Positions 1-44,903 of a stretch of DNA of 44,903 nucleotides are shown here, piece by piece. How positions within the stretch are numbered: the stretch's first letter is position 1; each line of letters begins with the position of its first letter. The position numbers and the translations under genes are program-made. This DNA is from an uncultured Chthonomonas sp. (GTDB lineage: Bacteria; Armatimonadota; Chthonomonadetes; Chthonomonadales; Chthonomonadaceae), in contig CAIONQ010000084.1 of assembly GCA_903859705.1 (NCBI GenBank), positions 1-44,903 of the forward strand. The letters are read 5' to 3'. Under the pieces are notes generated by a model. The model worked only from the letters and a program-made list of their open reading frames with translations, searched no databases and was not told where the DNA came from.

Positions 1-258
1 ACCCGCAATCCTGGTGATCGGCCCGTAGGTGGCCCTACACGGAACCCTGGTGGTAATACCGGTGGCGACAACAGCGGTGGCGGACGCAGTACCGGCGATC
101 GGCCCGTAGGTGGCCCAACCCGCAATCCTGGTGATCGGCCCGTAGGTGGCCCTACACGGAACCCTGGTGGTAATACCGGTGGCGACAACAGCGGTGGCGG
201 ACGCAGTACCGGCGATCGGCCCGTAGGTGGCCCAACACGGAACCCTGGTGGTAATTCC
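1..258 (+). repeat. 117-bp in-frame tandem repeat, two perfect copies plus a partial third
   Basis: Bases 1-117 and 118-234 read as identical, and the match continues for about 20 bases into a third copy starting at 235 before it diverges. The period of 117 is a multiple of three, so each unit adds 39 residues to the Gly-rich protein. More copies probably lie to the left of the window. Confidence 0.85.
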
Positions 259-390
259 GGCGGTGATAGGCCTACCGGTGGTGGCCGCAGCACTGGTGGC
301 GACAGGCCGACAGGTGGCCCGACTCGTAACTCTGGCGGTGACAACAACAATAAGGGTGACCGCAAAGAGAACAGTGGTGGGGATAACTAA
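1..390 (+). CDS. C-terminal part of a Gly/Asn/Arg-rich tandem-repeat protein (5' end outside window)
   Basis: The frame is open from base 1 and ends with TAA at 388-390, giving 129 residues. It is made almost entirely of Gly, Asn, Asp, Arg, Pro and Thr, with recurring segments such as GDRPVGGPTRNPGG and GGDNSGGGRSTG. It has no hydrophobic segment and no recognisable domain, so this is a disordered C-terminal tail. The repeats are exact at DNA level with a 39-residue period, which points to recent duplication or slippage. The tail ends in a charged, Asn-rich stretch (NNNKGDRKENSGGDN). A hairpin terminator follows about 65 bases later. Function cannot be told from this fragment. Low-complexity tails of this kind occur on surface or secreted proteins and on RNA-binding proteins. 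Confidence 0.75.
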   Translation, partial: TRNPGDRPVGGPTRNPGGNTGGDNSGGGRSTGDRPVGGPTRNPGDRPVGGPTRNPGGNTGGDNSGGGRSTGDRPVGGPTRNPGGNSGGDRPTGGGRSTGGDRPTGGPTRNSGGDNNNKGDRKENSGGDN

Positions 391-454
391 ACGGGCAAGC
401 GCCCATTCTGACTTCTTGTGGTTAAAGTGACCAATCAAGAATAGTAAATAGGTT

Positions 455-506
455 GTGGGCGGCTCGCCTCCGGATACCCGGGAGTGAGCCGCCCATACTC
501 TTTTTC
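455..506 (+). terminator. Rho-independent terminator after the repeat protein
   Basis: GGGCGGCTC (457-465) pairs with GAGCCGCCC (486-494). The loop contains a smaller inverted repeat (CTCCGG/CCGGGAG), and a T-rich run follows at 498-505. It lies between the plus-strand repeat protein and the convergent dedA gene. Confidence 0.75.
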
Positions 507-519
507 ATCCCGATTTAAG

Positions 520-1173
520 CTACGCGGTGGCAGGTGGATCGGCATCTGGTTTGAGGTGATGGCGCAGCCAGAAAACAAATGGAATTGCGAGCGCCACTAC
601 TATTACTGCATCTGCGCCATGGAAGTACTTTTTGAGAGCATCCAGATTGTTGGCGAACTTGATTCCGACCAGGCCAAGTGCATAGCACCAGGGTAGAGAA
701 CCAATAAATGAAAGTGCAATAAATGGCACAAACGGCATTCGGGCGATCCCGGCTGGCAGCGAGATAAATGTTCGTACCACGGGCAGCAATCGAGCAATGA
801 ATACTGCGCTGGAGCCACGCTTTTGAAACCAGGCCTCGGACTTCTCTACATCATGGCGTTTCAGCAGGATGAACTTGCCGTACTTGTAGATGAACTCTCT
901 GCCGCCCTTGTAGCCGACTGCATATGCAAGTGCGGAGCCTATGGCACACCCAATTGCCCCTGCAAGGGCTACAAGGTAAATATTGAGCGGTTCTCGTGGG
1001 ACCTGTGATGCGATTACGGTTAGTGTAAGTGCACCACTAAACGGCATGATCACTTCGCTTGGAAGGGGGATACAGGCGCTCTCCAGCGCCATCAGGAACG
1101 CAATGCCGGCGTACCCCGAATGCCCGATTACGGCCTCTATCCACCTGGCCAGTGTTGAGAGAATATGTTCCAA
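520..1173 (-). CDS. DedA-family (VTT domain) membrane protein
   Basis: This 217-residue polytopic membrane protein has the signatures of the DedA/SNARE-associated family. ESACIPLPSE at about residues 31-40 is the acidic re-entrant motif, and R128-LLP-x2-R134 followed by AG (141-142) is the conserved arginine/glycine motif. DedA proteins are implicated in flipping polyprenyl-phosphate or phospholipid carriers and in membrane-potential homeostasis; which lipid this one handles is not visible. The start codon is TTG, preceded by AAGGA at 6 bases. The gene overlaps the end of the upstream glycosyltransferase by 37 bases, so the two are probably translationally coupled. The pairing suggests a role in lipid-linked sugar handling, which is inference. 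Confidence 0.9.
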   Translation of the reverse strand: MEHILSTLARWIEAVIGHSGYAGIAFLMALESACIPLPSEVIMPFSGALTLTVIASQVPREPLNIYLVALAGAIGCAIGSALAYAVGYKGGREFIYKYGKFILLKRHDVEKSEAWFQKRGSSAVFIARLLPVVRTFISLPAGIARMPFVPFIALSFIGSLPWCYALGLVGIKFANNLDALKKYFHGADAVIVVALAIPFVFWLRHHLKPDADPPATA

Positions 1174-2405
1174 TACGCTTCCTTTCCGTTGTTGTCCAGC
1201 GGTGGTACGAGGCTTCTTACGGGTGGCGGCATGGTCCGCACCTGCTCGTACAGCTCGATAACCTGCGCGATCATGAGTTCGGGAGTGAATAACCGGGCTC
1301 TTCTGTGCGCATGTTGCCGCATAGACTGATATCTATCGTCATTACCTAAAATTGCCAGAGCCTTTTCAGCAAACGATTGAGCATTTGCTGGTTCGGCAAG
1401 AAGCGCGTCTTCTCCATCGACAAATGTTTCTGGCGCGCCCCCTTGATTTACCAATATGCATGGTAAACCGGCCGCGCGTGCTTCGCCAGCGACGAGACCT
1501 TGCGTTTCGCTGCCAGAGGCAAAGCAGAACAGGTCGGCGGCACAATAATGAGCGTCCATCTCTTCGCGAGGTATGGAGCCAAGAAACTGAACCACCTTTT
1601 CAGGCAATAGCTGTGTTGCGAGCAGTTCGAGCGCCTCTCGCTCTGGACCGTCTCCAATAATCGCCAGTGTAGCGTTGGGAACCGATTTGAGGATTTGAAC
1701 CATGGCATGAAGCAGTAGCGGTACGTTCTTTTCCTCGGCCAGCCTGCCTGCATAAAGCAGTACTTTTTGATCCATGCGCCAGTTATGCCGCTGGCGGGTT
1801 GCTTTTCTACGTTCAAGACTCACAGCTGAACTAGTTGGTATAGGCACGCCGGTAGGCACGACGGCAATTGGTGCCTCAACTCCTATGCGTTTAAGGCTTG
1901 CCATTGTTACTCGTGATGGGCAGAAAACATGCGAACACCGATTGTAGTACCATGGCAGATACACATCCAGAAAACCTTGCGACATAGACTCCGGCACAAC
2001 AGGCAGGTAGTGTGTGTATTGCGAGTAGAGAGTATGGTACGTAGAAACCAGCGGCGTGCCCCTGGTTATCGCCATTTTTGCACCCGTTAGCCCCAGCACG
2101 AAAGGCGAATGCGTGTGCACAACATCTAAGCGAAGCCTATTGAAGTGTGTGGATAGGGCGAGCCGTGGATAGAATGGGTAGGCGAGCGGATATCCACGAT
2201 TGTAGGCGGTTACGAACGATGGAAACCGCAACACATTGGTTTCTGGTGCGGCACCGACAGCTTCGTGTGCGGGAGCACAAACCCAAACGCGGTGGCCCGA
2301 TGTGCGAAGCCCTTTTACGAGAGTATCCAGGGACGTAGTTACGCCATTTCGCACAGGGGCAAAACTCTCGGAGAAGATGCCTACCCGAAGCGAATCCGGG
2401 CACAT
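1137..2405 (-). CDS. GT4-family glycosyltransferase (MgtA/PimB-like)
   Basis: From ATG 2405 the protein has 422 residues. The N-terminal Rossmann half opens with RVGIFSESFAPVRNGV, the typical start of GT4 enzymes that glycosylate lipids. The C-terminal half has LLYAGRLAEEKN, the nucleotide-sugar binding region, and an E-x7-E type segment (GSETQGLVAGEARAAGLP). The frame stays open upstream to an ATG at 2555, but that codon lies upstream of a good -10 box (TATAAT, 2542-2547), so it cannot be transcribed from that promoter. ATG 2405 has GAGG just before it, with short spacing. Likely substrates are a diacylglycerol or polyprenyl lipid and a nucleotide sugar, but the specificity is not readable. 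The DedA gene follows with an overlap. Confidence 0.88.
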   Translation of the reverse strand: MCPDSLRVGIFSESFAPVRNGVTTSLDTLVKGLRTSGHRVWVCAPAHEAVGAAPETNVLRFPSFVTAYNRGYPLAYPFYPRLALSTHFNRLRLDVVHTHSPFVLGLTGAKMAITRGTPLVSTYHTLYSQYTHYLPVVPESMSQGFLDVYLPWYYNRCSHVFCPSRVTMASLKRIGVEAPIAVVPTGVPIPTSSAVSLERRKATRQRHNWRMDQKVLLYAGRLAEEKNVPLLLHAMVQILKSVPNATLAIIGDGPEREALELLATQLLPEKVVQFLGSIPREEMDAHYCAADLFCFASGSETQGLVAGEARAAGLPCILVNQGGAPETFVDGEDALLAEPANAQSFAEKALAILGNDDRYQSMRQHAHRRARLFTPELMIAQVIELYEQVRTMPPPVRSLVPPLDNNGKEAYWNIFSQHWPGG

Positions 2406-2541
2406 CTCCTCGGGCCGCAACGATACGGCACCGCTCTTCGATCTCTTGTCACGTGGTTCTAGGCGCAATGGATGTTTTCGGCGATTAATAAGCATTAGAG
2501 GCTGGAATTGAACTGCGATGTACAATTCCGTGGCTATGCGG

Positions 2542-2571
2542 ATTATATCCTGCATGAGTTATTGGCTGCAA
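2542..2571 (-). promoter_or_regulatory. Promoter for the glycosyltransferase-dedA pair
   Basis: On the minus strand TTGCAG (2571-2566) and TATAAT (2547-2542) are separated by 18 bases. The expected transcript starts near 2535 and has a leader of about 130 nt before ATG 2405. The leader contains a 7-bp hairpin, GGAATTG/CAATTCC. Confidence 0.6.
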
Positions 2572-2586
2572 GCCGTTGCAGCCAAT
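2561..2586. repeat. Perfect 11-bp inverted repeat overlapping the -35 box
   Basis: ATTGGCTGCAA (2561-2571), GCCG, TTGCAGCCAAT (2576-2586). It lies 15 bases after the queA stop and its distal arm contains the -35 hexamer of the next promoter. It has no T-run after it on either strand, so an operator or a U-poor hairpin end for queA are both possible. Confidence 0.7.
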
Positions 2587-2601
2587 TCTACGCATGATGA
2601 G

Positions 2602-3648
2602 CTATAGAATCAGCATTGCATCCCCAAAGCTAAACAGTAAGTAGCGTTCTTTGATTGCTTCTGCATATGCGGCGAGAATCAGTTCACGGCTGGCAAATGC
2701 TGAAATCATCATGAGCAGAGTAGAACGGGGCTGGTGAAAGTTTGTAACCAGAGCATCCATCGCCTTTACTTCGCTGCCCGGGCGCAGAAACAGATTTGTG
2801 CTTCCGGCGAACATGCTGGCCCGATTGCTGGCAACCGCCTGCGGATTTATCTCTGAACGGCGAGACGACTCGAGAGCGCGAACCGTTGTGGTGCCCACTG
2901 CAACAATTTTACCTGTGCACGCATTGATGGCATCTGCGGTTTCTCTGGGAACTGAGACAACCTCTCGATGCATTTCATGCTCCTCGATATTTTCGGTGCG
3001 TACTGGCCTAAATGTGCCCACACCAACATGCAAGGTTACCTCTGCAAGCCTGGTGCCATTTTCCGATACCCGCCTCATTATCTCTGGTGTGAAGTGCAGC
3101 CCGGCTGTGGGAGCTGCTGCAGAGCCCGGCAAGTTGCTGTAAACAGTTTGGTATCGCTCTTCTTCCTCTTTGCTGAGTTGTGGAGCGATGTAAGGCGGCA
3201 GCGGGGTATTTCCCCAGGTGGCAACCTGTTGGGATATGAGCGGGTTTTTAAACTCCAGTATTCGCCCGCCATCTGGAGTGGTGGCAGCTACCATCACTGA
3301 AGTACGGAGATCCTCTGGGCCAATGAGGGTTATCTCGGATCCTGACCTGAATGATCGGCCCGGTTTAACCAATGCGTACCAGGAAGTATCTGATTGGGGA
3401 GCGATTAACAGTACCTCTGCTGGCAACCCGTTTGGGCGCAGGGCAGCTATTCTGCGGGCAGAAACGCGTGTGTTGTTAACCACGAGAACATCGTTGTGAG
3501 ATAGATAATCTGTGATGTCTGAGAAGGATCGGTGTTCAAACGTGCCGGAGTTGCGGTTAACAACCATGAGGCGCGATTCGCCCCGTGGCCGCGGATGCTG
3601 GGCAATCAATTCTTCTGGTGCGTCGTAATTAAACAGCTCTGTTTTCAT
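2602..3648 (-). CDS. queA: S-adenosylmethionine:tRNA ribosyltransferase-isomerase
   Basis: The enzyme transfers and isomerises the ribosyl part of SAM onto preQ1 in tRNA to give epoxyqueuosine at position 34 of GUN-anticodon tRNAs. The 348-residue protein is full length. It starts with the family pattern FNYDAPEELIAQHP, followed by SRLMVVNR and NDVLVVNNTRV. In the middle it has PLPPYI, and YQTVYSNLPGSAAAPTAGLHFT is recognisable as the QueA signature. Towards the C-terminus come LHVGVGTFRPV and LVTNFHQPRSTLLM. No other queuosine gene is in the window, so preQ1 must come from elsewhere in the genome or from salvage. The gene follows the Rieske gene by 14 bases and is probably the last gene of the haem operon. 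Confidence 0.97.
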   Translation of the reverse strand: MKTELFNYDAPEELIAQHPRPRGESRLMVVNRNSGTFEHRSFSDITDYLSHNDVLVVNNTRVSARRIAALRPNGLPAEVLLIAPQSDTSWYALVKPGRSFRSGSEITLIGPEDLRTSVMVAATTPDGGRILEFKNPLISQQVATWGNTPLPPYIAPQLSKEEEERYQTVYSNLPGSAAAPTAGLHFTPEIMRRVSENGTRLAEVTLHVGVGTFRPVRTENIEEHEMHREVVSVPRETADAINACTGKIVAVGTTTVRALESSRRSEINPQAVASNRASMFAGSTNLFLRPGSEVKAMDALVTNFHQPRSTLLMMISAFASRELILAAYAEAIKERYLLFSFGDAMLIL

Positions 3649-3662
3649 GAAGCAGGGGATAC

Positions 3663-4001
3663 TCAGTCGTCTACTATATCGAAGGTTAGAGCAAAAACTT
3701 CACCGGTTTGGGAATCAGTCTGCAGCGGTATTATTTCTACAGAATATCCGGATGCGTTGGTGCAGTCTCCACTAACCATATTAAAGCGTAGCCCATGGTA
3801 GCGGCAGACGATATGGCCAGGCTCGCCAGGAGATCCATCCATGCGGGCATATTGATGTGGGCACCAGGCGCTGCACGCACGTAGAGTATCGCCATCGCGC
3901 AGCACGCAGATATCTCGTCCATTTACTTCGCGCAGCACTGCAAGACCTTCTGGGAATGCATCGGCATTCCCAAGTGGATGGCGTGTTTCAATTCGTTTCA
4001 C
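3663..4001 (-). CDS. Rieske-type [2Fe-2S] ferredoxin
   Basis: This small soluble protein of 112 residues has the two Rieske ligand boxes: C47-P-H49 and C66-R-Y-H69, 16 residues apart. No signal peptide or membrane segment is visible, so it is a cytoplasmic electron-transfer protein, most like the NirD/BphF group. It starts with GTG at 4001, and that codon overlaps the hemB stop (GTGA), so translation is coupled to hemB. Its position inside a haem/sirohaem operon suggests it serves a redox step of that pathway or an enzyme using sirohaem. No partner oxygenase or reductase is present in the window, so the partner is unknown. Confidence 0.9.
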   Translation of the reverse strand: MKRIETRHPLGNADAFPEGLAVLREVNGRDICVLRDGDTLRACSAWCPHQYARMDGSPGEPGHIVCRYHGLRFNMVSGDCTNASGYSVEIIPLQTDSQTGEVFALTFDIVDD

Positions 4002-4984
4002 GCGCGAACAGCTCGCTGCCAGGCCTCCGCATACTCTACGGCATGGTATGTGAGAATGATATCGGCACCAGCGCGTTTGAAGGCCGTGAGAGTTTCTGCG
4101 ATCACTCTCTGTTCGTCTATCCAGCCGTTTCGTGCGGCTGCTTTGATCATGCTGTATTCGCCGGAAACATTATATACCGCAATGGGTACATCGAAGTTGT
4201 CACGTGCTTCTCGCAGGATATCCAGGTAGGCCAGGCCGGGTTTCACCATCACGATGTCTGCACCTTCATCGATATCCAGGGCAATTTCGCGAAGTGCTTC
4301 TCGGCGGTTTGGAGGATCCATCTGGTAGGTTCTGCGATCTCCAAATTGTGGCGCGCTATCTGCAGCTTCCCTGAACGGCCCATAGTATGCGCTGGCATAT
4401 TTTGCGCTGTACGCCATTATTGGAATTTGCTCAAATCCGCTTGTATCCAGAGCACTTCTGATTGCACCGATTCGGCCATCCATCATATCCGAAGGGGCGA
4501 TCATATCGGCACCTGCCTGCGCATAGGTTACTGCCGCACGCTGCAGTAGTCCCAGGGTAGGGTCGTTTGCCACGTCGCCGTTTTCAATGATGCCGCAGTG
4601 ACCATGATCGGTGTATTCGCACAGGCAAACATCGGGCACAATTGTTAGCTCTTTGCCAAAGGACTTCCGCAGGCTGGAGATAGCTGAAGGGATGATGCCA
4701 TCGGAGGCGTAGCCCTGTGAGCCTACGGAATCCTTATCGGCAGGAATGCCAAAGAGCATGATTGCGTGAACGCCGCTGGCGAGGACCCTGTTTACTGCTG
4801 GTGTGAGATCTTCTATGGTGTATCGGAACACACCGGGCATAGACCCAATTTCTGAACTAGCCGCCTCTGCGGTAACAAACATCGGATACAGCAAGTCGTC
4901 TGGCGTTACGTGGTTTTCTCGTACCAGGCTGCGAATGGAGGCGGTGCCACGAAGGCGTCGCGGTCTGTGCAATAGATCTGCCAT
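3998..4984 (-). CDS. hemB: Delta-aminolevulinic acid dehydratase (porphobilinogen synthase)
   Basis: The enzyme condenses two 5-aminolevulinate molecules into porphobilinogen. The 328-residue sequence has both Schiff-base lysines, K195 in YSAKYASAYYGP and K248 in MVKPG. It keeps the zinc-type triad C120/C122/C130 in DVCLCEYTDHGHCG, so it should be a Zn-dependent form rather than a Mg-only form. The length is standard. It lies 57 bases after the cobA-hemD fusion and overlaps the Rieske gene by 4 bases, within the hemC...queA operon. Confidence 0.97.
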   Translation of the reverse strand: MADLLHRPRRLRGTASIRSLVRENHVTPDDLLYPMFVTAEAASSEIGSMPGVFRYTIEDLTPAVNRVLASGVHAIMLFGIPADKDSVGSQGYASDGIIPSAISSLRKSFGKELTIVPDVCLCEYTDHGHCGIIENGDVANDPTLGLLQRAAVTYAQAGADMIAPSDMMDGRIGAIRSALDTSGFEQIPIMAYSAKYASAYYGPFREAADSAPQFGDRRTYQMDPPNRREALREIALDIDEGADIVMVKPGLAYLDILREARDNFDVPIAVYNVSGEYSMIKAAARNGWIDEQRVIAETLTAFKRAGADIILTYHAVEYAEAWQRAVRA

Positions 4985-5041
4985 GTCTCAGAGTACTTTC
5001 TAATCTAAGTCGAAAACGTTAGGCTTCAGCGATAACCTGGT

Positions 5042-6643
5042 CTACTCAGGAGCAAAATGTGCTTTGAGTGCCGCTACTACGCCAGGAATTGTGTGATCGT
5101 AGGCGCTCACATCTGGTTCCAGACCATTTTCACGCAGTGTGGCTGAAGTAATTGGGCCGATAGAAATAATGACGCTACCTCCAATGAGTTTCTTTAGCTC
5201 TTCGGTGGTAGGGGACCCGATTGACTGTATGAAGTTTGTTACCGTTGATGAGGAAGTAAATGTTAGCGCATCGAGTTCGCCATCGTTCAGCAGTTCGATG
5301 AGCTGGGCCGCACCAGATCCATCCAGAATTGTTGTGTAAACAGCAATGACATCCACGGTGGCGCCGAGTGCGCGCAATCCCTCTGGGAGAACTTCTCGAG
5401 CCTCGGATGCGCGGGGCATCAGCACGCTTTTGCCAGACATATCCGTATCTGGCCAACCTGCAAGCACGGCTTCAGCCACGGCTTCTGTGGGTACGTAATC
5501 CGGCAAGATATTCAGCACGGATGAAACGGCCGCCGCTGTGGCTGGACCAATCGCTGCGATACGGGCGTGGAAGAGCGCACGCGAGTCTAAGCCAGACTGT
5601 TGGAGTGCTTCTGCGAAGCAGGTAACGGCGTTTGCACTGGTAAATACCAGCCACGCGTATGAACCAAGCTGTACGAGCGCAGGTTTGAGTGCCTCATAAG
5701 GCCTATCTGGCACTATTTTAATTGCAGGGAATTCTAATGGTTCTGCTCCCAGCGAACGCAACGCACTTGATAGTGCGCTGGCCTGTTCTCTGGCTCTGGT
5801 TACCAGCACCTTTTTACCGAAGAGTGGGCGGATTGATGGGTCATCGAACCAGCGCAGTTTCTCGCGAAGTGCGACAACCTCGCCAACAATACACACAGCA
5901 GGGCTGGTGATGCCGTTAGTTTTAACGACATCCACAATAGATGCGAGTGTGCCGGTGACAACGCGTTGCCCGGGCCAGGTACCCCACTGTACGACGCCTA
6001 CGGGAGTTTCTGGTAGTCTGCCATTTTCAATCAGGCGAGATGTGATTTCTTGAAGATTTTCCACACCCATCAGGAACACGAGGGTATCTGCCGCCCATGC
6101 GAGGCGAGCCCAGTTACGGCGCCCTTCGGCGGCTCCTGCCTGGCTGCGCGAGGCGTCATCCTCTCGCTCGTGCCCTGTGATTACAGCGAATGAAGAGGCT
6201 GCATCGCGATGCGTAATTGGAATACCTGCGTAAGTACCTGCGGCTATTGCCGATGTAACGCCGGGAACAAACTCAAATGGCACTCCATGCTCACGGCAGC
6301 ACTCCGCCTCTTCGCCGCCCCGGCCAAATACCAATGGATCGCCGCCTTTTAGGCGTGCAACGGTTTTGCCTTCCAGTGCAAGGCGAACAATTGTTGCATT
6401 GATGTCTGGCTGCTTCATGGCGTGGTTAGCGCTGGCTTTGCCAACATAAATTCTCTCGGCATCCGGACGGGCATAATCGAGCAATGAAGGGTGGGCGAGA
6501 CGATCGTACACTACTGCGTCTGCTCGCTCCAGTGCCTCTTTGCCACGAATGGTGAGCAGGCCGGGGTCGCCTGGCCCGGCGCCTATCAGGTATACAACCC
6601 CGGGTGCCTGTTTGGGAACTTCAATAAGATTTTCGCTGTTCAT
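5042..6643 (-). CDS. Fused uroporphyrinogen-III C-methyltransferase / uroporphyrinogen-III synthase
   Basis: Two enzymes lie in one 533-residue chain. Residues about 15-260 are SUMT/CobA, which methylates uroporphyrinogen III twice with SAM to precorrin-2. Its motifs are YLIGAGPGDPGLLT (18-31), RLKGGDPLVFGRGGEE (97-112) and the late PVGVVQWGTWPGQ. Residues about 275-530 are HemD, which closes hydroxymethylbilane into uroporphyrinogen III: GKKVLVTRAREQASAL at the linker end, then AWLVFTSANAV, IAAIGPATA and LTFTSSSTV. This fusion (often named hemDX or cobA/hemD) is known in Gram-positive and related lineages. It commits part of the product to sirohaem or cobalamin. The product of neighbouring hemC is the substrate of its second half. 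Confidence 0.96.
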   Translation of the reverse strand: MNSENLIEVPKQAPGVVYLIGAGPGDPGLLTIRGKEALERADAVVYDRLAHPSLLDYARPDAERIYVGKASANHAMKQPDINATIVRLALEGKTVARLKGGDPLVFGRGGEEAECCREHGVPFEFVPGVTSAIAAGTYAGIPITHRDAASSFAVITGHEREDDASRSQAGAAEGRRNWARLAWAADTLVFLMGVENLQEITSRLIENGRLPETPVGVVQWGTWPGQRVVTGTLASIVDVVKTNGITSPAVCIVGEVVALREKLRWFDDPSIRPLFGKKVLVTRAREQASALSSALRSLGAEPLEFPAIKIVPDRPYEALKPALVQLGSYAWLVFTSANAVTCFAEALQQSGLDSRALFHARIAAIGPATAAAVSSVLNILPDYVPTEAVAEAVLAGWPDTDMSGKSVLMPRASEAREVLPEGLRALGATVDVIAVYTTILDGSGAAQLIELLNDGELDALTFTSSSTVTNFIQSIGSPTTEELKKLIGGSVIISIGPITSATLRENGLEPDVSAYDHTIPGVVAALKAHFAPE

Positions 6644-6698
6644 AGCTCTTCTAACTTTCCAGTCCAGAACGCATCTGCATGTTCATAATGCAAGGGGC

Positions 6699-7397
6699 TT
6701 ATTCCGAGATCAGGGACCAATTGATAGGATCCTGACCTGTTGCCACGAGCGCTGCGTTCACGCGCGTAAAGATTTTGCTCCCAAAAAATCCCCGGTGTGC
6801 CGATAACGGCGAAGGGTGGGGCGCAGATAGAACAATGTGTTTGCCAGAATCGATCAGGTTGGCTTTCTTCTGTGCATGCCCGCCAAGCAGTAGAAATACC
6901 ACACTACGTTGTGAAGCGTTTATGGCACGAATTGCTGCGTCTGTTACGCTCTCCCAGGCGAGGCCAGCATGTGAGGCCGGATCGGCAGCGCGAACTGTAA
7001 GAACGGTGTTCAGTAACAGTACGCCCTGCCTACCCCAGTTGGAAAGGTTAGTACAGCCATGCGCATCGATACCGGTATCCGCCAGCAGCTCCTTAAGAAT
7101 GTTCCGGAGCGACGGTGGAGCAGAGACGCCCTGCGGCACGGAGAAGCAGAGCCCGTGGGCCTGATCGGGACCGTGGTATGGATCTTGCCCAAGCAGAACT
7201 ACCTTAACTTGTGCCGGGGGCGTAAGCAGAAATGCACGAAACGTATCTGCTTCTGCCGGGTATACCTCACCTGAGGCGCGTTCCTGATCCAGAAATTGCG
7301 CGAAGCTCAGGAACTCTGGAGAGTTCAGCGAGGCTGCGAGCGCTTGCTGCCAGGGAGAGCCATCCAGGTAAGTGTATAGCCGCCTGGCTGGCTCCAT
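6699..7397 (-). CDS. ung: Uracil-DNA glycosylase, family 1
   Basis: The enzyme removes uracil from DNA in base-excision repair. Its 232 residues carry the family-1 water-activating motif GQDPYHG (70-76, catalytic D72), followed by AHGLCFSV, and the DNA-intercalation loop HPSPLSAHRGF (194-204, catalytic H194). The start is ATG 7397, which shares one base with the nadB stop (TGATG); an in-frame TTG directly upstream (7400) is the alternative. Its place between nadB and the haem genes looks like operon packing, not a shared pathway. Confidence 0.97.
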   Translation of the reverse strand: MEPARRLYTYLDGSPWQQALAASLNSPEFLSFAQFLDQERASGEVYPAEADTFRAFLLTPPAQVKVVLLGQDPYHGPDQAHGLCFSVPQGVSAPPSLRNILKELLADTGIDAHGCTNLSNWGRQGVLLLNTVLTVRAADPASHAGLAWESVTDAAIRAINASQRSVVFLLLGGHAQKKANLIDSGKHIVLSAPHPSPLSAHRGFFGSKIFTRVNAALVATGQDPINWSLISE

Positions 7398-8986
7398 CAA
7401 ACCGAATCTACCGACCGAGGAATAAGCACCGTATCATGCCGTTCTGCTTCACTCGTTTCTGGATAGTCCAGAGTGTAGTGCAAACCGCGGCTCTCTTTGC
7501 GGAGCAGTGCGGATTCTACAATGAGCCTACCTACCAGAGCGATGTTGCTTGCTTCCCATGCATCTGGAACCAGCGGATCAAAGCCGATGAGTTCATTTTC
7601 TGATGCCGCGATGATATCGGCGGTTTTCAGCAGCTCTGCGCTTGTTCTGACTATGCCGACATTGCGCTGCATTACATCCCGCACGCGCGTATTGATGCTG
7701 GCAATATCCGGCGTGGTTGTTACTGCATTCAGTTCTGGCTGTTCTGCCGAGAGACTGGAAGTATTGGGAATCTCGCGTATGCGTGTGAGCGAATCGGCCG
7801 CGGCACGATATCCAAACACCATGGCTTCAAGCAGAGAGTTAGATGCCAGCCGGTTGGCCCCGTGCACTCCAGTGCAGGCCACTTCCCCGGCAGCGTAGAG
7901 GCCGCCAATTTCTGTGCGGCCCATGAGATCTGTTTGTACCCCACCGCACTGATAGTGTTGTGCCGGTGTGATTGGGATGGGTGTTTGTGTGATATCTATG
8001 CCTACTGCTAGGCAACGTTCGTATACCGTTGGGAAGTGGCTCTTGAGCAGATGGTGATCGATGTGTGTTGCATCCAGATAGACGCAAGGAACTTCCCGAC
8101 GCTTCATCTCGGAGACAATTGCTCTGGCAACGATATCTCTTGGAGCTAACTCACCCATGGCATGATACCGCTTCATGAATGCTTCGCCATCCGCGTGACG
8201 GAGGATTCCGCCCTCACCGCGCAGGGCCTCTGTAATTAAAAATGCACGATCCGACGGGTGGTAGAGGGTGGTGGGGTGGAACTGGATAAACTCCATGTTG
8301 GAGATTGGCAGGCCGGCACGCCAGGCCATTGCAACGCCATCGCCAGTTGCCACCAGTGGGTTTGTGGTGTGTTTGTAGATTTGACCACATCCGCCAGTAG
8401 CCAATAGGACACACTGTGCCCGGAAGGTTTCGATACACCGGTCTTCTGTGTTAACCGCTTCTGCACCAATGCAAACGCGATTGCCATTTTGTACCGCTGT
8501 TAACAGCCGAGCCGCGTACAGGTGCTCGTATACGGTGATACCGCCCTGGGCCTTAACGGCTTCCAGCAGCGTGCGCTCACACTCCCAACCGGTATAGTCG
8601 GCGGTGTGAACTATTCTATTACGAGAGTGGCCGCCTTCGCGACCCAGAGAGAGTACCTCGTGGCCTTGATCATCGGTTTCAGTATTGAACTGTGCACCGA
8701 GCGTCATTAGCTCTCGGATGCGCTCTGGTCCCTCATGAACCAGCACATCTACAGCCTCTTCGCTGCATAGGCCGGCCCCGGCGCGGAGAGTATCTGCCTT
8801 ATGTAGTTCGAACGAATCTTCTTCTGAAAGAACGCCAGCAATGCCACCCTGTGCCCAACTGCTGTTTGCATCCGTTCTGGACTTCTTTGTTACAACGGCA
8901 ACGGTTCCGTAGGGCGCCACGCTAAGAGCGTAGGTGAGACCTGCAAGGCCGCTACCGATGATCAGAAAGTCTACTTTCGTGCTCAT
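7397..8986 (-). CDS. nadB: L-aspartate oxidase
   Basis: This FAD enzyme oxidises L-aspartate to iminoaspartate, the first step of de novo NAD synthesis. The protein has 529 residues. The FAD dinucleotide site is IIGSGLAGLTYAL (9-21). The succinate-dehydrogenase-like motif SSWAQGGIAG is at 42-51 and the NadB-type GREGGHSRNRIVH at 115-127. EFIQFHPT and GANRLASNSLLEA are further downstream. No nadA or nadC is adjacent. Small spacing to hemC (20 bases) and overlap with ung place it in the haem operon. Confidence 0.96.
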   Translation of the reverse strand: MSTKVDFLIIGSGLAGLTYALSVAPYGTVAVVTKKSRTDANSSWAQGGIAGVLSEEDSFELHKADTLRAGAGLCSEEAVDVLVHEGPERIRELMTLGAQFNTETDDQGHEVLSLGREGGHSRNRIVHTADYTGWECERTLLEAVKAQGGITVYEHLYAARLLTAVQNGNRVCIGAEAVNTEDRCIETFRAQCVLLATGGCGQIYKHTTNPLVATGDGVAMAWRAGLPISNMEFIQFHPTTLYHPSDRAFLITEALRGEGGILRHADGEAFMKRYHAMGELAPRDIVARAIVSEMKRREVPCVYLDATHIDHHLLKSHFPTVYERCLAVGIDITQTPIPITPAQHYQCGGVQTDLMGRTEIGGLYAAGEVACTGVHGANRLASNSLLEAMVFGYRAAADSLTRIREIPNTSSLSAEQPELNAVTTTPDIASINTRVRDVMQRNVGIVRTSAELLKTADIIAASENELIGFDPLVPDAWEASNIALVGRLIVESALLRKESRGLHYTLDYPETSEAERHDTVLIPRSVDSV

Positions 8987-9006
8987 GGGAGTTAAACCGG
9001 AGCCTT

Positions 9007-9930
9007 TCAGTTTTGTGAGAGAAGTGCGGAAGCGCCGAGCTGTTTGAGCTGTGCTGCAACCGACAAGCCAAGCTGTTCGGCATTTGCACGATCACCGGAA
9101 CCTTCAGCCTTCACAAGCTGGAGACCATCTGCACTTGCCGCAAGTGCTTTGAGATGAACAGTGTTGCCAGAAACGGAAGCGAATGCTGCCAACGGCACCG
9201 AGCAACCCCCACCCATTGCTGCCAGTAAGGCTCGTTCGGCTCTAGTGCAGTCGGCAGTATCTGTGCAGTGAATAGATAGAAGCAGATCCAGCGTGGCGGT
9301 ATCCGTTGCGCGTGCTTCAATGGCAAGGGCTCCCTGGCCAACCGCCGGTAGGCAGATATCCGGGGACAGTTCTTCGGTAATGCGATTGCCTAAGCCCAGG
9401 CGGACCAAACCGGCACATGCGAGTAAGATGGCATCGTACTGACCTTCATCTAGTTTTCTCAGGCGCGTATCCAGGTTTCCGCGCAGTTCCATTACCTCAA
9501 GATCTGGCCGAACGGCCAGCATCTGTGCACGCCTTCTAGCGCTGCTTGTGCCAAGCTTCGCTCCCAGCGGCAGTTGCAGCAGGGTAGGGTACTTAACGCT
9601 TACAAAGGCATCCAGAGGGTTTACGCGTTGTGGTACGCAGCCCAAGGTGAGTCCTTCTGGGAGTTCGCCAGGCATATCCTTGAGACTATGCACGCCGATA
9701 TCGATACTGGTATCAAGCAGTGCCTGTTCTATCTCTTTTACGAACATGCCCTTTGTGCCAACACTGGCAAAAGGGCGATCTCGCTGCATATCGCCTGTTG
9801 TTTCGATAATGCGCGTTTCAAAATTGGTGTTTGGGTTGGCGGTTTCCAGGAGCCGGACAGTTTGCCCGGTTTGGGTAGTGGCGAGCAGTGAGCCGCGGGT
9901 GCCAACGATAATTCGGGAAGGGGGTGCCAT
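9007..9930 (-). CDS. hemC: Hydroxymethylbilane synthase (porphobilinogen deaminase)
   Basis: The enzyme polymerises four porphobilinogens into the linear tetrapyrrole used by HemD. Seen in the 307-residue sequence: GTRGSLLATTQ at 10-20, HSLKDMP with catalytic D85, the RRRAQ segment at 132-136, and C243 in GGGCSVPLAAF, which carries the dipyrromethane cofactor. Length is standard. It is the first haem gene of the run, after a strong hairpin that separates it from the lipoprotein gene. Confidence 0.97.
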   Translation of the reverse strand: MAPPSRIIVGTRGSLLATTQTGQTVRLLETANPNTNFETRIIETTGDMQRDRPFASVGTKGMFVKEIEQALLDTSIDIGVHSLKDMPGELPEGLTLGCVPQRVNPLDAFVSVKYPTLLQLPLGAKLGTSSARRRAQMLAVRPDLEVMELRGNLDTRLRKLDEGQYDAILLACAGLVRLGLGNRITEELSPDICLPAVGQGALAIEARATDTATLDLLLSIHCTDTADCTRAERALLAAMGGGCSVPLAAFASVSGNTVHLKALAASADGLQLVKAEGSGDRANAEQLGLSVAAQLKQLGASALLSQN

Positions 9931-9974
9931 GGTGCGTGCCTAAGGATCCAATCTATCGGGCATCCTGCAACAGG

Positions 9975-10005
9975 AACGGCCTGCCTTAAGCGCCGGCAGG
10001 CCGTT
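9975..10005. repeat. Strong hairpin between the lipoprotein gene and hemC
   Basis: AACGGCCTGCC (9975-9985) pairs perfectly with GGCAGGCCGTT (9995-10005), an 11-bp GC-rich stem with a 9-base loop. On the minus (coding) strand it is followed by CCTGTTGC rather than a U-tract. It could be a weak terminator, an attenuator or an mRNA-stabilising stem in front of the haem genes. Confidence 0.65.
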
Positions 10006-10024
10006 GGTGTTAAGCTGAGCCCTG

Positions 10025-11137
10025 TCAGTTCTTCTGTTTGGCTGGTTTCACAACCGTAAGGGTAGCCAATCCCCGGTTTCTGCTTACTACTAACAGCGGG
10101 TTGTACTGATATGGTCGCTGTGGATCCCACAGGCCAGCACCCGCAATGGCCGCTTCTGCATCCTTGCGGCGGCCGGGCTTTTCATGAATCGCTGCATATG
10201 CGAGGATCGTGATGGCCTGATCATCTGATCCAAATCGTTTATCTATTGTGATATCCGTTTCAAACAGATCACCCTGGGTTGGGTGTAGCTCCCATGTTTG
10301 GCCAGACTTGTGACGGGCCACGACGACTATATCCACATGTGGATCTGGCGGTATGGAGATAGATGCCTGCAGGTGAATAACTTGTCCAGGCTCTGCGAGG
10401 CTGGGAGCGAGGCGGACATGATTGAACTTGAGGTAGTTGGAATCGAACTTGGACGGTTGTTCGGTGCCGGCTACCGTTAGTTTAACCGGGTCCAGCCATG
10501 CTGCCATGGTGCGCCGTGATTTACCGCCGACTTTGATCTCTTCTGATTGCAGCCAGTAGATTTTGCCGACATCCACCATATCGTTAGAACTTGGGGCAAC
10601 CACCTTGATCATTACCGCACCGGGTTGATTGCGTTCTGCTTTAATAGCAGTGTGCCTTTTGCCAGGTGAGATCATGGAGAGTACTTTATCTGCGACTACT
10701 CCACCCGCTGCAACGCCACCCTTTGTTACTGGATCTGCGAAAGAGGCGCTTTCTGCAGCCGTAATGGCGTGAACTCCCTGGCGAACCGGGTCTGTAACAA
10801 AGCCAACGGTGTCTCCGCCGAAACGCGCTGCTGTGCCGATAACGGAAGCTATAAAACCGATGCTATGCTTCTCCAGATGCAGTGCACGCGGAGGAACGGC
10901 CAGCGCGTACTCCCCATTTTTATCTGTTTTGGCATAGTCCACAACCTTATTCTGGTCATCGTAGGCAGCAACAAGAGCTCCTGCCACGGGCTTTCCATCG
11001 GCGCTAAGGATGCGCCCGGTGGTCCAGATAGGTTCGTCGGCACACGCAACAAGGCTCGACGTTGCGATGCAGGCTGCAACGCCAGCAGTGATCATCTTCT
11101 GTGCAAACCACCGGTTGTGGAAGGGCTTAATTTTCAT
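10025..11137 (-). CDS. Predicted lipoprotein with an N-terminal carboxypeptidase-regulatory-like domain
   Basis: From ATG 11137 the protein has 370 residues. The N-terminus has a basic region, a hydrophobic core and the lipobox L-V-A-C at 29-32, so it should be lipid-anchored after export. Just after, about residues 38-85, is a transthyretin/CarboxypepD_reg-like beta domain (TTGRILSADGKPVAGALVAA ... TDKNGEYALAVPP). The rest is not a family I recognise; it has Gly/Ala-rich stretches and beta-rich segments. An in-frame ATG at 11152 is an alternative start. It lies 14 bases after the VKOR-thioredoxin gene and is co-directional, so it may be a client or partner of that disulfide system, which is inference. 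Confidence 0.75.
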   Translation of the reverse strand: MKIKPFHNRWFAQKMITAGVAACIATSSLVACADEPIWTTGRILSADGKPVAGALVAAYDDQNKVVDYAKTDKNGEYALAVPPRALHLEKHSIGFIASVIGTAARFGGDTVGFVTDPVRQGVHAITAAESASFADPVTKGGVAAGGVVADKVLSMISPGKRHTAIKAERNQPGAVMIKVVAPSSNDMVDVGKIYWLQSEEIKVGGKSRRTMAAWLDPVKLTVAGTEQPSKFDSNYLKFNHVRLAPSLAEPGQVIHLQASISIPPDPHVDIVVVARHKSGQTWELHPTQGDLFETDITIDKRFGSDDQAITILAYAAIHEKPGRRKDAEAAIAGAGLWDPQRPYQYNPLLVVSRNRGLATLTVVKPAKQKN

Positions 11138-11199
11138 CCGTTCGTTTTCCATTCGGTTCCCGAGCGGGCTGTATCTAACAGGCATCCGCAGGGCGTCTG

Positions 11200-12393
11200 T
11201 TACTTCCAGGCGGCGTTGTTGGGATCATCCATCGCGGCTCGCAACTGGTCGTTTCCAGAAAGCATGTAGGGAGGGTTACTTCCATGTATGATGAAGAAAG
11301 AGGGCGTCTGTTTCACCTCAAGCTGTGGAGCGGCTGTAGCATCTGTGGCAACCCGCATTGTTATCTTGTCGCTAAGCATGTCCGTACTGAACTTATCGAG
11401 ATCCAGCCCGAGCTGAACCGCCCACTCTTTGAACTTGTCCTGTTTGAATCCAGGGGCTTCCATCTCGGCCTGATGTTCAAAGATCATGTCGTGCATTTCC
11501 CAGAATTTACCCTGCTCTGCCGCTGCTTCTGCTGCGAGTGCTGCCTTTGATGCCCAGGCATGAATTGGCAGAGGGTAATTTCGGAACGCCAGCCGATATC
11601 GTCCAGGAGTTTTTGTCATTACCTGATGCAGGTATTCGTTAGCCTTTTTACAGTGATTGCACTGGTAGTCGGCAAACTCTACGACGGTGTAAGGAGCTGC
11701 GTCATCCCCAATTATGTGCATGTCCTTTATTACTATTGGGGGCATGTCGCGCTTCTTGGTTACGGGGCCCGGCTGGCGGATAGGTGGCAAGTGACGAATG
11801 ATATCTATCTGCCTGAGGAGTTCTGGCAAACCCATGAAAATTGTCATTGCGCCAATAAAACCGATTGTACCAACAAGAAGCTTTTGTTCGCCCTGCAGTT
11901 TGCCATTGCCCACGAACAGGTCTCTGGTTGCTAGAACGACAATTATCAGGACGAAGATGCATGAGGACATGCAGTATGGGCAAAAGCTAAACAGTTCAAA
12001 AAGCGATACTTTTTGAAGCCAGAGCGATATACAAATTGCAGGAAGAGCTATTGCAAACGCTAAGATATCCAGGGCCTTCACACCAGGTGGATCCTCTGGT
12101 GTTGCGGGGGCCTCTTCTGTAGACATTGGCGACTGTGAAGAATAGAGCTTGCGCCGTTTGAGGCAAATACCAATAAAGGTCAGGTACATTCCAAGGCCAA
12201 ATGCAGAAGTTGGAATGGGGCCAACATGGCCGTATTTGCTCTCATTTGCTGTTTGGCAGTTTCCGCCAACGGCAGTACAACCGATATCGGCAGCAGGTTT
12301 GAAGTGCTCATACAGAAGAACAAGTGTGACGAGACACCCGAGAACGGAGAGCAAGAGAATTGCCAGGTTAGAGAGCTTTTTTATGCGCGACAT
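11200..12393 (-). CDS. Vitamin K epoxide reductase fused to a DsbA-like thioredoxin domain
   Basis: The protein makes disulfide bonds in exported proteins: the thioredoxin domain oxidises substrates and the VKOR domain passes electrons to quinone. It has 397 residues. The membrane VKOR part (1-190) has the loop cysteines C39 and C46 and the quinone-proximal C138-P-Y-C141. A linker then leads to the extracytoplasmic thioredoxin fold with C245-N-H-C248 and a TPSFF cis-proline segment near residue 365. C20 and C145 are extra. Naturally fused VKOR-Trx proteins are known in cyanobacteria and some other phyla; here the Trx is the Thioredoxin_4/DsbA type. It heads the minus-strand run. Confidence 0.94.
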   Translation of the reverse strand: MSRIKKLSNLAILLLSVLGCLVTLVLLYEHFKPAADIGCTAVGGNCQTANESKYGHVGPIPTSAFGLGMYLTFIGICLKRRKLYSSQSPMSTEEAPATPEDPPGVKALDILAFAIALPAICISLWLQKVSLFELFSFCPYCMSSCIFVLIIVVLATRDLFVGNGKLQGEQKLLVGTIGFIGAMTIFMGLPELLRQIDIIRHLPPIRQPGPVTKKRDMPPIVIKDMHIIGDDAAPYTVVEFADYQCNHCKKANEYLHQVMTKTPGRYRLAFRNYPLPIHAWASKAALAAEAAAEQGKFWEMHDMIFEHQAEMEAPGFKQDKFKEWAVQLGLDLDKFSTDMLSDKITMRVATDATAAPQLEVKQTPSFFIIHGSNPPYMLSGNDQLRAAMDDPNNAAWK

Positions 12394-12604
12394 AGTGGCT
12401 CCATTATATCATATAGAGGCGCTTCGAAATGGCCTGTGGTAAGGCGCAAAGTTGAGCGCCGTAGCCACGGCACTGCAGCATGAATACGGCTGTGTTTAGA
12501 CTGATTCGTTCCCATAACCGAACATTCGTTATAGTTAATGACATTGTTGCGCAATGAACTGATGAATCTGCGGCACACTAACCGTATTAGATAAGGGTGT
12601 AACG
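12394..12604. promoter_or_regulatory. Divergent intergenic region with a LexA-like inverted element
   Basis: The gap between the VKOR gene and the ABC permease contains CGAACATTCGTTAT at 12519-12532. This matches the Gram-positive SOS box pattern CGAAC-N4-GTTCG in the first half and only GTT in the second. ATTCGTT also occurs at 12504-12510 and 12524-12530, 20 bases apart. No confident promoter for the plus-strand gene is visible. Confidence 0.35.
12403..12411 (-). promoter_or_regulatory. Possible extended -10 promoter of the VKOR gene
   Basis: The minus strand reads TGATATAAT, a perfect TATAAT with a TGn extension, ending only 10 bases before ATG 12393. If used, the mRNA would be nearly leaderless. 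No good -35 is seen. Confidence 0.4.
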
Positions 12605-13951
12605 GTGTTTCTTGCGTTGAATTTCGCAATAGATGGCACGTACACCAAAGTTTTGAAAGGTGTAACGTCGCCAAATATGCAGGGTTCTGAATCCAATTCG
12701 GCACACAACCGCCGGGCTCCAAAGTTTTTTGCTGCAACTGAAAACTTCAAACATGCGTTTGCGGCACTCGGCCGCAACTGGCAGCGAACGACGCTTACCA
12801 TGTCCGGCATTACAGTTGGAGTAATCTCAATTGTAACGCTTGTTGCCATTATGAAAGGTGTTCAGGTTGAGATAAGAAATCAAGTTGAGGGCCTTGGCGC
12901 CAATCTGGCGGTAGTTGTGCCTGGCAAGCTTGATGAAAATGGCCAGCCAAACCCTGGAGCCCTCATTGGGATATCAACGCTGACTTTTAAAGATGTAGAG
13001 GCCCTAAAAAAGGTGCCGGGCGTAAAGGCGAACACCGTTTCGCCTGTTACTCTGGTTGCTGGACTTGCGGAATATGGTGCTGAGCCGCACCTAAAATCCA
13101 GCGGTGCTCTGGTTGTATCGACAACACGGCAGGGTGTGGAGTTAAATCCATCCCGGCTGGTATCTGGCAGGTACTTTAATGATGACGAGGAGCATGTTTG
13201 CATCCTCTCTCAAAAGCCAACGAAAGACCTTTTTGGCGATGTGGATCCTGTTGGCAAAATGGTAACTATATCTGGCAAACAGTGGAAGGTTGTTGGAGTA
13301 CTCGGGAAACCGCCGGGCGACGGTGGGTTGGGATCAATGGTTTTGGGGCTGGCAACTCTAGTTTACCTGCCACTAAATGAAGTAAGAAAAGAGATGCCTT
13401 CCAGCCAGGTGAACCGGATTGTTCTTCAAACGGATTATAAAGGGAAGGCCTCTGTTGTGATTGCCGCAATGAATGCCGCTATGAAGAAAACCCATGGTGG
13501 GCATGAGGATTACGGGATAATCACTTCTGAAAAGGCCCTATCGATCGTGACCAAGTTCCTCACTCTTGCTCAGGAGCTGCTGGTACTCATTGCTGCAATT
13601 TCGTTGTTTGTGGCCGGGGTTAGCATTATGAATATAATGCTTGTGACAGTGAGCGAGCGAACCCGGGAGATAGGTATACGCAAGACAGTTGGTGCACGAA
13701 ATAGCGACATCTTTACTCAGTTCTTGATGGAAGCGATTATTATTTCCCTGGCTGGCTGTTTTCTTGGAGTGTTTGTTAGCGCCCTCATAAGTAAAGCAAT
13801 ATCGTATTTTACGGCACTTAATCCGGTGATAACTTTAGGGGTGGTATTTCAGGCTGCAGTTGCTTGCATATTTGTAGGAGTGGTATTTGGGGTGACGCCG
13901 GCAATGCGGGCCTCACGGTTAAATCCTATTGATGCGTTAAGGCACGAATAG
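12605..13951 (+). CDS. ABC transporter permease of the MacB/FtsX type
   Basis: The 448-residue permease has the MacB layout. A cytoplasmic start and first membrane helix lie around residues 60-85 (TLTMSGITVGVISIVTLVAI). A large periplasmic MacB_PCD domain runs to about 315, and three helices of the FtsX domain follow. The coupling signature SERTREIGIRKTVGAR, next to INIMLV, contacts the ATPase. The start is GTG 12605 with AAGG at 8 bases; an ATG at residue 25 is possible. Such permeases export lipoproteins, peptides or drugs. No ABC ATPase or membrane-fusion protein gene adjoins it, so its partner must be elsewhere. Confidence 0.92.
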   Translation: MFLALNFAIDGTYTKVLKGVTSPNMQGSESNSAHNRRAPKFFAATENFKHAFAALGRNWQRTTLTMSGITVGVISIVTLVAIMKGVQVEIRNQVEGLGANLAVVVPGKLDENGQPNPGALIGISTLTFKDVEALKKVPGVKANTVSPVTLVAGLAEYGAEPHLKSSGALVVSTTRQGVELNPSRLVSGRYFNDDEEHVCILSQKPTKDLFGDVDPVGKMVTISGKQWKVVGVLGKPPGDGGLGSMVLGLATLVYLPLNEVRKEMPSSQVNRIVLQTDYKGKASVVIAAMNAAMKKTHGGHEDYGIITSEKALSIVTKFLTLAQELLVLIAAISLFVAGVSIMNIMLVTVSERTREIGIRKTVGARNSDIFTQFLMEAIIISLAGCFLGVFVSALISKAISYFTALNPVITLGVVFQAAVACIFVGVVFGVTPAMRASRLNPIDALRHE

Positions 13952-13979
13952 CAAGAAAAACGAAGAGTAGAGTTCCTGC

Positions 13980-14009
13980 TTGACATTTCGGAATGCGGTC
14001 GCATATAAT
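13980..14009 (+). promoter_or_regulatory. Consensus sigma-70 promoter of the H+-pyrophosphatase gene
   Basis: TTGACA (13980-13985), 18 bases, TATAAT (14004-14009): both hexamers are perfect. Transcription should start near 14016, which rules out upstream start codons for the next gene. Confidence 0.85.
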
Positions 14010-14085
14010 TCTGCACGCAGTAGCAAAATTAACTGCGTACAGAGTAATTGGCAACCGCATCTACCACCATAGCAGGAGGTCTGGA

Positions 14086-16572
14086 TTGTCTGAAGCAAGC
14101 TCTATCCTATCTTTACAGAATCGCACCCGGCGTGCGCTTCGGCAATGCAACAGGTTAAAGTTCACGATGTTTACATCGTTAGCCTTGCTGATTGTGTTGC
14201 TTCTGGCAGCGCCCGCCCACGCTGGCGAGGCCGTATCTCTTCCAAAGTTCTCCAGTTCTGAAACCTCACTTATTGTTGTGGTGTTGCTCTCTGGCGTATT
14301 TTCTGTGCTTGTTGGCTTCGTATGGTACAACGCCGTTAATAAGTTGAGCCCTGGCACTGAGAAGATGCAGGAGGTAGGGCAGGCAATACGCGATGGTGCG
14401 CTTGCCTACCTGAAGCAGCAAGTGCGCACGATGGCAAGCCTTGTGTGTGTTATTGCAATTGGCCTGTTTTTTATGTTCCGCACACAAGAAGATTACGGAA
14501 ACGCAGGAGCCGCCGGAGTGGCTATCTTCTTTGTGCTTGGCATCGCAGCATCCTATATCGCAGGCTATGTGGGCATGAAGATGGCCACAATTGCCAACCA
14601 GAGAACTGCAAACCAGGCGCGAACCACGTTTAAGGGTGCCCTGGAAACTGCCTTTAAGGCCGGTGCGGTATCTGGAATGATGACGGTTGGGCTGGGGTTG
14701 ATTGGAGCATGCTGCGTGTTCTTGCTGTACCGCGAACGGGCAATGCTTATTCTGGTGGGATTTGGCTTTGGTGGCTCGCTTGCAGCGCTCTTTATGCGGG
14801 TTGGTGGCGGCATATACACCAAGGCAGCTGATGTTGGAGCCGACCTTGTAGGCAAAGTTGAGGCGGGTATTCCAGAAGATGACCCTCGTAACCCGGCAAC
14901 TATAGCAGACAATGTGGGAGACAATGTTGGCGATTGCGCAGGCATGGCGGCGGATGTTTTCGAGAGCTACGAAGTAACTCTGGTGGCTGCCATCATACTT
15001 GGTGCAGCAATTGTGCCTTCAACTGCATGGCAGGGAAGTGAAGCGTTCAAATCAAGTGCTCTCCATCTGATTATGTATCCACTCATTGTTAGGGCGGTTG
15101 GCGTAATCGCTTCTGTTATAGGTGTGTTGGCGGTTAAGGGTGAGGATCGGGAAGATCTGGACCCGATGCAGCCTATCAATCGTGGTTTCAACGTGTCTGC
15201 TGTGATAGCCGTCATTTTGTTTGGGGCGGCCGCCATGTACTACTTTAAAGATGGCATTGAAATACCAGGTGTGAACGGAAGCACCCGATACAATGGTGGC
15301 CCATTCTTTATTTGCACGCTGGCGGGCATCATACTTGCTATCGTTATTGGCAAGCTGACAGAGTACTTCACATCTACTGAGAAGAAGCCGGTTACAGAGA
15401 TAGCGTGGAATTCCAAAACAGGCCCGGCTACGATGATACTATCGGGCTTCTCCTATGGTTTGGAGAGTTCAGTGTGGTCTGTTGTTGCCATTGCTGTAAC
15501 GCTAATGGTAGCGCTTATTACCTTCCAGGGTAACCCATTGCTCGCGGCCTATGGAATATCACTCTCAGGCCTTGGCTTATTAACCACCACCGGTTACATC
15601 CTGGCGATGGATACTTTTGGGCCGATAACAGACAATGCAAACGGCATCTTCGAGATGTCTGGAGTATTGGAAGAGGACCTTGCATCGGGGCATGTAACTG
15701 CTAAAGGTGGACTATCTGGCGATAGGATTGTAGGCAGGTTGGATGCAGTTGGCAACACCACCAAGGCGCTTACAAAAGGGTTTGCCATTGCAACCGCAGT
15801 TATCGCTGCGGTGGCGCTCTTCAGATCTTTCATGACGGATGCAAGCCTCCTGGAGGTTGGTATTCGCCTTGACCACACAGAGGTATTTATCGGCCTGTTG
15901 ATAGGTGGAGCCGCTCCATTCCTCTTCTCATCATTTTCTATCAATGCTGTTAACAGGGCTGCCTATATGTTGATAGAAGAGGTACGCCGCCAGTTCCGTG
16001 AAGATAAGGGAATTATGGATGGAACGAGCAAGCCAGACTATGCGCGCTGCGTAGCGATTGTTACGGCGGCTGCACAGAAGGAGCTACTTGGCCCGGGTAT
16101 TCTCGCTATAATGCTCCCGGTGTTGGTGGGTTTCGGCCTTGGCTTTAACGATCCAAAGACGGGAGCAGAGGCGCTGGGAGGCTACCTGGCTGGCGCCATT
16201 ATCTGCGGGCAGTTGATGGCTGTACTTCTATCTAACTCTGGTGGTGCCTGGGACAATGCCAAGAAGAAGATAGAGGATGGTCTGTTTGGTGGCAAGGGAA
16301 CGGACAACCATAAAGCGGCTATTATTTGTGATACGGTTGGAGACCCATTTAAGGATACCGCTGGCCCCGCACTCAACCCGCTGATAAAGGTTATGAACCT
16401 CACCAGCATATTGATTGCGGGCGTTGTAACGCAACACATAGATAGCTGCATGCGTATAGGCGTATGTGTTGTTGCAGGCGGGCTATTGATTGCCGCAATT
16501 ATCTTCTCGAAACGAGGCTCCATAGTGGGTACAGATGATAGGGGAGATACGCCAAGCGGGGCCAGCGCATAG
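14086..16572 (+). CDS. hppA: Membrane-bound proton-pumping pyrophosphatase, K+-independent type
   Basis: The enzyme hydrolyses pyrophosphate and pumps H+ across the membrane. With the TTG start at 14086, six bases after a perfect AGGAGG, it has 828 residues and about 16 membrane helices. The pyrophosphate site is intact: DVGADLVGKVEAG at 249-261, DDPRNPATIADNVGDNVGD up to 283, then GGAWDNAKK and GDPFKDTAGP near the C-terminus. The GNTTKA motif at 556-561 has Lys560 where K+-dependent enzymes have Ala, so this should be K+-independent. The chain begins with about 27 polar/basic residues before a hydrophobic segment ending APAHA, which may be an uncleaved first helix or a signal peptide. It has its own promoter and terminator. 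Confidence 0.96.
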   Translation: MSEASSILSLQNRTRRALRQCNRLKFTMFTSLALLIVLLLAAPAHAGEAVSLPKFSSSETSLIVVVLLSGVFSVLVGFVWYNAVNKLSPGTEKMQEVGQAIRDGALAYLKQQVRTMASLVCVIAIGLFFMFRTQEDYGNAGAAGVAIFFVLGIAASYIAGYVGMKMATIANQRTANQARTTFKGALETAFKAGAVSGMMTVGLGLIGACCVFLLYRERAMLILVGFGFGGSLAALFMRVGGGIYTKAADVGADLVGKVEAGIPEDDPRNPATIADNVGDNVGDCAGMAADVFESYEVTLVAAIILGAAIVPSTAWQGSEAFKSSALHLIMYPLIVRAVGVIASVIGVLAVKGEDREDLDPMQPINRGFNVSAVIAVILFGAAAMYYFKDGIEIPGVNGSTRYNGGPFFICTLAGIILAIVIGKLTEYFTSTEKKPVTEIAWNSKTGPATMILSGFSYGLESSVWSVVAIAVTLMVALITFQGNPLLAAYGISLSGLGLLTTTGYILAMDTFGPITDNANGIFEMSGVLEEDLASGHVTAKGGLSGDRIVGRLDAVGNTTKALTKGFAIATAVIAAVALFRSFMTDASLLEVGIRLDHTEVFIGLLIGGAAPFLFSSFSINAVNRAAYMLIEEVRRQFREDKGIMDGTSKPDYARCVAIVTAAAQKELLGPGILAIMLPVLVGFGLGFNDPKTGAEALGGYLAGAIICGQLMAVLLSNSGGAWDNAKKKIEDGLFGGKGTDNHKAAIICDTVGDPFKDTAGPALNPLIKVMNLTSILIAGVVTQHIDSCMRIGVCVVAGGLLIAAIIFSKRGSIVGTDDRGDTPSGASA

Positions 16573-16596
16573 CCCTTTGTTATTCACGGTATAAAA

Positions 16597-16634
16597 CGGG
16601 CTGTGCATCTGATATAGATGGACAGCCCGATTTT
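16597..16634. terminator. Bidirectional terminator between hppA and rsmG
   Basis: CGGGCTGT-G-CATCT (16597-16610) pairs with AGATG-G-ACAGCCCG (16616-16629). ATTTTT follows on the plus strand and GTTTTAT on the minus strand, so it can end both convergent transcripts. Confidence 0.85.
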
Positions 16635-16648
16635 TCATTAATTATATA

Positions 16649-17347
16649 CTATCGCTTGCGATTGGGCCGGAGTGTGCTGGCTGGTTTTCGGCGAATAATT
16701 GCAAACAGCCTTACTATATCTGTGCCTGGTAAAACTGCCCTTTCGCAATCTTCGAGGGTACCTCCGAGCTTCTTAATCTCTGGTTCTGCGTCCCGGATCT
16801 CGTTTATGGCATCAACGGACTTATAGGCTACGGCACTTCCTCCCGAGCGAACATAGGGAAGAAGCCATGCTGCCACCTTATCGGTGCTGGCAAGCGCTCG
16901 CGCTACCACCAGATCAAATGTGCCGTATAGCGGCCGTTGAGATGGATCTTCGGCACGCGCATGCATGATGTATGCGTTGTTGACGCCTATCTCGGTGAGG
17001 ATAGAGTCAACAATCCTCAGTCGTTTCAATGTGGAATCCAACAGGCACACCGAAACCTGTGGAAATGCAATTGCGAGAATTGCGCCTGGAAATCCAGCCC
17101 CGGTACCAACATCCAGAACTCGCCATCCATCCGTAAAATTAACACATGACGCGATAGCAAGAGAATCCAGAAGATGGAGGTTTACGGCTTCTTCTCGTGG
17201 TACACGGGTAAGATTTATGTATTCGTTTGCCTCGTAAATGGCGCTGGTATATTTGAGCATCTGTTCAGCTTGAAGTTCCGTAAGGATAACCCCAAGTGTC
17301 TTCGCGCCGGTTATCAGCGTATTTAGCTCGGCATTTTCGTCAATCAT
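16649..17347 (-). CDS. rsmG: 16S rRNA (guanine-527-N7)-methyltransferase
   Basis: This SAM enzyme makes m7G527 in the small ribosomal subunit; its loss gives low-level streptomycin resistance in other bacteria. The 232-residue chain has the RsmG layout: YINLTRV near 43, HLLDSLAI at 58-65, the SAM loop VLDVGTGAGFPG (77-88), VCLLDSTLKR, and the catalytic-area FDLVVARALA. Its start overlaps the stop of the glycosyltransferase by ATGA. It is the last gene of the cdaA operon. Confidence 0.96.
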   Translation of the reverse strand: MIDENAELNTLITGAKTLGVILTELQAEQMLKYTSAIYEANEYINLTRVPREEAVNLHLLDSLAIASCVNFTDGWRVLDVGTGAGFPGAILAIAFPQVSVCLLDSTLKRLRIVDSILTEIGVNNAYIMHARAEDPSQRPLYGTFDLVVARALASTDKVAAWLLPYVRSGGSAVAYKSVDAINEIRDAEPEIKKLGGTLEDCERAVLPGTDIVRLFAIIRRKPASTLRPNRKR

Positions 17348-18483
17348 TGTTGCTTACCGCCATTGGCTTTGTTGTGATTTTGCATTACACCGTAATAAAC
17401 GCTGATGGTTGCAGATATCTGCTTATTGAGGCTGCACTCTCTGTGAACATACTCGAACGCAGCGGTACTCAAAGTCTCCTTCAAACTATCGTCCGCTAAT
17501 AGTTCTTGAAGTTTTTGAATAAGCGCCGCTTGATCGCCAGCCGGAACTTGCACTGCCCGCTTGCCATCTGCAGTTGTTTCTTTAAGGCCGCCGGCATCGG
17601 ATGCTAATACTGGAATTCCACATGCCATGGCCTCCAGGACGGTAATGCCCTGACCTTCCTCGAGAGATGGAACGCATACGAGCGTACAAATCTTCATAAT
17701 GGCCGCCACATCCTCACGATAGCCAAGAAACTTGATTCTGTTGTTGTTTGCAGCAAGCTCGATCAGCTGCGGCTTTTGAGGGCCATCTCCTACAATTACC
17801 AGATACTGTTCCGAACCAGGTAGCGATTGAAAAGCTCGGATGAGGTTGTCGGCTCCTTTTTCAGGCGACAATCTGCCGACAAATCCTATAACGTTTGCAC
17901 TTTCTGATATTCCGAATGCAGACCTACTGACGCTGGGAGCGGATGTGTAAGCATCTAGGTCTATGCCATTTGGAATTACAGAAACCTTTTCTGCTGTAAT
18001 CCCAATTTCGACCAGTGCAGACTTAACTGCCTGGCTTACGGCAATAATAGCGGAAGCTCTGTTGCCGATTAAACGGAGTATAGTGCGGTGTAGTGTGCCA
18101 AGGCGCGCTGCGGGCGGAAGATTGTGTGCGGTGAAAATGGATGGCAATCCGGCTCTATGTGCAGCCAGGCACCCAATGAGGGCAGCCCTAAGACCATGTG
18201 CATGAACGAGCGTATTTTTTTGGGGAAGTTGCCTTGTAAGGCTCGAGATTAGCTTCAAATCTTGCAGCGGGCGCGTAGATGCGGATATCTCCAGGTTAAC
18301 GCGCTGGATGTTTAGTTGATCTGCACCAGAATCCAGAACGAAAGGTGCCGGGGCATATAAGACGTTACTAATGCCCCGCACAACTGTTTCTCGCAGAAGT
18401 AGAGATACGTGGCGCCTAATACCACCCTGCGCCGGGCGAACCACTTGCGCAACCGTGAGTGGTGGTTTATTCGCGGTATCCAT
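17344..18483 (-). CDS. GT4-family glycosyltransferase
   Basis: The 379-residue protein has a GT-B fold. The N-terminal half includes the glycine-rich acceptor loop PAQGGIRRHVSLLLRE (17-32) and VHAHGLRAALIG. The C-terminal half has IPNGIDLDAY, IGFVGRLSPEKGADNLIRAF and the E-x7-E nucleotide-sugar motif in PSLEEGQGITVLEAMACG. The enzyme most resembles those that build exopolysaccharide, lipopolysaccharide or teichoic-type polymers; donor and acceptor are not readable. It is 5 bases after moxR and ATGA-coupled to rsmG, so it is expressed with the c-di-AMP/MoxR genes. No classical Shine-Dalgarno is seen, consistent with coupled translation. Confidence 0.9.
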   Translation of the reverse strand: MDTANKPPLTVAQVVRPAQGGIRRHVSLLLRETVVRGISNVLYAPAPFVLDSGADQLNIQRVNLEISASTRPLQDLKLISSLTRQLPQKNTLVHAHGLRAALIGCLAAHRAGLPSIFTAHNLPPAARLGTLHRTILRLIGNRASAIIAVSQAVKSALVEIGITAEKVSVIPNGIDLDAYTSAPSVSRSAFGISESANVIGFVGRLSPEKGADNLIRAFQSLPGSEQYLVIVGDGPQKPQLIELAANNNRIKFLGYREDVAAIMKICTLVCVPSLEEGQGITVLEAMACGIPVLASDAGGLKETTADGKRAVQVPAGDQAALIQKLQELLADDSLKETLSTAAFEYVHRECSLNKQISATISVYYGVMQNHNKANGGKQQ

Positions 18484-18488
18484 GGTTA

Positions 18489-19616
18489 TTATCTGGGTAC
18501 TTGCACAGATTGCAGAGCCAGATCCAGAACGCGCTCGATGGTGAAACCTTCCCGATCCGATTCTGGATTAACTATCAGCCTGTGAGATAGCACGGATGGG
18601 CACATATCTCGTACATCATCCGGAGTAACAAAGGCACGACCGCGGGAAGCTGCCAGCACGCGGGATGTTAGCAGGAGCGTGATGCCTGCGCGTGGGCTGG
18701 CGCCAAGCAGAACATGGCGGCTTGTTCGCGTTGCCCGGCAAATATCCAGGATGTATTTAAGAACTGAGTTTTCAACTCTGATCTGCTCAATTTCTGCTCT
18801 GCACGCCTCGAGTTGCCCGGGTTGGATAACGGCACTAATTTCGATGGCATCCAGACTTTGTGCCCGGAAGCCTTCCTTAACGCGCCGCAACAGTTCAAAC
18901 TCCTGCTGCTCATCCGGGTAATCCAGATTGATCTTAATCATAAAGCGATCCAGCTGAGCTTCTGGCAGAGGATAGGTGCCCTCGTACTCAATAGGGTTTT
19001 GCGTTGCACATACTAGAAATGGTGAAGGCAATGTGTGCTGGATACCATCGATGGTTACACGGCGTTCTTCCATAGCCTCCAAAAGTGCAGATTGCGTTTT
19101 GGGGGGCGTTCGGTTGATTTCATCTGCAAGGACGAGGCCTGCAAAGATAGGGCCGGGCCGGAAGTGAAAATCCTGAGATTTTGGATCGAATACGCTTGTG
19201 CCAAGAATGTCTGAAGGCATCATATCTGGCGTAAACTGGATGCGTGCAAAGCTGGTATCAAACACACGGGCCATGGTACGAACAGACAGAGTTTTTGCGA
19301 GGCCTGGCACGCCCTCCAGCAGAATGTGCCCGCCTGCGATAATGGCAACAAACATCTGCTCGATGAGCTTATCCTGACCAACAATTACGCGATGCATTTC
19401 AGATACAACGCTTGCGTGAAGATCCCGGCAAACTGTAGGTGCCCACGTTGCAGGTACCAGTGGCTCTGGCAGCGGTGGCAGCACAGCGGCAGAAGGCACG
19501 GTGGGCACTGCCAGAACGGGGAGAGCTGGCGGTGGCGGTACGCCGGGAGCAAAAGCAACGGTTGGAGCAGGCGTTTCAGTTGCCTCTGGAATGGGCGTGT
19601 TATCTGTGTCCGACAA
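18489..19616 (-). CDS. MoxR-type AAA+ ATPase with a Pro/Ala-rich N-terminal tail
   Basis: MoxR ATPases act as chaperones for membrane or metal-containing complexes, usually with DUF58/VWA partners. The AAA+ module (about 65-330) has Walker A GVPGLAKT (102-109), Walker B LVLADEIN (161-168), and the MoxR-specific IQFTPDMMPSDILGT. ATQNPIEYEGTYPLPEAQLDRF holds sensor 1. Residues 5-58 form an unusual Pro/Ala/Val-rich tail that the second MoxR in this window lacks. The start is TTG with AAGGG at 9 bases, and it overlaps the DUF4350 gene by 17 bases. Confidence 0.95.
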   Translation of the reverse strand: MSDTDNTPIPEATETPAPTVAFAPGVPPPPALPVLAVPTVPSAAVLPPLPEPLVPATWAPTVCRDLHASVVSEMHRVIVGQDKLIEQMFVAIIAGGHILLEGVPGLAKTLSVRTMARVFDTSFARIQFTPDMMPSDILGTSVFDPKSQDFHFRPGPIFAGLVLADEINRTPPKTQSALLEAMEERRVTIDGIQHTLPSPFLVCATQNPIEYEGTYPLPEAQLDRFMIKINLDYPDEQQEFELLRRVKEGFRAQSLDAIEISAVIQPGQLEACRAEIEQIRVENSVLKYILDICRATRTSRHVLLGASPRAGITLLLTSRVLAASRGRAFVTPDDVRDMCPSVLSHRLIVNPESDREGFTIERVLDLALQSVQVPR

Positions 19617-20826
19617 GGCCTGTATCCCTTCTAAACTGATCTGTGAGCGAACTGATCTCTACAAGTTCTGATTCCGAAACGGCACCACCATTCTCGGCAA
19701 CACTGCATCGAGTAATTATACTTTGCAATGTATCCGAGTAGGGGATGTACTCTTCTGTTTTGCGGGCAAGCTGAAGCAGCTCATCTGGGCTGGTATCCGC
19801 GGTTACGTGTAGCTTAAGGCGCAGATCTGTAATAAGGGCTATATAGATGGCCCGCAAGGCTAGCCCGTATGCACCCGATCTCTGGTACAGATGCGCCATT
19901 GAGCGCACATGATCCATGGCTTTCCGCGGAACCTCAGGCGGTTCGACTGGCGGAATGGATCTTGTTACAGAACCGGCCAATAGAACTCCGCACAACAGAG
20001 TTACCAGCCCAAGTATCCACTTTACCGGCACGGGTAGTAGCGCGTATAACCTTGAGCCGGGACCAGATACATCCGTAGCAAATCCGATGCCATGGTGGTA
20101 TTCGTCAAACGCAATGCTTTGCTGGTTTTTCGGGTCTGCTGATTTTGCCATGTTAACGAGGAATACGGCATTGTCTGCCTGGCCGATGCCTGAATTGGTA
20201 ACCAGCAGCTCATCAGCTAAGATGATGACGCGCCCTTTACCTATCTTCTTATCGATAGCGATAGCACCGGCTGCATCTTTGAACAGCACCGTATAAATGT
20301 GTGGATCGAATCCAGCCAAACGAACAGAGCTGGAAACGCTGATGGTGTTGACACCATGTGTAAGGTCCGACTGGACCACTGGTGTCACCTGGAAAGGCTT
20401 AGTTTCCTTAACCTTGATGACAATTACGTCGCCAGCGATATGATCCTGGCTATCTGCTGGTTGAGGTTGGTCACTCGTGCCGATAATCAGAGTACCGCCG
20501 CCCTGAATCCATTTAAGCAAATCACGAACTTCCTGCTGATCCGGGTTACGCTCAAACGGTTGAAACGAGAACAGAACTCGTGATTCGGAATGTACAGTGT
20601 TCCAGGAAGAGGTTAATTGCCGAACAGGATATCCGAGATTCTTTAGCAGGGTGTAACCTGCACCTGCACCTGTTTGCGATTTATCAACGGTACTTGGCTG
20701 GCCTGCAGCGCTGGCATATTGCCCATAGATCTCCAGGCGAAATGCTGTAACCATGTAGACCAGTAGCATTAAGGCGAGCGCGACAGGGTACTTCCAGCTG
20801 GTTGCGGTGCGAGAGGAATTATTCAT
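19600..20826 (-). CDS. DUF4350-domain membrane protein
   Basis: The protein has 408 residues. A membrane helix lies near 15-33, then an extracytoplasmic DUF4350 domain with the family pattern SQTGAGAGYTLLKNLGYPV near 50-68 and LLKWIQGGGTLIIGT near 125-138. A second helix near 265-285 (ILGLVTLLCGVLLAGS) precedes a cytoplasmic C-terminal region with AHLYQRSGAYGLALR. DUF4350 proteins recur next to MoxR, DUF4129 and DUF58 genes; their molecular function is not established. The start ATG has GGGAG at about 7 bases, and the gene overlaps its neighbours on both sides (8 and 17 bases). Confidence 0.9.
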   Translation of the reverse strand: MNNSSRTATSWKYPVALALMLLVYMVTAFRLEIYGQYASAAGQPSTVDKSQTGAGAGYTLLKNLGYPVRQLTSSWNTVHSESRVLFSFQPFERNPDQQEVRDLLKWIQGGGTLIIGTSDQPQPADSQDHIAGDVIVIKVKETKPFQVTPVVQSDLTHGVNTISVSSSVRLAGFDPHIYTVLFKDAAGAIAIDKKIGKGRVIILADELLVTNSGIGQADNAVFLVNMAKSADPKNQQSIAFDEYHHGIGFATDVSGPGSRLYALLPVPVKWILGLVTLLCGVLLAGSVTRSIPPVEPPEVPRKAMDHVRSMAHLYQRSGAYGLALRAIYIALITDLRLKLHVTADTSPDELLQLARKTEEYIPYSDTLQSIITRCSVAENGGAVSESELVEISSLTDQFRRDTGLVGHR

Positions 20827-21700
20827 TTCCTATCTCTCCCAACTGTACCTTCGTGTTCTGTATCGCTGTTTCTATACCTGTGCCGAGCAACTGCATTGAT
20901 TGGTAAGTGTTTGATACACCTTCTAGCTCGCCATACCATACCGCTTCGTACATTTGCACCATGGTTTCGAAGGATCCGGCTATGAGAGTATTGCGCGTGG
21001 ATAGTGTTGCCGTGAGCCCGCGGTTTGTTTGTGATGGCTGAAATTCAAGAATACTGCGGCGATCCAACAAGCAGATCATTCGCAGAAACAGTGCGCGAAT
21101 TGCGCGCCGGTACTCGGCATTGGCTGCAAACCCTGCGGCGATACTGGCCCATTCTTCTGGTGATTTTGAAAGAGCCTCGATTACCAGCTCATCATCCAGC
21201 GTTCCTTCTGCGATTTGGGAAGCCGCGGCCGTCCTCTTCTTTCCGCGTGGGTTCTTGAAGTAACGCCACAAAAAGAAAAGAATGGCAGCTGTGCAAATAA
21301 CGAGAAACAGAATAATGAAGAGGTTGCCCGATCCCTTTACTCCCCGCAGGCCACCAAACAGGCGCTGTATCTTTCCATACAGGTTCTGTATCCAGCGCTT
21401 TACGGCTTCATAGTTTTTGCGCAGCGTCTCTGTATAGCTCTTGATCTTTTTGCTTAGATCAGATTCTGAATTCGAGTTCTCTTTATATTCGGAAGAAGAG
21501 AGAATAGACTTGATCTCACTTTTCACTCTGGCAGTTTCGGCATCCTGTGTGGGTTGTGCGGTGGGCGCAGTGTTATGCTCCCCTGCGAATACCGGCGGAG
21601 ATTTTTTTACCTGTTGGGCTGTGGCTGACGTGAAATAGCCAACGAGTGAGCACTGCATCACGACGCAGAGCACAAACAGCCTGAGAGCTTTGATAATCAA
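20819..21700 (-). CDS. DUF4129-domain exported membrane protein
   Basis: The start is TTG 21700: it has a perfect AGGAGG 7 bases upstream and overlaps the previous stop as TTGA. That gives 293 residues with a signal peptide ending ATAQQ near residue 30. A charged region (about 30-125) may be helical, and one membrane helix follows (LFIILFLVICTAAILFFLW). The cytoplasmic DUF4129 domain holds YRRAIRALFLRMICLLDRR and LEFQPSQTNRGL. DUF4129 domains occur at the C-terminus of TgpA-like transglutaminases or as separate proteins beside MoxR; here it is separate. Confidence 0.88.
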   Translation of the reverse strand: MIIKALRLFVLCVVMQCSLVGYFTSATAQQVKKSPPVFAGEHNTAPTAQPTQDAETARVKSEIKSILSSSEYKENSNSESDLSKKIKSYTETLRKNYEAVKRWIQNLYGKIQRLFGGLRGVKGSGNLFIILFLVICTAAILFFLWRYFKNPRGKKRTAAASQIAEGTLDDELVIEALSKSPEEWASIAAGFAANAEYRRAIRALFLRMICLLDRRSILEFQPSQTNRGLTATLSTRNTLIAGSFETMVQMYEAVWYGELEGVSNTYQSMQLLGTGIETAIQNTKVQLGEIGNE

Positions 21701-22701
21701 CTCTGTGCCTCCTGTGCCAGGAGGATGCGAATATCGAGGGCCTCGCGAGACATTCGAGCATTGAAGTACAGCCGAGCAATAAACACCATCCAATAGGTTT
21801 GGACAGTGCATGAGACAAGTGCAGCTGCAGCTGAGCCCGCCACAAATAGCATTTGTGGTGAAAAGCCACTCATACCGATTACGGTATTAATTCCAGCAGA
21901 TAGTCCGATCTGCAACAGGATGATGGTGAACGGCAGTATGGAAACGATGCCACCTGCGCGTGCACACTTAGCAAGCTGAGCTGATCTATTCGGCGCTTCC
22001 AGAGCATCCAGTTTTTCAAGCACGGCTGCAGGTACAGAAAACAGAAATGTTCTGCTCAAGAAGTATGTGGTTACAAAGTAGGGAACCACTACGCACACAA
22101 GCACTATTACTGTACCAAGTGCTGGAGGAACAAGCCCATCCGTTACAACGCTTACTGCTGTGAGCGCAATCATCAGCAAGACCGCAACCACGATCATTAC
22201 AATCAGTGACCCGGTAAGAACTACCAGTGTGCACAACATGCCAAGAATGCTGCAGGCAAGCACTGAAAATGCACGCCTAGAGAGAGCCAACAGAGAGCCG
22301 GCTACCGACATCTGGCGCCCAGCCAGGATATCGGCAACTATAACACATGTGGCTCCGCTAGCGAGCAACGGAATGAAGAGACCAATTAAGCCAGGAATTG
22401 CATTTGTGGGGCTACCAACAAAAATGTAGCCAATAGCGAGATAGATTGCGGTAAGAGCATCTGCGTTGTCCCCCTGGGCTTGCAGATCTGCCAAAGCTGG
22501 GTTCAGCCATCGCAATTGGATCAGCGTGAGCAGCAGATGTGTTGGCAGCATTAACAATGCCGTTGGGAGTATTAGTACAAAGAAGTAGCGCTTTAAGAGG
22601 TCAAAGGCGTCATCCAATACCGAAGTTATCGATTGAGGAGTCGGAATTGGTACGCCTCTGGCTGCACTCTCATTTGTTTGTGTTGCGTTGTTGAGCGCCA
22701 A
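21697..22701 (-). CDS. Polytopic membrane protein of unknown function
   Basis: The 334-residue protein has a short polar start, a conserved-looking VLDDAFDLLKRYFFVLIL near 29-46, and about six membrane helices, ending in a basic/acidic tail (LDIRILLAQEAQS). The layout resembles the 'glycerophosphoryl diester phosphodiesterase membrane domain' and DUF-type proteins that precede DUF4129 genes in several phyla; I cannot name the family with certainty. The start is TTG 22701 with AAGGG at 6 bases. It sits 20 bases after cdaR and overlaps the DUF4129 gene by 4 bases, so a role in the same membrane complex is plausible. Confidence 0.8.
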   Translation of the reverse strand: MALNNATQTNESAARGVPIPTPQSITSVLDDAFDLLKRYFFVLILPTALLMLPTHLLLTLIQLRWLNPALADLQAQGDNADALTAIYLAIGYIFVGSPTNAIPGLIGLFIPLLASGATCVIVADILAGRQMSVAGSLLALSRRAFSVLACSILGMLCTLVVLTGSLIVMIVVAVLLMIALTAVSVVTDGLVPPALGTVIVLVCVVVPYFVTTYFLSRTFLFSVPAAVLEKLDALEAPNRSAQLAKCARAGGIVSILPFTIILLQIGLSAGINTVIGMSGFSPQMLFVAGSAAAALVSCTVQTYWMVFIARLYFNARMSREALDIRILLAQEAQS

Positions 22702-22721
22702 AAAATTCCCTTTAGTGCCAG

Positions 22722-23795
22722 TTATTGCAGTGGTTGGCTGGCTGGCGGACCGGGTGGCTGTGTTACACTGCCACCTTGCTTTTCAACCGTTATTCTCACA
22801 GTAACCCGTGATATTGGGCTGCCGTTTGCATCTTTTAGCAACACTCCGCGGGGCACAACCAGCGGCACAAGTATTACCTGGCTTCCCACCATTTCATGTA
22901 CATCTATTTCCTCTGTGGCCAGAGTGGAAAGTGTATCTATAATTTCAGGGCGGCCAGTTGCTCGAACCTGGTTCGGATCTGCGGCAACATGTGTTATTCG
23001 GTATCCGGGAGGCGGCTGATCGTTGAATATTGGGCTTATGCTCAATATTCGTGAGTAAGGGTCTTCCAGGATTGGCACGGTAACGTGGGCTTTTGGTACT
23101 TCCAGCACAATGCCCTCTACCACATTGTTGTTGGCATCTCTGGCTGCCAGCGGGAAGTCGTTATCAATCCCTCCACCGGGTTCCAGGGAGTTAGAGTCGG
23201 CAACAATCTGTGTGACCCTCTTGATCCGGTCTATTCTGCCAGTGATGCGGATTCGGGATGGTCGAATGGATGCCGGTCCATAATGATAGCCTACGCGGGC
23301 TGCCTGAGGGAAGTGGGCTTCAACCGCAATATCTCTAGATCGTTGCGGAAACACCTGAACTTCCATCCTCTGCAACGGCCAGGGATCATATGAGAGAAGC
23401 AGTTGCATTTCATGAGAGAGGCGCACATCGTAATGTAGTTTGATCTTTTGTGTGCTCACTACGTCCGTAGGCACATTTCGTAAGTCCCCAATCACGCGTA
23501 TATCCGAGTCTTTCATGAGTTCCAGCACAGGCTGTGGGCCTGTGACGGCAACCTTAATTTGAGGTTGATCTGCCTCTACCGAGACATCGGACGTTTGCCC
23601 TTCAAACGAAACCGGGATAAGAAACTGGCGTGTAATGGTTGGGTTGCGCTCTTGCTGAACGTAGAAGTAAAGCAGAATTGCCGTGCACAGAGACAGGCAT
23701 TTCAAGAAGAAGTTGCGCCTTATGCGATGCAGAAGGGCCACCTTTTGCTTGCTTAGCACTTCTTTACCTGTATTGTAGTGGTTACTCAGGCTCAC
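22722..23795 (-). CDS. cdaR: YbbR-domain protein, probable regulator of diadenylate cyclase
   Basis: The protein has 357 residues with one N-terminal membrane helix (FFLKCLSLCTAILLYFYV, about 29-46), followed by extracytoplasmic YbbR repeats. These open with the typical PVSFEGQTSDVSVEADQPQIKVAVTGP-like pattern and repeat as VEVQVF... and AHVTVPI.... The C-terminus is Pro-rich. In Firmicutes CdaR binds CdaA and tunes c-di-AMP synthesis; the adjacent cdaA supports the same role here. The listed start is GTG; a second in-frame GTG at 23759 has AGG at 7 bases and may be the true start. Confidence 0.9.
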   Translation of the reverse strand: MSLSNHYNTGKEVLSKQKVALLHRIRRNFFLKCLSLCTAILLYFYVQQERNPTITRQFLIPVSFEGQTSDVSVEADQPQIKVAVTGPQPVLELMKDSDIRVIGDLRNVPTDVVSTQKIKLHYDVRLSHEMQLLLSYDPWPLQRMEVQVFPQRSRDIAVEAHFPQAARVGYHYGPASIRPSRIRITGRIDRIKRVTQIVADSNSLEPGGGIDNDFPLAARDANNNVVEGIVLEVPKAHVTVPILEDPYSRILSISPIFNDQPPPGYRITHVAADPNQVRATGRPEIIDTLSTLATEEIDVHEMVGSQVILVPLVVPRGVLLKDANGSPISRVTVRITVEKQGGSVTQPPGPPASQPLQ

Positions 23796-23821
23796 GTGCG
23801 TTTCAGGTCTCTTCTCAGCTA

Positions 23822-24637
23822 TCAGGCAGTAGCCTTACGGCGAATCGTAATCTTATCGGATGGTTGAAGGTATTTGTTGAGACGTTCTGTAAGACTTTCG
23901 GCATTCTGTCCGCGCAGTAACTTACCTTCTACTGCCAGGGAAATAGTGCCAGTTTCTTCGGAAACCACCACAACAACTGCATCGCTGTTTTCAGACATGC
24001 CGAGTGCGGCCTTGTGCCTCGTATGCACAGCCGCGTTGATCTGTGGTCTATCTGTGAGTGGTAGTACGCATCCTGCAGCAATTATGCGGCCATTTCTAAT
24101 CATTACTGCACCATCATGCAGGGCTGTTCCGTTATAAAAAATTGTTTCAAGTAGGTCTCTAGATACTGCTGCATCCAGTGCAACGCCCGTGGAGACTACT
24201 TCATCCAGGCCAGTTTGGCGTTCGAACACAATGAGTGCCCCCACTTTTTTTGAGGAAAGGCTAACTATTGCTGCTGTAACGCTGGAAATAACCTCGCTGA
24301 GATCTTCTCTGGACAGAAAACTGAGCCCCTGGCGCCAGAAGCGTGGGCCAAACTCCTCTAATGCGTGCCGCAGCTCGGGATAAAACAGGATTACGATAGC
24401 CACAGGGCCAAGCGGAACTACGAGATTTAGGAGCCAGTTTAAAGTAAAGAGTCCGAGCTTGCGGCTCAGAAATAGCGCAAGAAAAAGTGTTCCCAGACCA
24501 CCCATGATCTGGAGTGCGCGAGTGCCCCGCGCCAGAAGCAGCAGGCGATATATAAGGTAGGCTACGAGAGAAATATCCAGCAAGCCCACCCAGAGGGATA
24601 CGCCATGTAAAGCGCGCATTGCCTGTTGGATCCCCAT
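23822..24637 (-). CDS. cdaA: Diadenylate cyclase (c-di-AMP synthase)
   Basis: The enzyme makes cyclic di-AMP from two ATP. The 271-residue protein has three N-terminal membrane helices (about 15-85) and a DisA_N catalytic domain (about 105-250). The catalytic DGA motif is at 175-177 in ALHDGAVMI. The second motif reads T206-R-H-K-A, where most CdaA proteins have RHR. In Firmicutes glmM follows cdaA-cdaR, but here the membrane/MoxR genes follow instead. The start is ATG 24637 with GGGAG at 8 bases; an overlapping TTG at 24640 is also possible. Confidence 0.96.
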   Translation of the reverse strand: MGIQQAMRALHGVSLWVGLLDISLVAYLIYRLLLLARGTRALQIMGGLGTLFLALFLSRKLGLFTLNWLLNLVVPLGPVAIVILFYPELRHALEEFGPRFWRQGLSFLSREDLSEVISSVTAAIVSLSSKKVGALIVFERQTGLDEVVSTGVALDAAVSRDLLETIFYNGTALHDGAVMIRNGRIIAAGCVLPLTDRPQINAAVHTRHKAALGMSENSDAVVVVVSEETGTISLAVEGKLLRGQNAESLTERLNKYLQPSDKITIRRKATA

Positions 24638-24774
24638 CAATCTCGCTCCCGGTCGCCGAAGAGGATGGACCAGCCTTCAAAATTGCCCGCTCGCCATTTG
24701 CAGATCCAATTTAATTGGTATGTGCCGATATTTACAAATATCGCAATACTGCAAGAGGGGAGACGACCGAACTG
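24638..24774 (-). promoter_or_regulatory. 5' leader of the cdaA operon with two AT-rich hairpins
   Basis: From the predicted start near 24768 to the cdaA start the RNA is about 130 nt. It can form CGATATTT/AAATATCG (24726-24743) and CCAATT/AATTGG (24706-24718). No known riboswitch consensus was recognised. Confidence 0.4.
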
Positions 24775-24803
24775 AGTATATCACAGGCACTATTTGAGGT
24801 CAA
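24775..24803 (-). promoter_or_regulatory. Promoter of the cdaA...rsmG operon
   Basis: On the minus strand TTGACC (24803-24798), 17 bases, TATACT (24780-24775). It is the only good promoter seen for the eight-gene run down to the terminator at 16597-16634. Confidence 0.8.
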
Positions 24804-24939
24804 GAAAACCAGAGATTTACGCACACGGAACCCCATAAGGCGTGTATTACGTAAGAGCTAAACGTTGGCAAATGGCTGCCTGTGAACCATTTCACGATGC
24901 AACTTACAGGAAGCTATACCGGTATACGCCAAATCAGGG

Positions 24940-24969
24940 TTGACACAACTTCGGCGAATCCGCTATTAT
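24940..24969 (+). promoter_or_regulatory. Promoter of the NlpC/P60 hydrolase gene
   Basis: TTGACA (24940-24945), 18 bases, TATTAT (24964-24969). It diverges from the cdaA promoter with about 140 bases between the two -35 boxes. Confidence 0.8.
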
Positions 24970-24975
24970 CTTGTC

Positions 24976-25105
24976 GTTAACAGACCACGGGTTGAGTTAT
25001 TCTGCAGCCCACTTGGCCTCACCGCAGAGCCGCATACGAGACACTTTATGCCCGCCAGAGTTCGACACGCGGGTGAACGTGTATAGTTCAGGAAGGAACG
25101 CTGCG
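24976..25105 (+). promoter_or_regulatory. About 130-nt structured 5' leader of the NlpC/P60 gene
   Basis: The leader offers competing stems: CCCGC (25051-25055) with GCGGG (25068-25072), ACACG (25065-25069) with CGTGT (25078-25082), and GAAC (25075-25078) with GTTC (25086-25089), the last just before the Shine-Dalgarno AGGAAGGA. It does not match the ydaO (c-di-AMP) riboswitch consensus well. A regulatory role is inferred from length, structure and neighbours. Confidence 0.4.
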
Positions 25106-26095
25106 TTGTTATTCAACGGTTCAAAGCTAGGAATTTGCTGTGTTACGATGGCTGGTACGCTGCTATCAGGTGGCGCGGCCAACGCTTCGCACAAGCACAC
25201 CATGAAGCCTGGCGAAAACCTTTCCCACGTTGCTCGCAAGTACCACGTGGCAGTACAGGATATTGTACGGGCCAATCATCTTGAGGATTCTGATTCTCTT
25301 AAAGATGGCGTGGTTCTCACCATTCCAGATCCTGTAAAGCCAAAACTGGTTTCTGCAACAATGCATAAATCAGCCTCGGTGTTTGGTGATCGCATAAGCG
25401 TTAGGATGGGTCCTTCAGTCGATAGTCGCCGCGTCGAAATGTTCGATATGGGGGCGCCTCTTACAGTAACAGCTCTAAAGCAGGGTTGGTATCAGGTATC
25501 GCTGCAAGATGGCCGCAAGGGTTGGGTTCGGCAGGATTTTGTGAAGCTTGCTGGCGCGGTTCAGGTTGCCGCCAACAAGCACACACCTATTAAGCTTTCT
25601 CATGCAAAGTCCCACAGCGAAACGGCATCGCATCGCCGCCATGTGCTTAAGGGGCATCTTGCTCACAATAGTTCTTCTCGTCGAAATGGCCACAGCGGAA
25701 GGGTAACTTCAGCGCATGTGCCAGCAAACGCGGATATCGTGCGAACTGCCATTGCGTATCGTGGTACGCCGTACCATTATGGCGGCACAGGCAGATCCGG
25801 GTTTGATTGTTCTGGTTTCACGAGCTACATCTATGGTAAGAAGGGTGTGTCTCTGCCACATAATGCAGCGGCTCAGTTTTCTCATGGTTCTCGTGTTTCT
25901 AAGGGTGAGTTGAAGCCGGGAGATCTCGTGTTTTTCCACTGTGGCCGAAGGGGGATATCTCATGTGGGTATCTTCGTTGGAAACGGTAAGTTCGTGCACG
26001 CGTCCAGCCCGCACTCAGGCGGTGTACGCGTGGACAGTTTGAATAGTGGCTACTATAAGAGCACATATCGCGGTGCTCGTCGTGTAAAAAAATGA
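25106..26095 (+). CDS. Secreted LysM-SH3-NlpC/P60 peptidoglycan hydrolase
   Basis: This is a cell-wall endopeptidase of the D,L-endopeptidase type. With TTG 25106 (AAGGA at 8 bases) it has 329 residues. A short signal peptide ends ANAS near 28. LysM is at about 31-76 (HTMKPGENLSHVARKYHV). A bacterial SH3 domain at about 90-150 has RMGPS and GWYQVSLQDGRKGWV. A His/Ser/Arg-rich linker covers 155-205, then NlpC/P60 at about 208-325. The catalytic residues are C235 in FDCSGF, H286 in SHVGIF and H298 in FVHASS. The frame stays open upstream to 24971, but that position is at the promoter's transcription start. The divergent neighbour makes c-di-AMP. Confidence 0.92.
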   Translation: MLFNGSKLGICCVTMAGTLLSGGAANASHKHTMKPGENLSHVARKYHVAVQDIVRANHLEDSDSLKDGVVLTIPDPVKPKLVSATMHKSASVFGDRISVRMGPSVDSRRVEMFDMGAPLTVTALKQGWYQVSLQDGRKGWVRQDFVKLAGAVQVAANKHTPIKLSHAKSHSETASHRRHVLKGHLAHNSSSRRNGHSGRVTSAHVPANADIVRTAIAYRGTPYHYGGTGRSGFDCSGFTSYIYGKKGVSLPHNAAAQFSHGSRVSKGELKPGDLVFFHCGRRGISHVGIFVGNGKFVHASSPHSGGVRVDSLNSGYYKSTYRGARRVKK

Positions 26096-26127
26096 CGACC
26101 CGGGTGGCTCTAATGCTGTGTGTGCAT

Positions 26128-26159
26128 AGGGAGGCGGGTTTCCGCCTCCCTTTGTCTTT
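26128..26159 (+). terminator. Terminator of the NlpC/P60 gene
   Basis: AGGGAGGCGG (26128-26137) pairs perfectly with CCGCCTCCCT (26142-26151), followed by TTTGTCTTT. Confidence 0.88.
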
Positions 26160-26263
26160 GGGGAATTGGTGGCAGGGTATGTGAGCCAGGCAACCTGTTG
26201 TCTGCTCCAATTCTGCCTGAAATAAACCGGTTATCTTTAACTGGTGCTGGGAGGGTATTGATT

Positions 26264-27157
26264 ATGAATGCATGGAGCAAACGCATGGCCCGGGCCTCGG
26301 CTTCGCTGGCGCTGCTGCGTACGGTAGGCACGCTTGCCGCTGTAACAATTGTGCTGGTTGGCGCCAGCGGTTCGGCATCTGCTCGAGAGAAATTTCTGGA
26401 TCAGTTTAAGCAGGTTTACACCACAATGAAATCCGGTGGAAACCTGGATAATGCCTCTTGTGACCTGTGTCACCTAAACGGTCCGCCCAAACTGAACAAA
26501 TATGGAGTATCGGTGAAGGCGGCGCTGGAAAAAGCGAATGCCAAGGATGTTACCGCGGATGTACTACATTCTATTGAGGCTTTAGACTCCGATGGTGATG
26601 GTTTTTCTAACGGTGAAGAGATAACCGCGGACACTTTGCCTGGTGATGAGAAGAGCCACCCGGCCGGAGCACCAAAAGTTGCTGCCAAGCCGGTTTCTGC
26701 TTCTGAATCTCATGAGCCGAGCCCGTTCGATGTTGTTGGTGCTATCAAAGCGAAACATGCTCAGCACCCGATTATTGTTCACTTCCCAATTGGCCTGTTT
26801 ATGGCGAGCCTTTTGTTTGATATTCTTGCCCGACTAAAGAAGAACGAAGGCTTAAACGCTGCGGCGTACTACAACATCGTTTTCTCGGCAATTACCGGTG
26901 TGGCTTCGGTAATTTCGGGAATAGTTTGCTGGCAGTGGAAGCTTGCCGGTGATCCGCTGGTTGGTAATCTTAAGCTGCACCTCATTCTTGGCATCGTCAC
27001 GAGCGTGCTGATGTTTGTGCTGTGGGGTGTAAGGAAGAGCCAGACGAAGAAGATTACGGATCCTGTTACCATTGGCTATCTTATTCTGGCGTTAATTACC
27101 GTAGTAATCATCGCGCTTACTGGCCATGTTGGAGGCATCCTTAGCGGAGTTGTTTGA
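26264..27157 (+). CDS. Membrane protein with CxxCH haem motif, calcium-type loop and DUF2231 domain
   Basis: The start ATG has GGGAGGG at 8 bases and gives 297 residues. An N-terminal export signal (about 12-40, ending SASA) is followed by a short extracytoplasmic segment with C66-D-L-C-H70, a c-type haem attachment motif. About 40 residues later comes DSDGDGFSNGEE (108-119), a thrombospondin-3/EF-hand-like calcium loop. After a Pro/Ala/His linker, residues about 158-297 form a four-helix DUF2231 domain: HPIIVHFPIGLFMASLLFD, then LKLHLILG, and GHVGG at the end. DUF2231 is a predicted membrane redox/haem-type domain of unknown function. The architecture suggests electron transfer across or along the membrane; this is inference. 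Confidence 0.85.
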   Translation: MNAWSKRMARASASLALLRTVGTLAAVTIVLVGASGSASAREKFLDQFKQVYTTMKSGGNLDNASCDLCHLNGPPKLNKYGVSVKAALEKANAKDVTADVLHSIEALDSDGDGFSNGEEITADTLPGDEKSHPAGAPKVAAKPVSASESHEPSPFDVVGAIKAKHAQHPIIVHFPIGLFMASLLFDILARLKKNEGLNAAAYYNIVFSAITGVASVISGIVCWQWKLAGDPLVGNLKLHLILGIVTSVLMFVLWGVRKSQTKKITDPVTIGYLILALITVVIIALTGHVGGILSGVV

Positions 27158-27380
27158 TCTGCAGTGTCATAAAGGGGCGCCAACCTGTTCATAGTGTTTG
27201 CAACATGGAACAATGGCGCCCCTAACCGTGGTAGAATATTTAACATTCTGCGTGCGCACTGCACAACGCATAGCGCCCGTACGCAACAGTTTGCCATCCT
27301 GCTGTTTTTGTTCGCTTTCCAGCGGGTATCAGCGCAGGGTGGCTCATTTCGTTACTTAACCATCAGGAAGTCACGCATCT
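27158..27380 (+). repeat. Intergenic region with a long hairpin
   Basis: GGGGCGCCA (27174-27182) pairs with TGGCGCCCC (27214-27222), and inside it TGTTC (27186-27190) pairs with GAACA (27208-27212). No U-run follows, so it is at best a weak terminator of the DUF2231 gene. A TAGAAT box is at 27232-27237 without a good -35. Nothing else was recognised. Confidence 0.5.
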
Positions 27381-28697
27381 ATGAACCGCAGACAGTTTCT
27401 GAGAGACGCCGCATCCCTTTCTGTTACCACGGCCGCAGCCGGTAGCACTCTGGGTACGCGTGCTCTCGCAATCTCGCAGCAGGCCGGCGCCAAGGTCATC
27501 GATCCAGATGATCCGCATGATCCGCCCGTAGTCTGCGCCGTAATTGGAGCCAACTTGCAGGGTCGCGAAATCCTGACTTCGCTGGCAAAAATGGGTAAGT
27601 ATGCCCCGGTTGCGTATGTGTGCGACACCTTTGCTCAAGCAGGTTTCGACAAACGCTGGAAGGCAATCGTACCGGATGCGAAGTACACTGCCGATTACCG
27701 CAAGGTTTTGGACGATAAGTCTGTACAGGCTGTGTTTATCGCAACTCCATCGTATAAGCATAAGCAGATTGTTCTGGATGCAATTGCAGCCGGAAAGCAT
27801 GTTTACTGCGAAGCTCCTCTTGCCAATGACCTTGAAGAAGCCAGGGCCATTGCCGTGGCCGGTAAGGGTGCAAAGACAGCATTCCAATCTGGACTTATCC
27901 AGCGCAACAACAAGCAGCACAGGCATGTGCTTAAATTTGTGCGCGGCGGAGATCTGGGCCATCTTAGTGGGGGGCATGCACAGTGGCACAAGCGCACCTC
28001 ATGGCGGTTCCCGTGGCAGGATGCTGATAGGGAAAAGGATCTAAACTGGCGCCTTAATGCCGAAACTTCTACCGGCTTAATTGGCGAAATTGGTATTCAC
28101 CAGTTGGATACTGCAAGCTGGTTCTTCAAATCACTCCCGATTGCTGTTTCTGGCCGCGGATCCGTTCACGAATATGTGGATGGACGCACAGTGCCGGATA
28201 CAGTCAGCTGTATGCTTGAGTATCCTAAGAACCTGAATTTCTCTTACTCGGCAACTCTGACCAACGGATACGACGAGGCTTTTGAAGTATTTACGGGATC
28301 TGCGTGCGCTATTGAACTGCGCGACCTGCGTGCCTGGATGTACAAAGAAGCCGATAGCCCTGTGCTTGGCTGGGAAGTATTTGCACGTAAAGACGACATG
28401 GTTATTGGCGATGTAAAAGCTGGCACTGGACTACGCATTGCAACGGGCATTGCTCTTGTTGCCGATGCTACCAAGCAGCTTGCAATTGGAAAACAGCCTG
28501 GCGCCGTTGGAACAGACCTTACGAAAACAGCCCTTTATCAGGCGGTTACCGATTTCCTGAATGCAATTCGCGATAACAAGAAGCCCGAAGTTGGCCCTGA
28601 AGAAGGCTTTCAGGCCACTGTAGTAGCCCACAAGGCGAACGAGGCTGTTGTTTCTGGTACGCGCATTGAGTTCAAGAAGGAATGGTTTACACTGTAG
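27381..28697 (+). CDS. Tat-exported Gfo/Idh/MocA-family oxidoreductase (EAP variant)
   Basis: This NAD(P)-dependent sugar or cyclitol oxidoreductase fold has 438 residues. It begins with a twin-arginine signal, N-RRQFLRDAA at 2-10, then an Ala/Gly/Thr-rich region ending ALA. The Rossmann motif is VIGANLQGREILTSL near 53-67. The family EKP motif reads CEAPLAND, with Ala in place of the conserved Lys; this is known in some Tat-type members. The C-terminal half carries GEIGIHQLDTASWF and the GFO_IDH_MocA_C beta sheet. It starts with AGGAA at 11 bases. The paralogue follows 69 bases later, so they probably act together in the cell envelope on a carbohydrate. Confidence 0.92.
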   Translation: MNRRQFLRDAASLSVTTAAAGSTLGTRALAISQQAGAKVIDPDDPHDPPVVCAVIGANLQGREILTSLAKMGKYAPVAYVCDTFAQAGFDKRWKAIVPDAKYTADYRKVLDDKSVQAVFIATPSYKHKQIVLDAIAAGKHVYCEAPLANDLEEARAIAVAGKGAKTAFQSGLIQRNNKQHRHVLKFVRGGDLGHLSGGHAQWHKRTSWRFPWQDADREKDLNWRLNAETSTGLIGEIGIHQLDTASWFFKSLPIAVSGRGSVHEYVDGRTVPDTVSCMLEYPKNLNFSYSATLTNGYDEAFEVFTGSACAIELRDLRAWMYKEADSPVLGWEVFARKDDMVIGDVKAGTGLRIATGIALVADATKQLAIGKQPGAVGTDLTKTALYQAVTDFLNAIRDNKKPEVGPEEGFQATVVAHKANEAVVSGTRIEFKKEWFTL

Positions 28698-28703
28698 TAT
28701 TTC

Positions 28704-28730
28704 GGCTTCGCTGGCGGTGCCCGCGAAGCC
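28704..28730 (+). repeat. Hairpin between the two oxidoreductase genes
   Basis: GGCTTCGC (28704-28711) pairs with GCGAAGCC (28723-28730), with an inner GGC/GCC. It is followed by TGTGCTTTT, a poor U-tract. It may stabilise the upstream message or attenuate the second gene. Confidence 0.55.
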
Positions 28731-28766
28731 TGTGCTTTTAGCATCGCACAAAGGAGTATCGTTCTG

Positions 28767-30149
28767 ATGAGTGAGATCAACGATAACGCAGGCAGCACGC
28801 GCCGCGAGCTTCTACAGAAGTCGGCCGTTACGGTAGCTGCTGGAGTTGCCGCCACAACCGTTAGCCATATGCCCGCAACGGCAGAAGGAATGGCTCGGGT
28901 AATCGGTGCAAACGATCGTATTAATGTGGGCCATATTGGCATCGGCGTTCAGGGCACCCTGCATCTTCGCCTGATCAAAGAGAACTCGAAAGAGGGCCTC
29001 ACGAACAACACCGATCAGATCGGCGTTTGTGACATCTACACCCGTGCTCGTAAGGGTGGACAGGCAACGCTCGGTATTAAAGACAGCCAGACCTACGATG
29101 ACCATCGTAAACTGCTGGAAAACAAAGATATCGATGCAGTGTGGGTAACCACTTCTGATCAGTGGCATGCTCCTATCACCATTGATGCCGTTCAGGCTGG
29201 CAAGCATGTATACTGCGAAAAGCCGATGACCCGAACCATCGAAGAAGCCTTTGCGGTATTCGATGCGGTGAAGAAGAGCGGTAAGATCTTCCAGATTGGT
29301 TCTCAGGGCACTTCCGATGGCAAACATCATGCGGTTGGTGCGATGGTTAAGTCTGGCAAAATCGGCAAGCTGATTGTTGGCCAGGACAGCTACTGCCGCG
29401 CAGACAACAAAAAGGGCGAGTGGAACGATTATCGTAAGATCGATCCCGATGCTGCTCCTACCGCCTCTGGGGATGCATTCATCAACTGGGATGTTTTCTG
29501 CAAGGGTAAGAAGACCCCGTGGGACCCGGATCGCTTCTTCCACTGGCGCAAATGGTGGGACTACGGTTCAGGCCTGATGGGTGATCTGCTTCCCCACCGC
29601 TTGCACCCACTTATGTACGCGATGGCTATTCCGCTTGAGGGCGAGGGCGGTTTCCCGCAGCGTGTTTCTTCTACCGGTGGTCTGTACGTGCAGAAGATCA
29701 ACCCTGCAAGTGGCAAGCCCGATCGTGAAGTTCCTGACTTCATGAACCTGATGGTTGATTTTGGTGATTTCTCGCTCATGGCGATGACCTCCTGCGTAAC
29801 CGAGCAGGGCTGGCCTTCTATGATCCGTGGTAATAAGGCAACTATTGTTTACAATGGTGGCAATATCGAGCTTAAGCCAGAACATAACTACACAGACGAA
29901 ATTGATGGCGATAGCACCCCGGCACCTGGCCCAACGGAAGACATACGTATCCACGAAAAGAACTTCCTGGATTGTATCCGCTCTAACAAGCCAACCAATG
30001 GTAACATCGATCTTGCTACACGCGTTCAGGTAATGGTATCTCTCGGTGAGCTCTCTTATCGCCAGGGGCATACGTATCACTTCAATGCTAAAACACGCTC
30101 CTACGGCACGTCTCCAATCACGGCGTCAGCCCCGGGCAAGAAGGCCTGA
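28767..30149 (+). CDS. Tat-exported Gfo/Idh/MocA-family oxidoreductase (EKP form)
   Basis: This 460-residue relative of the upstream gene has a twin-arginine signal at 11-18 (TRRELLQKSA), followed by an Ala/Val/Thr region ending ATAEG. The Rossmann motif is IGIGVQGTLHL. The intact family motif YCEKPMTRT holds the conserved Lys. The middle of the protein has DPDRFFHWRKWWDYGSGLMGDLLPHRLHP, characteristic of secreted-type members. AAAGGAG lies 10 bases before ATG. The pair ends at a strong terminator. The substrate is likely a sugar or sugar derivative; no sugar transporter or glycosidase is directly attached. Confidence 0.93.
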   Translation: MSEINDNAGSTRRELLQKSAVTVAAGVAATTVSHMPATAEGMARVIGANDRINVGHIGIGVQGTLHLRLIKENSKEGLTNNTDQIGVCDIYTRARKGGQATLGIKDSQTYDDHRKLLENKDIDAVWVTTSDQWHAPITIDAVQAGKHVYCEKPMTRTIEEAFAVFDAVKKSGKIFQIGSQGTSDGKHHAVGAMVKSGKIGKLIVGQDSYCRADNKKGEWNDYRKIDPDAAPTASGDAFINWDVFCKGKKTPWDPDRFFHWRKWWDYGSGLMGDLLPHRLHPLMYAMAIPLEGEGGFPQRVSSTGGLYVQKINPASGKPDREVPDFMNLMVDFGDFSLMAMTSCVTEQGWPSMIRGNKATIVYNGGNIELKPEHNYTDEIDGDSTPAPGPTEDIRIHEKNFLDCIRSNKPTNGNIDLATRVQVMVSLGELSYRQGHTYHFNAKTRSYGTSPITASAPGKKA

Positions 30150-30183
30150 TTTCAGAATTTCGGAATGAAGTCTGGATAATCTT

Positions 30184-30226
30184 AAACGGGTGGCCGGGAA
30201 ATAATCCCTGGCCACCCGTTTCTTGT
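30184..30226 (+). terminator. Terminator of the oxidoreductase pair
   Basis: AAACGGGTGGCC (30184-30195) pairs with GGCCACCCGTTT (30210-30221), extended by GGG/CCC inside, and followed by CTTGT. The U-run is inside the stem's 3' arm. Confidence 0.8.
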
Positions 30227-30241
30227 AAGGTACCGAGTTAA

Positions 30242-31180
30242 ATGCAGGGCACGTATCGGCATAGTATAAGGGCGATGAATACCGAGTGGGAGTTTCAGCT
30301 TTGTGGCACGAACCCGGTGTTTCTTAGAGGCGTTGCTGAAGATGCCGCAGGCGAGGTTTTTCGCCTGGATGGCCAGCTTAGTCTGTTTGAAGCAACCAGT
30401 GAAACTTCAGATGTTAACCGTAATTCGGGCACTGGGCCTGTAGTTGTAGATCGCCGTTTTTTTTACTTGCTGCAGCGTGCAAAACAGTATTCTCAGGTTA
30501 CCAATGGCGCTTTTGATATTACGGTAGCGCCCCTTATGCGGGCCTGGAAGCTGCAAGGAGGGCAGGGGGCCGTACCAACTGATGACGAGGTACAGGCGGC
30601 ACTTTCGCTTACGGGCAGCCACATGCTACATCTGGATGATACTGCTTACACCGTATTTCTGGAACGCGAAGGAATGAGTATTGATCTCGGGGCAATTGGG
30701 AAGGGGTACGCAATTGATTGTGCCTCTGCTCTTGTAACCGATTATGGTGTGGAAGCAGCGCTGCTGCACAGCGGATCCAGTACTGTATACGGAATTGGAT
30801 GTACGCTTGAGGGCGATCCCTGGAAGGTTCAGGTTAAACTGCCTCAGGCGCCTGGAGCCTGGGGTGAATCAGAGACCGTGGTTTTCCAACTAAGTAACCG
30901 AGCGTTGAGTGTTTCTGCGCCGCATGGAAAATGGTTTGAGCGGGATGGTGTTCGGTACGGTCATGTGATGGACTCAAGCACGGGTAGGCCAGTGCAGGGC
31001 AGTTTGCTGGCAGCTGTTTCCGTAGGGAGCGCCGAGGTGAGCGATGCGCTTTCTACCGCTTTATTGGGAGCAGGCAAATCGCTGCTTCCTTCCCTTGTTA
31101 AGTTCTATCCGGATCTGCAGGCTGTTGTTGTAGATATGGAAGACGATGAGGTAACAGTTACAACCGTAGGTATACCGTGA
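30242..31180 (+). CDS. apbE: FAD:protein FMN transferase (ApbE family)
   Basis: ApbE attaches FMN covalently to Thr/Ser of target flavoproteins, usually on the outer side of the membrane. The 312-residue chain has the family features: AMNTEWEFQL near the start, LSLFEATSETSDVNRN, GAFDITVAPLMRAWK, DLGAIGKGYAID, and the metal-binding HVMDSSTGRPVQG with VSDALSTALL. There is no clear signal peptide or lipobox, so location is uncertain. No FMN-binding-domain target, Nqr or Rnf subunit is in the window. The start is ATG 30242; ATG 30275 is a possible shorter start. Confidence 0.93.
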   Translation: MQGTYRHSIRAMNTEWEFQLCGTNPVFLRGVAEDAAGEVFRLDGQLSLFEATSETSDVNRNSGTGPVVVDRRFFYLLQRAKQYSQVTNGAFDITVAPLMRAWKLQGGQGAVPTDDEVQAALSLTGSHMLHLDDTAYTVFLEREGMSIDLGAIGKGYAIDCASALVTDYGVEAALLHSGSSTVYGIGCTLEGDPWKVQVKLPQAPGAWGESETVVFQLSNRALSVSAPHGKWFERDGVRYGHVMDSSTGRPVQGSLLAAVSVGSAEVSDALSTALLGAGKSLLPSLVKFYPDLQAVVVDMEDDEVTVTTVGIP

Positions 31181-31220
31181 CCGACCGATTTTGTGTGAAC
31201 TACAGGAGATAAAGAGGTAG

Positions 31221-31481
31221 ATGGCAGAGGTAGGAAAATACGCAGCTGTGGCGATAATTGCGCTATTTGCACTTATTATTCTGTGGGGGAAAACGCCACC
31301 CGGTAATCGTACCCTCAGCCGAGTTCTGGGAGAACCTGGGCCGCCACCACGTTCCAGGAACGCGAAGAGTAAAAGCACCACCAGGACCAATTCAACGAGA
31401 TCTCAGACTGCGGCTAAACGCTCTTCCGAGAAGAAGACTTCTGCGAAGAAGGCTTCAGGGAATGTTGTGAAGAGGCAATAG
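31221..31481 (+). CDS. Small single-helix membrane protein with a basic tail
   Basis: This 86-residue protein has one membrane helix at about 8-22 (AAVAIIALFALIILWG), a Pro-rich stretch (GEPGPPPRSRN), and a Lys/Arg/Ser/Thr-rich tail likely to be disordered and nucleic-acid- or membrane-surface-binding. AGGAG and GAGG lie upstream of the ATG. It follows apbE by 40 bases. The last 68 bases are antisense to the end of the BlaI-type gene, so the Lys/Ser-rich tail here is the complement of a Ser-rich tail there. No family recognised. Confidence 0.6.
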   Translation: MAEVGKYAAVAIIALFALIILWGKTPPGNRTLSRVLGEPGPPPRSRNAKSKSTTRTNSTRSQTAAKRSSEKKTSAKKASGNVVKRQ

Positions 31482-31863
31482 AGTTTTCCTGGCGATCCAG
31501 CACCTGCCTGATTGAGGTCAACTCTCCCCGGGTGAACCCTTCGGTTTCTAACAGGTGGCGAATCAAAATCGCCGGCGAACCAGAGAACAACCTATGCAGG
31601 ATATCGTGCAGTATCTCTTCCCGGGCCTCATGCGACGATAGACGTGGGATATACACAGTTTTGCGTGGTTTAGCGGTTGTAATCTTAGCAGCCATTTCGC
31701 GCTCGGTAAGGCCCACAAGTGCCTTGCTTACCGCTCGGTAACCTGGAAGTGGTTCTGGCAGAGCGTTTAGCACATCACGCACTGAAGCCTCTTTTTTAGT
31801 CCAGAGCACGCTCATTACAAGCTGCTCTAGACCATTGAGATCTGTATACCCCGGTTTGCTCAT
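31414..31863 (-). CDS. BlaI/MecI/CopY-family transcriptional repressor
   Basis: The 149-residue protein has a winged-helix domain. It begins LNGLEQLVMSVLWTKKEASVRDVLNAL, continues GYRAVSKALVGLTEREM, and includes a wing with TVYIP. A dimerisation helix segment follows (LIRHLLETEGFTRGELTSIRQVLDR). The C-terminus is an unusual Ser/Lys/Gln tail of about 22 residues, encoded opposite the 3' end of the small membrane protein gene. In classic systems BlaI is released by a BlaR1/M56 sensor protease, but none is present here. The gene lies 40 bases after the glycoside-hydrolase-like gene, with AGGGAG at 7 bases, so it may be co-transcribed with it or regulate it. Confidence 0.85.
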   Translation of the reverse strand: MSKPGYTDLNGLEQLVMSVLWTKKEASVRDVLNALPEPLPGYRAVSKALVGLTEREMAAKITTAKPRKTVYIPRLSSHEAREEILHDILHRLFSGSPAILIRHLLETEGFTRGELTSIRQVLDRQENSIASSQHSLKPSSQKSSSRKSV

Positions 31864-31903
31864 TCGCGGGCTCCCTGCAGGTACTCAATCCATACCCTGA
31901 ACT

Positions 31904-34579
31904 CTACTTCTTACGGCCAGCCCTTGGAATTGTAGTTGGATCGATTGGCATGGGCATGTGGCGGCCAAACGGTGGGTTGGAACTGGTAGTTAAGAAGAGG
32001 GCATCTATACCGAAGCTGTAGCGACCTGTGGCTGCCGCTCTGCCCGTTACGTAGATTGCCAGAGTGTTTTGTTCACGCTCTTTGAATGTTGCTGTTCCCA
32101 GGAGTATCCAGCCAAATCGATCGTTAGCATAATAAGATCGGGGATTGGGGTCTGCAGGATCTCTGCGTTGATTATCTGCCAGGGTCCACTGGAACGGTGA
32201 AGTCTCCGCTCCTGGTGGTGTAGCCGCCATCCAAATGTTGTACTTACCGCCTGCGGCAACACTTACGTTGTAGTGTACACCGTACTCGCGTGGCGGGTTA
32301 TTAAAATTCGATATTCGCAGATACTTATCATTTGAGGCGCCAGGCAATGAAGGAGTGTCGTCGAAGGTAGATTGGTTCTGTTGGAACATTTCTCCCTCTA
32401 TCCACAGGTACGGCGTAGTTTCGGCTACAAACCGATCCAGCCCACTGCGCGCTGATGAGTTGGCCAGAGAGTAATTCTTCTTTTGAAATTCTGTGTGCGC
32501 TTCAAATATTGCGGTGCGTCCGGCATCAATATCGTGCGCTTTGAGGCCTTTAGCGTAGTCAAACATCCAGTCTAATTGCTCAAGCGCATCTGTTGCGGCG
32601 TCTACAGATGTAATCGGTTGGTCGTTTGTTGAGAGAATTACCGGGTTATGATCAACAAATGGAACCTGAAAGCTATTCTTGCCGGTTATTTTAACCGGTA
32701 CAGGAATTCCTGCTGCCGTGCGAGCCGTGACCTGTTTTGGATCGACAACCATAAAAGTGCAGGGATCTTTACGTTTGCCCTGTAGCGAAACAAGGACTAT
32801 GTCTTGTGTTTTGCTTGAGCTCAGGTGAGATTTGTAGCCGGTAAATGTTGGCCACCAATCCTCGAAGCTGCCCTGATCAAAACCAGGAACCCAGTACACG
32901 CCTGTACTGCCGATAGGACCAGCTGTAGCGGGACCGGGTGTACCGGCCGGAAATTTCAGAACCTGTGGCCGCAGATCTGATGACCTGCTATCGGCTGCTA
33001 TGCCAGCTGCCGTATCTTTAAGCCAATCCAGCGTGTTGGGGGCAGAATTCCAGGCAGCGTGTGATCCTGAAGCATCTGCTGTGAAGCTGCCCGGGAAGAA
33101 GGCCTTCACCCCTATTTTGCGAAGTTCGGATACTTCATCGGACAGCAGGCTTTGTGCGGTATATGGGTTTGACGCTGCCTGAGGCTGTTGGCCAGCAGGA
33201 AGCAGATCTTTTTCTGATATGGCAGATGTTTCCAAAAACCACAGTCTTCGACTGCTCTGCAAAACATTGCTATATGCGGGTACCGCCACGCGGTTTATCA
33301 GGCGTGCACCGCGCTGATTTCCAGATATTCCGATCCCATCAAAACCATCGTGATCCGTTGGGTTGATAAATATCTGGTGGTTCATGGTCCAGGTATACAC
33401 TACTGGAACATCTGCAACCTGCTTCTTAAGGACATCTGCGAACCCATTCATGTAATAACGAATGCTGTGGTTCCGGCAGGTAAGAAAATCGTTCCACCAG
33501 TGGCACTGATTGATATCGGTGAGGCGAATGGTCTTCTTCTTAACCGGATCGTACAGATATCCTGTAAGTACATCATTGGACCAGAGGGGGATGAGCCGTG
33601 CCAGATCGTGTGCCGATAAGTTCTTGTACTCTTCAAGCGCCCACTGCTGATAAACGTCATCCAGGTTGGGGTAGGTAGTGCGGATGTAGCTTTCCCACTC
33701 AAGCAGAAAGTTTGCAGAATCTGGCACGAGGTAGTCGGTTTCGTCGCTCAAGCTCAACTGCGAGCCAAGTGGATCCAGAAAGAACCGAAATCCTTTGCCG
33801 GGTTTCACAGTTTGCATCAAGGTGAGCAGGCGATCGCGGTAGGTATCATAACCGCTCCAGAGATCTGGAATAGAGCCACGTGTACCGGATGGTACAGACT
33901 TATGCGGGTAAAGATAGGGTGTAACCTTACCGCCAGCTGCTGGTGTTTCGATAGGGTAGGTAAGGTTACCTTCTGTTATCTTAGTTTCTGCTACTCGTGA
34001 TACATCGTTGCGACCAATTCCCTGATCAACCAGTGCAATTAACGCTGAATCTGAATTCTGGATTCTCCAGGACGCGGTTAAAGATTGATCCGGATAACCC
34101 TTGTAGGAAGCGGGCTTTACCACAGTGCCTGTTAGTGGATCTGGCACACCAATTCCAAATGCAAGGCCGTAGGTAAAATCACCTTGATCAAGATAATCCA
34201 GTAACCGCTTCAGCCTGGCAGCGGGTACATCCACAAGCGAACCTTCTGGAACAACAATTAGATCCCGCACACCATGCGATTTTAACGTTCCAAGAGCAGC
34301 AACATCCTTATCCCAATCGGCTGATGCCTCAGACTTCAGGGAGACCGGGTAAAATGCTCCGCCTACTGGCATGTATGGCTTGCCATCCCAGATTAGAGAC
34401 GATGCTGCACTAATGCTCCAGCTGTGTTTGGCGCCAGCAGCATCAATGAAAGTACCGCCGGAAGGCGTTGCTGCCGTTTCTTGAACGACACTTTTAGTTG
34501 ATGACGGAGAGGCAGCGCCAACGGCGGTGGCTACAAGCGCAGCAAGGATGAAACGCGTAATCTTTGGGCAATTGCTCAT
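31904..34579 (-). CDS. Secreted glycoside-hydrolase-like protein with a C-terminal carbohydrate-binding-like domain
   Basis: The 891-residue protein has a signal peptide (about 1-24). A short beta region opens with FIDAAGAKHSW, and a TIM-barrel-like part follows, with DGKPYMPVGGAFYPV near 65-80 and GVRDLIVVPEG. The segment LLEWESYIRTTYPNLDDVYQQWAL resembles the GH42/GH5-type catalytic barrel. A C-terminal beta-sandwich (about 735-875) begins LWIEGEMFQQNQSTF and contains GKYNIWMAATPPG and FGIDALFLT, as in carbohydrate-binding modules. Catalytic glutamates cannot be assigned by eye, so activity is unproven. AGGAA lies 5 bases before ATG. An 18-bp palindrome is 41 bases upstream. Confidence 0.7.
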   Translation of the reverse strand: MSNCPKITRFILAALVATAVGAASPSSTKSVVQETAATPSGGTFIDAAGAKHSWSISAASSLIWDGKPYMPVGGAFYPVSLKSEASADWDKDVAALGTLKSHGVRDLIVVPEGSLVDVPAARLKRLLDYLDQGDFTYGLAFGIGVPDPLTGTVVKPASYKGYPDQSLTASWRIQNSDSALIALVDQGIGRNDVSRVAETKITEGNLTYPIETPAAGGKVTPYLYPHKSVPSGTRGSIPDLWSGYDTYRDRLLTLMQTVKPGKGFRFFLDPLGSQLSLSDETDYLVPDSANFLLEWESYIRTTYPNLDDVYQQWALEEYKNLSAHDLARLIPLWSNDVLTGYLYDPVKKKTIRLTDINQCHWWNDFLTCRNHSIRYYMNGFADVLKKQVADVPVVYTWTMNHQIFINPTDHDGFDGIGISGNQRGARLINRVAVPAYSNVLQSSRRLWFLETSAISEKDLLPAGQQPQAASNPYTAQSLLSDEVSELRKIGVKAFFPGSFTADASGSHAAWNSAPNTLDWLKDTAAGIAADSRSSDLRPQVLKFPAGTPGPATAGPIGSTGVYWVPGFDQGSFEDWWPTFTGYKSHLSSSKTQDIVLVSLQGKRKDPCTFMVVDPKQVTARTAAGIPVPVKITGKNSFQVPFVDHNPVILSTNDQPITSVDAATDALEQLDWMFDYAKGLKAHDIDAGRTAIFEAHTEFQKKNYSLANSSARSGLDRFVAETTPYLWIEGEMFQQNQSTFDDTPSLPGASNDKYLRISNFNNPPREYGVHYNVSVAAGGKYNIWMAATPPGAETSPFQWTLADNQRRDPADPNPRSYYANDRFGWILLGTATFKEREQNTLAIYVTGRAAATGRYSFGIDALFLTTSSNPPFGRHMPMPIDPTTIPRAGRKK

Positions 34580-34619
34580 GGCTGGTTCCTGGGAGGGTAA
34601 CTATCTTCCGGCGGTAGGT

Positions 34620-34637
34620 GCCGTGCCATGGCACGGC
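34620..34637. promoter_or_regulatory. 18-bp perfect palindrome, candidate operator
   Basis: GCCGTGCCATGGCACGGC is fully self-complementary, with GTG/CAC extending outward after a break. It lies 41 bases before the glycoside-hydrolase-like gene's start. This is typical of a repressor site in length and symmetry, but no regulator match is known. Confidence 0.5.
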
Positions 34638-34695
34638 TGCACGAATGTAATTTCCACTTCGTTATCGAGCAGTTCTGAACCGGTGTTAGCCGGCT

Positions 34696-35046
34696 TCAGT
34701 ACTCGGAAACTGGGGAGAAGTGAATTACAGTAACCGTGTCTTCAACGGAGATATCAGGGCTGTAAATACGGCGCATCAGGTGCAGCAGGTCTTCCGTAGC
34801 ACGGAACTCCGGGTTTTCTTTCTGGACCTCTCTGGGGGAGAGTTCATCCAATGTTTTGATTTCAACCTTATCCAGAATTGCTGTAAACAGCTTCTGCCTG
34901 CGGCCAAACCGCGGGCCAACTGTAACCCATACCAGCATGCCGGCCTGATATTTGGAAGATTTGTCTCCGAGGCGAATAGTTACGGACTTTCTGCCGGTCC
35001 GGAGCACTTCTTCATAGTATTCCGCATAGAAATTGAGTGCAAACAT
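34696..35046 (-). CDS. ASCH-domain protein
   Basis: This 116-residue protein from ATG 35046 is a small beta-barrel of the ASCH/PUA-like superfamily. It opens with FALNFYAEYYEEVLRTGRKSVTIRLGD, the ligand-groove signature, and then has YQAGMLVWVTVG. ASCH proteins bind RNA or modified nucleosides, and some (YqfB) hydrolyse N4-acetylcytidine; a nuclease role is also proposed. The later acidic helix (SPREVQKENPEFRATEDLLHLMRRIY) fits the family. The frame extends upstream to a TTG at 35106, without a good ribosome site. It is followed by the palindrome and preceded by argS. Confidence 0.82.
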   Translation of the reverse strand: MFALNFYAEYYEEVLRTGRKSVTIRLGDKSSKYQAGMLVWVTVGPRFGRRQKLFTAILDKVEIKTLDELSPREVQKENPEFRATEDLLHLMRRIYSPDISVEDTVTVIHFSPVSEY

Positions 35047-35162
35047 GGCAGTGCTGCTTTCTCCCAGAGTGTGTTTAATCTTAACACACGGGACTGTGTT
35101 CGTCAAATCCCTGCCATGCTTTGCGCTGCTGGCAGGGGGTGCTTTGCGGCAATCACATGGCG

Positions 35163-36944
35163 CTACATTTTTTCTGGTGCGCTAACGCCCAGCATGGTAA
35201 GGAGGTTGCGAAGCACTCGCCTCGCACCATCTGCAAGCGATATGCGTGCTATGGTGATCTCCGCCGGAACCTCTTCTTCTTTACCGGAAAGTACCCGGCA
35301 GTTTTCATAAAACACATTCAGGAGACTTGCCATATCCCGCGCATATCTCGTAAGGCGATGTGGAGAATACGTATCTGCGGCAATTTTGATTTCGGCAGGG
35401 TAATCTGCCAGCTTCCTCAGTACTTCGAGTTCGGCCGGGTGTGTGAGCACGCTCAGGTTAACATCTGCTGGCGACTTCAGGGCAAACCCTGCGGTTTCTG
35501 CCTTTGCAAGAATGCTGCACAGGCGTGCGTGGGCATACTGAACGTAGTACACCGGGTTATCCATGGACTGCCGCCTGGCCAGTTCTACATCTACCGTGGC
35601 AGGAGTTTCATAGCTATTGAGAAGGAAGTAGAACCGAGCCGCATCCTTACCTACCTCATCAACCAGATCTTGCTGAAGCTCTATAACGTTGCCCTTGCGT
35701 TTGCCACCAATAACGGCTTCGCCATCTCGCACCAGAGAAACCATTTGTGTAAGTACTATCTCAAGGCGTGATACGTCGTAACCGAGTGCGGCTACGCCAG
35801 CCTTTAGACGTGCCACGTAGCCATGGTGATCGGCACCCCAGATATTAATAAGGTGGTTAAATCCGCGTGAGAACTTGTTATCGTGGTAGGCGGCATCTGC
35901 AGCAACATAGGTTGCTTTTTCATTAGACCTTACGAGAACCCTGTCTTTTTCATCTCCAAATGCTGATGAGCGCAGCCAGAGGGCGCCTTCCTGTTCGTAT
36001 GCCATTTCTCTATCTCGTAGATGGCGAATAGTTTTATCTACTGATCCACTTTCATAGAGGCTGCTCTCATAAAACCAGTTGTTGTATTGCAGGCCAAATG
36101 CTTGCAGCGCCTCTCGCTGAGCTGCAACCATACTTTTGAGAGTAGCTTCTCTGAAGTAGGCCATGCTCTCGGGTTCCAGTGCAAGTGGGTATGCAAACCG
36201 ATTGCCTACTTCTGCGATGATTGCACGTGCAATATCTCGGACGTATTCTCCCCGGTAGCCATCCTTAGGGAAGGAGAGCTGTGGCTGTAAAACCACATCA
36301 GCTCCGCCTGGCTCCAGGATGTCTGCTTCTTCCGGGTTAGAAGAAGGAACCGAGAGTGGATGCCCGAGCTCCTGCAGATATCGAAGTGCCACAGACGCGG
36401 CAAACTTCTCAAGTTGGAGAGAGTTTAGCGCATCGTTGATATAAAACTCTCGCTCAACCACTGCCCCCTGCGAAGCGAGCAGGTTGCCAAGCACATCTCC
36501 CAGTGCAGCAGCCCGACCGTTTACCACGCTGATTGGGCCAGTTGGGTTGGCACTTACGAACTCAATTAGGACGCGATCACCGATGCGATTAGTCGCCATT
36601 CCGTAGTTGGCATCTTCGGCCCAAATGCGCAACAGGATGTTGTGCAGCCAATCTGGTTTCAGATACAGGTTCATAAAGCCGGGGCCAGCCACCTCAATGC
36701 GGTCTATCACGGAGCCATCGGTGGGCAAATGTTTGATAATTCTGGAGGCAATATCTCGGCTATCCTTAAGACCAGTGCTCTTTTTAAGGATTAAAGCTAT
36801 ATTGGATGAATAGTCGCCATGTGCCTTATCCGCCGGCTTTTCAAGCTTAACGGCGGTGGGCATTTCCTCCAGTGGGAACTCGCCTGCAAGGTGTGCCGCG
36901 TTTACGGCATTTAGTATGAGCTCAGTTAGAACATCGATAATCAA
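35163..36944 (-). CDS. argS: Arginyl-tRNA synthetase with a degenerate HIGH motif
   Basis: This class I synthetase charges tRNA-Arg. It has 593 residues: an N-terminal Arg_tRNA_synt_N domain (about 5-95), a catalytic domain beginning IEFVSANPTGP (127-137), then YINDALNS, WGADHHGYVARLKA and GKRKGNVIEL (the altered KMSKS area usual in ArgRS). A C-terminal DALR anticodon domain carries YYVQYAHARLCSIL and LNVFYENCRVL. The HIGH element reads S139-V-V-N142. The start is TTG, with GAGGAG at 9 bases; it follows the CBS-DUF1385 gene by 37 bases. Confidence 0.95.
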   Translation of the reverse strand: MIIDVLTELILNAVNAAHLAGEFPLEEMPTAVKLEKPADKAHGDYSSNIALILKKSTGLKDSRDIASRIIKHLPTDGSVIDRIEVAGPGFMNLYLKPDWLHNILLRIWAEDANYGMATNRIGDRVLIEFVSANPTGPISVVNGRAAALGDVLGNLLASQGAVVEREFYINDALNSLQLEKFAASVALRYLQELGHPLSVPSSNPEEADILEPGGADVVLQPQLSFPKDGYRGEYVRDIARAIIAEVGNRFAYPLALEPESMAYFREATLKSMVAAQREALQAFGLQYNNWFYESSLYESGSVDKTIRHLRDREMAYEQEGALWLRSSAFGDEKDRVLVRSNEKATYVAADAAYHDNKFSRGFNHLINIWGADHHGYVARLKAGVAALGYDVSRLEIVLTQMVSLVRDGEAVIGGKRKGNVIELQQDLVDEVGKDAARFYFLLNSYETPATVDVELARRQSMDNPVYYVQYAHARLCSILAKAETAGFALKSPADVNLSVLTHPAELEVLRKLADYPAEIKIAADTYSPHRLTRYARDMASLLNVFYENCRVLSGKEEEVPAEITIARISLADGARRVLRNLLTMLGVSAPEKM

Positions 36945-36981
36945 AATCAGACACTCCTCAGGTTGGTGGCTCCCGGGCGCA

Positions 36982-38166
36982 TCAGCGCATCCAGTGTTCC
37001 AGAAGCATAGAAAGCACTATCAGTGTTGGTGCCAGGCCCACAAGTGATTGAACCATGCCACTGCACCAAATCCGGCGCAATGCTGTTCGGTGGCGGGGGC
37101 CATGAGACCGATATTTGTTTATTACTTGCTGAGCGGCATAGATGCCGCTTTCAATTTCTGTTTTAGAAGCCTGTTTAGTGGTAAAGACGGATTGAAGCAT
37201 AGTTCCAAATCGACGCCAATAGACCATTGTGACAAGAATTGCAACGAGCGTGGCCGAATCTCCATCGAACCCCGGCAATGTTCGCAGAAGCGAGGAGAGG
37301 TTCCAGAACAGGATGCCCGCCCCCATCAGGTTGGTGCCACATCTTGGATGTGGGCGTGGCATACGCGCTACGAGTTCAGGTAGTAACTCTTCCCCGTGTT
37401 CGATTGCGTGCACGGTTTGATGTTCTGCCGCATGAAAGCCAGCAATTCTCGTGGTTCGAACCATGAGAAGGAACACTAACGTGGAGCATAAGTGCACAGA
37501 TAGTGCAAGCAATCCCAGCTTAACATCGCCCGATGGGGCAATATAGTCCTCTGTAAGGTAGCTCAAATCAATGTGGGCGGCCGTTCCCACAGCAGTAAAC
37601 ATGGCATGTACGCAGAAGCTGGAGGTAACGGCGAGTAGGCCGAGAACCGCGCCCGAGCTAACCAACGCCCAGTTCCCTACACCACCCTGGTTAACTCCAT
37701 CTGAGAGATATACTCCAAACGGAGTTGCCATTCCGCCGATGGTGGGCAGGCGCAGAGGCATTCGCACGCCACAAAGTAAATCCCTGGCTGCCACAATGCC
37801 ACAGTAATTGCCTACCTCATCTATAACGGCAATCATCTCGGTATTACCGGCCGCAAATTGTACTTCGGCAGCACGCAACGTTGCGTCGGCGGTAAGAAAT
37901 AGCGTTGCCCCACGCATAAATTGATCTACTGGTTGCCGCAGTGCAGTGGCACGTGCATCGCCAGAGGCAATACCCAGCATAAACTGAATATCGGCTTGAT
38001 GTGCATACCCAAGCAGGCGAGTTTCATCCACAACAGGCAGCATAGTAAATGGAGTGCAGGAAAGCACATCCAGAAAGCGCTGCACGCTGTCTTGTGGCCC
38101 AACAATAGGGATATGGCGCAGGATATCCGCCAGATAAAGAGCCTGACCGTCGTTTAACAAAGGCAT
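36982..38166 (-). CDS. CBS-domain pair fused to a DUF1385 membrane domain
   Basis: The 394-residue protein joins two modules. Residues about 10-135 are a Bateman pair of CBS domains, which normally bind adenine nucleotides. The second half is DUF1385 (YqhQ-like): PTIGGMATPFGVYLSDGVNQGGVGNW (141-166), membrane helices, then the family's HAAEHQTVHAIEHGEEL (245-261), HPRCGTN (273-279) and further helices. DUF1385 function is not known; it is often near ribosome-release or prfA/prmC genes in Firmicutes. Here it precedes argS by 37 bases. The fusion suggests nucleotide control of a membrane activity, which is inference. Confidence 0.88.
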   Translation of the reverse strand: MPLLNDGQALYLADILRHIPIVGPQDSVQRFLDVLSCTPFTMLPVVDETRLLGYAHQADIQFMLGIASGDARATALRQPVDQFMRGATLFLTADATLRAAEVQFAAGNTEMIAVIDEVGNYCGIVAARDLLCGVRMPLRLPTIGGMATPFGVYLSDGVNQGGVGNWALVSSGAVLGLLAVTSSFCVHAMFTAVGTAAHIDLSYLTEDYIAPSGDVKLGLLALSVHLCSTLVFLLMVRTTRIAGFHAAEHQTVHAIEHGEELLPELVARMPRPHPRCGTNLMGAGILFWNLSSLLRTLPGFDGDSATLVAILVTMVYWRRFGTMLQSVFTTKQASKTEIESGIYAAQQVINKYRSHGPRHRTALRRIWCSGMVQSLVGLAPTLIVLSMLLEHWMR

Positions 38167-38251
38167 GTATGGTGTGAGCGTGAGCGGAACGTACCAGAAT
38201 GAGCAAACGGAGCGGCCACGATCGCGATTTTGGCCCCTCCGTTACTCCTGA

Positions 38252-38280
38252 ATTATACTCTTAGCCGGTTGTATTTGCAA
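38252..38280 (-). promoter_or_regulatory. Promoter of the CBS-DUF1385-argS run
   Basis: On the minus strand TTGCAA (38280-38275), 17 bases, TATAAT (38257-38252). The transcript starts near 38245 and can form a GC-rich leader stem (CGGAG...CTCCG around 38204-38237). Confidence 0.75.
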
Positions 38281-38320
38281 GAACACCCTTAAGGATCAAG
38301 CAGACTACGAAGCTGTAAAC

Positions 38321-38355
38321 AAAAAGCGCTACCGTATACGTATAAGTGGTAGCGC
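38321..38355 (-). terminator. Terminator-like hairpin with T-run, minus strand, without an upstream minus-strand gene
   Basis: GCGCTACC (38326-38333) pairs with GGTAGCGC (38348-38355); the loop has a self-complementary GTATAC. On the minus strand it is followed by TTTTTGTTT. It stands upstream of the minus-strand promoter at 38252-38280 and just before the plus-strand M16 gene, so it could block antisense transcription. Confidence 0.55.
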
Positions 38356-38450
38356 CCATTATCAAAATGTGGGAGCATCACTTTACACTGTGTGGTTGGC
38401 TGCAAAGTTTGTGCCTCTCCATTTGCGCCTGCCATGGCTCCGGAAACCCC

Positions 38451-41249
38451 ATGCAAACTTCTCACTTTCGCAATTATTCTGTGTTTCGGGTGGCAATAGC
38501 CATTGCGGCCACTGTGCTGGCATCTATTACAGCTATTGCCGCGCCGTCGTTTACGGCGGGGGTTCGTGAAACTCACTTGCCAAATGGCCTCACTGTGCTG
38601 ACTTTGGAAAACCATGCGTCGCCAGTGACTTGCACTTATGTGTATTACCGCGTAGGCGCTAAGAATGAGGTGCCCGGCATAACGGGAGTTTCACATCAGC
38701 TTGAGCACATGATGTTTAAGGGAACAAAGAGCAAGTATCCGCACCCTGGTTACATCGATTTGCTTATCGGCCGCCACGGTGGCGTTAACAATGCTGAAAC
38801 CACGGCCGACTATACGGATTATTACCTGCTGATACCCTCTGATCAATTGGACCTGGCACTCCAGATTGAAGCAGACCGAATGACACAGGCAGCTATTGAT
38901 CCCGCGCAGCTAACCGCAGAGAAGAGGGTGGTGCTATCTGAGCTTGAAGGCGATGAAAATCAGAACTCGGCGTACCTATATGAGCATATGCGCGCTTCGG
39001 CCTATGAGTATCATCCCTACCATTACCCTGTAATTGGCACGAAGTTTGATGTAAACCACTACACTCGCGAACAGGTTTACAACTATTACCGCAAGCATTA
39101 TTGCCCTAACAACGCGACACTGGTAATTGTTGGTGACTTTAAAACAGAGGCTACTCTGAAGCGAGTGAAAGAGCTGTGGAAAGACGTACTACCACAAAAG
39201 CTTGATACCACGCCATTAAACCCGGAGCCCGTTCAGAGAGGCGAGCGGCGCTTAACCATTCGGCGGGCAGGTTCCACCTCTTACGTGGATCTTGCGTATC
39301 ACATTCCCGCGGCAAGCAGTACAGATCTCCCAGCGCTAGATGTGTTAAGTACATTGCTTACAACTGGCCGAAGCAGTATTCTTTACCGGGCTCTTGTAGA
39401 ATCCAGGCTTGCTACATCCGTTAGTTCTGGCGCTAATTATGGCATGGACCCTGAGCTGTTTGAGATTATGGCTACTGCTGCAGAAACCGTAAAACCAGCT
39501 GCCGTAGAAAAGGCGCTAATTGCGGAGATAGAAAAGGTAAAGAAACAGGCAGTTTCTGCCCATGATCTGCAGAAAGCCCGAAATCTAACACGTGCCAGCT
39601 TTGTTTTTGGCAGTGAAGGCGTGCAAGCACTCGCCAATAGATTGGGTTATTTCCACACCGTATTTGGCACCTACAAGCGAATTGACAGCTACCTGAGTGC
39701 AGTTGAGAGAGTTACACCCGCAGACGTGCGACGGGTTGCCGAAAAGTACTTTGGAGCCGATAACCGCACTGTAGCGGCATTTGAGCCAAACGGCGAGCGG
39801 GCAGACCCATCTGCAGATGCCGGTGGAGGTGCTCGTGGCGCACACTATCGCCCTCCGCATAATCGCGCGAGAGCCGGTATTGATATGCCCACGGCGGGTG
39901 GCCAGGGTGGTGGCAGAGAGCCCGTGAGCGTGCCTGGCGTAGTGGTTAAGAAGTTGGACAACGGCCTAACACTGGTTGTTAAAGAGAACCACGCTGTTCC
40001 CACTGTATATGTGGACGGCTTTGTCCGTAATGCTGGCTCGGTTTCTGATCCAGAAGGTTCGTACGGGGTGTCTTCGCTGTTGGCGAGCCTTCTTACGCGG
40101 GGGACTCTTAAGCGAACCTCCTCTGAATTTGCGGCGGCATTGGATTTTGTTGGGGCAACGGTTCAGGCGCAGAGCAGGAGAGAGCGTCTTGATTTTTCAG
40201 CTGCGATGCTGCGCGAAAATTTTTCGGAAGTGACACGGGCTCTGGGTGAGTGCGTGGTGCAGCCATCGTTTCTACCGGATGAAGTTGAAAAAGCAAAAAG
40301 CGAATTAATTACTTCTATAGGCGAATCGGAGAACGATACAGCAACTACTGCAACTAAAGAATTGTATGCGCGCATCTATAGCAATAAACCGGAGTTTTCG
40401 CATCCGGTTTCTGGCTCATCAGAATCAGTTCGGTCGCTTTCCGAGGCGGAAGTTCGAAGCTTCTACAATAGTAATATTCGTCCAGATGCCACTACGGTGG
40501 TAGTGGTGGGTGATGTTAATGTAGAGGACGCTATACGAGAAGTGACCATGGCATTTGGAGCCTGGCAACCGCATGAGGGAAAGCCGCGCATCATCCACAA
40601 GCCGAGTCCATTCGATAGCGCTGAACCAGCAAGAGATGACACCAGCCTGGTTTTGGTGCCGATGAAGGACAAATCCCAGGACGATATCGCAATGGGGCTG
40701 GCGGGGATTTCTCGCCTTTCATCCGACTTTGAAGCCACGCAGATTATGAACCTCATACTGGGGGGCGACGACTTTGTTGGCAGAGTTGGAAAGCGTATTA
40801 GGGACACCGAAGGGCTGGCCTATTATGCGGTTACTGGCTTAACTCCCGCACTGGATCGTGGCCCGTGGATTTTCCGTGCCGGTGTAAATCCTGAAAACGT
40901 AAGAAAAGCAGTGGCATCTGCTGTGGATGAAATCCGCAAGATGGCACAGCGTGGTTTAACTCCAGAGGAGCTTGCCTGGGCAAAGGACAACTCGATTGGA
41001 GGAATGCAGATTGCAATAGAGACCAATGCTAACATCGCCAGCGAGCTGATTGATAGCGCCTTTTTCGGGCTTGGGTTGGATTACAGCGTTCGTTATCCAT
41101 CCATCGTGAAAAAGATAACACTCCGGGATGTTAACCGCCTGGCATCTCAACTATTGCAGGCAAAGAGACTTATAACCGTTGTTGCCGGCCCACCTATTCC
41201 GCCAACTTCCAATGCAGACAGAGCTAAGAAGCCCTCTGCTAATCCATAG
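38451..41249 (+). CDS. Secreted zinc metallopeptidase, M16 family, two fused halves
   Basis: The 932-residue pitrilysin-like protease has a signal peptide (about 8-31, ending AIAAP). The N-terminal half is active: the inverted zinc motif is H82-Q-L-E85-H86, and the downstream zinc-ligand region is E157-KRVVLS-E164. A Gly/Ala/Pro-rich linker (about 445-490) connects to a second M16 half (LDNGLTLVVKENHAVP...) that lacks HxxEH, as expected for the inactive half. It is therefore one complete M16 clamshell in a single chain, periplasmic or surface-located, degrading peptides. Earlier in-frame starts up to 38346 have no ribosome site; ATG 38451 has GGAAA. The following moxR gene is 35 bases away. 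Confidence 0.93.
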   Translation: MQTSHFRNYSVFRVAIAIAATVLASITAIAAPSFTAGVRETHLPNGLTVLTLENHASPVTCTYVYYRVGAKNEVPGITGVSHQLEHMMFKGTKSKYPHPGYIDLLIGRHGGVNNAETTADYTDYYLLIPSDQLDLALQIEADRMTQAAIDPAQLTAEKRVVLSELEGDENQNSAYLYEHMRASAYEYHPYHYPVIGTKFDVNHYTREQVYNYYRKHYCPNNATLVIVGDFKTEATLKRVKELWKDVLPQKLDTTPLNPEPVQRGERRLTIRRAGSTSYVDLAYHIPAASSTDLPALDVLSTLLTTGRSSILYRALVESRLATSVSSGANYGMDPELFEIMATAAETVKPAAVEKALIAEIEKVKKQAVSAHDLQKARNLTRASFVFGSEGVQALANRLGYFHTVFGTYKRIDSYLSAVERVTPADVRRVAEKYFGADNRTVAAFEPNGERADPSADAGGGARGAHYRPPHNRARAGIDMPTAGGQGGGREPVSVPGVVVKKLDNGLTLVVKENHAVPTVYVDGFVRNAGSVSDPEGSYGVSSLLASLLTRGTLKRTSSEFAAALDFVGATVQAQSRRERLDFSAAMLRENFSEVTRALGECVVQPSFLPDEVEKAKSELITSIGESENDTATTATKELYARIYSNKPEFSHPVSGSSESVRSLSEAEVRSFYNSNIRPDATTVVVVGDVNVEDAIREVTMAFGAWQPHEGKPRIIHKPSPFDSAEPARDDTSLVLVPMKDKSQDDIAMGLAGISRLSSDFEATQIMNLILGGDDFVGRVGKRIRDTEGLAYYAVTGLTPALDRGPWIFRAGVNPENVRKAVASAVDEIRKMAQRGLTPEELAWAKDNSIGGMQIAIETNANIASELIDSAFFGLGLDYSVRYPSIVKKITLRDVNRLASQLLQAKRLITVVAGPPIPPTSNADRAKKPSANP

Positions 41250-41284
41250 AAACACACTGGCAACATCGTGTGACAGGAGCTGGA

Positions 41285-42235
41285 TTGAATACAACTGAAC
41301 TATCAAGCACCGCTCGAGGAATTGTGCAGGCAGTTGAAACTGCAATCGTTGGTAAAACCGAGATCATAGAGCTTGCGCTATCTGTGCTGTTGTCCAACGG
41401 TCATCTGCTGATCGAAGATATCCCTGGTGTGGGAAAAACCACACTCGCAAAGGCACTGGCGCGAGCGCTTGGAATGTCGTTCAAGAGAATCCAGTTCACA
41501 CCCGATCTTCTGCCATCAGATATCACAGGATCCTCGATTTATAATCAGAAGACCGGTGACTTTGAGGTGCGGCCGGGGCCAGTATTCGCAAACATTGTGC
41601 TAGCCGATGAGATCAACCGCACGACGCCCAAAACTCAGGCTGCGCTGCTGGAGTGTATGGAAGAGCGCCAGGTTACAATTGATGGCACAACCCATCAACT
41701 ACCGAGCCCCTTCTTTGTAATTGCAACTCAGAACAATATTGAAATGTCTGGCACATTTCCATTGCCAGAGGCGCAATTGGACAGGTTTGCCGCAAGAATA
41801 GAAATAGGGCATCCCAACCGCGCCGCCGAGATGGCAATACTGACAATGCAGCGGCAATCCGCCCCTGTAGACAGTATTCAGCCGGTAATTGATACCACGC
41901 GCCTTCTGGCTCTTCAGCGAGACATTCGGGAAATTACTGTAAGGGATTTTGTAACCGGCTATATACTGGATATTGTGGCAGCAACCAGGAATATGGATGA
42001 GGTTCAGTTGGGAGCGAGCCCTAGAGGTTCGCTGTGCTTGTTGCATGCATGCCAGGCGCGCGCTGCTCTGCATGGCCGGGATGCGGTGATTCCGGATGAT
42101 GTGAAGGCACTTGCTGTCGCAGTTTTGGCTCACAGAATAATAGTGAGGCCAGATTTCCGTGGACGCGGCGTAACTGCAGCTTCCTGCGTTAATAAGCTTC
42201 TCACGCAGATTACGGTACCCACCGCGCCTAAGTAG
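41285..42235 (+). CDS. MoxR-type AAA+ ATPase (second copy)
   Basis: From TTG 41285, with AGGAG 5 bases before it, the protein has 316 residues. Walker A is DIPGVGKTT (45-53), Walker B IVLADEIN, with the MoxR-type IQFTPDLLPSDITGSS and ATQNNIEMSGTFPLPEAQLDRF. It is shorter than the other MoxR in the window because it lacks the Pro-rich tail. It is the canonical partner of the DUF58 and TgpA-like genes that follow. The motifs are intact, so ATPase activity is expected. Confidence 0.95.
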   Translation: MNTTELSSTARGIVQAVETAIVGKTEIIELALSVLLSNGHLLIEDIPGVGKTTLAKALARALGMSFKRIQFTPDLLPSDITGSSIYNQKTGDFEVRPGPVFANIVLADEINRTTPKTQAALLECMEERQVTIDGTTHQLPSPFFVIATQNNIEMSGTFPLPEAQLDRFAARIEIGHPNRAAEMAILTMQRQSAPVDSIQPVIDTTRLLALQRDIREITVRDFVTGYILDIVAATRNMDEVQLGASPRGSLCLLHACQARAALHGRDAVIPDDVKALAVAVLAHRIIVRPDFRGRGVTAASCVNKLLTQITVPTAPK

Positions 42236-42241
42236 CCGTGA

Positions 42242-42267
42242 TGCTCCGGCAATTAAATGCCGGAGCA
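42242..42267 (+). repeat. 10-bp perfect hairpin at the DUF58 translation start region
   Basis: TGCTCCGGCA (42242-42251), loop ATTAAA, TGCCGGAGCA (42258-42267). There is no T-run after it. It contains or touches the ATG at 42257 and the GGAG before ATG 42269. Confidence 0.75.
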
Positions 42268-42286
42268 CATGTGCCTGAGCACAAAT

Positions 42287-43525
42287 ATGCAAATTAGCAA
42301 ATGGGTGGCTCTCGGAGTAGCGGCATTTTGCCTGGTTGCTGTGGGAGGCATTGTAAACCTCGCTCAGCTCTACTACATGGCAGCAATGCTCATTACCCTG
42401 CCACTGGTTTCATATGCCATAGGCAGGTGGATGCTGCGTGGGCTAGAGTTTGAGCGCCAGTTCGTTTCACCCATTTGGGAAGGCGAAGAGGCGGAGATAA
42501 TCTACCGCGTTACAAATCCCAGCCGAATTCCCCGCTTCTCTATCTCTATTCTGACGCCAGATCAATCTTATCTGAAGAGTGTGAGGATGGAGCCGCCTCT
42601 GTTTCATGTGGGTGCTTTTGGCACAACAACGGTTACAAACGTGGTGAGGTTTGATCGGCGTGGAGTGTTTGAAAGCGGACAGTTTGAAGTGAGCGCTGTT
42701 GATCCGCTTGGAGTTTTTACGTTTACAAGAACCGTTGCTGCCGATGGCGAGATAGTGGTATTTCCTTCCGTTCGGCCACTTGATCCCATGGAGCTATCTG
42801 GCTCGCACAAATTGGGTATGAACGACGCAGTGGCACAGGCCAGGCTTGGGAGCGGTGTTGACCCTGCCGGTGTTCGAGGCTACTTACCTGGTGACCCTTT
42901 GCGGTCTATACACTGGCGACAGACTGCTCGCACAGGCAACCTAGTGGTAATAGAGTTTGAAGAAACACAGTCTGCAAATCTATCTATTATTCTGGATACC
43001 ACTGCCAGAGCAATTGTGGGAGAAGAGCCGGATACAACCCTGGAATTCGCAATTAGGGCAGCGGCATCTGCAGCACGTGATGCTGTGCAGCATGGTGCCG
43101 TGGTAGCGCTGGCAGCGCGCAGACAGGATGGATCGCTATCCAGCGCATCTACAGGCTCCGGGCTTGACCGTGGGGCCGGGCAGCTTTATCCCATTCTGGA
43201 TTCACTGGCCCGCATAGAAGCTCAGGCTGATACTTCTTTTGCAGCTTTGCTGCTAGACAAGATGGGATCCGCTATGCCGGGTGCAACACATCTGCTAATT
43301 ATGCTAACCGCTGATGCAGAGGTTGCCGGTGCGGTGCGAAGGTGGATTGCATCTGGCCGAAGTGTTGCTGTGCTGGCGATAGATGCAAACACATTTCCGG
43401 GTGCGGCACGCGTAGATGCCGAAACTCACCAGGCCTCTCTTGGGCAAATTGCCGCCATGGGCGTGCCTGTGTATACACTGCCGTACAATCCGCAGGGAGC
43501 ACTTATTATATCGAGAGTGGCGTAA
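42287..43525 (+). CDS. DUF58-domain membrane-anchored protein (VWA-like)
   Basis: From ATG 42287 the protein has 412 residues. Two adjacent membrane helices (about 6-50) are followed by a beta-rich region and the DUF58 signature GVRGYLPGDPLRSIHWRQTARTGNLVVIEFE, and then a VWA-like fold. DUF58 proteins work with MoxR ATPases in assembling envelope complexes. Earlier ATGs at 42257 and 42269 lie inside or against the hairpin at 42242-42267, so the start is uncertain. Membrane helices begin right after residue 5 from 42287, which fits that start. The TgpA-like gene begins 11 bases after the stop. Confidence 0.92.
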   Translation: MQISKWVALGVAAFCLVAVGGIVNLAQLYYMAAMLITLPLVSYAIGRWMLRGLEFERQFVSPIWEGEEAEIIYRVTNPSRIPRFSISILTPDQSYLKSVRMEPPLFHVGAFGTTTVTNVVRFDRRGVFESGQFEVSAVDPLGVFTFTRTVAADGEIVVFPSVRPLDPMELSGSHKLGMNDAVAQARLGSGVDPAGVRGYLPGDPLRSIHWRQTARTGNLVVIEFEETQSANLSIILDTTARAIVGEEPDTTLEFAIRAAASAARDAVQHGAVVALAARRQDGSLSSASTGSGLDRGAGQLYPILDSLARIEAQADTSFAALLLDKMGSAMPGATHLLIMLTADAEVAGAVRRWIASGRSVAVLAIDANTFPGAARVDAETHQASLGQIAAMGVPVYTLPYNPQGALIISRVA

Positions 43526-43536
43526 GGATTACCGTT

Positions 43537-44903
43537 ATGCAGGCTCGAAAAATCTACAAATCAGACAGTGCATCCATTCGAGTTGCAATTCGTAAGAGCG
43601 CACTCGACGAAGAAGATATTGTCTCGGCTGGCCCGGTTAGCCCGTACCTATACATCGCAGGTTTGCTAGTTACCCTTTCAGGGCTATATGCAGCAACGTA
43701 CGATATGTCTGATGTAGCCTTTGCCAACGTGCTCAGGCTGCTAGCGGTTGCCGGGTATGCCGTGAGTTATTGGATGCGCAGGATCGGGTTTGATTGGAAG
43801 CAATATCAAGTTCCGGTTCTGGCAGTGTTTGGACTATGCATCTACTACATAGGTACAACTGCCCCATCAATATCGGGAGCTGGCAGCGGGCTGGATATTC
43901 ATCCTTACCAGGCCCAAACCGTTGTGGTGTGGATAGCAGTACTTCAGGCATTTACGCTTGCGAATGATGCCTCTGTTCTGTTTGCGTGCGTGCCTGCCAT
44001 GGCGCTGCTTGGTATTATGAGCAGTGGTGCGCCGGACGATGAAATTCAATACGCGTTTATTGTGTTTCTCGCCAGTGCCACATTCTTGATGGTGCACGAA
44101 AACCATTTGCGGACAAGCGGCCATCCTGAAGCGCGTTCCACTGCTAATCCCCGACCGGCCCTTGTGAAACAGGCAGGAAGCCTGTTGCGGGGCGAGGTAG
44201 TGATAGCCGTAGCCTGCGTTCTTGCCACCATGCTACTTGCCAGAGGGGGTGGCCCTGTACTGCAGGTGGTGGGCAAGGCCATATTGCCTTCTACACCCAT
44301 TGATGCATTTAAGGATAGGAATAACAAGAACCCCGGGCGTAAAACCGTGCGTGTTTCAGAAGATCCTTCGATTGAAATTGCCACCGGGCCTAGAACCGAG
44401 AGCGATACGATTTTGCTGCAGGTGAACTCGAACGTTCCGATTACGTACCTTCGGGGTTCGAGTTATGACTTTTTCACCGGCCGCAGTTTTGAGGATCATC
44501 AGCCCGAACCCGTGAGCATATCCCCCGGCCCACCGCCAACGGCGCAGGCCGGCGACATGATGACCCAGCAGCCGAATATGAATACCTATAATATTCAGCC
44601 TTCGGCACTGGAAGCAGGTGGCGCCAACTCAGATTCTGGCCAGGCTTGCAGGCAAGTTATTACCGTAAGAGATGGAGTGATGAATCACATTTACGCGGCG
44701 CCAGAAGCCCGTATTGTGGTGACACCATACGTATCTCTTTTGCAGGGAAGAGCTGGCAGCCTGGCGATTGAATCCACCATGGTGCGCGATTCGATGTATA
44801 TAGTTTCATCTCGCCTGCCGGTTTCTGATCCCGAGCTTCTTAGAAAAGCAACTCATGAGTTTCCTGCGGCAATAACAGACACCTACTTGCAGTTGCCTGG
44901 AAA
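43537..44903 (+). CDS. TgpA-like transglutaminase-family membrane protein (3' end outside window)
   Basis: The start ATG 43537 has AAGGA at 8 bases, and the frame stays open to the last base, giving at least 455 residues. It has a cytoplasmic N-terminus with an acidic stretch (SALDEEDIVSAG), about six membrane helices between residues 38 and 190, a seventh near 220, then an extracytoplasmic region. That region begins with the TgpA/DUF3488 pattern LLQVNSNVPITYLRGSSYDFFTG. The window ends at DTYLQLPG, which in this family directly precedes the transglutaminase core, so the catalytic Cys/His/Asp are not in view. Its position after moxR-DUF58 is canonical. Confidence 0.88.
   Translation, partial: MQARKIYKSDSASIRVAIRKSALDEEDIVSAGPVSPYLYIAGLLVTLSGLYAATYDMSDVAFANVLRLLAVAGYAVSYWMRRIGFDWKQYQVPVLAVFGLCIYYIGTTAPSISGAGSGLDIHPYQAQTVVVWIAVLQAFTLANDASVLFACVPAMALLGIMSSGAPDDEIQYAFIVFLASATFLMVHENHLRTSGHPEARSTANPRPALVKQAGSLLRGEVVIAVACVLATMLLARGGGPVLQVVGKAILPSTPIDAFKDRNNKNPGRKTVRVSEDPSIEIATGPRTESDTILLQVNSNVPITYLRGSSYDFFTGRSFEDHQPEPVSISPGPPPTAQAGDMMTQQPNMNTYNIQPSALEAGGANSDSGQACRQVITVRDGVMNHIYAAPEARIVVTPYVSLLQGRAGSLAIESTMVRDSMYIVSSRLPVSDPELLRKATHEFPAAITDTYLQLPG

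Follow-up and report, generated by a model that had tools for sequence, protein, structure and literature searches.

A putative c-type haem domain fused to DUF2231 in an uncultured Chthonomonas sp. suggests a membrane-anchored electron-transfer protein

The window, i.e. the whole stretch of DNA that was analysed, comprises 44,903 nucleotides from an uncultured Chthonomonas sp. On its forward strand, an ORF of 297 codons begins with an ATG at 26264, ends with a stop codon at 27155-27157, and codes for a predicted signal peptide, a putative haem-c domain, a linker and DUF2231 (Table 1). An alternative GTG start at 26120, corresponding to a protein of 345 residues, was set aside because, in our reading, the ATG results in a normal signal peptide. 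The prediction of this peptide is based on a hydrophobic stretch at residues 22-36 and on A40, which is conserved to at least 90% in the alignment of 31 fusion proteins. The layout given in the initial annotation, namely a C66-DLCH motif followed about 40 residues later by a loop and then by a complete four-helix DUF2231 domain, was recovered. The loop begins 42 residues past C66, and the Pfam match to DUF2231 (E 3.7e-20, 72.8 bits versus a cut-off of 26.4) covers positions 2-129 of the 139 model positions. Four hydrophobic stretches (residues 174-185, 205-219, 239-250 and 273-290) lie downstream of the signal-like one. The genome encodes this single DUF2231.

Table 1. Features of the haem-DUF2231 locus. 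Positions refer to the window; residues are those of the 297-residue protein.
Feature	Position	Strand	Remarks
LysM-SH3-NlpC/P60 cell-wall hydrolase	24971-26095	+	start uncertain; in 8/9 family loci
CDS, 297 aa: signal peptide, haem-c domain (putative), linker, DUF2231	26264-27157	+	
Predicted signal peptide, residues 1-40 (SGSASA/REKF)	26264-26383	+	cleavage site placed by eye
Temptin_C-like c-type haem domain (putative), residues 41-136	26384-26671	+	
C66-D-L-C-H70, putative haem-c attachment motif	26459-26473	+	invariant in homologues
D108-SDGDGFSNGEE119, calcium-type loop (TSP3-like; DSDGDGFSNGEE loop at 108)	26585-26620	+	PF18884 E 4e-4, below cut-off
Linker, residues 124-163	26633-26752	+	low conservation, variable length
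DUF2231 (PF09990), residues 165-293	26756-27142	+	four TM helices predicted, both termini outside
H168, TM1, predicted periplasmic side	26765-26767	+	H in 91/93 DUF2231, 2 gaps, 0 substitutions
H173, TM1	26780-26782	+	H in 41/41 c-haem-fused, 0/9 Rieske-fused, 24/40 unfused
H239, TM3, predicted periplasmic side	26978-26980	+	H in 93/93 DUF2231
H288, TM4 end	27125-27127	+	H in 28/31 N-haem fusions; mostly Y, W or H in the other proteins
Gfo/Idh/MocA oxidoreductase A, Tat-type RR motif	27381-28697	+	PF01408 1.6e-15; 7/9 family loci
Gfo/Idh/MocA oxidoreductase B, Tat-type RR motif	28767-30149	+	PF01408 2.3e-22; 7/9 loci
ApbE family (FMN transferase)	30242-31180	+	PF02424 8.6e-60; 5/9 family loci

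A search with the whole protein in 61 genomes gave matches in 40. Within the family, 17 genomes were covered, including the own one, and 14 of them possess the fusion; the three genomes of genus g2 are without the protein. Lack of conservation among homologues, which the initial annotation had named as an argument against its proposed c-type haem, was not seen. CxxCH is kept in all 31 fusion homologues (alignment A1), whose mean column identity is 26%, and C66, C69 and H70 belong to the 12 invariant columns, together with N78, G81, G113, H168, H173, F174, P175, G219 and H239. Because these 31 rows had been picked for a CxxCH upstream of DUF2231, the test was redone with a model of the N-terminal domain in which the CxxCH columns were masked, and which was run on 6,478 ORFs from 183 sequences. 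It yielded 61 distinct matches with CxxCH, i.e. 61/61 of those that cover the motif region. Twelve further matches are without CxxCH; none of them spans this region, as eleven comprise the Ca loop only and one ends at a contig end. The conservation of CxxCH is not a matter of chance.

The cytochrome c assembly protein PF01578 is encoded in 29/29 fusion genomes versus 164/201 genomes overall, a comparison that is weakened by the relatedness of the genomes. In the own genome, a CcmC-like gene and CcmF form one cluster, which qualifies as a maturation system; ResB was not found in this genome, which also encodes cytochrome b and a haem-copper oxidase. With an exported CxxCH that is conserved among homologues, the protein has the hallmarks of a c-type cytochrome. 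Since the motif is invariant and Ccm genes are present, we infer a haem bound to C66 and C69 with H70 as a ligand. Besides CxxCH, the haem domain possesses no invariant Met, His, Lys or Cys in the 31-fusion alignment; a distal ligand is therefore not apparent, and the haem may be five-coordinate. A class-I cytochrome c domain (PF00034/PF13442) was not recognized, with no Pfam match at E values up to 1 and no conserved Met.

One of the named families close to the N-terminal part is NCBIfam NF041762 (GEGP motif-containing diheme), whose model positions 41-124 match residues 56-136 (E 7.6e-12). The match covers about a quarter of the model, stops before DUF2231 and reaches 45.1 bits versus a cut-off of 300; moreover, the model has two haem motifs, whereas this protein has one CxxCH. 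Matches to diheme_GEGP were found for 27 of the 31 fusion proteins. For Temptin_C (PF24784), the 297-residue protein itself scores 13.3 bits versus a cut-off of 27 (E 0.12), and the link to this family therefore runs via relatives that exceed the cut-off. Nine of the ten rows of A3, an alignment of this protein with relatives from other phyla, match Temptin_C at E ≤0.05, and six of the seven matching rows that were scanned singly (L002, L008, L014, L016, L021 and L022) pass the cut-off. With Temptin_C, the N-terminal domain studied here shares the order N-x-[YF]-G and then DSDGDGxxNGxE. Temptin_C is named after a mollusc pheromone. A comparison of bacterial members suggests that bacterial CxxCH proteins are linked to this family, and such relatives would pose the question of whether Temptin_C originated from a haem protein. 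A literature search joining temptin and cytochrome gave nothing relevant.

The N-terminal domain also occurs alone in sister families, often in tandem. In four of eight loci (L176, L177, L178 and L179, with L176 and L179 sharing one genus), the free copies are close to an ORF with 6-8 CxxCH motifs. Together with the conservation and the assembly genes, these multihaem neighbours support a covalent haem-c site at CDLCH, where haem is presumably bound. Several genomes with free copies are without any DUF2231, which means that the domain is not dependent on DUF2231. Three of the free haem-c/Ca-loop copies near such ORFs lie at L176:4619-4969, L177:5033-5650 and L178:4498-4878.

CxxCH and the DSDGDG loop are thus two parts of one domain and not separate motifs. 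The loop is also found in copies of the N-terminal domain without attached DUF2231, it is gone in 5 of the 31 fusions that retain CxxCH (L030, L034, L039, L103 and L105), and the linker behind it varies greatly in length. On these grounds, a role of Ca2+ in stabilising the junction of haem domain and DUF2231, as put forward in the initial annotation, was rejected. A thrombospondin-3 loop in the sense of a proper domain did not hold either: residues 108-123 match TSP3_bac (PF18884) with 20.6 bits versus a cut-off of 25 (E 4e-4). Literature searches combining cytochrome c, thrombospondin type 3 and calcium gave nothing relevant. A group of Akkermansia and Roseibacillus proteins (L005-L007, L009-L012, L015, L018-L020) has only the DSDGDGFSNGEE loop region in common with this protein; they probably belong to the Amuc_1099 family, which the 297-residue protein matches in NCBIfam.

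A survey of the phylum located DUF2231 at 118 places in 90 of 201 genomes. From the loci of both searches and 60 stretches, 95 distinct DUF2231 ORFs were classed, with about two dozen places left out and two weak ones (L138, L139), which the model did not recognize, dropped. An N-terminal haem domain occurs in 31 of these ORFs, a C-terminal cytochrome c in 10 and a C-terminal Rieske domain in 9; 40 have no recognised partner, 3 possess a long C-terminal part and 2 were set aside. Pfam confirmed the cytochrome c partner (PF00034 above cut-off) in 4/4 scanned proteins (L094, L102, L112, L118) and the Rieske partner (PF00355) in 3/3 (L065, L097, L126); unscanned fusions were classed by motif. Matches to Rieske plus DUF2231 were also found in Streptomyces and Kitasatospora plasmids. 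In a tree of the 95 domains, which is based on 133 columns and has many weak forks, the N-terminal haem fusions form one clade (support 96/98) and the cytochrome c fusions another (98/86), and the Rieske fusions require three changes. This topology indicates that redox partners were joined to DUF2231 more than once. One genome nested in the N-haem clade has a DUF2231 without haem domain (L104), which represents a loss.

The two other fusion types resemble the protein studied here in their four-helix domain. The Rieske proteins keep H168 and H239, and their redox domain follows TM4 on the predicted periplasmic side; they differ in that the iron-sulphur centre is C-terminal, whereas the haem is N-terminal here, and in that H173 is replaced (in the nine fusions, Asp in five and one gap). 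The proteins with a C-terminal class-I cytochrome c likewise have a c-type haem joined to DUF2231 and keep H168, H173 and H239, but their haem domain is located at the opposite end, stems from a different family and contains an MP motif, which is typical of a Met ligand. The occurrence of three different carrier domains, at either end and in separate clades, supports a role of DUF2231 in electron transfer, as proposed in the initial annotation; the domain is probably an electron-transfer part of these proteins. In L073, L081 and L101, which are long proteins, DUF2231 comes first and is followed by CPMHP-type metal-binding motifs; both of those scanned have an HMBD match. DUF4079 was considered as a bridge to known b-cytochromes and was discarded, given a weak match in L094 (0.0012) and too few members in the phylum for a comparison (1/101 genomes).

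Residue counts were based on 93 DUF2231 ORFs, excluding L032, which is cut at a contig end, and L104 due to its missing haem domain. In these ORFs, H168 and H239 are never substituted. The correlation of H173 with the partner tracks the clades and is thus no more than suggestive. In the mean of 31 sequences, the loop after TM1 contains 3.5 Lys/Arg residues, the loop after TM3 3.7, the TM2-TM3 loop 0.9 and the C-terminus none. According to the positive-inside rule, both termini are thus predicted to be outside, and H168, H173, H239 and H288 on the periplasmic side. This computed topology places the haem, cytochrome c and Rieske domains on the same side as the histidines of DUF2231. An invariant pair of histidines on two helices near one membrane face would be what a haem b or a metal site needs. 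A full-length AlphaFold model, which was based on a 10-row alignment of relatives of the N-terminal domain only, reached a pLDDT of 59.7 and was too poor for reading the haem space; with a model of DUF2231 only, computed without alignment (pLDDT 61.5), the H168-H239 distance was not readable. For these low-pLDDT models, Foldseek gave no match in the PDB at E 1e-3 or better. Sequence searches of the PDB gave no significant match for A1 (best 0.031, with mostly calmodulin loops) or A3 (best 0.026), and a deeper alignment with DUF2231 relatives from viral contigs was not obtained.

In nine loci of the family that were compared, the recurrent gene order is NlpC/P60 - haem-DUF2231 - Gfo/Idh A - Gfo/Idh B - ApbE; five other fusion-bearing genomes of the family were left out, and the second Gfo/Idh gene is cut in L146. 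Gfo/Idh A is likely to be in the same operon as the haem-DUF2231 gene, and the LysM-SH3-NlpC/P60 neighbour is probably outside the redox unit. A twin-arginine motif at the start of the Gfo/Idh proteins was matched by a regular expression in 12 of 13 rows, the exception being protein A of L151, which begins with MDRRDFF. Given these starts, the Gfo/Idh proteins probably reside in the periplasm, where the haem domain is also predicted to lie. Genome context suggests that the cytochrome serves the co-encoded Gfo/Idh oxidoreductases. Literature searches on periplasmic MocA oxidoreductases, 3-keto products and cytochrome gave nothing relevant. Flavinylation of a partner in the operon by ApbE was set aside, though not rejected: neither the Gfo/Idh nor the ApbE rows contain what we take to be the flavinylation motif pattern, and the genome is without an FMN_bind protein (PF04205). 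ApbE is retained in the operon despite the lack of such a protein. In L150, a cytochrome b that ends in a cytochrome c domain (9339-10700) adjoins a Rieske gene near the haem-DUF2231 gene.

Considering these findings, we regard it as fairly probable that the protein is a membrane-anchored, periplasm-facing monohaem c-type cytochrome, whose DUF2231 is a redox module with its own cofactor at the histidine pair. Sec export would be followed by covalent attachment of the haem, with H70 acting as proximal ligand, and the haem domain would be carried on the flexible linker above the four-helix DUF2231. H168 of TM1 and H239 of TM3 would hold the cofactor of DUF2231, for which a single haem b or a quinol site is the most likely choice. 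DUF2231 would then swap electrons with a carrier at the periplasmic face, either fused or docked. In this protein, the carrier would be the Temptin_C-like haem-c domain; in others, it would be a Rieske centre or a cytochrome c of class I. In this family, judging from gene order, the likely use would be to connect the respiratory chain with the two co-encoded Gfo/Idh oxidoreductases of the Tat type. Counted against this explanation are the lack of a conserved distal ligand, the loss in L104, the 40 unfused domains among 95, the 2/9 family loci without the Gfo/Idh pair, the metal-handling neighbours in L154 and L155 and the absence of the protein from genus g2. A narrower version, which we put forward tentatively and with considerable doubt, is that DUF2231 represents an unrecognised redox module of minimal size in the membrane: its four helices would form a bundle that holds either one haem b at H168/H239 on the periplasmic side or a quinol site, and electrons would pass to one of the three carrier types, each acquired separately. 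If true, the fusions would be miniature single-chain quinol:acceptor oxidoreductases.

Several of the same observations could be read differently. The periplasmic histidines of DUF2231 might bind a metal such as copper instead of haem b, with the haem-c domain supplying or removing electrons for metal reduction or handling. The main support comes from L154 and L155 of another family, where no Gfo/Idh pair is found and the fusion gene adjoins a gene for a YHS/TRASH/YtkA protein, near other metal-handling genes and an ORF with a CASCV start of the metal-ATPase type; the unfused form in L104 sits between similar genes, and in the three DUF2231 proteins with long C-terminal parts an HMBD match was obtained for 2/2 scanned, one of them above cut-off. 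However, loci of the type found in the window are mostly without metal genes (an ATPase-like ORF is near in L150 and L151), and the Rieske and class-I cytochrome c fusions indicate electron transfer as such; we consider metal binding unlikely. The same applies to the assumption that DUF2231 is a mere membrane anchor without cofactor, which leaves all redox work to the fused or docked domain. The 40 unfused domains among 95, the varying partners and the fact that the cofactor of DUF2231 is an inferred one agree with an anchor, but a bare anchor would not need H168 and H239 to be unsubstituted in 93 proteins that otherwise share little identity, including unfused ones. DUF2231 is best read as a redox module and not as a mere anchor.

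As to the N-terminal domain, CxxCH might form a disulfide or bind a metal in an extracellular, Temptin-like domain instead of binding haem. Although the Temptin_C matches of relatives, the missing distal ligand and the loss in L104 would fit, we give this little credence: all three residues of the motif are strictly retained, Ccm-type genes occur in every fusion genome, free copies have multihaem neighbours and the related NCBI family is named diheme. It is highly improbable that the protein is a haem-based sensor with a five-coordinate haem c instead of an electron carrier. The sixth ligand is not conserved, as a sensor would allow, but there is no fused signalling domain and the other partners of DUF2231 are electron carriers.

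In the literature searched, DUF2231 is nearly unstudied, yet it occurs in 90 of the 201 genomes of the phylum. Full-text searches on DUF2231, PF09990 and COG4244 gave only listings of the domain. In the available text of one source it is listed under 'electron transport chain' via a remote-homology database (PMC12828279), and in that of another PF09990 is merely listed (PMC3879021); the main text of PMC4520260, as far as it is available, holds no mention of DUF2231. Should H168/H239 of DUF2231 prove to hold a cofactor, what now count as 'unknown membrane proteins' would form a family of electron-transfer modules. On a plasmid of Spirosoma oryzicola (L182:3980-4480), an unfused DUF2231 follows a ferritin-like gene, and subunit I of a cbb3-type oxidase is encoded two genes on.
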